Shown: positions 1 through 64,000 of the stretch, one piece after another | Numbering within the stretch: the first letter of the stretch is position 1 | Layout: each line of letters starts with the position of its first letter | NCBI GenBank assembly: GCA_026874595.1 | Contig: CM049317.1 | Coordinates: forward strand, 25,758,401-25,822,400 | Source: Sipunculus nudus | Lineage: Eukaryota > Annelida > Sipuncula > Golfingiida > Sipunculidae | Direction of reading: 5' to 3' | Length of the DNA: 64,000 nucleotides | Program-made: the position numbers and the translations under genes | Notes under the pieces: model-generated | What the model was told of the DNA's origin: nothing | The model's input: only the letters and a program-made list of their open reading frames with translations | Databases searched by the model: none

Positions 1-129
1 CTTTTCAGTCTATGTGTGCTTTTGTTAAATTTTCTGTCCAGGAAAGATATCCAGAGTACAAGCACAAGCGTGCTACCCACACAAAACCAGATTCAACGAG
101 ATTACGTTTAAAAGGAATATTCTTATTTT

Positions 130-605
130 GAATTTGCATTCATTTTTTGTTCCATAGGCTGATCAAAATGATCATATTATGCGCTTTAACGAGATTTATA
201 TTTTGTCGCTCAATCTGGAAATAGCAAAATAGGAACAACCGTTAATTACAGATAAAGTAAAATTAAACCTTTCGAATAAGAAACCAACCATACCTCTTTA
301 TGACAAGACATCAGCTATATTTTTTAACATAAGCATGGCTATTAGGTGATCATTGCATGCCTATCATTGGATTTTTCTTACAACGTCTTCATTACTTCTT
401 AAAATATTTGTTTGCTTCTTTTCCAACTGTTTGCTATTTTTAACATCTTGTCAGGCCCGTCCATATTCACATTGATTACTGGCATGATCTGTCCTCTTTT
501 ACTGATGGGTATTTTGGTATTTTGATATGTGGATTCAAATACATGTGAATTGCTTGCAACATCGTATTGATTGAACTTATCACTACAAACTTCAAAATTC
601 ACCAC
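130..605. repeat. Dispersed duplicated segment, copy 1
   Basis: This stretch is recognisably similar, with small indels, to 21,700-22,330. Shared landmarks are the run containing ATGACAAGACAT and the later block around CCATATTCACATTG. On the minus strand 399-605 is open for 68 codons and contains tyrosines (QYDVAS, STYQNT) faintly reminiscent of the receptor tails of this window, but the related segment at 22 kb does not keep that frame. I therefore do not call it a gene. It could be a decayed tail exon. Confidence 0.5.
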
Positions 606-819
606 ACAATTAAAGTATTTGTTCCTTTATTGTTTCTGGCCTTTCCACATGACTCGTTAATTGGACTGTTTGTGCGCTACACGAAAAAGGCGTTTTTGGT
701 AACCTTTTGAATTTTACAATACCATATGCACTTTATTTCATGCTTCTAATCTATTACATCAGCTGAATCGAAGAAACACCTAAAAGCCGGATTTTTACTT
801 GGCCTGTTATTGCATTTAC

Positions 820-951
820 CTTGTGCAAGCAATACTAGGAGTGGGATCTGCAATATGTTTACTTGATTTTGAATGTTGAACCTTTTGAAGCGATCCAAGG
901 CCTGAGGTTTACCCACTGTTGCATAACGGCCTTCTGTTTCAGAATCATCAG
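820..951 (-). pseudogene. Relic of WSC-domain first exon (pseudogene A)
   Basis: The minus strand keeps a splice acceptor (TTTCAG, then CTGATG) and a donor (CAAG, then GTAAATG) at the same places as the intact WSC first exons at 9,923-10,068 and 42,310-42,455. The body is 132 nt instead of 146 nt. The segment that should code for the FQGC start of the domain is missing, and so are most of its cysteines. The closest relative is the relic at 30,475-30,598. It is a dead copy lying downstream of gene 1 in the duplicated block. Confidence 0.6.
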
Positions 952-1137
952 CTGAAAGTAATGTTAACATTTTAACACTCTTAAAGCGGTAGAGGGATTC
1001 CGAAATTCATATAAGATTACTCATAATTCTTTTCGTTTGAAAGAAAATGAAATAAAAAGCAATATAGTGGAAGGACATTATGTATATATTATATTAAAAT
1101 AAGCTGTAGATTATTATAACGGCTGTAACCTTCTCAC

Positions 1138-1332
1138 GCAGAATCCGGGACCAGTAGACAGGTACAGTCTTTGCCCCTATCCATGTTTTTTTTGTGTGGG
1201 AATAGATATTACGAGCACTTTAAGTAGTTCGTGCGTGTCCACGTCTGCGTCGATGGCTAAACGCCCATGTTCATTTTTGTAGTACTCTCCTGCTTCTGTC
1301 AAGTTTAGTTTAACGCGATGCAGGCAGCCGTG
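1138..1332 (-). pseudogene. Relic of CTLD1 first-half exon (pseudogene A)
   Basis: The minus-strand translation still shows the framework of the first half of a C-type-lectin-like domain: LNLTEAGE, then HGRLAID, then, after a frameshift at a run of eight A, WIGAKTVPVYWSRIL and a GTGAGA donor. The exon is 195 nt, against 198 nt in gene 2 (42,765-42,962). It has a small deletion at its 5' end and the internal frameshift, so it cannot be read through. It lies upstream, in the gene's sense, of the WSC relic at 820-951, which is the order of the intact genes. Confidence 0.7.
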
Positions 1333-1339
1333 CTTTATA

Positions 1340-3700
1340 TAAATGAAGATGAGAAGGAATACAGGTAAAGATACATATCCAAAAATGTGTGTGTATGTTT
1401 GTATACCTACGTTTTGTATTTATATGGTAGCACGGCATACATGGAATAACAAACTCAAGACAATAACCGTGCTACAGAAAGTCCACATTAAGCTTACGGA
1501 CTTGGCCCCTTAAACTGTATTATCAGATAAGCATTTCAGATCGAATTATAAATAGTGGAAGAAAGATCAGTCTTTGTGGAAACTCCGGTACATAAAACAC
1601 ATAGAGGGTGAAAGTGGCACCATCATTGGAGCATTAATATCAAAGTGACGGTTAAAATGCCCACTCATTGGTCATGCCTATTTGTACTGAGTATCATGTG
1701 TTTTAATAGAGTGTGATAATGCCTGTCTCTTCATTTACAATTTCTTAGTTTGTTCACAAATTGATATTTAAATATTTATGTTATTGTTATTAACACTTAT
1801 TGACCTCCTTGCAACTCGTGTTGCAGGGAGCGCCGAATTTGTCTACCTTTAAGACGGATCATACAGTTTTTCTGATGTGTTTATCATATGAAGTATTTGT
1901 AAAGACTAGTTTCAACAGAGAAGGAAAATACTGGCGTTTAATAATCTGACCATTTGGGGAAGCTTCACCTTAAAATCACTTCAAATGGTGTGTTGGTATA
2001 GAAGAGCCTGCCGGGCTTACCATTTATTCCCTTACGACAACCCAGAGGAGTCTGAGCGGATACAAGGACTAATAAGAGATTGTATATTGATGACGTGATT
2101 GCAACTCTCATCCGAATGTTACAATTCCACACTCAGTAGTTGTGTCTGAAGAAACCCGGTCATTCTAAATAATGAAAACGGATCGAGTGCATTTTTAAAC
2201 ATACTCATATTAACTATATATACTTATGAAAATTTTTTGTAAATTTTGCATTCAGAAAAGTTACTTTTTTAATTGTTTAATATAAGCTACACGATGTCCA
2301 GGGTATAGAGCATCAGCGTCTATTGAATTGCTCTAGTAAAGAGATAAATTGCGATGGTTTGAAGTCACCACAATGAAAACCAACCAATCACATGTAAATT
2401 AACATGTCAATACCAGAAGCATACCCCATACAAATACTGAAAACCCTGGCAGCATTAAGGCGTTTAGAACACGACGTAACATAGCAGGTTCTTCTTTATC
2501 AAGGAGTAATATCTGTAAAACAGAATTTTTATATCTGTAACAAGAGATTCACGATACTTTGAATTGAAAGGTGTGATTTCTGTAACCATGGTCCTATTAT
2601 TAAATAAAATTTTGGCCTAGCAACAGTCTGCTTTTAGAGGCAAGTGTATGAAAATTTCCGCCAGGCACGTTTTGAATCGTCTCATCTGAAAGAGTTGTTT
2701 GAAATCAATCAGAACCCTTTTAAATATTTAGTAATACAAAAGAGAATACTCTGACAGGGCTCAAAATAAGGATAATCTATCAGTAGATGCCCCTGTTAAT
2801 TCAGAATATATGTATTACAGTTAAACCGATACAAAGACACAACGATGGAAAGTCACGAGTAAAAAAACTCAACCACCATTTAATAAAACTAATGATAATA
2901 ATAATAATAATCATAATAATAATAATAATAATAAAAATAATAATAATAATAAATACAACGGTTTAACTTAGTTGTTGGTAACTGCTTAACAGGTCGACCT
3001 TTACCGGAAAGCTACCACCAATTGAAATTGGAGACGCAAGAACAATGGCTTTAATATATAAAGAACGAATAAGTGGTAGCGGTGGTGCTTTTTGGGGATT
3101 TAGATAAAATAGACGTGGATATGTGGTTGTAATAAAGCTAATGATTCAACTTACACAAAATAAAATTATGTCTGATGGTGAACTTGAAGGAATCGCTTCT
3201 AAAATACGAACCAAAAACATAGCTAAGGAAATCGTGCTGAATTGCACATGGCATTCCGTACTCGCTTGGACCAAGACCCGGGTTTTTATTTCTACATGCG
3301 CAAAATAAAATGAAATTTTGAGTTCAAATACGGGGCAGCAGTCCCGTTTATCTTGCACCGCGTACTACTAATAAGATTACTGATAACATGACACACAGGA
3401 CGTTAGACACATCTAACGGCACTAGACGTAATACATTTTCGTGACCTGATCAACTGTTGTATTTATCATAACCAAGGGATTTGATTTCTACAAAAAGTAT
3501 ATTTTGACAGATTAATATTCCGTTTAATAATATTTTTTTCATTTCCTTTTAATTAGTCCATCAAGGGCCTTAAAACGTCTTATCGGGTCTAATCTTGTAT
3601 AAAGAATATAAAGTTAAAAGTGACATACAGCGACCGGGCAGAGACATTTGGCCTCAACCGCAGCAAGAACACTAGAAGGGGGTCTCTAAACAAGACAGAC
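1340..3700. other. Non-coding stretch, left copy of duplicated block
   Basis: I see no exon here. From about 1,800 on, the sequence is colinear with 30,660-33,180. Shared landmarks are the GTTGCAGGG block, CAACCCAGAGGAGTCTGAGCGG and ACATCTAACGGCACT. An (AAT)n tract lies at 2,890-2,952. Two short open frames at 3,123-3,358 face each other on opposite strands and are not conserved in frame in the other copy. Confidence 0.7.
2890..2952. repeat. (AAT)n microsatellite
   Basis: Imperfect AAT/ATA trinucleotide repeat. The corresponding place in the duplicated block (about 32,297-32,332) has a shorter version, so the tract changed length after the duplication. Confidence 0.9.
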
Positions 3701-3718
3701 GTCAATTAAAGGCAGGTG

Positions 3719-3724
3719 TTTATT
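3719..3724 (-). promoter_or_regulatory. Candidate polyadenylation signal of gene 1
   Basis: AATAAA on the minus strand about 275 bases past the gene 1 stop codon. The hexamer and its surroundings (TTTAATAAACACCTGCC) are conserved at 33,190-33,195 downstream of gene 2. The assignment rests on position and conservation only. Confidence 0.35.
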
Positions 3725-3842
3725 AAAGTTCCCAACTTACCGCTGGTTTGCTACATTACATATTACTTATGTAATACTTATGCATGCGGTAATATTACAT
3801 ATTACCGCATGCGTGATTGAGTCTTGAATATGTACATTGACA

Positions 3843-3847
<5 letters not shown>

Positions 3848-3891
<44 letters not shown>
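3848..3891. repeat. (AT)n microsatellite
   Basis: Pure AT dinucleotide run downstream of the gene 1 tail exon. The gene 2 copy has only a short remnant at the matching site (about 33,297). Confidence 0.95.
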
Positions 3892-3894
<3 letters not shown>

Positions 3895-3997
3895 ATGCTT
3901 TGCAAAGGTTGTAAATATATTTAAATCAATACTTGTTGTTACAATGATGTCAGTATAGGGTATGACGGAAACAATTTCCATGTATAATTTATGTAAT

Positions 3998-4583
3998 TTA
4001 AGTGTTATATATCTCATTGTCTATGAGGAATGTATCTGTTTCGACCTGGTTTTCCTCTACTTCACAGCATCCTTTCTGTGGCACTGCATACATATGTTGT
4101 TCTCCTTCTTCATGGTTGGTACAGTGATCTGATATTTTATCACGGGACTTGTTTGTCTCTACAATGGTGACGAATTCTCTCGCTTGGGGAGTTATGTCAC
4201 AAATTCCTTCTTTGTCGATTTCATCTTGTTTCTTAGTGTAAATTACACTCAGCTGCACAACATCTTTTCCAGTGTTTAAAGTTGACCTGTCAAGTGATTT
4301 TCTGCTGATCTCTAGTGCTGACATGTCTGAAGCTATAGCGTCACCAGATTCGTATATCACATTTTCAACTAGGTAATCACTTACTGCAGGCATCCCTTTC
4401 ATGTCCAGATCACCATGAATTCCTCTATGACTTGTGGCAGAAAATGACGTCACAAACTCTTTTCTTTTAGCTGAACACAAAGCTACGTCATCAATTTCTA
4501 CATATTCTCCTAGCTCCTCGTCCGTAGTAGTAACATCATATGGTCTAGTCTGTTCTGCTGATAGAACATGCGAATGCTTCCAT
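3998..4583 (-). CDS. Gene 1 tail exon (cytoplasmic, tyrosine motifs)
   Basis: This is the last exon: 1 nt completing the shared Arg codon, then 194 codons and a stop. It follows the acceptor ATTCGATTCCAG and starts RWKHSHVL just inside the membrane. The tail is hydrophilic. Tyrosine sites seen are PYDVT, GEYVEID, NVIYESG, VIYTKK, MYAVP (a YxxP type bound by Crk-like SH2 domains) and the C-terminal NEIYNT. It is close to the gene 2 tail (33,420-34,014), and the last 30 or so residues, from CTNHEEGEQ on, are almost identical. The open frame after duplication suggests constraint until recently. Confidence 0.8.
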
Positions 4584-5083
4584 CTGGAATCGAATAAAAA
4601 GGTTATAAATTGAGGTTTGCACAAATATTAAGAAGCATCATCCTTATTCTTCTAAACATACAGAACAATGTGGATATGAGTGCAGCAAGAGTTATTTTCT
4701 TCAGTTATGCCTTAGCAGGTACCCACACTATGATACGCACTGTGTTAATAATGATAATAATAATGAAAATAAAAATGATAATAATAATACATGTAATAAT
4801 ATTAATAATAATAATAATAATGATAATACATGTAATAATAATAATAATATTTACTATTGTTATTTTTGTAGAATATCATTCAAAATATTATTATTGTATT
4901 ATTACATGTATTCTTATTATTATTATTGCAAAATATCATACAAAATAGTAATATTATTGTTATTATTATTATTATTGATATTATTATTTTAACTATCATA
5001 CAAAATATTGTTATTTTTGTGCCAGATTATGAGTTTGACCTCAATCATATAAAATCAGAATCATCTCTATAAGATGATTTCAC

Positions 5084-5189
5084 CTGATGATGAACGTTAT
5101 CAGAGTGACAATTCCAAGCAGAACAAATAATCCCCCAACCGTTCCTCCTACCACCGCATTCTTGAAACTTGTTGAATCCCTTGTCGGAC
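5084..5189 (-). CDS. Gene 1 transmembrane exon
   Basis: A 106-nt exon between the acceptor TTTTCCTAG and the donor GTGAAA. It enters in phase 1 and leaves in phase 2. It codes for a short juxtamembrane piece and a hydrophobic helix (VVGGTVGGLFVLLGIVTLI), then FIIR, where the last Arg codon is split with the tail exon. Glycine spacing in the helix (GGxxGG) could favour helix packing; this is inference. It corresponds to 34,516-34,621 of gene 2. Confidence 0.85.
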
Positions 5190-7250
5190 CTAGGAAAATA
5201 TTTTACGAAGGTATTTTATGAAGCTTATTGTTATACTTATTGCATAATAACTTACGAAAATTTGTAGACGTATACAAGATGTTAAATTTATTAACACTTC
5301 GCTTTTCAGATTAATGGGAGATTTGGTCATATTATGAAGCTGTTTATATTTACATCACAGTTAATATAAAAAGGAAAGGAAGTCTTTCTGAAAATAAGTT
5401 TAGAATAATGCTGACGTCAGAAAATTTAACAAAAGGAGAGAGTTCTAAATGTTGGTCTAAAGTTAGCCTTTAAGCATCATATGATGCATTTATTTCTTAC
5501 TACATTAGTCTTTTGTGCTGCTACATGAGCTGAACGATTATGTCAACAAACCTGCAGGCTTATCAACCCACCAAAATCCGAAATTGGCATCATTAGTAAA
5601 CAAATACTGGAAAGAATAAACAACAACGTCAGAAAAACACTACAGCTGAATCAATGGAAAACACGGATGATGTAATAGACTGGTTCAAAATTATCAAAGA
5701 GAAAAAGAATGCAACTTTTATAGGATTTGATATATGCGTATTCTATCCATCCATAACCGGGAATCTGCTCCACAAAGCTATCAATTTCGCATCGAAAATT
5801 GAAAATATTTCTGATGATACAAAAGAAATAGTCATTCAAGCCAAAAACATCTTTATTATACCACAACGGCATCGCTTGGAACAAAAAGAACAATGAAAAG
5901 ACTTTTGACGTAACCATGGGAAGCCATGATGGAGCAGAGACCTGTGATCTAGTCAGACTGTATATACTATCTGAGAGGTCAGTGTGGGACTATACAGAGA
6001 CGATAGGCACGTCGCATGCCATTTACAACCAAGGCAAACCGAGGGGGTAAAAAGAGAATTTGCCAGATATTCAACAAGCTTGGCCTAAAAATTACAATCG
6101 AAGCAAACAAAAAAAAAAAATAATAGACTTTATGTTTTCAACAAGGCTGCCCCACCATATCAGGAGGCATTGCGCAACAGTGGATACAGTTTTGAACTCA
6201 AGTACATCCGCTCACAACAACCAAACACTGACGGAAAGAAGAGAAACAGAAGGAGCATAACGTGGTTCAACCCCCCCCCCCCCATACAGCGCCAACGTGA
6301 AACCGAACAAAGTTTCTACAGCTTCTTGACAAATGTTTCCCCCTGACCACAGATTACACAAAATCCTGGACCGAAACAACGTAAAAGTCAGCTATAGTTG
6401 CATGACTAACATGAGTCAGGTCATTTCAGCACACAACAAAGGACGACTTAACAATGAGAGAATTAAAGAAAAGAAAGCAGAAAGCATAAGCAAATACTGC
6501 AACTGTAGAAACCCGAAAGAATGCCCAATCAAAAAAGGATGCCTCACTCAAAGCATAATTTACCAGGCCAAAGTTACCAGACAAGACAACAAAAACAAGT
6601 GGAAACATATATCGGACTGACAGAAAACGCATTTAAAACGAGATACTATGGACACATCAGCAGTTTCAGGAATGAAAAATACAGAAATAGCACAACACTA
6701 AGCCACTACGTGTGGACTCGGAAGGGAGAAAAAAGATACCCTATTCGGTCAAATGGAAAATCATGGCTAAATGCAAAGCTTTTTCCAACACGTCCAAAAA
6801 ATATGTAATTTATGCACCACCGAGAAATACTACATACTTTGCCGACCTGATCTGAGTTCACTAAACAATAGGAACGAGCTGACATCGTCATGCAAACATA
6901 GAACTAAATACCTCCATTGTAACCTTAAATAATTTTTAGGCCGACAATAATAAAGTTAAATGTGCAGTCTCAAGATCCCAGCCAACGTATGCAGGAACAA
7001 CCAAATGGACTGCTAATTCACTGATCCCCTGACTAAACCAATACCTGGGGTCTTGATTAACTTTGAGCAAACCAACAGATCCTCGAGCGCTTCATAATAG
7101 TCCTAATACAGTACAATAGCCACGCACCCAGTAACCCTTTTTCACAAACATAACAAAAACTTTTAAATACATGCCTCACCGAACCTAGTAACCACAGATT
7201 AATCCTACCTATTATGACAAAAATTCACCCAGATATCCCATCACTCCAGA

Positions 7251-7310
7251 TTGTACCTGAAGAGTGAGCCGGCTTGAATGCCGCTCTCACGAAACAGAAC
7301 TGTCGCACAC
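7251..7310 (+). ncRNA. Hammerhead ribozyme 1 (type I, minimal)
   Basis: The conserved core is complete in order. CUGAAGA (7,257-7,263) fits CUGANGA. Stem II pairs GTGAG with CTCAC, with an inner CGGC/GCCG hairpin. GAAA is at 7,291-7,294. Stem III is ACAG/CTGT closed by only two A. The predicted cleavage site is after the C at 7,304. Stem I is short, GTAC against GCAC with one mismatch. A very short stem III is what has been described for hammerheads of Penelope-like elements. Activity is not shown. Confidence 0.75.
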
Positions 7311-7526
7311 TGATGAAGTCAAACTAACTGTACTCAAATTATTTCTAAACGCTCCAATATGGTAGACCACTATCACCGAGATGTATTGAATTCATGCTAT
7401 GCACCAAGTAACCCCTATTCACCAACATAACAAAAAATTTTAAATACATGCCTCACCGAACCTAGTAACCCCAGATTAATCCTACCTATTATGACAAACT
7501 TCACCCAGATATCTCATCACTCCAGT

Positions 7527-7586
7527 TTGTACCTGAAGAGTGAGCCGGCTTGAATGCCGCTCTCACGAAACAGAACTGTCGCACAC
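7527..7586 (+). ncRNA. Hammerhead ribozyme 2 (type I, minimal)
   Basis: Second copy of the same motif in the second tandem repeat: CUGAAGA at 7,533-7,539, GAAA at 7,567-7,570, predicted cleavage after 7,580. Stem sequences match copy 1. Two copies in tandem would release a unit-length 276-nt RNA. Confidence 0.75.
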
Positions 7587-7686
7587 TGATGAAGTCAAAC
7601 TAACTGTACTCAAATTATTTCTAAACGCTCCAATACGGTAGACTACTATCACTGAGAAGTATTGAATTCATGCTACGGGAACAATA

Positions 7687-7689
<3 letters not shown>

Positions 7690-7725
<36 letters not shown>
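7690..7725. repeat. (AT)n microsatellite at the 3' end of the Penelope element
   Basis: AT run directly between the element and the point (about 7,725) where colinearity with gene 2 (about 40,238) resumes. Confidence 0.9.
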
Positions 7726-7727
<2 letters not shown>

Positions 7728-7787
7728 CTACAAGGGCTAGTATAAAATGTGATTAAAACTGGCTACCTATGTTTCAACATAACTTAC

Positions 7788-7940
7788 ATTCACATATGAA
7801 ATGCGTTACATTGTTATTTTTGTAACAAGTTTGTGATGTCCATCGTCCACCTTTGTTAAGCAGTAGACACTTGTCCCTGGTGGGAACCCTGGATTTCACA
7901 TCCTTCCAGTAGTTATTTAATATATCCTTGTTCCCCGGAT
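7788..7940 (-). CDS. Gene 1 CTLD2 second-half exon
   Basis: A 153-nt phase 1-1 exon between the acceptor ACTATCTAG and the donor GTAAGT. It codes for the C-terminal half of a C-type-lectin-like domain: DKCLLLNKGGRW, then C, then VTHFICE with the final Cys codon split. The usual calcium-site triplets (EPN/QPD and WND) are absent, so calcium-dependent sugar binding is not predicted. It matches 40,300-40,452. Confidence 0.85.
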
Positions 7941-8248
7941 CTAGATAGTATAGAAGCAAAGTTAAAAGAAGCGGTGAAACATAAATCACTCATTACCAAT
8001 TAAACTTTCCTCAGTATGTGCCGCTGTTAACATTTATACCGACAGATGTTAAGATAATGACATCCTTTCGGTTTGCACACAAACCATGTCAAATCATTAA
8101 GGTACTCTTAAATTCATTAAATTATTCATTTTTCACTATTTCAGGCCTTCAGCAAAGAAGTACGCACTTTCCTAAATCGTGTTATTTACTGATTAATCAT
8201 TTAAAGTTCATGCATCATTATTTTAGGAATGCCATCTGCAACAACTAC

Positions 8249-8505
8249 CTATGTGCCATTGCCAGAGAATGTTGGTCAAAGAGAGCCAGAAGGTATCATC
8301 AACACTTCCATTCTGTCTGAGGAAATTTTGTATGCCAATGTACCATTATTCAGAAGAAGCAGCGAACAATAACAATAATTATCTTCATTACATGTCTGTA
8401 ACGCATGCTCCCTAGTTTTCGGTGATATTTTCATAGTCAGACACGTGTTAGAAATCCCGTGTTGGAATTTTACTTCCGAGCAGGGGTATATTTTATCATT
8501 CATAC
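8249..8505 (-). pseudogene. Gene 1 CTLD2 first-half exon with 1-nt deletion
   Basis: The acceptor TTTTGTAG and donor GTAGTT are kept. The exon is 257 nt, whereas gene 2 has 258 nt. The first part reads SNTCLTMKISPKTREHALQT in frame. A single missing base in the AATTATTGTTATTG stretch (about 8,355-8,375) shifts the frame. Downstream, the other frame reads YIGIQNFLRQNGSVDDTFWL and ILWQWHIG, the expected WxWxxG end. With the deletion, translation meets a stop before the exon end. Confidence 0.8.
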
Positions 8506-9194
8506 CTACAAAACAGAGAATGAGTTACACCTCTTTAAATAAACAACCGAAGTGTATTTGGGTATTTTGTGCAATTGAATGAAAAAAGTCCTGTGTATAC
8601 TTGATCAAAATGTATTATGGGGTCAGTTGTAGACCATGCACATATGACTGTCTAGATTGCGCTGCGGATCGGCGTTTCAGATTGTACTCGTGACTTTTTA
8701 TGAAGAAAATGGAAACTATCTGGTGTCAAGAAGTTTCTAAAGTCATGAAAACATTATCAGTGGCAACATTCTCATCGATCCCATGACACTGAGCAGAAAG
8801 GTTTGCACGTGCGGTACCGTAGGGTTTGCAAGTGTGTACTAAACAGGATTTATCACCTTCAAGGACGCAATGTGTCATTTGCAAAATACGTTGATCGCAA
8901 GTGGTTTACATGCCAGATTGAATTTGTTAATATTCTGTGATTCACGTGGGATGAATCAGCAGGCCGTCCATCTCTTTGTGGCTTTAGTCAAGCAACGTCA
9001 CAGGAAGGGTCATCAATATGTTCGAGGGTTTTTATAGTATAACAAGATTACTCATAGAATATATCACAGGAATCCCCTCCGTTTTGTACTAGAGTTAAAC
9101 GAAAGCTTGTTTATTACATATATAGGTACAGAGGAGTACCAAGTCGAAAACCATGCTGCATAGAGCTGACGATCAGCAAAAATGGTTGACTTAC

Positions 9195-9335
9195 CATATC
9201 TACACACGTAGTGATCATCACACGGTTGAAACTGTATGATGAGTTTTTTGTTCATATTCAAATACACTGCTCCACAATGTCGTTGGTTTGGCCTTTTTGT
9301 TTTCGTTAGATTCAACTTTGACCAAGATATCATTT
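9195..9335 (-). CDS. Gene 1 CTLD1 second-half exon
   Basis: A 141-nt phase 1-1 exon, acceptor AACTCTAG and donor GTAAGTC. It codes MISWSKLNLTKTKRPNQRHC, then GAVYLNM, IQFQPC and YVCRY, the C-terminal half of a CTLD with three framework cysteines. It is intact and similar to 41,638-41,784. Confidence 0.85.
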
Positions 9336-9443
9336 CTAGAGTTAATAATGTAAATTAAAATGGCTTGTAATTTAATAAAGGATTGAAATTCGAAATTATG
9401 AATGTTTTAACTTGATTAATTACAGGTGAACGGTGGAACATAC

Positions 9444-9591
9444 TTGACTTTGCTCTCTGTGCATACACAGTGTAACTGGATTGATCATTTCCACAGAAAC
9501 GTGATAACTTTTGACAACTTTGTTTGCTACATTCCGTACAGTAGCGACCTCCTAGTTTATCTCTGCAGCAACAAATTGGTCCCTTCTTTCC
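9444..9591 (-). CDS. Gene 1 WSC second-half exon
   Basis: A 148-nt exon, phase 0 in and phase 1 out, acceptor TTTTATTAG and donor GTATGT. It codes for the C-terminal half of a WSC-type module: ICCCRDKLGGRYCTECS, SCQKLSRFCG and SYTVYA. This fits the WSC pattern CxC...L...C...C.G....CG....VY. It is intact. Confidence 0.75.
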
Positions 9592-9922
9592 CTAATAAAA
9601 GAAGAACCCGTACGCTTTGGAAAACCGTAATTTGCATATGCTATATTGTATTTCGTCGCCTGTGTGAGAAATGGTGACTTGTTAGTAGTCTTTCATGCTG
9701 GCCTTATGGCAGCGATTTAGTCATAAATTTCTACTTGATAATAGGCCCGTGTGTAAGTAAAATAGCACTTGTAATCCGTAGCATTGAAACTTATTTCTCC
9801 TTATTAAATGACGGGTCAAATGTTTAGATAGTGTATTGGTCGGTCGGGTATGCGGTACATATTCATCATGTTCATGATTACATAAGCATTTCGTAAACAT
9901 TTTTTATGGTGATTGTATCTAC

Positions 9923-10068
9923 CTTGTGCAACAAATAATAGGAGTGAACCTTGCAATACTTTTCGCAAGACTTCAAGTCTTCAACAGTGCAACATTTTTC
10001 GGGACATTCCATTTCATCTGAAGCGTCATGACAGCCTTGAAAATACGCTTTTTGTCCAGACCCGTCAG
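9923..10068 (-). CDS. Gene 1 WSC first-half exon
   Basis: A 146-nt exon, phase 1 in and phase 0 out, acceptor TTTCTTTTAG and donor GTAGAT. It codes GSGQKAYFQGCHDASDEMEC, then LKSCEKYC and YYLLHK, the N-terminal half of a WSC-like module (aromatic-x-GC start, later CxxxC). It is intact and lies between the two halves of CTLD1, as in gene 2. Confidence 0.75.
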
Positions 10069-10430
10069 CTAAAAGAAAGGTAAGAATGATATCCATGTTA
10101 TACTTACATCTGTAGGGAGCATTCTCTTTTTTAAACTGACCATTATATAATACTTTACTTCATAAGTGTCAGATACCATCTTTGTTCAATTGCCCATTGG
10201 TACATAAAATCACCTTCTTCATAAGTATCCGTGTAAAGAAGCCTCAGGTAAAATGTATCATACTGTTATCTGAAATTTTCAATGGTCTTGCATTATACAA
10301 ATACATTATACATTGAGCTAATACATCTTACGATAGCTATTTTAATAATTGAGGCTCATTTTAATTTACGGATGTTTTTCTTGTTATATGTTGCCACTCC
10401 TCTTATCTTTTTATTGTTAACACTCCTCAC

Positions 10431-10584
10431 GCAGAATCCAGGACCAATACAGCGGGACAGTTCTGCCACCGATCCAGGCGCTGTCGTTTAAATGTAGTGG
10501 TTTCAGAAGTTCTATCAGTATTTTATGTGAGTCCTCACTCTAGTCTAGGCCAGTTTGTTCGCCCTTGGTACAGGCAAAAGCTTG
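10431..10584 (-). pseudogene. Gene 1 CTLD1 first-half exon with 44-nt deletion
   Basis: The exon is 154 nt long; its gene 2 counterpart (42,765-42,962) is 198 nt. A single 44-nt block is missing near its middle (breakpoint about 10,550), which removes the TEAGELC helix region and shifts the frame. Downstream of the break the expected frame still reads LKPLHLNDSAWIGGRTVPLY and WSWIL up to the GTGAGG donor. Confidence 0.8.
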
Positions 10585-11389
10585 CTATGAATAAAGACAA
10601 TTGCAAATATTTGCAAAAGTGATACCATTATATTATTTACAGAAGATCTGATGCGTTCACAAATATCAAATATCAAAGTGTATGAATCTATATGGAAGGA
10701 TGCAGCTCACATACAAATTAAAAATGTAGAGGCAAGTATCTGTTGCTATATGAATATCGTGTACTTTACAACCAGAATTTAAAAATAATCAACTGCAAAA
10801 ATACGAGCAAGTATAAAGACATAATGCTAACACAAGATCCCGGTCTCGCCGCTCACTGTTTGTATACCTCATACACCTTATAATTTGACACTGGAGATTA
10901 TTAAAGGCATTGCATGCAAGACCTGTGGCAAAAAATGTAAAAGCAGTGTTATTTTTTATTATATACGATATTTTGTTATAAAATGATATATCTTAATTAA
11001 AGAGTATTTAGGTCATATCTCAGTCATATTTTGTATATCAGTTTTATCGTAACATGAATTAGACATCAACTTGTATTGTAACATATCTTTATGTTGATTC
11101 ATACAATTTATTTGGTTTGATTAAATGTTTTTATCTTTGTCTATCTCATCTTATTAAATTTTAAAAAGGCAGTATACATGCATTAAATTTGTTATTAAAC
11201 TATTGATTACTTTGTTCTCAGACATATCTTTTATTATACATTTGGTCATTTTAGATGACACAGTCCAGAAAATAAAGGTCATCAGAGGATTTTCTACACA
11301 TATCTTTAGCTGACTGCACGTTGCGCAGAAGTGAGCCATATATGTTATTTGCTGCCGGACGACAATATCTGAAGCCCACAATTTGCCCT

Positions 11390-11768
11390 AATGAACAGGT
11401 CAAAATTAGCCGAAATTCTAAGAGTTCTTTGACAAACCTTGATTTTTTTCAAAGTTCTTTCCACACTCTATCAATTGTGCTACAATTTTCCGTTTAGATA
11501 TCCCTCTTATTCATTAAAGCCTAGTAGATGTGGCTCATTTGATGCGAAGTCGAAACATGAGGACCATTTGCATTAAATGATGACGTCACTTTTTTTTATC
11601 TGTGCAGTCGTCGAATTTATCGGACATTCATTGACATGGAAAATAATTTCTATACGCCGATTGTGTACGATAGAGTACAAATGTTGTCAGAAACTATTTC
11701 ATATTCATGTTCAAAATTCATTTAGACTCGTAGCAATAAGGTTATGTTATACTAAATGTACACGATAG
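11390..11768. other. No gene seen
   Basis: Beyond the end of the duplicated block, no exon, RNA gene or repeat is recognised. I searched it for the missing gene 1 signal-peptide exon and found none. Confidence 0.6.
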
Positions 11769-13007
11769 GTTTTCTTTATATTCTTAGAACACCAAATTGC
11801 AGCTTTCTCTCCGTAAAAGACATAAACACTATTCTTTACATCCATATGGATCATGACCATTTGATCAGGACCTAAGGGCTAGTAAAACCACTTTTTTTTA
11901 ATGATCACACATTTCTTTCTCTAAATTTGGGACCTTTCAATGAAGCAGTGCTTCCGTTAACAGGGCAAAAATCGTAACCGTTATACCTAGAAACTTTTTA
12001 CTGTACAGTCTAGAAGGCCCTAGGCAAATCTTATTGGAAACCTTAAATTTAGCCATGGTGGCCTACATATTTTTAGCTCTGGGTCGAAAGCATGGTTTTA
12101 AATACCCAGACAGTCAGGAGGTTCTCAAATTGTATACATTAATTGATATAATATTCAGAAGGGCCCTGGCAAATAAAAAAAAAACAAACAAAAAAATCAA
12201 AAACAAAAAAAAGGTCACGTGACCTAAATTCTGGTTAAAACATGATAAGAGCACCCAGACAATCAGACAACACACACACATTGTATACCTTAGACCTAAA
12301 CACTTTTAACTCTCTGGGAAAGTTTAGGCCAAACCTCCTTGGAAATTTGGTCAAGGTGACTTCCATCCTCCGAGCTCCTGTCCAGCAATATGATTGCGAG
12401 CACCCAGACAGGCAGGCAAGTCTCAAATTATAACGGTTAGGCCACGATTCCTCTGACGAAACATCTAAGTAGGGCATAATGCCTACTTCTGGGCACCAAG
12501 AAAGTCATACCGGGCACAAATCTTAACTGTTTGATCTGGAAATGCCTTTCTTTATAAAAAGGAGGTCAATAAAATATTTCCTTTGACATTCAAAAGAATT
12601 TCACCGTTATCTATATTGTGTGAGCTATATGAACGAGTACCCTTTAAGCCATTTAGACAGAAGTTGTAAACCCAAAATAAGATCGCTGTTACCTATTCTC
12701 TAAGGATTCTGGGCAGGAAAGAGAAGAATTTAGAGCACTTGGGGGGAGGGGGGATCTACCCGTTGTTCAAGGTTCCTTAACAATTTTTTTTCACCAGATC
12801 ATAACATCAATAATTAATACATGCATTATCTGTACATCAAATTAAGTTGTGCGTCGTGACCCATGGTTCAGTTGTTTGTATGAATAAATCCGTAGAATCT
12901 GTTTTGACTTCTAAACTTGGTACTTTCATCCCTTTAAAGAAATGCCAATTTTTATGTGCAGATGTCATCGTATCGCGCTGATACAATAAAAGCGCAAAAA
13001 ATGACTG
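11768..13007. repeat. Interspersed repeat R1, copy 1
   Basis: Closely similar to 14,755-16,022. Shared blocks include CATTACATCCATATGGATCAT at the left and CGCGCTGA.TCAATAA.AGCGC at the right. Part of it (GGTGGCGCCACCTGTATT and the block telling AACAGGGCACAAATCGTAACCG) recurs at 51,240-52,000. No coding capacity. It looks like a decayed non-autonomous element of a type common in bivalves. Confidence 0.7.
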
Positions 13008-13139
13008 CATTTAAATTTCACAGATAATCAGTAAGCTAGTAGAAGCCCTGTAGATGGGAGCACAGTAGCACAGAAGAATCCAAAAGAAAACAAAAAGGCA
13101 GGGTTTCAGGTTTAATATTCATCACCAAATAAATATACG

Positions 13140-14720
13140 GGCCTCTTGTGACACGGGGTTAACCTCACATTGACATGAGATATCCTCAGAATATCACCTA
13201 GTTATCCTAAAGGAAACACGAGGTATTCTGACGGTGAAACGGGGATATCCTCACAGGGACACAAGTTTATTCTATCAGTGATAACGGAATATCCTCCCAA
13301 TATCCTGACATTGACAGAAGGAGTATCATGACAGTAGCACGATGGTATCTCTACAATGACAGGGTGATATCCTCCCAGTGACATAGGGGTATTAAGACAG
13401 TAATAGAGTGATATCTTCACAATGGTGAGGCTTTTCCCACAGGGATACAATGGGATCTTCAGAGTGACAATGGAGAACTCTCCCAGTAATACAATTATAT
13501 TCTTCAATTACACCGCTGTTTCTCACAGTAATACAGTTATATCGGCAAAGAGGTGTGGTATTCCAACAGTAATACAGTGATATCCTCACAATGACACGAG
13601 GGTTATCGCATAGTAATACAGTGATATCCCTACAGTGACACGAGGGATTCATCACAGTAATACAGTGATAACCTCGCAATAACATGGGAGAAATCTCACA
13701 ATAATACATTGATGTCTTTAAAATGACACGAGGGTATTCTCACCGTAATAGAGTGATATCCCCAAACTGACACAGGGCTATTCTCAAAGAAATATAGTGA
13801 TGTCCTCACAATAACAAGGGGAGTATCTCACTCTAATAGAGTGATATCCTCAGAATGACACTGGGCACTCTCACAGTGATAAAGTGATATACTCACAGTG
13901 ACACGGGAGTTTTCTAAAAGAAATACAGTAATATATTGTCAGTGACAAGGAGGTATTCTCACAGTAATAACATTATATACTCACAGTGACACTATGATAT
14001 CGTCAGAGTGACTTGGTGTTAATCTCAATAGTGTTTCCTCAGGTATACAAAGTGGCATGCTGACAGCCACACGGGGGCATTCTCACAGTAGCACAGTGAT
14101 TTCCTCAATAGTGTTCTGGGGGTATCCTTAGATATAAACAGGGGTATGCTGACAGCGACATTGGGGATCCTCACAGTTACACAGTGATATCCTCACAGGA
14201 ACAGGGGAGCATTCTCACAGAAGTACAGTGATATCCTCGTAGTTACAAGGGGAATTCTCAGAGTAATAAAATGATATCCCGACAATGACGAGGGTTTTTT
14301 TTCATAGTTATACCGTGATATCCACACAATGACACTATGATTTCGAGAGTGTAACTGGGGGTTATCCTCAATCGTGTTCTAGGGTATGCTCACAGAAACA
14401 CAGGGGTATGCTGACAGAGACAAGGGGCATTCTCATAGAAATACCGACAATGACGAGGGGGTTTCTCATAGCTATACCGTGATATCCACACAATGACACT
14501 ATGATTTCGACAGTGTAACTGGGCGTTATCCTTAATGGTGTTCTAGGGTATGCTCACAAATACACAGGGGTATGCTGAGAGAAACAAGGGAATTCTCATA
14601 GTTATACCGTGATATCCACACAGAAAGACAGGTGAATTCTCATAGAAATACGGCCACATTCCCGCAGTTACACGGGGAAATTCTCACAGTCATACAGTGA
14701 TTTCCATACATTTTAGACTG
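13140..14720. repeat. Minisatellite, unit about 44 bp
   Basis: Long tandem array of a degenerate unit of the form GTAATACAGTGATATCC followed by TCACAATGACACGAGGG and a variable 10-bp end. The unit has an internal half-repeat (ATCC/TCACAGTGACAC alternating with TTCTCACAGTAATAC). Minus-strand open frames across it are by-products of the periodicity. Confidence 0.9.
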
Positions 14721-14754
14721 CCCAATTCCCAGTAAAGGTGTCAGTTCTTATCTA

Positions 14755-16022
14755 TGGTTCCATTTAGTGTCCTGAAACCTCATATGTTTACTGCTCATGA
14801 CTTATGTTATCAGTTTAGGAAGACTGGTGGCGCCACCTGTATTGTTTTCTATTTTTACGCATTTCTCTTTATATTCTTAGTCAACCAAATTACAGATATA
14901 TCTCCGTAAAAAGACATAAACACCATTCATTACATCCATATGGATCATAAGCATTTGATCAGGACCTAAGGGCTGGTTGCACCACTTTTTTTAATGATCA
15001 CCCAATTTTTCTCTAAAGTTGAGACCTAAAAATGAAGCAGTCATGCCGTTAACAGGGCACAAACTGTAACCGTTATATCTAGAAACATTTCACTGTACAG
15101 TCCAGGAGGTTTTAGGCAAATCTCATTGGAATTAAGCCATGGTGGCCTATATATTTTTAGCTCTGGGCCGAAAGCATGGTTTTAAGTAACCAGACTGTCA
15201 GAAGGTTCACAACTAGCACACATTTATTGTAATATAATATTCAGAAGGGCCCTGGCAAATAAAAAAAATAAGGTCACGTGACATATATTCTGGTTAAAAC
15301 ATGATTACGAGCACCAAAACAGTCAGACAACACACACATCGTATCCGTTAGACCGGGGCACCTTTAATTCTAGGCCAAATCTCCTTGAAAATTTGGTCAT
15401 GGTGACCTCTATCCTCCGAGCTCCTGTCCGGCAACATGATTGTGAGCACCAAGACAGGCAGGTCACAAATTATAACAGTTGGGCATAGAATCTTCTGACA
15501 AAACATCTAAGTAGGGCATAATGCCTGCTTTTAGGCGCCAAGAAAGTCATACTGGGCACAAATCTTAACTTTTGTATCTGGAAAAACCTTTCTTAATATA
15601 AAGGGAGGTCATTAAAATATTTCCTTTGACATCCAAAAGAAGATCACTGTAATATATATTCTGTAAATAATATAAAAGATTTCCCTTTAAGCCATATAGG
15701 CAGAAGTTGTAAACCCGAAATAAGATCGCTGTTACCTATTGTCTAAGGACTCTGAGCAAGAAAAAGAAAAGAATTTAGAGCACTTTGGGGGGCATTCTAC
15801 CCATTGTTCTAGGTTACTTAACAATCATTTGTCACCAGATGAGAACATCAATAATTAATACATACATCATTTGTTCATCAAATTCAGTTGCGCGTCGTGA
15901 CCTATGGGTCACGTGTTTGTGTGAATAAATTCGTGTAATCTGTTTTGACTTCTAACTGCTAACTTCATGTGCAGATAGCATCATCTCGCGCTGAGTCAAT
16001 AAGAGCGCAAAAAAAAAGACGG
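14755..16022. repeat. Interspersed repeat R1, copy 2
   Basis: Second copy of the repeat at 11,768-13,007, in the same orientation and again followed on its right by the same minisatellite. The pair R1 plus minisatellite therefore duplicated as one unit. Confidence 0.75.
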
Positions 16023-16024
16023 TA

Positions 16025-16320
16025 GTTAAAGATACAGTGGTATCTTCAGAATGACAATGGGGAACTCTCCCCGTATTACAATTGTATCCTCCAAATACAC
16101 GGCTGAGTCTCACAGTAATACAGTTATATCGACAGTAACATGTGGTATTCCAACAGTAATACAGTGATATCCCCACAGTGACACGAGGGATTTATTACAG
16201 TGATACAGTAATAACCAGTGAATACCGTGGTATCCCCACAGTGACACGGGGGCATTCTCACAGAAATACTGCGATTTCCAAACAGTTACACTCTGACATA
16301 GGTTACCCTGACATCAAGCA
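16025..16320. repeat. Minisatellite, second shorter array
   Basis: Same unit as the array at 13,140-14,720 (ACAGTAATACAGTGATATCC, CACAGTGACACGAGGG), only a handful of copies. Confidence 0.85.
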
Positions 16321-16329
16321 CGGTGTTCC

Positions 16330-17622
16330 CTGAAATGACCATGCGCATCCACAAAATGACCCAGGGATATCCTGATGACAATATCCCCCTCAATGGGACT
16401 TATAATTACATAAACGGTAATTCTTCTCATTGGATGATACATAGTGTGCTCTGTCCAACGCGGCTGGTTTTTAGGAACTTACAATCATTCAGTAATAACA
16501 AAAATTGTCACAAATACATGTAATATATTTACAGCTGGTATTTATTGTAGATTTTAACCTAAAGTTAAATCTACATATATCTCTCCTATTATATGACCGG
16601 CAATTACGGACATCCATTGAATTTCGAATTTTTCGAATGAACCATTATCCGATCTAGTTTGGTCCATCGAGGTAATAATGTAATTTAGGCCTCGCGTGCC
16701 TCTTATGGTAGATACTCTTAATATCCAACCGTGTGGGTTGTTTTTCAAGTTTTGTTCAATTTTCGATTCCTTGTTGCATTTTAAGACTAATAGGCGCAAG
16801 GAAGACCAGTAGGTGCAGGGAAGTACCTATTTGCCTGAAAGGTATTTACAGCCATTCCCTTATTAGGTTTGCAATGTTTTTATTGACAAGCTATACATAT
16901 GGTGTCTGTCGGAATACATGCCAGATTCATCGTTAATGTTAGTGATAAAACCCATAATTAAAATCAAAAGGGATAAATCTGTTATTTTAAAATGTATTGA
17001 TCATGCGAACAATTGCTGTTTGTCTGTGGATATGGGTGTTTGCCAGTAATCAGTGACAGATCAGGAAGTCATGTGATTAGCGTTACGCCCAGGTAGCTGA
17101 CTTATTTATCTTGGTTCATCTTAGTTAAGACAAAATCAGTAAATTGCACAATACAGCATTATACCATTACGTCTGGTCATCCTATAAACATAACATGTTA
17201 TTCTCTATCACCTCGTAACACGTAATGTATAATTTTCCCTGCCAGGAGGGTATGCGTTCATCCCCGACTGGTGTTTATTTGTGTGTTTGTATATGTATGT
17301 TTTACATGACATAACTTATGCTATCATAAATGGATACTCATGAAATGTTCAGGGCATTTCGGGAATGGACCAATAACGAATCGATTACATTTCGGGTGTG
17401 GATCCGACACATAATCCGCAATCAGCAAGAATATTCGCCAGTGTACAGTCACTTATGCAAGAGAGAACCTTGGAATATGGACCGAATAAGTGAATGCAAA
17501 CATAGGTTTAGGAATCTCAAAATAGTGGACGAGACACGGCGAAGGCTTGCATTCCTTAGAATGCAGATTTCTTGTTAAACATTGTTTTTTTATAAACATT
17601 TTAAAAATATTTTGTATGTATG

Positions 17623-17674
<52 letters not shown>

Positions 17675-19150
17675 TATATATATTAAATATATTGCCCTCT
17701 TTCATCTCTTCCACAACAGATACAACTCTTTATCTTTTAAACATACTCATTATTCACAAACAATCCATTCTGTCGTTATATATTTTACCGATTCTTTTTA
17801 TTCTGATTTTTTAGCCATTTTATCTATTTTCAACGATGCTTATCCTTAAGAGGTACTCTACTAAAGGCTTGTGAAAGGTGAATGTCGTATGCTACTTATA
17901 AGAAGTCAAGTTACTATTGTCCTGAGCGAAACTGATCTACCTTCATTTTAAGATCTTACATATAGCCAACCGATCCTGCTGTACGTTACGTGTGGCTCCT
18001 ATGCTTTCTGCACTTAAACCTAACCTCAGTCCGCGTTTCAACTTGAACATTTCTCAACACGTAATATGTGAGCCTCACGTTTACCGATCTAGGTCTAACC
18101 TATGACTTTAGGCCTAAGTCATATACAGTGAAGAATACATATACGACAGGACTTCGACAGAAAATTGTGATAATCCCTTGGGTAATCGTGGATGTGTTGT
18201 AGAAAAAGGTGTTTTGCGACGGAAAAACTGTCGTAGACCCTTGTCGTAGAATTTTGACAGGTTGAAAGTGTTTTCAGCGTCGTAGGTTACGATTTATGTC
18301 AGGCCAGTCTCGTAGGTCTGTTGTACGATATCTACAACAGGGTTACGATAAACCTATGGCGCTCGAACGATATTTTGATTATCTGAGGCCCCAAGAATCG
18401 TAGGACTTTCCTAAGACAGCCCAAAGACTTACGCACGTTCTAAGTATGACGGTCCTACGAATGATTTACCGTGGTATGTCATTTATGCGACCACAGAGGG
18501 TTTGTCTTTAGCCTGAGTCACATACATCGCACAACACATATATGATACGTCTACGACAGTAAATTGGGGATTTTTTTTCTTTTTATTACGACCATCGAAG
18601 GGACCTTATACGAATGTCATAGGAAGAGAGTACGATTAGACTTGGACAGCCCTGGCCAATTTTCCAACGACCGTCGTACAACATATATTTTACATGTGAA
18701 CGCTTCCACGAAATTAAAACAAACTATCTTACGACGGTTCAATCTGTGGTAGCCCGACAATCAAAATTGTAGGTTGTGACTTAGGCCCTTTGCTTCTACT
18801 TAGCTGTTTGCCAAATCTTCAAACATTAAGGTTCAGGTATTTGTGGGTTGTTTACTCGCGTATTTACTTAGCAACATATTCTCGGAGGTTCACTAAACCA
18901 GTTTAGATGAATACCTGTTTGTAATTACTAAGTTGTCTTAAGAGACGTAGTCAACATGATTTGAACTTGCAATAACCACAACTACACTTAACTTACCCCA
19001 TTCATATAAAAAATAGATCTGGTCGCGGAGGTAAATTATAACAACAATGTCTGCATAATTAGAATTTGCAACGAATGTTCAATATAAAGATTACATTAGT
19101 TTCTCACATTGTAAATTGTACATAATCTGTACCCTCTCCAGTGCACGAGC
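16330..19150. other. No gene seen; repeats only
   Basis: Scattered short open frames, none with a recognisable domain or conserved copy elsewhere in the window. An (AT)n tract lies at 17,625-17,672. At 18,105-18,610 a roughly 410-bp direct duplication carries many CGTAGG/CCTACG words. The frame at 17,330-17,578 (plus strand, 82 codons) is basic and unlike the receptor family. Confidence 0.6.
17625..17672. repeat. (AT)n microsatellite
   Basis: Nearly pure AT run of about 48 bases. Confidence 0.95.
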
Positions 19151-19189
19151 ATTGGTTTCTTTAAATTGTCAAACGCCGTTTACTCTTCT

Positions 19190-19260
19190 GGCCCATTATG
19201 ACATTTAGCCGTTGCATCCCCGGATTCGTATGTGATGTTTCTAACATACCGTCTGGCACG
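19190..19260 (-). pseudogene. Relic of a receptor tail exon
   Basis: One minus-strand frame reads RYVRNITYESGDATAKC and then HNGPEE and a stop. The core NITYESGDA matches the tail motif NVIYESGDAIA of gene 1 and NIVYESG of gene 3. Upstream the frame breaks. It is a short decayed piece of a tail exon, with nothing of an ectodomain around it. Confidence 0.55.
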
Positions 19261-19369
19261 CCTGTGTTATTATGGGCGCTCGACATTGTTGAGTCATATG
19301 AATAATATGGGGCATTTGCAATCAGAACCGTCTGCTCGACCATCCCAGAAACAAAGAAAAATGTCATTT

Positions 19370-20990
19370 AATTCGCACAAGAATTGCCGCGCATCAGTAC
19401 CCTCATGATTCAAAATTCACATGACATAAGGTTTCACACTCTCCTGAAATATAAGATCGGTTGAATTCCAGGCTCACTCGGTTCGTCTTCAGTACTGAAT
19501 GTTTAATGATAGGAGTGCGCTGACAGACAATTAATCTTAAATTCTAATTACCCACATAAATACGTAAATATCCAATTTATCCGCTTTGTTTAAAGTACAT
19601 TCTGTAAACCGCAGTATTCATAATATATTCAACAACGGATCACCTCACGATCATTCGCTGTGTATTGAAGAACTATCATTTTTCATATATATTAATATCT
19701 TATTCTTTTTTTTATTTTCATCGAAAAAAATAGCAAAGGCATAAAATAGCATCTGAGCGTTACTACGGTTATCCATAGCCCTATACACAATCAGCCAAAC
19801 TCGAAGGCAGTTATCCTTTATATACTAATACACTACAACAACATACAAAGCAGTAAATCATTGGGACCCGAGTGTACGACGAGAGCCGGTTATCACTAAG
19901 GCATATTTGTATCTTTATGCATAATTTTATATAATTAAAATATGAATAATATAATATAATTTTCTACTTGTCTGTCACATACCTATCGGTATGAACGACC
20001 AGGTTCTCTAAATGATAAACAAACTGGCTGAAGCTAATACTCTCCAAAGGATGTTTTAATCACTGCACAGGGGAGTCCTATGTTTACACTGCTCTAATTG
20101 TGTACCTAGGGGTATCAGTTTAGTTGTATATACACAGGACTCCGACAATCAACTGAACGAGGTAACTAAATATGTCCCCGTACAACGATATTCAGTACAT
20201 CTAAAGTTTGAGTGTAAAAATAGTCCTTGGCCTGTTACTGGAAACGCTCACACCAGATACAAAATAGCCGGAACACCAGTCCGACGGCAATTGCGATATC
20301 CGCTCTGAGGTCCGTTACAGAGGTATCAGCGTAGCCCTCCTCTGACACTGTTTTTTACGCTTACAGAGATCGTCTCCTATCTGTCCAGACTATGATAAAC
20401 GCAGACTTGCAGAAAATCGTCAGACTACTCCAAACGGGCAGTTGTAGCCATTTTCCTCTCAAACAATGCTTATATATGCTAGCTGACATCACAAGGGCCA
20501 GTAAACACACCGACTCTAACTAACTACATGATTATAAGATGGGCACGCCTCCAGAGACCAAACCCTGAGAAAAAGTAAACTAAGCAGGTGTTTGGCCTTT
20601 GAAGTCTACAATAAACAATGTTCCTATAGGAACAGTCTAGACATAAAGGGGTTCCCATGGAAATAAACTGTACTGAAATTATTATTAAATGAGGCACTTG
20701 TGCTCTCTAACCTTACATCTAAACATGATACTCCACCTTAATATAAAATTAATTATAAAAACAATCATCTGGTTAAATCAGTATTTAAATATACAAAAAA
20801 ACAACTAAGTCACAGTCGTCTGGAGATATTGTCCTTTATATAGCATATGCGTCTCGTGTAGTTGTGCATTATGAAGAACAAAGAAAGACATATACATTAA
20901 CTGATAACCCTTAGAAGATATTTGAAAACTTATACATTTTTAATGAATGTACACGTTTATTTAATTATATATTGGGGTACGTCGCCATTT
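19370..20990. other. No gene seen
   Basis: AT-rich sequence without recognisable exons, repeats or RNA genes. Confidence 0.55.
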
Positions 20991-21029
20991 CAACCTCTTT
21001 CGATACAAGTAGAATGTACAGGACCTGAC

Positions 21030-21157
21030 CTCCTCGACCATCTCTGCAACTCAGCAGAACCAGATCTGCTGTTCTTACAGGAGGCAGGAGGATTGTGTAA
21101 ACCGTGACTATACTGAAAGTCAGAACGAATCTTGTCAAAGCCATGATGACAACCAGT
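21030..21157 (-). CDS. Orphan signal-peptide exon
   Basis: On the minus strand, an acceptor (TAATATTCAG) is followed after 13 nt by an ATG at 21,144. The frame MALTRFVLTFSIVTVYTILL is a clear signal peptide, followed by VLLSCRDGRG and a possible phase-1 donor (G, then GTCAGG, a weak consensus). The layout copies the gene 2 first exon (44,991-45,099): acceptor about 10 nt before ATG, hydrophobic leader, one Cys, phase-1 exit. It could be the displaced first exon of gene 1, about 10.4 kb upstream of its CTLD1 exon, or a leftover of the copy whose tail relic lies at 19.2 kb. Confidence 0.5.
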
Positions 21158-21699
21158 CTGAATATTACATGATACGCTGTGTATATATCAATTCTATTGA
21201 CAGGCCGATGACTGGGAAGTTTGCTCATGTTGGCCAAAGAAAGATAATTAACATCCTTATTAGCACTGTACCTAAACCACAGGCCTGGTGATTTCCCAGA
21301 TAAGGGTACACGGAAGCATTAAGGAAATTTTCCCTATGCTAAATTTAATATTAACAGGCCTGGATTACGCGACCGACATATAAACAGACCACGTATCAGG
21401 AGAAAAGTATTCATAGCAGGAAATTGTAAATAAAATATCGATCACTGTGTTTTTTGTTGTTCGCGAGGGTTTCGAATTAGTGATATTCGCAAAAACGAAA
21501 TCATGAATAAGACGCCATGCCTACACAGTTGAGCATCCATACTGTATAGCCTCATCAACTGACATATACGTCATCGGTGTGTGTAGCTTCAATGGTCGAA
21601 AGGGCAAAGATTAATACTGTAAATTTCAACATCTTGTACAATACCCTTACTCACAATTGATGTTGCGAATAATGATAAAGAGGATTTTGTTCCTTTGGG

Positions 21700-22330
21700 G
21701 TCATCACCATATTTTAAAATTTTTACGCTTTAAAATACCTAAATTTAGTGACTCAATCGTGAAATAGCGAAACAGGAACAATATTGAATTACATAAACAG
21801 TAAAATTTAACCTTCCAAGTATGAAACCAGTCCTGGTATTTTATGACATTGTATGACAAGACATGAGTTATATTTGTTTACATAATCACGCCTATCAGGT
21901 GATGTACGGCATTAGAACAACTACATGCTTTGACTGCATGGGATTGCCTTACAATGTCATCATTACTTCTTAAAATATTGTTTTTCGTCCATCATTTTTT
22001 GTTCCATTCCGAATAGTCCGACGACCTGTCAGATTTGCTTTTTTAACTTCTCTTGTCAGTGCCATCCATATTCACATTGTTTGCTGACAAAATCTGTCCT
22101 CTGTTACTGATTGGTATTTCGGTATTTTGTTATATGGGACCAGCCTTTCAAATACATCTGTTATGCGGCAATGACGTTTCGATTTAACTCACTACAGACT
22201 TCAAGCAGTACACTGCAATTCATAATCAGCTGGATCTCGACCAATGAATTGATATGTGTACTCGAGACCCATCCACTGGTTTCTTATGTATCTCTGAGGG
22301 ACAAGAGGATGACCGGGCAGTTCAGGCAAG
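21700..22330. repeat. Dispersed duplicated segment, copy 2
   Basis: Similar to 130-605. Open frames in it are not shared with the first copy. Confidence 0.5.
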
Positions 22331-23019
22331 AATAAAACGTGAAACACAATTAACAAAAGACACGTATATACATTTCTTTTCGGAAATCATTTGAGGTTAT
22401 ATTTCAAATGTAAGGCTGAGAACAGTAAGCATACATAATTAAAAAAATTGCATAACTATGAGTACGGTTTTCCTAAAATAATATCCAGTGTAAAAGTAAT
22501 TATATTGAGTATATGGAAATATATATGATCTGACAAAATAAAATTTACTTGTTTAAGTGAACTGCGTATAAATGAGCCCACCTATCAATCACGTGCGGGA
22601 AGGTCTGACCATTGAGGTCCATATGTTATATATATATACTATGATCGGACACTTGATCCTGTGATATCGTCGCTATATCATGTATTCGACCAGGAACATG
22701 ACTCCCTTTATGTCAGTTTACATTCTCGCACTACATGCAATCGTTTTAGTATCACTCGAATGCCATTTTGTTGGGCGAGATATTTGACAGTCTATATCAG
22801 TGCTTTTCTCTCGCATCTGCATAAATTGGTCCTCATATAAAGTTCAAGTTATAATCAATAATCCGGCTAAATGTAGTACACGATGCTGTAGCTTTTTGAA
22901 CAAAGAGCTATTTATATGATGCATTTTAGGGACGTACACTAATTGAAATCCCCAGGTAGTTCACTTATCTGGGGGAAACTATGATTATATATGTGTAAAG
23001 TATATGTGTTTATATTCAC

Positions 23020-23029
23020 ACACACACAA

Positions 23030-23104
<75 letters not shown>

Positions 23105-23105
23105 A
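23020..23105. repeat. Compound microsatellite (CA)n(TA)n(GA)n
   Basis: CA, TA and GA runs in series, followed by a unique block ending AACCACATTGTGGGGAAA. The same arrangement with a related flank (AACCACGTTGTGGGGAAA) occurs at 24,925-25,030, so the microsatellite and flank belong to one dispersed repeat. Confidence 0.8.
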
Positions 23106-23649
23106 AGTATTGTTCCGAAGTCGGAGGGTGTGAGCGGGGGACACCCCGAACCACATTGTGGGGAAAAAAAATGTAGTCTGGAAATGAAGAATACTGCACT
23201 TCCCTTTGTGTGTATAATGAATTCCGTTAAGATTATCATGTTAATATGACCTGATCATTCTATACACCAGTAGTCTCAAATAATCTGTTATGTCTGTTAA
23301 TATTACACGTAAAATAAATAAAATTGTCACATATTTCCATAATTCCAGCTAAATTCAACATAAACATAGTTTATTATTTCCTATTTTTATCATTAGTTGT
23401 CATTTATATGCCAGTGTACAGGATATAATATTATCTTATGCCATATATATTATATAATGCTTGTCTTTGTTAATAATGATGCTTACTTGCCGCTCTCTCG
23501 CTGAGGACTTATGTATCCTAGACTATGGTGTTGTGACATATCTTATCAGCAGCGCCCTTTACTGCCCATATAATTAGTCAAGGGTACTCTTTTCTATTTT
23601 AACTCCATATTAACCGATGTCAATATTACATACAAAAATAAAATAAAAT

Positions 23650-24090
23650 AAAAAGCCGCCCGACCGTATATAAAAGTATATCGGGCAAAGGACCTAATCA
23701 GAAATGAGCTGAAATATTCGCTAATGTTGTTGTTTGAATCTTCTGGACAGGAAACATTATTCAGCCGCTTTACTTTACGAGGTCTCTCTTTTCTTCAAGG
23801 AGTAGAAAAAGATTATTCATGAACTGTCTTGATTATCATCAAATAACAAATTAATTGTCTGTATGCTATACAACATAAACTATTTTTCCTATCTTACACG
23901 ATTATTGGTTTGTAATTTGTAATGTTTTTGTATCACTTCTGTTTTGACATTTTAAATGTTGATCTGCGCTTTGTCGGAGAAAATAAAGGTTAACAACAAC
24001 AATATTATATAAGTAAAATAAAAGGCCGCCCGAAAGTATATGAAAGTATATTGGGCAAAGGACCTAATCAGAAATGATCTGGAATATTCG
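23650..24090. repeat. Short direct repeat pair
   Basis: The block GGGCAAAGGACCTAATCAGA with its surroundings (AAAAGGCCGCCCGA before, AATATTCG after) occurs at about 23,652-23,725 and again at about 24,021-24,095. Confidence 0.7.
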
Positions 24091-24136
24091 GTAATGCGTT
24101 ATCAAAAATTAAAAAAAAGTTTGTATTAAGGGTCGT

Positions 24137-24137
24137 A

Positions 24138-24197
<60 letters not shown>
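24137..24197. repeat. (AT)n microsatellite
   Basis: AT run of about 60 bases. Confidence 0.95.
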
Positions 24198-24199
<2 letters not shown>

Positions 24200-24920
24200 A
24201 TCAGGGTTTTGTGTGATTGTGCTGCAATAAGTGATTTATTACCTTCAGTTTGGAATCTGGGAAATTGGATATATAAATATGTAATATAAAGCGACTAGGC
24301 TTTAAAATGCAGCTTATTGGTATACTGTGACAATCAATATGAGTTATATCCACTCGCGAGTGCGTTAACTGGCCCTCACATAACGCATGCTTTATAAGCA
24401 GTAAGAGCTATGCTTGAGGAGACCTTTGACCAGCAGATTTTAAGAGGTCCGACATTGAGTTGTCTAATATTGTAAAGGCTGAGATCTCTAAATAGCAACA
24501 CAGTGGGGGATGGGTATTTATTCATACAAGCGGTTTGACCTTTGGTGTGTTTCGTTAAGTTTAACAGTCCCAGAATAGGTTTGGCAAAATTTAGAAATTG
24601 TTCCATGGAGTTATCATAAGGGTATGCACACATTCTACACAATATATAGATGGGTTTGGATGATGTATATGTTCAGAGGAGGAACATGGGACGATTTTAT
24701 TCTCTCCTTCTCTTACGCAAATATATCCACTTTTGATCAAGCATACACTTTTGTAGTATGGTTTACATTTCCGGCGAAACGTAATACATGTACTTTCGGT
24801 TACAAGATATTGTTGCTATTTTAATTATCTGTTTATTTTTTTATTACATTATCTCTTTTTACTATTTATTTTATGCATGTTTTGGCCATACGCTCTCTAA
24901 AATTCCCATGTAGTTCATTC

Positions 24921-24924
<4 letters not shown>

Positions 24925-24956
<32 letters not shown>

Positions 24957-25030
24957 GAGAGAGAGAGAGACAAGTGTCCGTGAGTGGGAGGGTTTGCTAG
25001 GGGAACACACCCAACCACGTTGTGGGGAAA
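24925..25030. repeat. Compound microsatellite (TA)n(GA)n with conserved flank
   Basis: Second copy of the arrangement seen at 23,020-23,170. The flank is ACCCAACCACGTTGTGGGGA. Confidence 0.75.
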
Positions 25031-26440
25031 TTAAAAAATGATCAAAATGAAAATATCTGGGACACTTTCCTTGGTTTTTATGGCCTTGATGATAATCCCG
25101 GTATACCGAGCTTTTACCCGGGGTTGTGGAGATGCATTAGAGCAGACAAGGATTGTTTTCTTATTTATTATTTTAACGTGAAAAAATAATGATTTTCAAT
25201 GGGATACTGTCTTAATAAGAGATGTAAAAATATGTTTACATTTATTTTGTTGCATTGTGCTCGTGGCAAGAAATTCATATATCGATATGTTTACCATTAA
25301 GACCTTGTCGGTAATGGATTTAACTGCGAACAAGAAAGGGACGCGGGGCCATCAGCTTTCCTAAGACCTTAGACTAGAAACATATATTATTAGAACTATA
25401 AAGGATCGATAAATGTAAGGGAAATGTGAAAGATGAAGTAAATGCATGTTTTACGGCAAGAAATCTGTTCCCAAAGAAAGAAACCGGGGAATGCATACCA
25501 TTTTAGTTGCTTAAGCGGAACCAAGTGATATCGCAACCGTTTTTTAAACGTATCAGACCAAATTTCAGGCCTGGAACTTCGGCACCCACTCTACCCTACC
25601 TCTTTTCAGGAAATCGGAACCTTAAGAATTTGTCATTAATCTCCCATGGTTTAACCCCTCCTTTCCATAAAGCGAGAATCATGTTTTTTTTCACATTTAC
25701 TGACGAAGTGTCAGAGCCCGGGTCAAATGTCAGATCATACATGCTTTGATCCCTCATTAAAGCAGGGTTATTCATAGGCACAATAGTCCTTTATCCTTCA
25801 CTGGAGGGGAATGAGAGGCAATCCGGTGGAAAATTCCCTGCAGATAATAAAAGACGCAAAAATTATTCAAAATGATGATCACATTTAACATTATTGCTTA
25901 CATTGCAAAAAAGGTGGACCGAATTCTTTTTATAAGTATTTGATTCCGTTTACACTTTGGTGTTAATATGACCAGATCATTTTGCACACCGTAGTCCCAA
26001 ATAATCTGACATATTTCTAGGAATCGTTTAAACGTTTAACTAATTAGACATATGCAACTTTATTTTTTCATACTTTAATCATTTTTTTGTCATTTATATG
26101 CCAGTGCATAAAAAATGGTTTTTGGAGTTTTTACTGTAGAAAAGTTATTTCACATTAGGATATATTTTCTGAACTATTTAAATTTGTTGCTGAATCCCGC
26201 GAATCTACAATAACATTTTTTTTAAAATTTTTTTTTAAAGCGACGAAGAATTGTACATCTAGTAAAACCATATTGAACAACTAAATGGCTTGATCTTAAC
26301 AGTGCAGTAATCGGTATGGATGTGTATCCTCGATGCAGAAGCACTGGCTCTCTTCAATAACCATTGGCTGTTGGCGATGTGGTTTTTATAAATCAGATAA
26401 ACTAAGCGTAGTGCTGTGTATAAATTTATAAGACTTAGTG
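25031..26440. other. No gene seen
   Basis: Short open frames on both strands, none recognisable. The frames at 25,507-25,781 overlap antisense and have no family features. Confidence 0.5.
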
Positions 26441-26444
26441 TCAT

Positions 26445-26865
26445 CAATTTTTTCGTGCAGGGACAATAGATAACAGTGTTTTGAGCAGGACCAGTTTGAA
26501 GCACGCATGAAGGTGTTATATTGTAAAAGTGCTCTACACAGCTGTAAAGAGAAGAACGGGGGTTTATGTATTTGGTCGATTATATAAGACGAACTCATAC
26601 CGACTTATGTGTACGTTTATGTTTGCGTACAAGGCCCATTCCTCTATATTATGATTTGATGTTATGAATTTTCTCGTGCAGGGACCATAAACAGTGTCTT
26701 AAGCAGAACCAGTTTGAAGCACCAATGATGGTGGGATATTGTATAAGTGTGGTAAACAGCTGTAAAGAGAAAAACGGACGTTTATGTATCTGGTTAATTA
26801 TATAAGACGAAGTAATACTGACTTATGTGTACGCTTATTTTTGCGTACAAGGCCCATTCCTCTAT
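26445..26865. repeat. Tandem duplication, unit about 220 bp
   Basis: Two direct copies sharing CGTGCAGGGAC, CCAGTTTGAAGCAC, CAGCTGTAAAGAGAA, ATAAGACGAA and GCGTACAAGGCCCATTCC. No coding content in common. Confidence 0.85.
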
Positions 26866-26869
26866 TTAA

Positions 26870-28165
26870 AATAATCCTTATAATATATATTATTAAAAGA
26901 TAAATTTATGTATTTAGCATGGTTTGTTGCCTACATATTTGTTTGATTACCAATCTTGCACCACAAAACCTGCTATAAAAATTACACTGCTAACTACATT
27001 TCATTAAAACAATGAACAAAGAGATTTACTTCTTTTCTAAAATCACGATACATGAAGTATACATTTTGTGATTTAACAATTTTGAGAGCAAATCATAAAG
27101 AGAGGCAGTAGCTGAACTTTTCTGTTTGTTTATATTTGACTAATTACTCGGGGAATAGTAATATTTATGAAAGTACGAGTGTCTTCAGAGGGTTGACGTT
27201 ACCTTGGTTGTGTGTCTCGAGGCACAGGTAGAGTGCTAATTTAATTTCTACTGAGGAAATGTGTGAGTTGTCGTATCAACATGCATGGCATATGTTATTT
27301 AACAAAAAAGATTATTGATTTTTTTTGTGGCGAAGAGGGAGCGTCAATTTATTTGTACTTTTTCTCTCTCGCACACTTTCACGTACACATATATCCTAAT
27401 ATGAAGGACTGATTAGTTGAAATTCTTCCATAAAGGTCTAAGAGGGTATAGGCCCCGTTGCCTGAATCAAACATGTTCATTAGTTGTGTGATACCTCCAA
27501 ATGCTATCGCACAGTTTCAGGAGAGAAAGTACGCCGGAGGAGGTGTACTATACACCTAACAGTTACCGAACCGAATCCAAGCCCCCACAACATACCAATA
27601 TGCACGCATTCTCAAATCTTCCGGAATGACAATGTTTTTCTTTGTATGTGATATATAATTCTTGCTAATGTAATGGTAGTTTATGCACAAAACTTTGACA
27701 AAGATTTTTCTTTTTATAAATGAGTTACGTTATTTTGATATCACATACATCTGCTTTTATTTAGTGTCAAATAAATATGGAATCACGACTTAGTGTTCTA
27801 CTGTTCGAATAAACTGTTCTAATCTGATTTAAAGTGGATTGCCGTTCGGATATATAACAAGTTTGTAAATACATTTTTTGTAATATATAGATTTTGCAAA
27901 ACAAATATTGGTGGATATTGCAGAGACATGATGAGTATTATCGTTCATTGCCTATGAGAAATAAATGTGTCAATTTGGTTTTCAGGAGACCTGCATAGGG
28001 CTTTATGGACACCAGCTAAAAAGTTTGTCAAGTTCTTGTTTTCTCAATTTCCCCAGCCGTCAGGTATTTTGTCATGTGGCCGTGTTTTTTTTTAATATAT
28101 GTATTCCTGGCTTCAAGCTCTTTCTTTGTCCATTAGCTTATCACGTGATTCATTATTTACCTGTA
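26870..28165. other. No gene seen
   Basis: AT-rich spacer before pseudogene B. No exon or repeat recognised. Confidence 0.5.
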
Positions 28166-28168
28166 TCT

Positions 28169-28446
28169 TTAGGTTTCCCGGTGCCTTGAAGAAACCGGAG
28201 CAATTGCTTCCCCGGCTTCTTCCATCATATTTTCACATGGTTCGTCAGATTCTTCAGTTATGCCTTCTCTGCTGTGCAGTGTTGTATCTGGACGGCTTAT
28301 GATACCCCATTCACATCCATGACAGTGCGACAGGAAATGGCGTGACAAGATCTGTTCCTTTAGTTAGACCCAAAGCTTCGTCATCATTACCTAAAATTAA
28401 TGCGTCCTCAGGTGGCGGATCATTCTTTGAATGGTAATATTTCCAT
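28169..28446 (-). pseudogene. Pseudogene B tail relic
   Basis: The acceptor TACCTTTCAG is followed by RWKYYHSKNDPP, NDDEALGLTKGTDLVTPF and, after a stop and frameshift, EGITEESDEPCENMMEEAGE. This aligns with the gene 1 and 2 tails (RWK..., EIDDVALC...EFVTSF, GMPEVSDDLVENVIYESG). The conserved tyrosine is lost (NMMEEA where the others have NVIYES). Confidence 0.7.
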
Positions 28447-28693
28447 CTGAAAGGTATAGATAGGATAGAGAGAATGGAAGAGAGAATCGGAATACAATAA
28501 AGTGCACCTTGATAATAGTATCTTGATTTCATAATTTATATGATATAAAATACTTAATAGTAATGCTAGAAGTGAATAATATTACATTATTACTTTTAGT
28601 TTAATTATTATTCAATTTGTAACTTGCTATTGGTGTTATCAATATAAACAATTATTTAATAATTTAAATAGTTTTTATTTAAGTAAAATTTAC

Positions 28694-28966
28694 CTATATG
28701 CCACCGCCAGAGAGTGTTTGTTGTTGAAAGCCAGAAGGCCTTTTTAAAGCTGGCCTTTTCTCTGAGATAATTTTGTAGTTGCTGGAACCAATGTTCGGAG
28801 GAAACGTCGAATAATCGGCCTTTTCTTGACGAACCATTATGATATATTCAATACAGGTTTGTAAAGCTTTTCCCAACTTGCGCTGATCGTTTCAGAGCTA
28901 GACATGCATAAGATGTTCTAACGTGAACTTTAACTTCCATGTAGGAGCAAAGCATGTTATGGTCAT
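28694..28966 (-). pseudogene. Pseudogene B CTLD2 first-half relic
   Basis: The acceptor GTTTCAG and donor GTAAAT persist. The frame begins LCSYMEVKVHVRTSYACLA, hits a stop, and in another frame continues FQQLQNYLREKASFKKAFWL and TLWRWHIG, the same WxWxxG end as the intact exons. Confidence 0.75.
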
Positions 28967-29581
28967 CTGAAACGACATTACTTGCAAGTTAATATGTGAT
29001 TGTACATGTTCATGAGCTTTGGCGTCGAAACTGTAAATAATATATACGTTTTAAGTTAAACAACAGAGAAAAGAGGCCCTTGTTTAATTACTGATATCGC
29101 TGCTCTTGACGCCAATGCTTTATGGGGTTATTTCCAGACATAGGAAATCTTTTCTGAGTATCCTCGAACGGAACTAAACGATTCCATTATTTCTAAGCAA
29201 CCTTTAAATATTATTCAATTGTAGATATTGTTTGTTTGTAACTCTTAGAAGTAATGACATGATATTGGCATGTTGCCATTTGTTTCCTTTGCAAAAAATT
29301 ATGTTAAATAAGGCAGGGAGTACCGAATATGTACAAGCAATACCGAGATCTTTGATTCCAGGCGACAAATATGTGATAATTATAGACGCCGGACCGTACA
29401 GATCTTGTGATTTGAGTCGCACCACATCAGGCAAAATGGCCAGCTGGCAGATTCTTTAAGGAGTGAATTGGAGAAATTTTCCACTGAGAGAGACTATAAA
29501 AATCAATGATAAGTAAATGGAAATTATTATGTCAAAAACCATACTCCGTAAAGTTGACACAGGTAAAACTGGGTCACTTAC

Positions 29582-29740
29582 CTTATCTACATACGTACTC
29601 TGCAACCTCATCTCACGGACGAAACTGGCAGAATCGGTTCGTTTTCTTGTTTGGTTTTGTCTGGCTCATATACAGCGATGCAGAATGTGGTTGGTTAGAC
29701 CATCCTGTTGTGTTGAGTTCGTACACCCAAGAGATGGCTT
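29582..29740 (-). pseudogene. Pseudogene B CTLD1 second-half relic
   Basis: Reads EAISWVYELNTTGWSNQPHS, then FCQFRP, then a stop where the intact genes have the Cys of PC. YVCR near the end and a GTAAGTG donor remain. Confidence 0.75.
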
Positions 29741-29889
29741 CTACAAGGATCAGTTTAGATATTAATAGAGAAAAATGACAACAGGGGCTTGCAGTTGTCA
29801 ACTGAATGTGATTATTTTTTTAGCCATTTACACGCACATATATGTATCATTACCTCTTAAAAAACTGCGTAAAATGAAAATTAGACCGC

Positions 29890-30040
29890 CTTGACTTTGT
29901 TCTTTGTCAATACAAAGCGTAACTTAACCGATTCCTTCCACAATAACGTGATAACCTGCGGCCAAATTTTGCTCTACATCCTGAAGAATATGTACGACCC
30001 ACATGATCTCTCTGCAGTATCAAATTCGTCCCCTCTCACC
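29890..30040 (-). pseudogene. Pseudogene B WSC second-half relic
   Basis: The acceptor TTTTCAG is kept. One frame ends FGRRLSRYCGRNRLSYALY and a stop, matching LSRFCGNDQSSYAVYA of gene 2. An early stop and frameshift precede it. Confidence 0.7.
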
Positions 30041-30474
30041 CTGAAAATGAGAAGTGTATCGTTAAAGGAGATGTATTCTTCAATAAGATAGCCATCACTT
30101 CTGCTGTTTCTTTGTATGGAGCCTTCTTTTTTCTGTTATATTAATGAAACACGGTGTGTCATAATACACCAGTTTAAAAAGCACAAGAAAATGGTGAACG
30201 GTAAAAGAGTGGGTTGAAAGTATTTTTTATTCTTTATTGTTTCAGGCCTTTTCACATGACTCGTTATTTGGACTGTTTTTGATCAAACGAACATGTGCGT
30301 TTTGTAAATTCCCAGCAACATGGCTAGTTTTAAATATAGTTTTGGAAACGTTTTGAATTTTATAATGCCATATGCACTTTATTTCATGCTTCTAATCCAT
30401 TACATCAGCTAAATCACAGAACACCTTAAAGCATGACTTTACTCTACCAGTTAATTGCATTTACCTTGAATAAT

Positions 30475-30598
30475 AAGGATCTGCAAAACGTTTCACATGA
30501 TTTTAAATGTTGAATTTGTTGACAGCGACCTAAGGCCCCAGATTTGTCAGCAGTTGCATAACAGCCTTGAAAGTACATTTTCTGTTCGGAACCATCAG
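30475..30598 (-). pseudogene. Pseudogene B WSC first-half relic
   Basis: Well-preserved frame GSEQKMYFQGCYATADKSG, LKSCETFC, donor GTAAAT. The acceptor dinucleotide is AT instead of AG, so normal splicing of this exon is not expected. Confidence 0.75.
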
Positions 30599-30649
30599 AT
30601 GAAAGAAAAGTAAAAATTTTAACAGTGTTTAAAGCGGTAGAGGGAATTT

Positions 30650-33185
30650 AATTATTCACATGCAACTAGTGTTGCAGGGTGTACCGATTATTGTTTACCT
30701 TTACACGGGGCAAACAGTTTATCTAATGTGTTTATCCTTTGACGTATTGTAACGATTAGTTTTAATAGAGCAAAAAAAAAAAAAAAAAAATACTCGAGTT
30801 TGATTTATATGACCTGAAGCTGCACCTTTAAATCATTTCAAATAATGTGCTGGTATGGATGAGCCTGCTGGGCTTACCATTTGTTCTGTTACGACAACCC
30901 AGAGGAGTCTGAGCGGTTACAAACAGTGGGAAGAAAAGGTATATTGATGACGTGATTGCAACTGTCATTCTACCCATATTACAACTCAGTAGTTGTTTCT
31001 GAAGAAATATATACGGTTATGTTACTTAATATATGAAAAAAAGGATCGAGTGCACTTTCAAATATACTTATAATACTTATATATATTTCAGGAAAAGCAT
31101 TATTTTGCATAATCAGTTCATCTTCGGCTTTATTAGGCCCAGTATTGTTTAATATTGGCCACACGATGGCCAGGGTATATTGCATCAATGTCTATTGTAA
31201 AGTGATACCTTGAGATGGTTTGAAGTCACCAAAATGATTTAATTCAGGATGGTTCATAGTTCAGTCAACAAACAAATATAAGTGAGAACATATCGCCTTG
31301 AAAACCAATTTAAAAACGCAAAAGCAGAGAGAGTGTATCAGATGCTGCATCCATGAGACATATTGATTAGAGCACGAGAGAAAACCTGGTGCTAAGGTAT
31401 TGTTTAGTAAATTACCCTTTTCCACGATGCCAATATCAGTATCCTCAACCCGGAAAAGCTCTCAGTATTCGAGACTTAGTTGCAACTCGTTTCTCTCAAC
31501 AAACACCAATCCGCACGTTAGTTGTTAAGCTACTACGACACTAGCGGATTAACAAAGGTTATATGTATAAATCATAATGAATGATATGTAGATTGATATA
31601 ATATTTTTGATTGTATCTGCACAGAATCTTCTGGATGCCCGTACATCTTTGCCATAAGGGATCATTAGGTTATCTATACGGATATTCAGTATAACCATCT
31701 GTAGGTTTTATGTTAAGTCCTTACAATGAGCCTTTGAGTTTTACATTTTTTTCTTGCGTTTGCTGTCAATTATATAAGAAATTATTGTTTCCTGTTAAAG
31801 AGATACTTCATTTTGCACATTAGGGTAGGTTGTGAGATTTCTAGACCAAGAGCTAGGAAAATAAAACGATTCTGTATCTTGCTAAAAATTATTACAACGG
31901 AACACAAGTACACCTTTTCAAATATGTTCCACATGTACCACAATCATACCCCGTGCAAATACGGAAAGAGTTGTAATATCAGTAATAAAATTTGCACGAT
32001 ACTCTGAACTCTGAACTCTGAAAGGTGTGATTTTTCAACCATGGTCCTATGATAATATAAAATGTTTGCCTGTTTCCCTGTATTTAAAAGCAAGTGTTTG
32101 AAAATGCACGTTTTTAATCGTCTCATTTAAAAAAGTTATTTTGAAATCAATCAGAACCCATTCAAATATGTAGTATTACAAGAGAGAATACTCCGACAAG
32201 GCTCAAAAACCAATTCAGAATCTATGTGTTACAGTTCAACAGACACAAAGACTATGATGGAAAGACACGAGTAAAAAAAGTAACCACCGTTACCAATAAT
32301 AATAATAATAATAAAATAATATTAATAATAAATAGAAAGGTTAAATCAAGTTAAGAATGCTACCACTAATTAACATTTGGGATGCAAGAACAATGGCTCT
32401 AACGTATTAAGGACGGGTAAATAGTAGCTGTGGTGCTTTTTTGGGATTTAGATGAAATAGACGTGGAGATGTGGTTGTAAATTGACTTATGATTTAATCA
32501 CCTTCCTTGTACAATGAATCAAAGGCCAGGTGTGTTGACAAGGAAATGTGTCTGTGCTGATGTGTGTGGCGCTTCCCCTTAGGTTTGCTACTCTGGGGGT
32601 ACCCGGTAACTCAATTCTTGTCACAGCGTACCTAACATAAAAAAATATATCTGATGGTGACCTTGAAGAAAGTCATCTGAATACGGACCAAAAAAATAGC
32701 TAAGGAAATCGTGCATAATTGCGCATGACATTCCGTACTCATTTTGATCAAAACCCCGGGTTTTTATTTCTACATGCGCAAAATAAAATGTGTTTTTGAG
32801 GGCAAATATGGGGCAGCAGTCCCGTTAATCTTGCACCGCGTACTACTGATAAGATTACTGATAACATAACATACAGGACGTTAGACACATCTAACGGCAC
32901 TGGGCGTAATACATTTTCGTGACCTGATCAACTGTTTGTATTAATCATAACCAAGGGATTTTTTTTTCCTACCAAAAGTACATTTTGACAGATTCATGTT
33001 ACGTTCAATAATATTTTTTCTTTTATTTTTAATTAGTCAATTATGGGCCTTAAAAGGTCTTATCAGGTGAAAGCGAATGTACAATTAAAAGTGACAGACA
33101 GCGACTGGGCAGACACATATGGCCTCAGCTACGGCAAGAACACTTGGATGAGGTCTCTGAACAAGACAGGCGTCAATTAAAGGCA
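30650..33185. other. Non-coding stretch, right copy of duplicated block
   Basis: Matches about 1,800-3,715. No exon is seen. A poly-A run lies at 30,771-30,790 and (AAT)n at about 32,297-32,332. Confidence 0.65.
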
Positions 33186-33189
33186 GGTG

Positions 33190-33195
33190 TTTATT
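33190..33195 (-). promoter_or_regulatory. Candidate polyadenylation signal of gene 2
   Basis: AATAAA on the minus strand about 225 bases past the stop codon, conserved at 3,719-3,724 in gene 1. Transcript ends are not visible from sequence alone. Confidence 0.35.
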
Positions 33196-33419
33196 AAATT
33201 TTCCAACTAAGCGCCGGTGTGCTAAATTACATTTTACTTGTGTATAATGAGTGTCCGCATGCGTAATTAAATCTTGAGTATGTACATTGGCATAAAATAT
33301 ATATCTACATATTTGTATGCTTTGCAAAGATTATAAATATATTTAAATCAACAGCTGTTGTTACAATGATGTCAGTATAGAGTATGACGGAAATAAATTC
33401 CATGTGTAGTTTAGGTAAT

Positions 33420-34014
33420 TTAAGTGTTATATATCTCATTGTCTATGAGGAATGTATCTGTTTCGACCTGGTTTTCCTCTCCTTTACAGCATCCTTTCTG
33501 TGGCACTGCATACATATGTTGTTCTCCTTCTTCATGGTTGGTACAGTGATCTGATATTTTATCACGGGACTTGCTTATCTTTACAATGCTTACGAATTCT
33601 CTCACTGGAGGAATGATGTGACAAATTCCTTCTTTATCGATTTGATCTTGTTCTTTAGTGTAAGTTATACTCAGCTGTGCGTCATCTTCTCCAGTGTTTG
33701 AATTTGACCTGTCACGTAATTTGCTGCTGATCTTGAACTTCGTGTTAGTCTCTACTGCTGGATCTATAGTCTTACCAGATTCGTAGATCACATTTTCAAC
33801 TAGGTCATCACTTACTTCAGGCATCCAATTTATGTTCAGATCACCAGGAATTCCACTATGACTTGTGGCAGCGAAGGACGTCACAAACTCTTTTCTTTTA
33901 CCTGGACACAAAGCTATGTCATCAATATCTACATATTCTCCTAGCTGCTCGTCCGTAGTAGTAACATCATATTGTTTAGTCTGTTCTGCTGATAGTACAT
34001 GCAACAGCTTCCAT
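33420..34014 (-). CDS. Gene 2 tail exon (cytoplasmic)
   Basis: 595-nt last exon after the acceptor ATTCGATTCCAG. Tyrosine sites: KQYDVT, GEYVDID, NVIYESG, ITYTKE, MYAVP and the terminal NEIYNT. YAVP is a YxxP site of the kind bound by Crk-type SH2 domains; YVDI resembles acidic Src-family SH2 sites. None is a strict ITIM. The extreme C-terminus is nearly identical to gene 1. Confidence 0.85.
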
Positions 34015-34319
34015 CTGGAATCGAATACAAAGGTTAAGAACTGAGGTTTGCACAAAAATTAGGATAAATCAACTTTATTCTTCTAAACATGGAAGATAAT
34101 GTGGATATGAGTGTAGCATGATGAAAATTTATAACACATCCTTTTTTCTCTAAGTGATGCCTTAACAGGTGTTTACACTATGTAACGCAATGTATTGATA
34201 AAAATATTAATAATAATAATCAAAAATAAATATAAAAATATGTGAACAGATTATAATAATAATATTATTATTACTATTGTTATTATTGCAGAACATAATT
34301 AATAAGTATTACATGTATA

Positions 34320-34355
<36 letters not shown>

Positions 34356-35083
34356 TTCTTTGCAGAAAATCATACAAAATAGTATTATTATTGTTTTTAT
34401 TATTATTATTATTATTATAAAAGTTCTCATACAATATATTATTATTTTTTTTGCCCGAATATGTGTTTGACCTCAATCATATAAAATAAGTATCATCTCT
34501 ATAAGATGATTTCACCTGATGATGAACGTTATCAGAGTGACAATTCCCAGCAAAACCAATATTCCTCCAACCGTTCCTCCTACCACTGCATTCTTGAAAC
34601 TTGTTGAATACCTTGTCTGACCTAGAGAAATATTTGTGAAGATATGGTGGCTTATTGGTATGCTTATTGTTAAATTATTTACCAAAATGTTTAGAAGTTT
34701 ACAAAATGTTGAATGTATTAACACTTACCTTTTCAGATTAATGTTAGATTTCGGTCATATTATGAAGCTGTTTATATTTATATTACAGTCAATATAAAAA
34801 ATTGAAAGAAACCTTTCTGAAAATAAGTATAGATTAATACTGACGTCAGAAAATTTAACAAAAGGAGAGAAATATAAATGTTGGTCTACAGTTAGCCTTT
34901 AAGCATCAAACGGATACTAGAGCGTGAACGTTCTCTTGATAAGCTCACAGCCTTCAGTGAAGACACTGGAAAAATCCACTCGTTTACTTTTGCAATCCTT
35001 ATGCCAACAATCAAATATAAAATATTGCTGTAATGTTCTTTCATATGTCAATTTCAAAGTGTTCCTAGCGGAAATAATTTCAT

Positions 35084-35150
<67 letters not shown>

Positions 35151-36861
35151 CCATATGATGCATTTATAACATTAGTCTTTTATGCTGCTGCATAAGCTGA
35201 ACGAATGTGTCATAGATGATAGAAATCGTTAGCAGATTAGTTGAAAACAAAAAGTTATATGGGAATTATAAATAGTGTGAATAAATGTATATATCCCCCA
35301 TCATTATTTGTGATGGCAGGACGATAGGCAAAATGATATAGCTAAAGAACAATGTACCCTCAAAATGGCTACTAAATTCAGAAGCTGTGGTCATAGCATT
35401 GTCGTCTTTGTCCCCACCTCTTTCGACAAGAAAAGCATCCCATATTAAGGCAAACCTAGCTATATATCTGTACGTCAGTTACATTTTATCTAAATGTTTG
35501 TCCTCTGCCTACTTGTTCTACCTGTTGTATCCTAAAATCTAACCATAACATTATCGTATTATATGAATTTCAAATTAGCCATACATAACATCGTAACCAT
35601 TATAATGTAGACGAACTACCATCGCACAGAGATGGAGATATGCAAATTTATATTCATGTATTACAATGATGGCTCAAAACACCAGAAAATAAAATAAAAA
35701 ATAGTCTATAAGCAGCTTACTGGTAATGCTGTTGTCGACTACAGTAGGTGAAGACTCTGTATTTGTTTGCATTGGCTGTTATATACAAATGGCATGACAT
35801 GCAAGAATAACTTACAGCTGTCTCCCTTTCTCTCTTATGTCTCGTTCTTCCCCCCTGTCTTTTATTTGAATATACACATAGCAAAATTACTGCACGTCAG
35901 TAACATTTTATTTGAATGTTTGTCCTTTGGCATCTTGCACTAATTGTTGCTTATTAAACTCTAACCAGAACATTGTATTATATAAGTTTATAATAAGCCA
36001 TTCATAACATTGTAATATTATAACTAAAACGAACTACAATCGCATAGAGAAGGGCATATGCAAATACATATTCATATATCACTATGGTGGCCCAAAAAGC
36101 CAGGAAAGAAAAATACAAGCTAGTCTATGAGCACTTTACCGGTAATCTTGTTGTCGACTGCAGCAGATGAAGACTGTTCGTGTTTGCTTGCATCGGCTGT
36201 TATATATAAAAAAAATTACATGAAAGAATAAATTTCAGCTCTCTTTCTCCTTCTCTCCTTTGTCTCGTTCTTTCTCTCTCCCTCTCCCTCTGTCTCTTAT
36301 ATATGATTAACTTATATTAACTTCATCTGCTGACATTTTCTCTTTATATTAGGTGCAACATTGTATAGAAATTTAAAATTTTTATCCTAAAATCTAATCG
36401 GCCAGAGAGGGGTATATTCAAATATATATATTCATATATATCAATGCTAGCCGAAAAAAAGAAAGGAAAAATACAAAAAAATAATGAACAGCTCCCTGCT
36501 AATATTGTTGTCCATTGAAGGAGATGTAGAACTTTCGTATTTGCTTGCATTGGCTGATATATACAAAAAGCATCAAATGAAATAATATTTCACAGCTCTC
36601 TCCCTCTCTGTCTCTCCTATGTCTCGTTCTTTCTCTCTCCCTCTCCCCCTGTCTCTTATATATTACTTACTTACTTACTTATTTTTACTTACTCTACCTA
36701 CTTCTTCTGTTTTTATTAGGTGCAACATTGCATAGAAATTTAAAATGTTTATCCTAAAATCTAACCATAATATTTTTGTATTATATAAATTTCAAATAAG
36801 TCATAAATAAAAGTGTCATATATAAACTTAGACAAACTACAATCGCCTAGAGAGGGGTATA

Positions 36862-36907
<46 letters not shown>

Positions 36908-38219
36908 TTTCTTACTATAGTGGCTCAAATCACAAGAAAAAAAAAAACGCAGGTCACCGGTAATGCTGTTGTTGACTCCAGGAGTTTGAGAATGTTCTTG
37001 TTTGCTTGCATCGGCTGATATATACAAAAAGCATCACATGAAATAATAAATTACAGCTCTCTCTCCTACTTTCCTATGTCTCGTTCTTTCTCTTTCCCTC
37101 TGTCTCTTATACATGACTTACTTATATTTACTTTCTCTACTTAAATTTTCTGTTTATATTAGGAGCAAAATTGCATAGAAATTTAAAATGTTTCACCATA
37201 AAATATAACCATAACATTACTGTATTATATAAATTTCAAATAAGCCATTTATAAAATCGTTATATATAAACTTAGACGAACTACAATCGCTTAGAGAGGG
37301 GCATGCTCAACTCTATACAGTCGAACCTCTCATAGTGGGTACCTCTGTAAAGTGGACATTTTTGGGCAGTCCCCTTTTTTTTTCTCTTTATTATGTTTAG
37401 CTAATATGGGCACCTCTATATTCTGTAAAGTAGGCACCTTTCCCAAGCTAATGTTGGCACTTCCTGGATTTTCCCAGTTGAAGTATCATCCTATTTAAAC
37501 TTTTCTGAGTTTTATTATTGTGAATTTGTAATTATTAGCAATCAGAATAACTGTTAATTATTAAATATTTATATTCCAACTGTTAATGATAATGATCATA
37601 CAGATGGGCAAAGGTCAGAGGTGTATTACTGTCTAATTGCATAATCATTAAAATAGTCTTCTTGCCTCAAGGCTAAGCATGGGATGTTAGAGCGATGGTT
37701 TACAGCCAGCAATGAAAACACCACTCAGTAGCAATTCATATTTGACTGATAAGTATACCTTGATCTGACAGTCACTGGACTTCTTATGTCAGCGAAGCAA
37801 ACAAACTGCTATAGTTAATACCATGAGTGGCCGCCCCTGCTCATTCACTTAGTTACTAAATTGGTACGCTGAGATGAAGGGACAGGTAAAGGTTCCCCCT
37901 GGCCAAGAGTAATGCTTACTCATTAGCCGTTGCACTTATTATCAACACCAAACACTGATCATTCGCATGCATTTTGTGTCATATTAACTCTTACTGTTCA
38001 CTTAAAATGTCAACCCCCAACCTGAAATGTACTAGTAAAGGTTGGAACAGACCTAAACGTGTACCAGTTCAAAGATTCTGAGAGCGGCTTGTCTAAGAGG
38101 AAGTTTTATAGAACAGTATGGTATTTCCAAGGATGACTTGGGTAACTTATTAACATATTAGCAGATTTAGAAGATACGTTCAATACTTGTAGGTTATGTC
38201 CATCGATATATGTTATAAA

Positions 38220-38258
<39 letters not shown>

Positions 38259-39091
38259 TGTATATGTGTTTTTTACTTGTTAACCTATATGTTTAAAAGC
38301 AGGAAGAAAATGCATTAATCAATTTAAAACGTTTTAAAACTATGAATATTTTTCAAAGCAGGTGGCATCACTGAAAGTGGCAGCTATTACCTCTATATTG
38401 TTGGCACCTCTATAAAGTGGACAGTTTGGCCCAGTCCGAAGGGTGCCCACATTTTTGAGGTTCGACTGTATATTCATATATAACGATTTTGACCAAAAAA
38501 GCCAGAAAAAAATACAAAATAGGTTGTGAAGAAAAAGTATATGAACAGCTCACCGCTAATGTTGTTGTCGATTGGAGGAGATGTAGAACTTTTGTATATG
38601 CTGGCATCGGCTGTTATATACACATAGCATCACATGAAATAATATTTTACAGCTCTCTCTTTCCTTCTCTCCTTTTTCTCGTTTTTTCTCTCTCCCTCTA
38701 TCTCTAATATGTTACTTACTTACTTATATTTACTTACTCTTCTTACTCTTTCTGTTTTTACTAGATGCAACTTTGCATAAAAAATTTAAATGTTTCATCT
38801 TAACATCTAACCATAATATTATTGTTCTATAGAAATTTCAAATAAGTCATAAATATATAATCATCATATATTAACTTAGACGAACTACGATCGCCAAGAG
38901 AGGGGCATATTCAAATATTTATATTGATATATTGCATTGTTGGCCTAGAAAGCCAGAGAGGAAAAAATTCAAAATAGTCTGTGAACAGCTCACCGGTAAT
39001 GTTGTTGTCAATTAAAGGAGATGTAGAACTTTCGTATTTACTTGCATCAGCTGTTATATACAAATAGCATCACATGAATGAATACTTTTCA

Positions 39092-39145
<54 letters not shown>

Positions 39146-42100
39146 AAGATGCATGGTAAGGTGATTATTTATGGGGGGTTTGTATTTGTTATTTAATACC
39201 TTCAACTGTTAAAGAGCTTTACTCCAGGAGCAGCAAATACACACGTATAGCATATTCTTTACAGGATGGAGTTTTAATGAATAAAAGGAACAGCTCATGT
39301 TGACTAAGCTTGACAAATTACCTTTAATGAATAAATGAATCAACTCTTTTATGTACATGACGGCATAACATTTTTCACAATGCGCTTAATGAGTTATTGC
39401 GTGATATGATTAGATCGTACAAATTGATATTAAATCATTACATAATATTTTGTAAGGTATTACTGCCTCGGAGGTGATTAAATTGTTCTAGAGATAATTG
39501 AGCATTTATGTCATGGTTAACATGTTAAGAACAATGCTTTTAATTAGATGTCATTTATGAGTATGTGTAAAATCTCTGTGATGTTTATCATTGCTTCATA
39601 ATTCTTGAATAGTCAGTTAAGCTTATAGGGGATGTTTGCATTACAAATATCTTAATTTTCTGTCAAACAAATTGAACCAAGATTATCCAGATATAAACAA
39701 AAAAACTTACGATTTTCCAACGGTGCTGTATTCCTACTGTTGCTTGTATCTGTTGATATATAAACATATCATCTTACAAATATTGAAAAAAAACACAACA
39801 TTTTGTCAAAGCATCATCTTTAGCTATTATATTTAATATTATGTCCACCTACATGTGCTTATTTTCACAGATGTATTATGCCTTATAGCTCTCAGCTGCT
39901 CTGATTGATACACATTTTACTCATTTATTGCTATCTAAGTATTAATCAAACTTGGCAAGACCTTCCTGTAAAATACATTTATTTGCAGTAAACTGCCAAG
40001 CTGTCAGCACAGAAAGGACAAGGAAAAATAAGCTAATTGTTCACTATAACTCACCCGTTAACGTGTTATCGTTTCCAGGAGTTACACTGCTCGATGTGTT
40101 GTTTGCATCTGCAAGTGTACAGGCATGATATCGTATTAGTAGAAACATTTTGCTATGACAATTAAGTACTCACACTGACTTGTATTCATTAGACTTAAAG
40201 AAAATGATCGCTTCAAATCCGTTATATATTTATATATTGTCTACAAGGCCTAGTATAAGTGTGATTACACCTGGCTACCTGTGTTTCAATATAACTTACA
40301 TTCACATATGAAATGCGTTACATTGTTATTTTTGTGACAATTTTGTGATGTCCATCGCCCGTCTTTGTTAAGCAAAAGACACTTGTCTTTTGTGGGAATC
40401 CTGGATTTCACATCCGTCCAGTAGTTATTTAATATATCCTTGTTCCCTTGACCTGGAAGCAAATTTAAAAGAAAGGAAGCGATGAAACATAAATTACGCA
40501 CTACCAATTAAACTTTCATCAGTATGTGCGGAAGTTAATATTTATACCAAAGATTATAAGATAATGGAAACTGTTCGGTTTGCACACGCATCATGTGAAT
40601 TCATTGATGTACTCTCAGATCCATTTAATGGTTCCCTATTCAAAATATCAGGCCTTTGGCAAGTAAGTGCACACTTTCGTTAATCATGTCCCTGATTTAT
40701 GATTTTCATTTTATGCATTATTATTTTAGAAATGCAATTTGCAACATCTACCCATATGCCATTGCCAGAGAATGTTGGTCGCAGAGAGCCAGTAGGCCTG
40801 ATTCACGCTGCTCTTCTGTCTGAGAAATGTTTGTAGGCCAATGTACCATTGTTCAGATGAAGCAGCAAACAATAACCCGTTGTTATCATCATTACATGTC
40901 TGTAACGCATGGTCCCAAAGTTTTGGGGCCCTTTTTAAAGTCAGGCAGGTATTAGATGTCTGGTGTTGAAATTGTACTTCCCAGAAGGAACAGCTTTTGT
41001 TTTGCTTACCTATAAAATACATTTTGTGTAAATTACGTTAAATATGTAACAGAAGTGTATTCGGGTTTATCATACAAAGGAATTACAAAAACCTCGTCGA
41101 ACCTCTGAACTGTGGACTAAATAAGTAATGAGGATTCTTTGCAAACTGTTTACAGATAATTGTCTGTTGCTATTTGCCGCCTTGGACTGGCGGTTCAGTA
41201 TTATTTTCGACACTTTTGGATGAGAAAATGTAGACTTTCTGGCATCAAGAGGTCGTGAAATCAGAAGCTATGGCAATATGTCCCATAACATAATTTATCA
41301 CCTTCAAGGAACACATTGTGTCATTTACAGAATAAGTTGACCGCAAGTGGTTGTCTGCCAATTTTGGGTCGTAAACACCCTTTGATCCATGTACCATGAA
41401 TCTGCAGGCCGTCCATTTCTTGTAGCTTTTTTCGGTTTAAGACACAGGGAAGTCATCAATTGGTTCGAGAGTAATTATACGATAAGAGTTACACCTATAT
41501 AATATTTAAAGGGAACCCTGCTGATTTGTTACAGAGACAATACGAAAGCTAGTTTTATTAGATATATAGGCATAGAGTAGTACCAAGTCAAAAACCATGC
41601 TGAATACAGCTCATGATCAGCAGAATGGTTGACTTACTATAGCTACACACGTATTTTATGTCATCCTCGCACGGACGAAACTGTATGAAGAGTTTTTGTT
41701 TCATGTTCATGTACACTGCTCCACAATGTCGTTGGTTGGGCCAGTTTGTTTTCTGAAGATCCCATTTTGTCCAAGATATCATTCCTTCAAAAAATAATGT
41801 AAATAAGTATGGCCTAAAATCACATAAAGGCTTGAAATTCAAAATTATGTTAAATTATTTAACTTGATTAATAAAAAGTAAACATGGAACCTACTAGATT
41901 TTGCGCTTTGTGCATACACAGCGTAACTCGATTGATCATTTCCACAGAAGCGTGATAACCCTTGGCAACTTTGTTTGCTACATTCCGTGGAGTAGCGAAC
42001 TCCTAGTTCTCTTCTGCAGCAACACATTATTTCATTCTCTGCCTAATATTAGAGAAAACACCTGTGCTTTGGAAAGTCGTAAAATATCTATATGGCATTC

Positions 42101-43430
42101 TAATACAATGTCTACTCGACACTAGGCCTGCATGTAAGCCAATATCCATGGTAACCGTACCACTGAATCTAAAAGCACCCGATTAAACGTAAATGACGGG
42201 TAATATGAACTGTCCTTAAATATTGATCTGTCGGTTATGCAGTATATATTCAACATATTCTTGTTTACGTATGCATAACTAAAACAATTTTTATGTATTT
42301 TGTATCTACCTTGTGCAAGGAATAATATAAATGAGCCTTGCAAAAGTTTTCGCAAGATTTAACATCTTTAACATGGCGACAGCCTTCGGGGCATTCCGCC
42401 TTATCCGAAGCGCAATAACAGCCTTGAAAGAACATTTTCTGTCCAGACCCGTTAGCTGGAAGAAAAGCCAGAAAGGTAACAATGGTAAACTAACATTTTT
42501 AAGGAGCACTCTTAATTTCGCAATTCTTTAACTGGTTATTATATAATATTTCACTTAAGATACCATCTTAGTTCAGTTGCACAGTTTATAAAAATCAGGA
42601 TAAAACAGCGTCAGGTCAAAAACTTTCATTATGTAGTCTGAAGGGTTTTAAAAATTGTCATTGGTCTTATGTTATAGAAATACAAAGTTAATTATCAAAT
42701 AACAAAGACAGACTTATATTAATTTACGGATATGTTTTTTTTGTTATATGTTAACACTACTCACGAAGAATCCAGGACCAGTACCGAGGAACAGTCCTGC
42801 CACCGATCCAGGCCTTGTCCTTTTTCTCCAGTGGTTTCAGGAGTTCTAAAAGTAGTTTATGTGAGTCCTTATCCTGGTCTAGGGCTAAACGCCCACCTTC
42901 CTTAATGCAAAGCTCCCCGGCTTCTGTCCAGTTTAGTCGCCCTTGGTACAGGCAAAAGCTTGCTGTGGATAAAGAAAATTAGTATTAATACAGTTAGACA
43001 TGTGTCACATAGATATTCAATGGTATATATACATATATATGTATATATAGTGTGCCGTTCAATCGATTAAACCGATGATTGGTCGTTTTCTTTCAAAATC
43101 GATTTAATCGATAACATTTTACATAATCCAATAAAAAAGATTATGTATGCTCATGCAAACAATCTAATTCTGTCTGAGATATACAAACTCAAAGTAACGA
43201 AAATCATTAAAATGGAACCATTGCATCCAACAATCATCAACGATTTTATTAGTCTCATTATGAATACCGCTGCACATAACAGACTATTAACTGGGGTCAA
43301 TATTTTAGGTTTAAGTATACAGCAGATTTCTAGGTAATAATGAAAGTACATAAAATCATCAATTGATAATCGATCATCTGCCGTTTTTATTTTTCAATTA
43401 TCGATTATGATTTCAAAACCAATTCTACCA

Positions 43431-43484
<54 letters not shown>

Positions 43485-45099
43485 TTTGTAATATGTGGTA
43501 TTTTATTTTACTTTTATATAGCTATGTCATATTTCCTACGCTTATTTTTATTTTATTCCTTTGCATACCAGCGGCCTTGCAAGGAACATCTTATGGGTTC
43601 GATGGCCAGGGCGGGAGCGTCAGCTCCCGGACCGGAAAGAACACTGGGAAATCGAACCTCCCTCCCTCACAGAGGGAGCAGGGTTAAGTATCCGGCCAGC
43701 GGCACACTCTCGTCCGTTTAAACATACCGATTTTGGCATTCGACAGGCGACTTGAATAGAATCTACTTTTTGTTATGGCGGGCTGTACCAGGGAGGGTCG
43801 TAGTTTGGACAAGCGAACCTTCGAATTGACGTCATCATGTGGATGACGTCGACCTTCATGCGGTTTCGCAGAATTTTCAAGTAGAGCGGTGCGTACTGCT
43901 CTGTACCAATGCCCACTCAGGCGTTATGGTTATAATATCACTAAATATCCAATCAGAATATAAATACACTGTTTCTGGATTATGGACTTTATACATTGTC
44001 ATTCCATCATATATAACATCTCTCTTAACGTTTCCACTTACCACCTGAAGGAGAAGCCTCTGCGCTTCGAAAGCTCGTGTGTTAATATATAAGTTAATCT
44101 ACCTAAAAGGAGTCACTCTTTATCGTAACTTTTATGTGTTTGTTTACTTATGTACGCTACCTACACCCGTAACAAAACAAATATTTGCAACCTTGATGCC
44201 CTAATATCACAATCATTTACGGAACATTAGGTACTTCTACAAATATCAAAACGTACAATAGACCTCTCTTTGACCTACCACAGCTACAAAATCATAACCA
44301 CTTTATATCTAAACGGAAAATGTAAATAAAACCTAAGATCTTTGCGGAACAAGACTCAATGTGACAAGACTCAACATGAATCAACATGGCAGGATGCAGT
44401 TAGTATTCAAATTAAAATGTAAAGGGAAGTATCTATTGCTATATGAGAGTTGTGTACTTCATAACGAGAATTAAAGTATAATCAACTTAAAAAAAACACG
44501 AGCAAGAATAAAGATTTGCCTTAGAATTTGTCACTTTAGATTTTAAAAATGTATTACTAGCACGACCTGTGACCCAATATGTTATACAAAGTTCTTAGTG
44601 CTCTTTTTTTATTATGAACAATATTTTGTTATAAAATATTACATCTTAATCACAGAGTATTAGACATCTTAGTATCTTTAAATGTATTAGGCATATACTT
44701 GTATGTATAACATATCTTCATACTGATTAATACGATTTATATGACTTCATTCAATGTCTTTATCTTTTCAATATTATATATTGTTATCTTACAAGGCAGT
44801 TAATGTGCATTACATTTTTTCCTACCAGATTTCCCGTGAACTGGAGATTGTAAACTGGACTTGTCTGCACATGCACAGAAGTTCGGGAATAACGAAGAAA
44901 GAATATGAAAGGCACTGAAACTGTTCGTATTCAAGCACCCACTACAATCATATATATTTAGACCACAAATGACCACCGTCTAAGGCTTACCATTTGTACC
45001 AGTCTGACATCTGAAATGATCGTGAGCAGCGACCATCAGTGAAATTGGCAGGAATACAAATGAAGTGATTATTGCTCTCGCCAAACCCATATTGTAGTC
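33420..45099 (-). CDS. Gene 2: intact CTLD-WSC-CTLD receptor with tyrosine-motif tail
   Basis: Fifteen coding exons join to 2,172 nt, exactly 724 codons including stop. Sense order: 44,991-45,099 (ATG at 45,090), 42,765-42,962, 42,310-42,455, 41,895-42,042, 41,638-41,784, 40,752-41,009, 40,300-40,452, stalk 40,055-40,108, 39,711-39,749, 38,994-39,050, 38,554-38,610, 36,958-37,014, 36,140-36,196, then 34,516-34,621 and 33,420-34,014. All introns fit GT-AG and phases agree throughout. The predicted product is a type I membrane protein: signal peptide, CTLD1 split by a WSC-like module, CTLD2, a stalk of about 107 residues, one helix and a tail of about 197 residues with phosphotyrosine-type motifs. 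Extracellular ligand binding with SH2-mediated signalling is the likely role, by analogy with lectin-like immune receptors. Calcium-site residues of sugar-binding CTLDs are missing in both CTLDs. A fold-back transposon lies just upstream of the start codon. Confidence 0.85.
34516..34621 (-). CDS. Gene 2 transmembrane exon
   Basis: 106 nt, acceptor TTTCTCTAG and donor GTGAAA, phase 1 in and phase 2 out. Codes TSFKNAVVGGTVGGILVLLG, IVTLITFII and the first two bases of the Arg codon completed in the tail exon. Confidence 0.88.
35083..35149. repeat. (AT)n microsatellite
   Basis: AT run with one ACATAT interruption, in the intron between the last stalk exon and the transmembrane exon. Confidence 0.95.
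35721..35775 (-). pseudogene. Stalk mini-exon copy with 2-nt deletion
   Basis: Acceptor TATAACAG and donor GTAAGC are kept, but the exon is 55 nt where its siblings have 57 nt, so including it would shift the frame. It is the member of the stalk array nearest the membrane. Confidence 0.75.
36140..36196 (-). CDS. Gene 2 stalk mini-exon 6
   Basis: 57 nt, phase 1-1, acceptor TATAACAG and donor GTAAAG. Codes (A)DASKHEQSSSAAVDNKITG. Ser-rich. Confidence 0.75.
36497..36553 (-). pseudogene. Stalk mini-exon copy with destroyed donor
   Basis: Open in frame (NASKYESSTSPSMDNNIS) with a good acceptor, but the donor is GG instead of GT (ATTAGCA followed by GGGAGC). It is expected to be skipped, and the frame then stays intact because flanking exons are phase 1-1. 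Confidence 0.75.
36862..36904. repeat. (AT)n microsatellite
   Basis: AT run in a stalk intron. The sibling introns hold only short ATATAT pieces at the matching place. Confidence 0.95.
36958..37014 (-). CDS. Gene 2 stalk mini-exon 5
   Basis: 57 nt, phase 1-1. Codes (A)DASKQEHSQTPGVNNSITG with an N-glycosylation sequon (NNS). The donor GTGACC is weaker than in its siblings (GTGAGC). Confidence 0.7.
37318..38468. mobile_element. Tigger/pogo-like non-autonomous DNA transposon (MITE)
   Basis: 1,151 bp with terminal inverted repeats CAGTCGAACCTC at both ends, flanked by TA on each side (37,316-37,317 and 38,469-38,470), the target duplication expected for pogo/Tigger-type elements. Inner sub-terminal sequences (TGTAAAGTGGACA and its mirror) also match. 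No transposase frame is present. It sits in the intron between stalk mini-exons 4 and 5, splitting an intron otherwise like its siblings. An (AC)n(AT)n tract lies inside at 38,221-38,262. Confidence 0.85.
38554..38610 (-). CDS. Gene 2 stalk mini-exon 4
   Basis: 57 nt, phase 1-1, acceptor TATAACAG and donor GTGAGC. Codes (A)DASIYKSSTSPPIDNNISG with a sequon (NIS). Confidence 0.8.
38994..39050 (-). CDS. Gene 2 stalk mini-exon 3
   Basis: 57 nt, phase 1-1, acceptor TATAACAG and donor GTGAGC. Codes DASKYESSTSPLIDNNITG with a sequon (NIT). Confidence 0.8.
39092..39148. repeat. (CT)n(AT)n microsatellite
   Basis: A CT run followed by an AT run in the intron between stalk mini-exons 2 and 3. The upstream sides of the stalk introns (in gene sense) all carry pyrimidine-rich TCTCTCTC stretches on the plus strand. 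Confidence 0.9.
39711..39749 (-). CDS. Gene 2 stalk mini-exon 2
   Basis: 39 nt, phase 1-1, acceptor ATATCAACAG and donor GTAAGT. Codes (D)TSNSRNTAPLEN, a shorter and divergent member of the stalk series. Confidence 0.7.
40055..40108 (-). CDS. Gene 2 stalk mini-exon 1
   Basis: 54 nt, phase 1-1, acceptor CACTTGCAG and donor GTGAGT. Codes (D)ANNTSSSVTPGNDNTLTG, with N-glycosylation sequons at NNT and NTS. Membrane-distal end of the stalk. Confidence 0.75.
40300..40452 (-). CDS. Gene 2 CTLD2 second-half exon
   Basis: 153 nt, phase 1-1, acceptor TTGCTTCCAG and donor GTAAGT. Codes GNKDILNNYWTDVKSR, KCLLLNKDGRW, NCHKNNNVTHFICE. Typical C-terminal CTLD framework (C...W...C...FICE). The positions of EPN and WND carry IPT and WTS, so calcium-dependent sugar binding is unlikely. 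Confidence 0.88.
40752..41009 (-). CDS. Gene 2 CTLD2 first-half exon
   Basis: 258 nt, phase 1-1, acceptor GTATTTTATAG and donor GTAGAT. Codes SCSFWEVQFQHQTSNTCLTL, HALQTCNDDNN, WYIGLQTFLRQKS, YWLSATNILWQWHMG: first CTLD Cys, helix region, WYIG (the WIGL position) and WxWxxG. Joined to 40,300-40,452 it forms an uninterrupted CTLD. Confidence 0.88.
41638..41784 (-). CDS. Gene 2 CTLD1 second-half exon
   Basis: 147 nt, phase 1-1, acceptor TTTTTTGAAG and donor GTAAGTC. Codes MISWTKWDLQKTNWPNQRHC, GAVYMNMKQKL, FRPC and YVCSY. This is the part of a CTLD that normally follows directly after WxWxxG. Here it is separated from it by the two WSC exons. Confidence 0.85.
41895..42042 (-). CDS. Gene 2 WSC second-half exon
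   Basis: 148 nt, phase 0 in and phase 1 out, acceptor TCTAATATTAG and donor GTAGGT. Codes IMCCCRRELGVRYSTECS, SCQGLSRFCGNDQSSYAVYA, which fits the WSC C-terminal pattern with C.C, C...C.G, FCG and a VY ending. The module has more cysteines than the eight usual for WSC. Confidence 0.8.
42310..42455 (-). CDS. Gene 2 WSC first-half exon
   Basis: 146 nt, phase 1 in and phase 0 out, acceptor TTTTCTTCCAG and donor GTAGAT. Codes NGSGQKMFFQGCYCASDKAE, GCRHVKDVKSCENFC, YYSLHK. The FFQGCY start and the VKSCENFC helix are the N-terminal WSC signatures. A Pro codon and an NGS glycosylation sequon arise at the junction with the CTLD1 exon. Confidence 0.8.
42765..42962 (-). CDS. Gene 2 CTLD1 first-half exon
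   Basis: 198 nt, phase 1-1, acceptor TTTATCCACAG and donor GTGAGT. Codes SFCLYQGRLNWTEAGELC, GGRLALDQDKDSHKLLLE, AWIGGRTVPRYWSWIL. Textbook first half of a CTLD: Cys, TEAGELC helix, GGRLA strand, WIGG and WSW. Confidence 0.9.
43030..44990. other. First intron of gene 2: repeats, no exon seen
   Basis: Contains AATCGATT-rich blocks at 43,045-43,115 and 43,350-43,410, an (AT)n tract at 43,433-43,482, a more GC-rich block at 43,560-43,870 whose minus strand has a B-box-like GAGGTTCGATTTCC and could be a decayed tRNA-derived SINE, and from about 44,330 sequence shared with 10,640-11,350 of gene 1. Confidence 0.6.
43433..43482. repeat. (AT)n microsatellite
   Basis: AT run of about 50 bases in the first intron of gene 2. 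Confidence 0.95.
44991..45099 (-). CDS. Gene 2 signal-peptide exon
   Basis: An acceptor (CTTTCTTTAG, AG at 45,100-45,101) is followed by 9 nt and the ATG at 45,090. Codes MGLARAIITSFVFLPISL, a hydrophobic leader ending near MVAA, then HDHFRCQTGTN, and leaves in phase 1 through GTAAGCC. The acceptor implies a further 5' untranslated exon upstream, which I cannot locate. The fold-back element begins 20 bp upstream of the ATG. Confidence 0.85.
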
Positions 45100-45110
45100 C
45101 TAAAGAAAGC

Positions 45111-46142
45111 GGTAATCGTGAAAAATAACGGACCCATATTTCTCTCACTCACGAATAAGTGTGACCACATATCACTAAAATTGTTTTTGCATGATAAAGT
45201 TGACGATCCGGCGCAGCTAATAATATCATATTTTTGTATGTTATTTATATATTTATTTTGCTACAAACTGTCGAAAAAGGGTAGTTTGCCGAAAATACCC
45301 AAAATGACGTCGTGTCAAAGACGTTCTGAGTCGACGTCATGAATCCACAGTAATATACATATATACCATGTTAAACATTTAGACGATGTCTTATAACATT
45401 TTACAGTCAATATATAATATTACCCATATATGTTTATACTTTTTTACCACTTTTTATCCACATTTCACTTGATGTACGTTCAAGGTGACGACGCCTTTCC
45501 GCCAGAAAGTAAACAAATGTCGAGTGTCACGTGACAAGTCATGCACTTAAAATCAAGAGAGACACGGGAGAAACACGTTCGTCCGCATTATGTTACAACA
45601 TATTTTGTTATACTAACATAATAATATCCTTATTTTAATAAAATAATTATAAAGTGTGACAACATTTATTAGTTATAATTAATGACATTATTAAGGTGTG
45701 ATCTCTTTTTTATAAAATTGTGTGACCACATATAGTAGTTAGAAAAAGTAAAAAAGGTGGTGTGACCACATTTAAATATATTCTTACATCATCATATCCC
45801 TTATTTTTTTCTAAATTTAATCCTGAATTTTTTTCAAACCAAGAGACCATATTTTTTACCAATAAGAAATTAAGTGTGACCACCTTTTATTTGACCAGCC
45901 ATATAAGTTTGTATTATATAAATAATATTATAAAATCTGGTTACATATGGTGTTACCACATTTTTAAAAATAAATTTTGCCAAAAATAAGTTGTGACCAC
46001 ATTTTCTTTGACCAGCCATATAAGTTTGTATTATATATATAATATTATAAAATGTGGTCACATATGGTGTGACCACATTTATTACCAATAAATATTAACA
46101 AAAATAAGGTGTGACAACACTTTGACCAGCCATATAAGTTTG

Positions 46143-46191
<49 letters not shown>

Positions 46192-47254
46192 AATTTGGTC
46201 ACATGTGGTCCGACCACATTTTTCAAAATAAATTTTGCCAAAAATAAGTTGTGACCACATTTTGTGTAATAAATATATCATTTTTAGGATGTGGTCACAT
46301 ATGGTGTGACCACATTTTTTACAATAAATATTAACAAAAATAAGGTGTGACCACATTTTATTTGAACAGCCATATATGTTTGTATTATATATATAATATT
46401 ATAAAAGATGGTCACATATGGCGTGACCACATTTATTACCAATAAATATTAACAAAAATTAGGTGTGACCACATTTTATTTGACCAGCCATATAAGTTTG
46501 TATTATATATATATAATATTATAAAATGTGGTCACATATGGATGATATGCCCAACATGGTCCCGTGTTTCTCCCGCATTCGTCTAGATTTTAAGGGCTTC
46601 CGGTCTGTTACTCATGGGGAGGTGATGTTCCCATCTGATTGTCCTTACATAAAGTAGTCTAACAGGACAAAAAAAATAAATAAGATAAACGACATGTCTA
46701 AAATGTAGTCTTAATACTCTGTCAACAAAAATGACTGTTTATTACACAATTTATATTTATTTGACATATAAAACGTACATAGAAATAAAGCTGAATAGAG
46801 CAAGAGTTAACGTGATCAGTCGAATACATTCACAGACGACAGTTGCATGTTTATGTTTTTTCGGCACGACGTCGTCAACTTTGATTAAATCTTGGGAAAT
46901 ATGGATATTAAGAGGTAAAATTGTCTCTCTATCTATGCATAAAAAGATATATTGACTGTATTGACTTTTTGTTAGACATCATCCTTTTGTTTAACATGGT
47001 ATGCACGTACAGTACTGTGGATTCATGACGTCGGCTGAGAACGTCTTTGACACGACGTCATTTTGGGTATTTTCAGCAAACTACCCTTTTTCGACAGTTT
47101 GTAGCAAAATATATTTGTATCAAACATACAAAAATATTGTATCATTAGATGCGCCGGATCTTCAACTTTTACATGAAACAGTTTTTCTATTGAAATGTGG
47201 TCACACTTTTTTGTGAAACTATGTAAGATGGGTCCGTTATTTTGCACGATTACC
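45111..47254. mobile_element. Fold-back-type DNA transposon with 266-bp inverted ends
   Basis: 2,144 bp. The ends are inverted repeats of 266 bp (45,111-45,376 and 46,989-47,254) beginning GGTAATCGTG and containing several TGACGTC-like words. The element is flanked by an exact 8-bp target duplication, AAGAAAGC (45,103-45,110 and 47,255-47,262). Weaker inverted similarity continues inward (CGGGAGAAACACG at about 45,567 and its complement near 46,565). The core is a tandem array (next entry). There is no transposase. An 8-bp duplication fits hAT, P or Merlin-type transposases; the superfamily is not resolved. Confidence 0.88.
45640..46545. repeat. Tandem array inside the fold-back element, unit about 118 bp
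   Basis: About six imperfect units spaced 117-120 bp, each with TTTGACCAGCCATATAAG, an ATATAT stretch and the near-palindrome TGTGGTCACATATGGTGTGACCACA. The GTGTGACCACA arms can form hairpins. One unit has a longer (AT)n run (46,146-46,187). Confidence 0.85.
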
Positions 47255-47262
47255 AAGAAAGC

Positions 47263-50200
47263 AGATGCTGGTGTTAGACCTTGAAGATATAAATATGAAA
47301 ATAAAAAAAAAAAACAAAAAAAAAAAAAAAACAGTAGTTATCTTAAAAAAGATTAAGGGCTGCTATACCAAAAGAGAGGGAAGGTATCTACTCGCATGCA
47401 TATACCAAACCATATATATATATATATATCATCAGACAATTTATCATGATATCTACAACGTAGTTTAATATGATTTAACCTTTTCAAATCATATTGCTCC
47501 ACACAGTACTGTAAAAGTCAGGTAATCAGACAAACTGCTATAGACAGAAACAAACACGGTTGAACGCATAACCTCCGTGCTTACGATAATAAACGATATC
47601 GATCCAAGAAAGAGGTATACCCTAACACATACATCACATAAAATTTCCTTGTTGCGTACTCGTGACACATACAGTCAGTTTGCTTCTATAAATAAATCAG
47701 GGAAGTACTATACCCACAAACTGATCAATACATTAAAACCAAAAATACCTGGACTTTAATTGCAATACATAATAATCCATTACATATCTAATCAGTTATA
47801 TGCTTATGGCTGAAGAAGTATGCAGGGAACTTGAGGAAGGAATTATTATATATATATTACCTTTATTTTGAGTTGCCCAAGTCACGACACAGAATAGCCC
47901 TAGGCATCCCATGCATCATCGTAGTTTCCTGTCTGGGAGAGGACCAAATTTCCTACGTGTGCATGCTGTCTACTGACACCCGCCACCACTGCGTGTCCAA
48001 AAGATTTAATGCGCTACACATCTAGGATATAAAACATCCGTGTTGCGTGCGTAACACACGGGACGGTTATTTTGCTGCTCTCATAAAAACATCAGGGAAA
48101 TAATATACCCAGAAAATGATTGTTACATTAAAACCAAACAGCGAATGTTTGCCTGTGTGCCTGTTAGCACGATAACATAACAAGTCCTCAACGGAGTTTG
48201 ATGAAATTTTCAGGATAGCTCGACAATGATACACGGAATAACTGATTAAATTATGGGGGTGATCGAGGCAAAAAAACCTACGGAATGAGCTCTAATGTTT
48301 TATGGGGGTCTATTGCACATTTGTTTATTTACACAGGGACGAAGCAGATGACGGTATGGCCATATTTAGAGTGCGAGTCGTGACGTCATAGAGGACAATG
48401 TCGTCATTTTCACGTGTGCGTGCCGTTTCCCTGAAAGTGTTAGTAAATCAACAGGGGGGCACGATTGCTGTTCGTTGTTTTTTATAGTCCTGGGCCCTAT
48501 TGTAATAAAAGTTAAATGACTTAAGCTCCCCAAACCCCCACACCCACGGAAGATGGGCCAGAAACCCGACTTTGGCAAGCCCGAGATATGGCTGTTGGAG
48601 TACTCTGTTTACCTTAGACTTAGAAATCCCACTTTTGAAAGTCTGTACCACCACAAGTGATACCTTTAAAACGCACGTAGCAATAAAATCTTTTTATTTT
48701 TTTGCTGAGTATATACAGTTATTATCATATTCATTGAACCGGTTTGGTAACATCATCTTACAATGAAAATAATCAATAAATGTGGTAACATCTTTTTTTT
48801 TAAACGAGACAGAAAGATGCAAAATACGCACCTTTTGACAATGTTTGTGATATTTGATACAACCAGGCATAAATTATACTGTATAGCCCATACATGAATA
48901 TAACTGAACATAATTTTAGTAAAACTACATAAATTTTAACATGAAGTGGCCACATTATTTTTTTATGTTGTGACAATGGTAGTTGTGGGTATCACGTTCT
49001 GCCTTTAACATTTTAAGGATTTTTTGTGCATTATAATATTGATACGCTGGATTCTAAGAATCAAAGAACTATACATTTGCAGGTTAGTCTGTATTTCTCA
49101 TGCATTTAACTGATACTCCATTTAAAGCACAACAGTATATCTGGTTATTTCATTACAAATGGACATCTTCATTTTTTATATATATAAACGGTACACATAC
49201 ATTTTCTCTCCTTTCGAGTACCCTTTTCACGTGCAGACGTAGCATGGATTGTCAGATGTTCAAAAGTAATACAAAACATTGTTTCGTTCAGGTTCACACA
49301 GCTTCGCCTGGGCCTCGAGGGCTCATTTAAGTCAATTTATTCAGTAGTAACGTGAAAAATGCATTATGAACGGAATGCGCAATGCGTGATGAGAGATTTC
49401 TTATGAACCTGCACGGCGGCATGCATTTTTTTTCTATGTATAGCCCTGTATAACTTAAAAAAATCGCTACAGGTAGCAATCGTTTGGCCGGATACGCATT
49501 CGCATGCCGGATCCGTACATGAGGAATCTCGCCTTCTTTATTTCTCAATACGTGTGCCGATTTTATACGCATTTCGCATCCCGAACATAAGCAATCTCAG
49601 CTTTAGTCAGCAAATATATTTGACTTTACCTGTATATTACCTGCGCTAAGCAACAGGGGTTATGTTTTTGCGGGATTTTGGTTTTATTGTTTGTCTGTTA
49701 GCAACGATGGTCAACAAGTTATTGTCGGATTTTGATGAAATCTTCAGGATAACTTGGTAATGATCGAAGGAAAAATTGATTGAATTTTTATAAGGATAAC
49801 ATTCGTGATCCAGCAATATTTTAAAGGAAAAATGCTGGTATTCTGACAGTTCCATATGGGGTAATGAGCTGCCTTGGCCGAGGTCTGCGCTCTCTGAGCT
49901 CTGTTCTAGTTGCAATATGTAATAATGTCTTATCCATTATATGCTATTGCCTCCTGAAGTATGCAGGAAGCTTGTAGACAGAAAATGTTATGTTTATAAC
50001 CTTATTTCAATTAATTTCACAACATAGAATAGTCCCTGGCGTACTGTTCATCATTGTGGTGAATTACACACACGGCACTAAGGGGTGTCTAAAATGTTTT
50101 ATGATCTACGTACCGATAACATTTAGACTCAAGTATGGTTTTCATTGGTTTGGCTGTGGCAGTGTATACTTCCGGCTGGTAAAAACAGAGCTTTATAGAG

Positions 50201-51240
50201 CAGCATAGATCTTACATGGCATTATATAACATACATTATGTTATTCTTTTAGCACGCTTGCGGGCGCGATGATCATCCCGTGCGCACGCCTTAGTATGTC
50301 ATACTAACATTAGCCATCATTTTATCGGACGAAACGTATTTTCGCGGTTCCTATGTTCCTATGCAACCTTATCTTCATAAAATTCCTTGACAGGGGGAAT
50401 TTTTTTTACAAACTTCGCCTCCCTTTCATGCAATAAAACGACCATTCAAATCAATCGCGTTTGCACACTTTTAAACTCCTGTTTCCTATTCGAGCCATAC
50501 GTCATATTTCCTTTCCACGTTATTTTAGAAATATGGCTAGCGTTTAAGAGGTTTCCACCTACAGGATGTAGTTGTACAATATGCTTACTGAAACACAAGC
50601 GTAAAACGTCTTTAAAAGTGTAAAATCGAAAACATTATTGTAAAGAAAAGCGGTTTAATTTCCAAAATGTAAAATAATTCTTTGGAATTAAATGATAGCT
50701 ACTGTATATAGGCAAGACAAGGATATATTTCTCAAAATAACGTAACAACTAGATTTAATTTAAATTTATATCGCACTATTAGAGGAATAGAAAATTGAAA
50801 TGTTGCTGGGAAAAGAAGAGGTGTGAACCTATGGAGAGTAATATCTTCTCGAGAAAATTAGAAGACTAAGTCTAGCAAATATGAGAACCACAAATCGTAG
50901 TCACCTGTGCTACAGGTTTTAAGCAGGTTCTTGTAAATTCTTTTAAATTCAATATTTTTTAATGGTGGCGTGTATTTGTATGCAATGACCGCAGGTAAAG
51001 AGTAAAATTCATAGCCCATTAGGCTCTATTTATGTAATAAGGTCCACGCACATATATCCTATCAGCCCCCTTTTGTATATCCTTGAGTAGACATATCTTG
51101 GTTTCCAAAAAAGAGTTTTTTTTTAAACTGTCAAATAGAATGTTATAGAAAGATGTTCAGTGTAAACAAGCTTGCCGTCTTTTTCTGGAACGCATGTAAT
51201 TAAATGTGTTTTGCTTCAGACGTTAAGACTGAAAATGATT
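47263..51240. other. No gene seen; dispersed repeats
   Basis: Two related blocks, about 47,755-48,300 and 49,640-50,110, share CAATA.ATAATAATCCATTA-like sequence, GAAGTATGCAGG and TTTGATGAAAT.TTCAGGATA. The second ends in CTTGGCCGAGGTCTGCGCTC, a word typical of a widespread invertebrate interspersed repeat. A poly-A-rich run lies at 47,300-47,332. Remaining open frames are short and unsupported. Confidence 0.6.
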
Positions 51241-52000
51241 TTTAGCTCAGCTGACTGAAAGTCATCTGAGCTATAGCGATCACCCTTTGTCCGTCGTCTG
51301 TACGGCCGCCCGGCCGTCCGTTAACAGGCCAAAAATTGTAACCGCTGGACCTGGAATCTTTTCACGTGACATCCAGGGAGGTTTATGAACAATATCCTTG
51401 GAAACATGAAATTAGGTCTCTGTTACTCATATCCTTTTAGCTATGGGGCTCCAAAGTACCCCCCAGAATAATGCAAATTTGATACAAAAGCTGAAGTATC
51501 TGAATAACTACTGCATTGATCACCATGATTCTTTGCATGAATATTGATCATGGGATGTTTCATCACTTCCTGCAGACTGGTGGCACCACCTGTATTTTTT
51601 CCAATTTTTACGATATTTTTCTTTCTTTTTGAGACTTTCACAGAAGCTGTCATCTGTTAACAGGGCACAAATCGTAACCGCTGTACCTGGATTCTTCTAA
51701 CTTTATATCAAGTGAGGGCAATGAAAAGTCTCTGTGAAAACATGAAATTAGGTCTCTGTTACCCATATCCTTCGTATTGAGTACCCCTCAGAATAATTAA
51801 AAATTTGATACAAAAGCTCCAGTATCTGAATAACTACTGCATTGATCACCATGAATCTTTGCAGGCATATTGATCATGGAGTGTTCCATGAGTTCCTACA
51901 AACTGGTGGCGCCACTTGTATTTTTTTCCAATTTTTACAAATATTTTTATTTATTTTTGAGACTTTCAAAGAAGCTGTCACCTGTTAATGGACATTCTGT
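51240..52000. repeat. Interspersed repeat R1-related, with terminal hairpin
   Basis: Begins with a hairpin, AGCTCAGCTGACTGAAAGTC then ATCTGAGCT, followed by TTTGTCCGTCGTCTG. This start resembles an abundant bivalve repeat family that I know with AGCTCACCTGA...TCAGGTGAGCT ends. The inside is a tandem pair (about 51,330-51,660 and 51,670-51,985) and shares the CTGGTGGC.CCACCTGTATT block with 14,820 and related words with the R1 copies at 11.8 and 14.8 kb. Confidence 0.7.
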
Positions 52001-52009
52001 GGGATAAAG

Positions 52010-53370
52010 CAGTGGATACAGGTTCACTGCAATCTACTAAACTTCGGAAACCTTGGAAACCTAGTATTTTTTATCCTCGTTTGCATCGCATCTACTTTTT
52101 TGCCCCGCAAGGCAGATTCATGAGAATAACAGAAATAGGGTTTAATCATTCTGGTCATATTTCTTTTGAGCGTGGGTTGACACATAGGTGGTGCACAATG
52201 AGTAACGTATAATTACAACAATTACCACCCTAAACCAAGCACACCTGTTACTCATGTATAAATTAAATGAGTTTAACAAGGGGCTGTGTCATTCATGTCT
52301 ACAAGTTATCTTTTCTGTCCAGTTAACATGGGACTGTGCCACCAATGTCTACATATTATATTTTCTGCTATGTACACAGAACTGTTTATCAGGGAGTCAA
52401 TTTTTATTTGATCTGTCGGAAGTACGTAGATAAATGGCTTAGGGGTTCAGCAATAGTCACATCAAGTCTGAATATAAAAGGTCTTTTTGGTTACGAGAGA
52501 CTCAGTCTCAAAGAAAGTACAAAACTCAGCCGAGAGGCGGTGAGATAATTCAAGGTTCGGTCGGCCACACTCAGAAATTTTCCCAACAAGAAACAAGTGT
52601 GCCTTTCGGATATTGCTCGGTGCTACAAACCGCAGGACTGTTTACAACGAAACTGATTGATTCCAGGAAAACCCTGTGTCACCACCCTGTCACTTGGTCC
52701 GAAACCGAAAGTGAAGATGTACATAGGGCTTAGGTAAGCCTCATAAAATATGAAGGCAGTTACATCAACAAAAATTTGATAATTTTTGAATAATCTGTTG
52801 ATGATGTCTCAGAATATACTCCGCTATGAGTCAATAAATCACACAAAACAAACCTAGCAATGTTAAACATGGCATGCTAGGACTTACCTAAAAGGTTATA
52901 CGTTCTATGCTACGTTGATATTTAACATCACCTCTTTTTATCAAGAGCACACATATTCAACAGAACTAAGCCTCCGCTAAGCTATATAGCACGCCCATTA
53001 AATTTGATAATCACTATAGCTACATTCACACCTATTCCTTGCCCTTGCAAAGACCCGCAAACCTTGCGTCTACACCACCACTGGGTGACCAAACCTCGAA
53101 ACAAATTGTTTATGCCAAATGAAGTGATATTTTGGTGTTATGATATGATCGATGCATGTTTAGCCTGCCCAGCCTTATATCACAAAATGAAAAAAATAAT
53201 GTCTTTTGTGTGTGTTTGATCGATCTTAATGTATAATATTCCGACAGTCTTTCAGTCCCTATTGATTTGGCCAGCACAGACACATCGACATTCCCCTTTT
53301 AATATGAAGGGTAATATTGTTATGGGCGATCTAAATTTACATAATGATGCAGGTTCCCCCTGTTTCTGAC
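52010..53370. other. No gene seen
   Basis: Short open frames on the plus strand without recognisable features. A repeated block around 52,270-52,360 (ACATGGGACTGTGCCACCAA.GTCTACA type) is a small local duplication. Confidence 0.5.
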
Positions 53371-53380
53371 CCTTTAATTA

Positions 53381-53384
<4 letters not shown>

Positions 53385-53423
<39 letters not shown>

Positions 53424-53545
53424 GGGGAACTGTTATATACAGAATAGTTGTTTCACTACTGGTGAGATTCTAACCCACGATCTTTCGATTTCCGGTCGGC
53501 TGCTTTTACCACTACACTACGCCAGATCCCCAACCCCTCTTGTGT
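53385..53545 (-). mobile_element. tRNA-derived SINE with (AT)n tail
   Basis: The minus strand reads GGGGATCTGGCGTAGTGTAG then TGGTAAAAGC (A-box region) and GTGGGTTAGAATCTCACC (B-box region), a tRNA-like head. A real tRNA is unlikely because no 3' acceptor strand pairs with GGGGATC. The (AT)n run at 53,385-53,424 lies at the 3' end of the minus-strand element and is its probable tail. Confidence 0.65.
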
Positions 53546-53671
53546 ATTTGCACACATTTCACCCACTAAGTAACATGTGTCAGCACGGCGACTTTGCATG
53601 CAGCAGGGAGAGCTGATGCCCTTATATGGTGTGCAGCATACATTGTATACCGTGATGTCACTTCGCTGGAT

Positions 53672-53673
<2 letters not shown>

Positions 53674-53722
<49 letters not shown>
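53674..53722. repeat. (AT)n microsatellite
   Basis: AT run of about 49 bases followed by TCGTATATCG repeats. Confidence 0.95.
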
Positions 53723-53723
<1 letters not shown>

Positions 53724-53729
53724 TATATC

Positions 53730-54766
53730 GTATATCGTTTCTAACCTGAAAACTTCAGGCAATTTTTTTCAGTAACAAACTGTGCTTAAAGGCACAGGTT
53801 CATATAACAGGTATGTTAAGTTTGCAACAAACATATTGTTTTCTCCTTAAATTATAATGATATCTGCCAATATTTCATTCACGAATTATGTGCCTCCTCT
53901 TGTGCACGAGCAGAAATAATCTTCAACTTGCGCAAACATAACAGGACGCCGAAAATGCAAAAAACAGAGTATAACTTCCAATCAATTGATGAAAAAGATA
54001 TTTCAAATGAAAAATACAGTTTATTATCAAAATGATGTATAACTTGATCTACTATATATTCATTCCATGATTGTTTAGTTCTATATGTAGATACCAATAT
54101 ATTATTCAAATGAACCTACGTATGAATGAAATTTGCAGGAGGCCCTTTTGAATTGTCATATATTAAACCGTTTCCTGTTTGAATCCTGCACTGCAGACAT
54201 GATATCGATTAATGAAAATTTTGGAGCAGTGACTGTCTTTTAATCCATGGCCAAACAATACAGCATATATCTTATATAGCAACGATAGCGTGATATTGAA
54301 CTGGATTTGTCTCATGAAACACGATCATTTAGGAATATGATCTTACTTTCCGCTGCAATAAGGCACTTTTCTATTTAAAATTCACAGTATTAATTCAACA
54401 ATTTGTCTTCTGATCTTCAAATAGACAAGTAGTGTATAATTGATTTACATAGAATGTAATATTAAAAATAAATGGAAACGTATTAAATTGCTTATGTGAC
54501 TGACAGATGTAAAGATGGCTAAAACATCAGCATGAAATCAAATCATTATACAATATTCATATGATGCCACAATAAACAAATCTGCTTCATCAACATGTTA
54601 TCATAAATTTCTAATATTAGAGAATTCTGTAATATTTTAAAATGGATTAAAACACGAATATATGTGTATTTAACGACAGTTGCATGTTTATCTATACATT
54701 AATATTTAAACAAGGAGCATTTTTGAAATCCTGGAGTAACTTCATCAATATGCATATGAAAGGTAC

Positions 54767-54828
<62 letters not shown>

Positions 54829-54930
54829 CCAAACCAAATTTACATTCCCGTCTTGAATTTCTTTCCCAATAGGAATTAGGTGTATGTATAATCGACAATA
54901 ACGTTCAACCCTGGGGATTATGGATCGACA
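53730..54930. other. No confident gene; 3' flank of gene 3
   Basis: A minus-strand frame at 53,879-54,109 holds a hydrophobic segment (LYSVFCIFGVLLCLR) near its end but has no conserved partner or clear splice sites. An (AT)n tract lies at 54,769-54,822. Confidence 0.5.
54769..54822. repeat. (AT)n microsatellite
   Basis: AT run just past the gene 3 stop codon. Confidence 0.95.
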
Positions 54931-54931
54931 G

Positions 54932-55844
54932 TTAGGTGTTATATATGTCATTTTCTATCATTTCTGTCATTGTGTCCCGTTCAGGAACATTCCCTTTGTT
55001 GTTGCCAGCAGGTTTATTTGGCAATGAGTTGATGTACTCCTGTGTATTCGGGCTTGGGATTTTATCAGAACTGATGATTTGATTATGTTCAGCGATTTCT
55101 GAATAAGTAGCATCGGGGTTGCTGGCTTCTGTTTCTTTGGCGACGGCCTTACTTTCATCAGATTTATTTAGCTTTGTCTGCACGCCTCCTTGTGGTGACC
55201 TGTGCGGCACAGAATATACAACATCAACAGCAGCTTGTCCTTCCTGCATATCGTGAGACGCCGGTTGGTTTTTACGTGACTTTCGCTTATTCTCCCTCAG
55301 CTCCTGAATTTGATTTGCAATCTCTGTTTGCACGGATTCATAAGCAATGTTGTCCTCCATATCGGTATTTATGTTAATTTCAGCATTCGCCTTCGTTGTT
55401 TTTCCAGATTCATAGACAATGTTGTCTACCATTTCAGTATTTACCTTAATTTCTGCACTCGCCTTCCCCGTTTTCCCGCCCCCTTTTCGTGTCTTTTGAG
55501 GTACAGAATACACACAGTCACCTCCACCTTTGCCCGTTTCGTCCTTTTGCCATTGTCCTTTAGGCTCTGTATTCACCGATTCATAGACAATATTCTCTAT
55601 CATGTCGTTAGACGCGCTGAATTCCGTACCAGCCTGCTTTTTTTCTTGATCGACGCATTCATAGCTATTGTCAGTATCCGGAATTGGCGTGTAGGTTTCT
55701 ATCCCCTCACCTGGGTACACGGAAACATCATTGGCTTCTGTGTACTCATAATTCCGGTCGTCCACATTAACTGTATTTACAGTCTGCGTATTGCTGGTAT
55801 ATTGTACGGATTTTACTGTGGATGATGCACCGGAGTATGTCCTT
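54932..55844 (-). CDS. Gene 3 tail exon with ITIM-type motifs
   Basis: 913 nt after the acceptor TTGTTTACAG; 303 full codons and stop. Tyrosine sites in order: VQYTSN, NYEYTE, SVYPGE, ETYTPI, NSYECV, NIVYESV (fits the ITIM consensus I/V/L/S-x-Y-x-x-I/V/L), CVYSVPQ, NIVYESG, NIAYESV (ITIM consensus), VVYSVPH, ATYSEIA (ITIM-like, Ala at -2), QEYINSL and the terminal NDIYNT. The NIxYES and YSVP motifs recur as internal repeats (MVDNIVYESG and MEDNIAYESV are near copies), which shows motif duplication inside the tail. The predicted partners are SH2 proteins; which ones is not known. Confidence 0.88.
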
Positions 55845-56571
55845 CTGTAAACAAGCATTGCATAGTTGCTTTACGTTCATTTACGTACAAGTATCGAGTG
55901 AAACCTTGAGGCTATGATAATTAATCAATAAGGCCATAGGTATCCATACATGTTAAGACCGAAATCAATCGTGTCCATATATAGTGCATCGGTCGGATTT
56001 GAATTTGTAGGTTTATATCATTCTAAAATATTCAATATAACAACGAAAATCTACCAATAGAGTTAGTCTATTCTACCATGACAATATAAATACGACAGGG
56101 CTTAAACAGTATGATACGACATCATTTGATTATAAAAGTATTCGATTAAGCACACACATATTCACTTTGTAGATGTAGCAGACATCGCGATCGACAGGTT
56201 TACCTGAGCTTACCTTTTTTTTAACAATTAACAAAAAATGAAACTTTGCCTTATTAAACATATCACGACAGCGACAATGACAAGAATTATTGATCCCCCT
56301 ATTCCTAATCCAACCTTGACCATGTTCTTCTGCTGCCCTAAAATGATAAGTATAAGTAATTGTTACACAAACGTTTGTAATAAGATATGCAGATTATACA
56401 TTTTTTTTTATCGTTTAATGAATAACAAAAGTTCTTCAATATAGGAACTAACAGTCTTATGTTAAATTGAAAGTCTGACTTTCAGAAGAGCTATATTATG
56501 TACAGAACAATTCTATATTTATTTAAAACGTAGTTAAGACCAATGACATCATCAAGTATACTGTCCAATGT

Positions 56572-56640
<69 letters not shown>

Positions 56641-57335
56641 ATCTCTTTGCTCTGGAATCCAACCCATGTCGGTGGAGCACATGTCCGACATTCCAACAGC
56701 TAAGCTAGAAAAGCAAGCTTTACTAGCGATATAGCTCGTTCCGGTTTTTTTGGTCCTCCATAAATCGCCCCCTCCCTCTAAAGAGCGTGCTGCTATCAGA
56801 GCAAGATTCATTAACCCATGATTCACACTCTTCGTGAACTAGTTTGCGGTAATGACGTAATTTCTTCAATCTACTTTTCCCAAGTCCCAACGATTGGTGT
56901 CATTTTAGAAGAGCCCCCATTTCTTGCGTAAACAATTAGCTCAGGGAAAAATGTACGGCCGATCCGGTATTCAAATCCATGTCGTGATTCGAACCACATC
57001 TCCAGCGTTCCAGCCGTTTCGGTAGAAAAGCAAACTTCATTAGTGATACAGTTCGGCCGCTCTTATATATATATATGTGTGTGTGTGTTCGGTATAGGGG
57101 GCCATAAATAGGGAGAAAAGTGAAGAGCCTGGGACAGAGTTTGGCTCGTCGGAAAGGGAATGGCCTATGAGTATACTTTTGAACATTTAAGTATTTTCGT
57201 TATCATCGTATCATAATACGGTTATATGTAATGTCAATTTATGATTATCCAAATATAGCGAAATTTAAGTCGTCGTTTTGACTGACAGGTATGCTTGAGG
57301 CAATTGTCTTCTTGGTCCGACAGTCAGAAAGTATA

Positions 57336-57422
<87 letters not shown>

Positions 57423-58045
57423 CACATGATTTCATATTAACAATTCCGTTCAAGTGATTGAGAAATACTATAACTTAACATCAGGTGGTGAATATTTGCC
57501 AGTACTGATCGAAAACGCTACTGAAAAAAAAGTGTGAATCATAAAATAATTTATTAGTATTTAAATGCTCAGAATGAACATTATTCTTTAATTAATTCTA
57601 CCTATTAACATGCGTTTTCCAATGAACGTTGGCTAGAACTTGTGTTTTACTTTATTTTGAAGTTGCCGGTCTATTAACTAATGTCTACAACTATGCTTAC
57701 CAAATCACTTTTTGATATTTTTATGTATTTATGGGGGGGGGGGGGTTCTAATTGTTTATTTAAATAAGTATAACTATTTCCCAAGCGATAACTCTATTTT
57801 CAGTTGCTAGATTCTATTGAAAATGAAATGCAGATTTTAAATTTAAAGTGTGCATTCTCTCGATCTTTATTACTAAATTAGACATAAAGTATAATTCCCG
57901 TCGAACACCGAATGTGCATCATATGTTTTTGAGTCGATTCACACGGTCAACATATCGAGTCATCAATATATTTAACACTTTTTAAAATGTTACTATGTGG
58001 TTAATATTCCGGTTTGAATGTTTTTTTAAATGAAAATCTCACGAC

Positions 58046-58095
<50 letters not shown>

Positions 58096-61000
58096 CCTGA
58101 AATTTTCTTAATCCTTTTGAACATAAAGTGAATTAAGCTCTCAGTCCATAAGTGTCATTTATAATGTGAATTTTCATAATTGCTCACCTGTCATGTATTC
58201 TTCTGGGGCCAAAGTAGTTGTCATTTGCCATGACTGGCTATCTGTAATCATACAAATTCTTTTTTTTATATAGCGCTACTAACACTGTAAGAAACTTTCT
58301 TCAGGCGCTTAACAATGTGTATCACATATAAGATTAAACTTACAAAACTCACACAGACAGAAAATCATAAGAAGTGGTTGATAGTAATAGCAGAAAGAAA
58401 AACCTAAGACTAGATTATGTCATTCATTTAAAATCAATCATATGACTGAGTGACGAGAAGTGTTTTTAGTTTTCTTAAAGGGATCCATTGAGTCTTCATA
58501 TTTGATTTCGTATGGCAAATTATTCCATAACCTAGGACCAACTACTCTAATTGTACAATTTGATATTACAGACAAATTTCAATTTATACTGGAACGAAGG
58601 TTGGAGCGACCACAGTTCTGATCAATACGTTGTTTTTAACATTCAGGGGCAGTGCGATTGATGAACTGAAAAACAATTGTCAGCACTTTAAATTTAATTC
58701 TTTCAGCAATCATAAGCCAATGCATTTTCTTAACGTAACCACTAATTCTGTCTAACTTTTTTTTCAAATGGAAAATGTCACGGCAAGCCATGTTCTGTAC
58801 ACTCTACACATAAAAAAGTTCGGCGCCAAAATATTTGCAGTTATCACATTAATATTTCTCTTTATTCTGGATATTTTCTATAATGAAATTTCCGTCCATA
58901 TGCAGGTCAAACTTTAAGCCCAAATTGCTAACATTTACGAATGGAGTAATCGTATCCTGTCCAATAATTATTGATGGTTCATGTATGATAGAGAGAGTAT
59001 GTCTTATTCAAAGAGTTATAAATTATGTTTTGTCAACAATTCTGCTGCAATGCATTTTTTAATATCTGAAGACGGCATTCAAGTCTGTATTAACATACAG
59101 CCTGGTCATTTGGTATATTAGGGGTAAATGAAAGTTATATCTGATGGTCATCAGCAAATCCTTTCATCAGTATGCTGTCATACACCAGACGCAAACTATT
59201 GGAGCTAAATTCAAATTTAACAAAATGGGGCCATGTACTGATCCCTGAGGCACACACCCCCCCAATTCAGTGTGAGAAGCTCTGATTTTGCACCATCTTG
59301 TCCATGATAAAACAGTCCCTCCTAAATCATATCTAAACTTTAATTTGTTGGTCAAATGCATCTAAAATATCATTTTTAACCTTCAACATTACTGACTCAG
59401 TGCTGTGATATTTCCTGCACGCACTTTGATGAAGACCTGTTTTTTTTCTGAATGAACTGTGCAATTATTCAACAGTTCACAAACAGCAGCCTCAGTGAGC
59501 TTGCGAAGTATGCTATATTAGAAACATGTCTGTAACCGGAACTCTGCAAGAGCAGCTTTTTACAAAAGTGGTCTCACTGTGGCTGATTTACAAGTACTTG
59601 GAAAATTTCCATTTTTATTTGATTCACTCACCATGTGAGTGATTGGATATAGAAGTACATCAAACTGTTCCCTTTGAACTGATGTTAGAAGTGGGTCTAG
59701 TTCATATGATTTTGTTGTTATTTTTTTTTATCCTTTTTTGGACATCATTTCTGGTCAATTTTATGAAGGACCCTGCACTATAAAATATTTTATAATCCTG
59801 TTCTGTGTAAGTTTGGAGGTTTACTGTCAATGGAATAATTTAAATTATCCATAATCTTGTTCATTTTACTGTAGAAAAACTCATTAAAACTGTTTGCCAG
59901 TTCTTGACAACATATTTTGTCACTTGTAGTGAGTCATTCCGGAAAAGTAGTTTATTTACATGTTAGAACACTTCTCTATAATTTCCTCTATTCTCTTCAA
60001 TAATTCTTTGTAATGATGCGTTGGAATCTTTATCTTATAAGCTGGCAAAATATAGCATAGTCACAATCAAGTTGTGTCCTTTGCCAAATACATTCTGTCT
60101 GTCTGCTAAACCTTATCTCTGATGCAATGTTCTCATCTGTCCAAGACTGTTGCTTCTCTGTCCTAACTCTCTTGATTTTTTTATGTAAGCATGAGCATAA
60201 AGAATAAATAAATTAAAAATAGTATATATTCTGCCCAAATTTTAATAAACAATGTCTATAGGAAAATTAAATTCACACAACTATGTAGACATAGCAGTTT
60301 TCAGAATAAATTGTTATTTCAGCTTTATTTCCATATGTTATATTTGAAATGTCTTCACGATATGGATTTTTCATATCACGAAACAAATGGTTTGCATAAA
60401 TTATTATAATGAATGGCAGTTAGAAAGATATTTCGACAGATGTTATTGTTTTAGTTCTAGTATGTTTATAAATGTTAGGTTTATTTTCCTGAATAAGTAA
60501 AAAATGCCCTTATTGTGCAAAGAAATAGATTTATACTGCAATTGTACTGCTTTTTGCCATTAGATATTACACCTCAAACAAGAAAATATACATTTAGAAT
60601 CCCTGCTGAATGTTACAGAGCTTTTATATTTCGCTGCTGTACATTTATATTTGCTGTATTGAATCTTATTGAAACTTACTTGTTGATACAAATCTTTGTC
60701 CAATTTCGGAAGTTGTTTCAAATCTATGAGTATCTATTATCAGAAAAGTAATATATTGCATATATAGTATACTGTTATATCTGGTAGATATTAAAGTAAA
60801 ATATCCAATGGTTATATGAAACAACTTTTTTTGCTGAGAAATGAATGGGATTCGGGTGTTCATGTGGATACATATGTTGCGTGTGTTAAACATCATTATT
60901 TGATGTTAAAGAGATCAATCTTGTACATGCGCAGAAATACACCAACTCCTTATGTGCCGAGATATTTTCTTTCTTACCTAGTCATCTATGTAGACTTGTA

Positions 61001-61251
61001 TAATGTTGTCCTTTTAACATTTGCTTCATGTTAACGCGCGCATTTTTTTGTTCAAATACAGATGATTGATAGCGCAGTGTATCAAAGTATATATCAAGAA
61101 TTTTGTTAAAATTATAGACATTATAATCCTAAAATAGAGTAGCTTTTAGGCCGGATGTAAATTCACAATAACGGAAAAGAATACAAAAAGAACTCACCTG
61201 GGGAGCCATAACTCTGTACGATATTGGTAGTTGTTTTATTTTCCTTGGGAT
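54932..61251 (-). CDS. Gene 3: receptor of the same family, 3' part only
   Basis: Four exons are visible in sense order: stalk 61,198-61,251, stalk 58,188-58,241, transmembrane 56,250-56,337, tail 54,932-55,844. Phases follow the family plan (stalks 1-1, transmembrane 1-2). Lectin-like, WSC and signal-peptide exons are not found between 61.3 kb and the window end, so they should lie further right. The protein is clearly related to genes 1 and 2 through the exon plan, the YESG/YESV and YSVP motifs and the C-terminal DIYNT. Its tail is half as long again and richer in motifs. A decayed LINE lies in the intron between the two stalk exons. Confidence 0.82.
56250..56337 (-). CDS. Gene 3 transmembrane exon
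   Basis: 88 nt, acceptor CATTTTAG. Codes QQKNMVKVGLGIGG, SIILVIVAVVICLI and two bases of an Arg codon. The donor is AAG followed by GCAAAG, a GC-AG intron; phase 2 joins exactly to the tail exon as RRTYSG. Confidence 0.82.
56577..56638. repeat. (AT)n microsatellite, probable SINE tail
   Basis: AT run at the 3' side of the minus-strand tRNA-like element at 56,640-56,760. Confidence 0.9.
56640..56760 (-). mobile_element. tRNA-derived SINE relic
   Basis: The minus strand reads CTAGCTTAGCTGTTGGAATG then TCGGACATG and ACATGGGTTGGATTCCAGAG, an A-box and B-box pair at tRNA spacing. It is followed by (AT)n. No complete cloverleaf. Confidence 0.6.
56960..57060 (-). mobile_element. Second tRNA-derived SINE relic
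   Basis: The minus strand reads GCTTTTCTACCGAAACGGCT, GGAACGCTGGAGATG and GTGGTTCGAATCACGAC, a diverged relative of the element at 56,640-56,760 with a better B-box. Confidence 0.55.
57331..57420. repeat. (AT)n microsatellite, longest in the window
   Basis: AT run of about 90 bases in the gene 3 intron between stalk and transmembrane exons. Confidence 0.95.
58050..58088. repeat. (AT)n microsatellite
   Basis: AT run about 100 bases from the gene 3 stalk exon at 58,188-58,241. Confidence 0.95.
58188..58241 (-). CDS. Gene 3 stalk mini-exon, membrane-proximal
   Basis: 54 nt, phase 1-1, acceptor ATGATTACAG and donor GTGAGC. Codes SQSWQMTTTLAPEEYMTG, Thr-rich, the same size and phase as the gene 2 stalk exons. 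Confidence 0.7.
58440..60190 (-). mobile_element. Decayed non-LTR retrotransposon (LINE), RT region
   Basis: Minus-strand frames, broken by many stops, show LINE reverse-transcriptase landmarks in order: KQQSWTDENIASEIR and WQRTQLDCDYAIFCQL (about 60,150-60,030), SYELDPLLTSVQREQF and NGNFPSTCKSATVRPLL (about 59,710-59,570), KLKFRYDLGGTVLSW and GGCVPQGSVHGPILLN (about 59,350-59,230), and IRVVGPRLWNNLPYEI at the end (about 58,560-58,500). The style suggests the CR1/L2/Rex or Jockey groups. No intact frame. It lies in sense orientation in a gene 3 intron. Confidence 0.8.
61198..61251 (-). CDS. Gene 3 stalk mini-exon, membrane-distal
   Basis: 54 nt, phase 1-1, acceptor CTTACAACAG and donor GTGAGT. 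Codes (D)PKENKTTTNIVQSYGSPG with an N-glycosylation sequon (NKT). Confidence 0.7.
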
Positions 61252-63090
61252 CTGTTGTAAGATTGGTAATATATATTTTTATCACACATTGTTTTTCAGA
61301 AAAAATACATTGAAGTATGGTAAGCATGGACCTATGAATACAACAATAATGTATTTTGATTATATCGACGATAATACAATATTTTCAACGATAATAGTAT
61401 GAATGTAACCAGCAATATAGGCAATTACACACTTAGGCTACATAATGAAAAATCAGCGCAGTTTCGTTTTGCCGTTAATGAGTGGGTCTGGGTTGGGTGT
61501 CCCCCTCCATCAGCGCGGTAAAATTGGAACAATTTTCATTTAAAAATTCAGCAAATTTGATATTGAAATAACATAAAATAATAATTAAAATGTGTTTTGC
61601 CTTAAAATACTAAGAACGGGAAAAGATCTTTCAGAACCCTTCCGATTTCTTTTATCCATCGCTGTTTTTTTTCTCCAAATAAAACAATATGTCCTGGTTG
61701 TGAGTTATCAAAATCTACAGTAATTTTTGTCACACATTTTTCTAAATAACTCCAAATTCACAGATAGAAAAGAAAACCAATTATTTGGCAACCCCCCCCC
61801 CCCCAATTCCTACCATAGCCCACCAAATTGTACTTATGTACGGCCTCATTAAAAGGTTGCTCCTCAACACTACCAGTTCGGGGCCACTCAAAGAATGTAG
61901 ACAGCAAACTATTTACGTCATCCGTGATTTATGACATTAATTTACGTCAAACTATGAGCTTAGCATTACTTGTATCTTTTAATCTTCGGTAACCAAAGTT
62001 ACGAAGGCAGAAAGAAGTCAAGTTTTAAAGCAAATTTAATCGAAGGAAACAGATAAACCCTTGAAAATTACGTTGTTCATCGGTTGCTACGCTTAAGAGT
62101 ACTTTTCCTGTGCATAAAGCCTTATAAAAGAGCTGGCACATAATAAAGTTGACAATGAATCAGAATAAACTTGTGAAACTAAAATGTTTTAGATGGATTA
62201 TTACATTTATGAGACGGTCTGGCTCAAAATCTAGAAAAAATTAATGCCTTCAATGAAGTCTTTTCTTTGTATTTCAAATAGATGTATTTAAGAAATGTAG
62301 ATAATAGCCTTTTAAACTAATGTTTCTTCCTAGGCCTTCGGCACATGCTTCCTCAATATTTCGTTATAATTCATCAGAAACACTTTTAAAGGTATTATGT
62401 GGCCAAACAACCAAGAAATAAACGAGTATCTCACAGATGCAAGTGAAGTAATAATTTTACCATGGTGACGGATAATAATAAATCTATAATGTAATAAAAG
62501 CAAAGGCGTCATGGCTATCCAAATATGAAAATGGAAGTTTAAAAATGTAACGTTCACGTGATCCAGTTTTCGTTTGCAGGTATGAAAGAAACGATCTGCC
62601 TGGTCGTTGGGGAAAGCATGGAAATGTACTGTGATGCAAGATGAAATCCGGCAGTAGCACGTGTGTCTTATTTTGTCTCCAAATATTCCGAATATTCCAA
62701 TGAATTATAAAAGGTACGTGGCTGACCTTATAGTATCGGATACAGGATCTCAATTAAAATAGGGACTCGACACCCTGGCGCGTGTAAAGAAGAAGCATAT
62801 TAAGGTAGAATTCATTCCTAAATCTGGTTTGAAGATGAATAGGACGGTAAACGAGTTGATACGCAACATGCGGAAGTGTATTTCATTATTCAGCGTATAC
62901 TACTCTGACATTAATAACAGGTTAAAGAGGGTGTGAGCGCTTTTGAGTGATTATTAGTTATAGTATGTACGTCTTGTCATTTGGAATACTTGATCGGAAT
63001 AATTGCACTTTTTTCCTATAAAAAATTGTTCAGCTAGACTGCAAGGTGATCTCACAATATAAATGCTTTTACATAATGAGGAAAGTATGT
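61252..63090. other. No gene seen
   Basis: Expected to hold gene 3 intron. I looked on the minus strand for CTLD or WSC exons (WIG, GRLA, FICE, SRFCG-like stretches) and found none. The 62,484-62,753 minus frame has no family feature. Confidence 0.55.
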
Positions 63091-63640
63091 TGGCCGTGGA
63101 CCTGTGGCAATATGGCACAAGCACGTGTCAGAACGGTGTCCGTACTGCCAACTTGCGTGTGTATTCTGTCATTCCCGCGGGCATGGAGCGAGGTATACGA
63201 GGAACGTGAAGGCTATTTACTGCCTTCCTACTGGAAATCTGAGGGCTGGCTGTGGGCAAGTTGCTGGCGTTGTGAGACTACCTCCGCCGTATGAATAGTC
63301 CCGCTACTGGCATGTGCAACTCTCGCGCCTTGCAGGTAATTCCCCCGTATGTGGCCCGGAGCTGGCACGTAGGTAGCCCACAGTGCCCGTATGTGGCCCG
63401 GTGCTGACACGGACCTGTTTCTAAGCTCTCACTCTCCTGGCTCGCATGTCACACGGAGCACACGCAAGGCCCAAGCAGATAACACGCACCCAACAGGCAA
63501 GTTTCACGCGAAACCTACCCAAATCTTGGCCTGCCCGCAGAATTTTCCAAAGTGCAACAAAATTCATGCACGCAACAAGCCCTTACGGCCCATGCAGTAC
63601 TAACTTGACAGAGCCTTTAACATCGGAATCACTGGACGGG
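63090..63640. other. GC-rich patch with direct repeat
   Basis: Base composition changes sharply from the AT-rich surroundings. A block CCGTATGTGGCCCGG(A/T)GCTG is directly repeated about 46 bp apart (63,344 and 63,389), followed by CACG. Several overlapping frames on both strands result from the composition. No gene is recognised. Confidence 0.5.
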
Positions 63641-64000
63641 TAGGAAATTTAAATACTAACCCGTGAAACCGGAAACGTCACCGACGTTTGAATAAGGGAA
63701 TTGATATACCCCACGTAAACAAGTATCTTCTTTATAAATAATATATCTAAATTTTTTTCTAGGAGAAACATGTCTCAGTAGTAACACATTTATTATTCAG
63801 TCGCCAGCCCAGCGATGGTTTAACTGCTGGAAAACTTACTATAGAGATTAAGACCCGTACTAGGATAAAAAATAAAGCATTAATATATTCTCTTTTTTAT
63901 ACCAACACAACTCAACCACGATTGTCAAATAATTTATGTATTAACAGAACATTTAACAATAATTAAAGCATATTCAGTTTAATTTTTTTGGACGTGGTGT

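What the first reader, a model, noticed from the sequence alone, without database searches (positions are those of the whole stretch)
41638..42962. WSC domain nested inside a C-type-lectin-like domain at an ancestral intron
In gene 2 (and gene 1, 9,195-10,584) the two halves of CTLD1 are separated by two exons coding a WSC-type module. CTLD1 stops at WSWIL and resumes at ISWTKW...WPNQRHC, so the module lands in the long-loop region. CTLD2 of the same protein has one phase-1 intron at the same WxWxxG position and no insert. The inserted pair enters in phase 1, changes to phase 0 and leaves in phase 1, so it is a symmetric cassette that could be added without disturbing the lectin frame. A cysteine-rich, possibly glycan-binding module placed in the ligand loop of another ligand-binding fold would be an unusual receptor design. 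I know of no described CTLD with a nested WSC.
Basis: partly seen in the sequence, partly recalled or inferred. Interest (0 to 1): 0.92.

Follow-up and report, generated by a model that had tools for sequence, protein, structure and literature searches.

The report
WSC module nested inside C-type lectin receptors
In what appears to be a marine peanut worm, a large family of cell-surface receptor genes carries one small binding module spliced into the middle of another, an arrangement that my searches did not find described and that could show how new recognition receptors are built.

Summary
Scaffold lengths point to Sipunculus nudus (Sipuncula, Annelida), not a mollusc. Gene 2 reads as one open 723-aa model: signal peptide, CTLD1 interrupted by a two-exon cysteine-rich module, CTLD2, Ser/Thr stalk from mini-exons, transmembrane exon, tail with six tyrosines. 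Gene 1 is broken in two exons.

Pfam misses WSC in 12 close modules, gene 2's included. A distant relative's module in the same place scores WSC 1.9e-6, just above cut-off; family profile against WSC profile gives 95.5%, E 1.4e-8, above 200 of 200 column shuffles. With the module removed, CTLD1 matches Lectin_C at 2.5e-12; with it in place, nothing matches.

Of 92 CTLD1 first-half exons, 48 have a module exon within 6 kb downstream on the same strand, 0 upstream or on the other strand; loci lie on seven chromosomes. Most likely: one old insertion in a membrane receptor family that then expanded, with the WSC head displayed on the lectin loop. No transcript or fold could be tested.

The parts
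44991..45090 (-). Gene 2 E1: start codon and likely signal peptide (by eye)
42765..42962 (-). Gene 2 E2: CTLD1 first half, ends YWSWIL, phase 1 in and out
   Evidence: Lectin_C 2.5e-12 when joined to E5
42310..42455 (-). Gene 2 E3: WSC-type module, first half (phase 1 in, 0 out)
   Evidence: WSC by relatives and profile
41895..42042 (-). Gene 2 E4: WSC-type module, second half (phase 0 in, 1 out)
   Evidence: WSC by relatives and profile
41638..41784 (-). Gene 2 E5: CTLD1 second half
40752..41009 (-). Gene 2 E6: CTLD2 first half
   Evidence: no Lectin_C match in Pfam; profile match of CTLD1 and CTLD2 family alignments 72%, E 3.4e-5
40300..40452 (-). Gene 2 E7: CTLD2 second half
36140..40108 (-). 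Gene 2 stalk: six in-frame mini-exons (40108-40055, 39749-39711, 39050-38994, 38610-38554, 37014-36958, 36196-36140), phase 1-1, Ser/Thr-rich
34516..34621 (-). Gene 2 transmembrane exon
33420..34014 (-). Gene 2 cytoplasmic tail exon with six tyrosines, to the stop codon
9195..10584 (-). Gene 1 E2-E5, same nested layout; E2 broken, E3-E5 open
7788..8505 (-). Gene 1 E6-E7 (CTLD2); E6 off frame
28692..30596 (-). Third, broken paralog: remains of E3, E4, E5, E6 with stops

Best explanation
Gene 2 encodes a type I membrane receptor whose N-terminal C-type-lectin-like domain carries a WSC-type domain inserted into its long-loop region. The insert is a two-exon symmetric (1-1) cassette that entered the phase-1 intron at the W-x-W position, most likely once and before the family expanded, and has been inherited with its lectin host since. 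Inferred mechanism: the CTLD core is the scaffold, the WSC module is held out from the loop face as the recognition head, a Ser/Thr-rich stalk lifts the head from the membrane, and the tyrosines of the tail pass the signal on. Tandem duplication with birth and death of copies gives a repertoire, as expected of recognition or immune receptors. Shown here by sequence: gene order, phases, open frame, homology of CTLD1 and (through relatives) of the module, co-inheritance, constraint on the coding frame, a TM exon. Inferred: inclusion in mRNA, the fold, ligand, signalling, immune role.
For: Open 723-aa model with AG/GT at every internal border. CTLD1 without the module: Lectin_C 2.5e-12; first 383 residues with it: no family. 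Same test, with approximate junctions, on L042 and L041: 1.2e-10, 5e-10, and on L030 and L020: 1.9e-8, 4.4e-10. Module: WSC 1.9e-6 (28.5 bits, cut-off 27.8) in L040, 4.1e-5 in L036, 0.0047 in L042; first module exons of L054 and L056 0.0031 and 0.0084; profile comparison 90.1%, E 1.6e-6 with 12 modules and 95.5%, E 1.4e-8 with 15, 0 of 200 shuffles as high in either. Position: 48 of 92 downstream same strand, 0 elsewhere. Co-inheritance: module and CTLD1 first-half distances correlate 0.78 over 14 loci, 0 of 5000 permutations as high. Constraint: median dN/dS 0.33 for the module, 26 of 78 pairs usable. WSC cysteine order plus, in 15 of 15 modules, CCC and at least one more cysteine before it; the six ordinary WSC rows have neither (by eye). 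Tail exon also found at five other loci.
Against: Pfam sees no WSC in 12 close modules, gene 2's included; the profile match of ten close modules alone is weak (13.9%; score 22.1, best shuffle 20.4). Two of the three rows added between the 90% and the 95% profile (L036, L040) had already matched WSC. L041 and L057 modules miss WSC. L040, the best WSC scorer, has a stop in its CTLD1 first half. In L036, L040 and L043 the last two WSC cysteines are gone. A profile of cluster copies only found the second module exon in 2 of 8 distant loci, one weakly (L042 1.8e-8, L036 0.045); the others were seen by eye. CTLD2 is not recognised by Pfam. One recent pair shows dN/dS 1.0 in the module, on five differences. 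WSC structures lack an obvious ligand cavity (PMC9024836, passages). No transcript, protein or fold; many copies are broken.
Confidence: 0.62

Rival explanations
1. The E3-E4 pair is an alternative cassette: cells make both a plain CTLD1 receptor (E2 joined to E5, in frame) and a WSC-carrying form, and the choice changes ligand specificity. This modifies rather than excludes the main reading.
For: Phases 1-0-1 make skipping frame-neutral; the skipped product is a good Lectin_C match.
Against: No transcript evidence for skipping. The module is kept in many copies and its frame is constrained.
Confidence: 0.25
2. The module is a family-specific cysteine-rich PAN/Apple-type domain, not a true WSC domain.
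For: No Pfam WSC match in 12 close modules, gene 2's included. The WSC fold is itself PAN/Apple-like (PMC9024836, passages). Three distant modules lack the last cysteine pair.
Against: Where Pfam gave a related family for distant modules it was WSC (L040, L036, L042, L054, L056), with no PAN match listed. The eight-cysteine order fits WSC, including the two bonds that the Wsc1 paper calls specific to WSC-like domains.
Confidence: 0.1
3. E2 and E5 do not fold together; E2 is a degenerate half-domain, and the protein is a string of independent pieces.
For: The first 383 residues with the module in place give no Lectin_C match.
Against: Joined E2+E5 matches nearly the whole Lectin_C profile in gene 2 and four relatives, and solved CTLDs such as echicetin (4.1e-5) and tetranectin (2.2e-4) over most of its length.
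Confidence: 0.05
4. Relict array: the cluster is decaying and the layout has no present function.
For: Gene 1 and the third paralog are broken; stops or frame changes in L025, L029, L032.
Against: Gene 2 is open over 723 codons; median dN/dS 0.33-0.45 in the four blocks measured over 13 loci.
Confidence: 0.04

Closest known systems
C-type-lectin-like domain receptors (PF00059)
   Same: CTLD1 matches the Lectin_C profile nearly end to end once the module is taken out.
   Different: A second domain sits inside it; calcium-site motifs EPN/QPD and WND are absent in gene 2 (motifs recalled, by eye).
Yeast Wsc1 sensor (PF01822; 7PZ2)
   Same: WSC-type head, Ser/Thr-rich region, one TM segment, cytoplasmic tail (PMC9024836, passages).
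   Different: Here the module is nested in a CTLD and has extra cysteines; a second CTLD follows.
Kremen 1 (kringle, WSC, CUB; 5FWS)
   Same: Animal type I membrane protein with a WSC domain.
   Different: Kringle, WSC and CUB in a triangular arrangement (PMC5014086, start of abstract in the listing); no CTLD (recalled).
Polycystin-1 / sea urchin REJ family
   Different: A large multi-TM protein; no nesting stated in the passages seen.
Bivalve CTLD-containing proteins with WSC
   Same: WSC is named among extra domains of bivalve CTLD proteins (PMC10140915, passages).
   Different: Domain order not stated in the passages; the word 'nested' does not occur in that main text.

Membership tests
C-type-lectin-like domain (PF00059), CTLD1 | Profile match over the whole domain above the curated cut-off | tested here: met
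   47.9 bits against 22.6, positions 3-106 of 107, with the module removed
C-type-lectin-like domain (PF00059), CTLD2 | Profile match above the curated cut-off | tested here: not met
   No Lectin_C match up to E 10; only a profile-profile match of family alignments to CTLD1, 72%, E 3.4e-5
Calcium-dependent C-type lectin | EPN or QPD and WND motifs | tested here: not met
   Gene 2 CTLD1 reads WPN and no WND, CTLD2 has neither (by eye; motifs recalled)
WSC domain (PF01822), gene 2's module itself | Profile match above the curated cut-off | tested here: not met
   No match up to E 10
WSC domain (PF01822), the nested module as a family | Profile match above the curated cut-off in some members | tested here: met
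   L040 28.5 bits against 27.8; L036 24.1 and L042 17.6 are below it, L041 none; L057 none
WSC domain (PF01822), the nested module as a family | Eight cysteines in WSC order, as in Wsc1 | tested here: met
   By eye on the alignments against the Wsc1 bonds; lost in part in L019, L036, L040, L043
WSC domain (PF01822) | PAN/Apple-like fold wrapped by the long L5 loop | not tested
Type I membrane receptor | One TM segment and a cytoplasmic tail in the same frame | tested here: met
   (hydropathy)
Type I membrane receptor | Signal peptide | tested here: inconclusive
   Hydrophobic N-terminus read by eye; no predictor used
Immune recognition receptor | Expression in immune cells and binding to non-self | not testable with these tools
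   No expression or binding data

The most novel reading that the evidence does not exclude
A sipunculan receptor superfamily of about fifty or more loci (broken ones counted) on seven chromosomes uses a nested WSC head, displayed from the loop of a non-calcium CTLD and stabilised by a fifth disulfide, as the variable recognition surface of an innate immune or self/non-self system: a way of building a receptor by inserting one recognition fold in the ligand loop of another.
Probability: 0.35. Interest if true: 0.8.

Novelty: new variant of a known kind. Interest (0 to 1): 0.62.

Why it matters
Both domains are known, and both occur together in other proteins, but nesting of one in the loop of the other, kept in a large expanded receptor family, did not appear in the listings of the library searches made (25 of 564 papers listed; 30 of 305; 12 of 58; 3 of 3). 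It would be a clear case of how a symmetric intron cassette can create a nested domain without breaking its host, with dozens of natural variants in one genome to compare. It also shows how annotation can miss such genes: the first 383 residues of gene 2, which hold three domains, give no Pfam family, so similar receptors may be overlooked in other animals.

Tried and rejected
Mollusc origin was rejected on scaffold lengths. Of five scaffolds that can be compared with the published table, three are equal: C8 80,869,746 (N50), C2 98,497,835 (N10), C12 78,550,287 (N70); two differ slightly: C3 97,945,123 against 97,953,984 (N20), C6 88,867,441 against 88,873,922 (N40); the total is 1,426,538,692 against 1,426,776,655 (PMC10212961, outline with abstract and passages). 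A trimmed release of the same assembly would explain this (inference). A hemerythrin search meant to test the animal gave only three matches at E 0.001, on the small contigs C118 and C128, and did not help.

Haplotype duplication of the cluster was considered: the main aligned pieces of four pairs are 94.4, 93.7, 98.5 and 94.4% identical, with gene 1's flanks at 82.6-87.5%, so a segmental duplication is likelier for most, not proven. A 55-nt mini-exon at 35775-35721 breaks the frame and was left out of the model. A mini-exon near 36552 lacks a GT donor (by eye). The CTLD1 second half is a weak probe: 22 genome matches, 20 of them at C12:25.3-26.8 Mb; distant second halves were read by eye. PDB searches with the modules of gene 2 and L042 gave nothing and one chance match at E 0.4. 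The mussel transcriptome paper PMC4581086 (passages) names a WSC protein and C-type lectins separately and adds nothing.

Counts to qualify. The 92 CTLD1 exons are the rows down to E 0.0095; 57 weaker rows of its 149 were left out, and one search scored 150 of 165 candidates. The 88 module rows pool (both listed to E 10), overlapping rows merged by hand. L018-L043 were fetched because the module search had hit them, so their layout is not an independent sample. Of the 44 CTLD1 exons without a module, 10 were fetched in stretches of 2.6-3.2 kb; a family profile that did not contain them found a first module exon in 5 of 10 (L054, L056, L057, L058, L059), two more may hold a worn one (L051, L055, by eye), three show none. 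The second-exon hits in L036 and L040-L043 are by construction, since those rows were in the profile.

Full report
What is there. On the minus strand, gene 2 runs from 45,090 to 33,420. Fifteen exons join into one frame of 723 codons, with AG and GT at every internal intron border. In order: likely signal peptide; CTLD1 first half (E2); two exons of a cysteine-rich module (E3, E4); CTLD1 second half (E5); CTLD2 in two exons (E6, E7); six short Ser/Thr-rich exons; a transmembrane exon; a tail exon with six tyrosines. No transcript was available, so the model rests on sequence, conservation and splice signals.

CTLD1 is one lectin domain cut in two. Joined E2+E5 matches Lectin_C at 2.5e-12 over positions 3-106 of 107, while the first 383 residues with the module in place match no Pfam family up to E 10. 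The same holds, with junctions placed approximately, for two cluster copies, L030 and L020 (1.9e-8, 4.4e-10), and two distant relatives, L042 and L041 (1.2e-10, 5e-10). The best solved relatives of the joined domain are echicetin, EMS16 and tetranectin. CTLD2 is weaker: Pfam lists no Lectin_C for it, and only its family alignment matches that of CTLD1 (72%, E 3.4e-5).

Is the module a WSC domain? But the same exon pair, in the same place in more distant members of the family, scores WSC: L040 1.9e-6 (28.5 bits, cut-off 27.8), L036 4.1e-5, L042 0.0047, L041 no WSC; first module exons of L054 and L056 0.0031 and 0.0084, L057 nothing. Twelve family modules against six WSC rows (four from this genome, Kremen 1, Wsc1) gave 90.1%, E 1.6e-6. 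With three more rows (L036, L040, L057, the first two already known to match WSC) it rose to 95.5%, E 1.4e-8, score 47.6; the best of 200 column shuffles reached 23.2 and the reversed profile 14.4. Ten close modules alone gave 13.9%, score 22.1, best shuffle 20.4. The cysteines fall in the order of Wsc1, whose eight cysteines form four bonds (PMC9024836, passages). All 15 modules compared have CCC and at least one further cysteine before the helix pair; the six ordinary WSC rows have neither (by eye). I predict a fifth disulfide between them (inference). In L036, L040 and L043 the two cysteines that would form the in-loop bond of Wsc1 are both absent (by eye), as expected if they pair.

How widespread. 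Gene 2's module found 61 matches in the genome, most in C12:25.3-26.8 Mb. Of 18 cluster loci fetched from these (L018-L035), 15 show E2-E3-E4-E5 in order; L027 lacks E2, L031 lacks E5, L035 is a fragment. Of these 15, L025, L029 and L032 show stops or frame changes. Eight distant loci on C12, C9, C7, C1 and C13 (L036-L043), also picked from module matches, show the CTLD1 first half and then the first module exon in 8 of 8 with a profile of cluster copies only; the same profile set found the second module exon in 2 of 8, and CCC-type second exons were seen by eye in five. Over 92 CTLD1 first-half exons, 48 have a module exon within 6 kb downstream on the same strand (39 within 1.5 kb), against 0 upstream and 0 on the opposite strand. 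The chromosomes are C12, C13, C7, C9 and C1, and C2 and C8 by family profile (L056, L054).

History. Module and CTLD1 first-half distances correlate (Spearman 0.78, 14 loci, 0 of 5000 permutations), as expected if one insertion was inherited with its host. Splice consensus alone recovers the same phases at nearly all module borders. Median dN/dS is 0.33 for the module (26 of 78 pairs usable), 0.34 (34 of 66) and 0.45 (24 of 66) for the CTLD1 halves and 0.36 (19 of 55) for CTLD2, over 13 loci that include gene 2's near twin L018 but not gene 2; one close pair reaches 1.0 in the module on five differences. Many distances are near saturation, so these are rough. A six-gene block at 25.34-25.45 Mb seems to recur at 25.73-25.83 Mb (order read), with 93.7-98.5% identity in the main pieces of four compared pairs. 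The tail exon is found at gene 2 and five other loci, 36-96% identical, one of them with stops.

Gene 1 has the layout but is broken in E2 and E6, though its tail exon is open. The W-x-W intron is shared by CTLD1, CTLD2 and the family; among 151 listed Lectin_C exon matches it is uncommon (capped list), so 'ancestral' should be limited to the family. The animal is most likely S. nudus: three of five comparable scaffold lengths are identical to the published ones and two differ by under 0.01%.

How it may work. The sequence shows a membrane receptor. The rest is inference: CTLD as scaffold, WSC as head, stalk as spacer, tyrosines as signal outlet. WSC domains occur in a beta-glucan-binding lectin and in Kremen complexes, though the two solved WSC folds compared there lack an obvious ligand cavity (PMC9024836, passages). 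The calcium motifs of sugar-binding CTLDs are absent in gene 2 (motifs recalled), which shifts the likely binding work to the module or to protein contacts. Expansion and pseudogenes fit a recognition repertoire but do not prove immunity.

What is known. [quoted passage not shown] The listings of four library searches showed no nested WSC in a CTLD, and a search for S. nudus with lectin (15 of 19 listed) showed no study of these genes in titles or abstract starts. The library lacks most subscription journals, only the best-ranked papers were listed, and no other animal genome could be searched here, so neither absence from print nor restriction to sipunculans is shown.

Noticed in passing
window 40108-35721: The stalk of gene 2 is built from repeated mini-exons, four of the six used being 57 nt, all in phase 1-1 (DASKYESSTSP...NNIT type), with worn copies among them (one of 55 nt off frame, one near 36552 without a GT donor): stalk length seems to change by mini-exon duplication and loss.
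   Followed up: partly
G000, many chromosomes: About 57 of the 151 listed Lectin_C matches lie in similar open frames of roughly 330-440 aa with near-equal scores, scattered over most chromosomes, which looks like a CTLD carried by a mobile element.
   Followed up: no
L020, L021, L022 (C12:25.635-25.668 Mb): Three copies of the nested gene at steps of about 12.7 kb; L020 and L021 are 99.6% identical over 5.9 kb, a very recent tandem triplication.
   Followed up: partly
window 28692-30978: A third paralog with stops in its E4 and E5; its counterpart L027 has stops at the same places, so decay probably predates the block duplication.
   Followed up: partly
window 1326-1139: Isolated CTLD1 first-half remnant in two pieces.
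   Followed up: no
L044-L046 (contigs C118, C128): The only hemerythrin-family matches at E 0.001 lie on two small contigs, which may be bacterial; none appeared on the chromosomes, odd for a sipunculan, whose oxygen carrier is hemerythrin (recalled), unless introns hide it.
   Followed up: no
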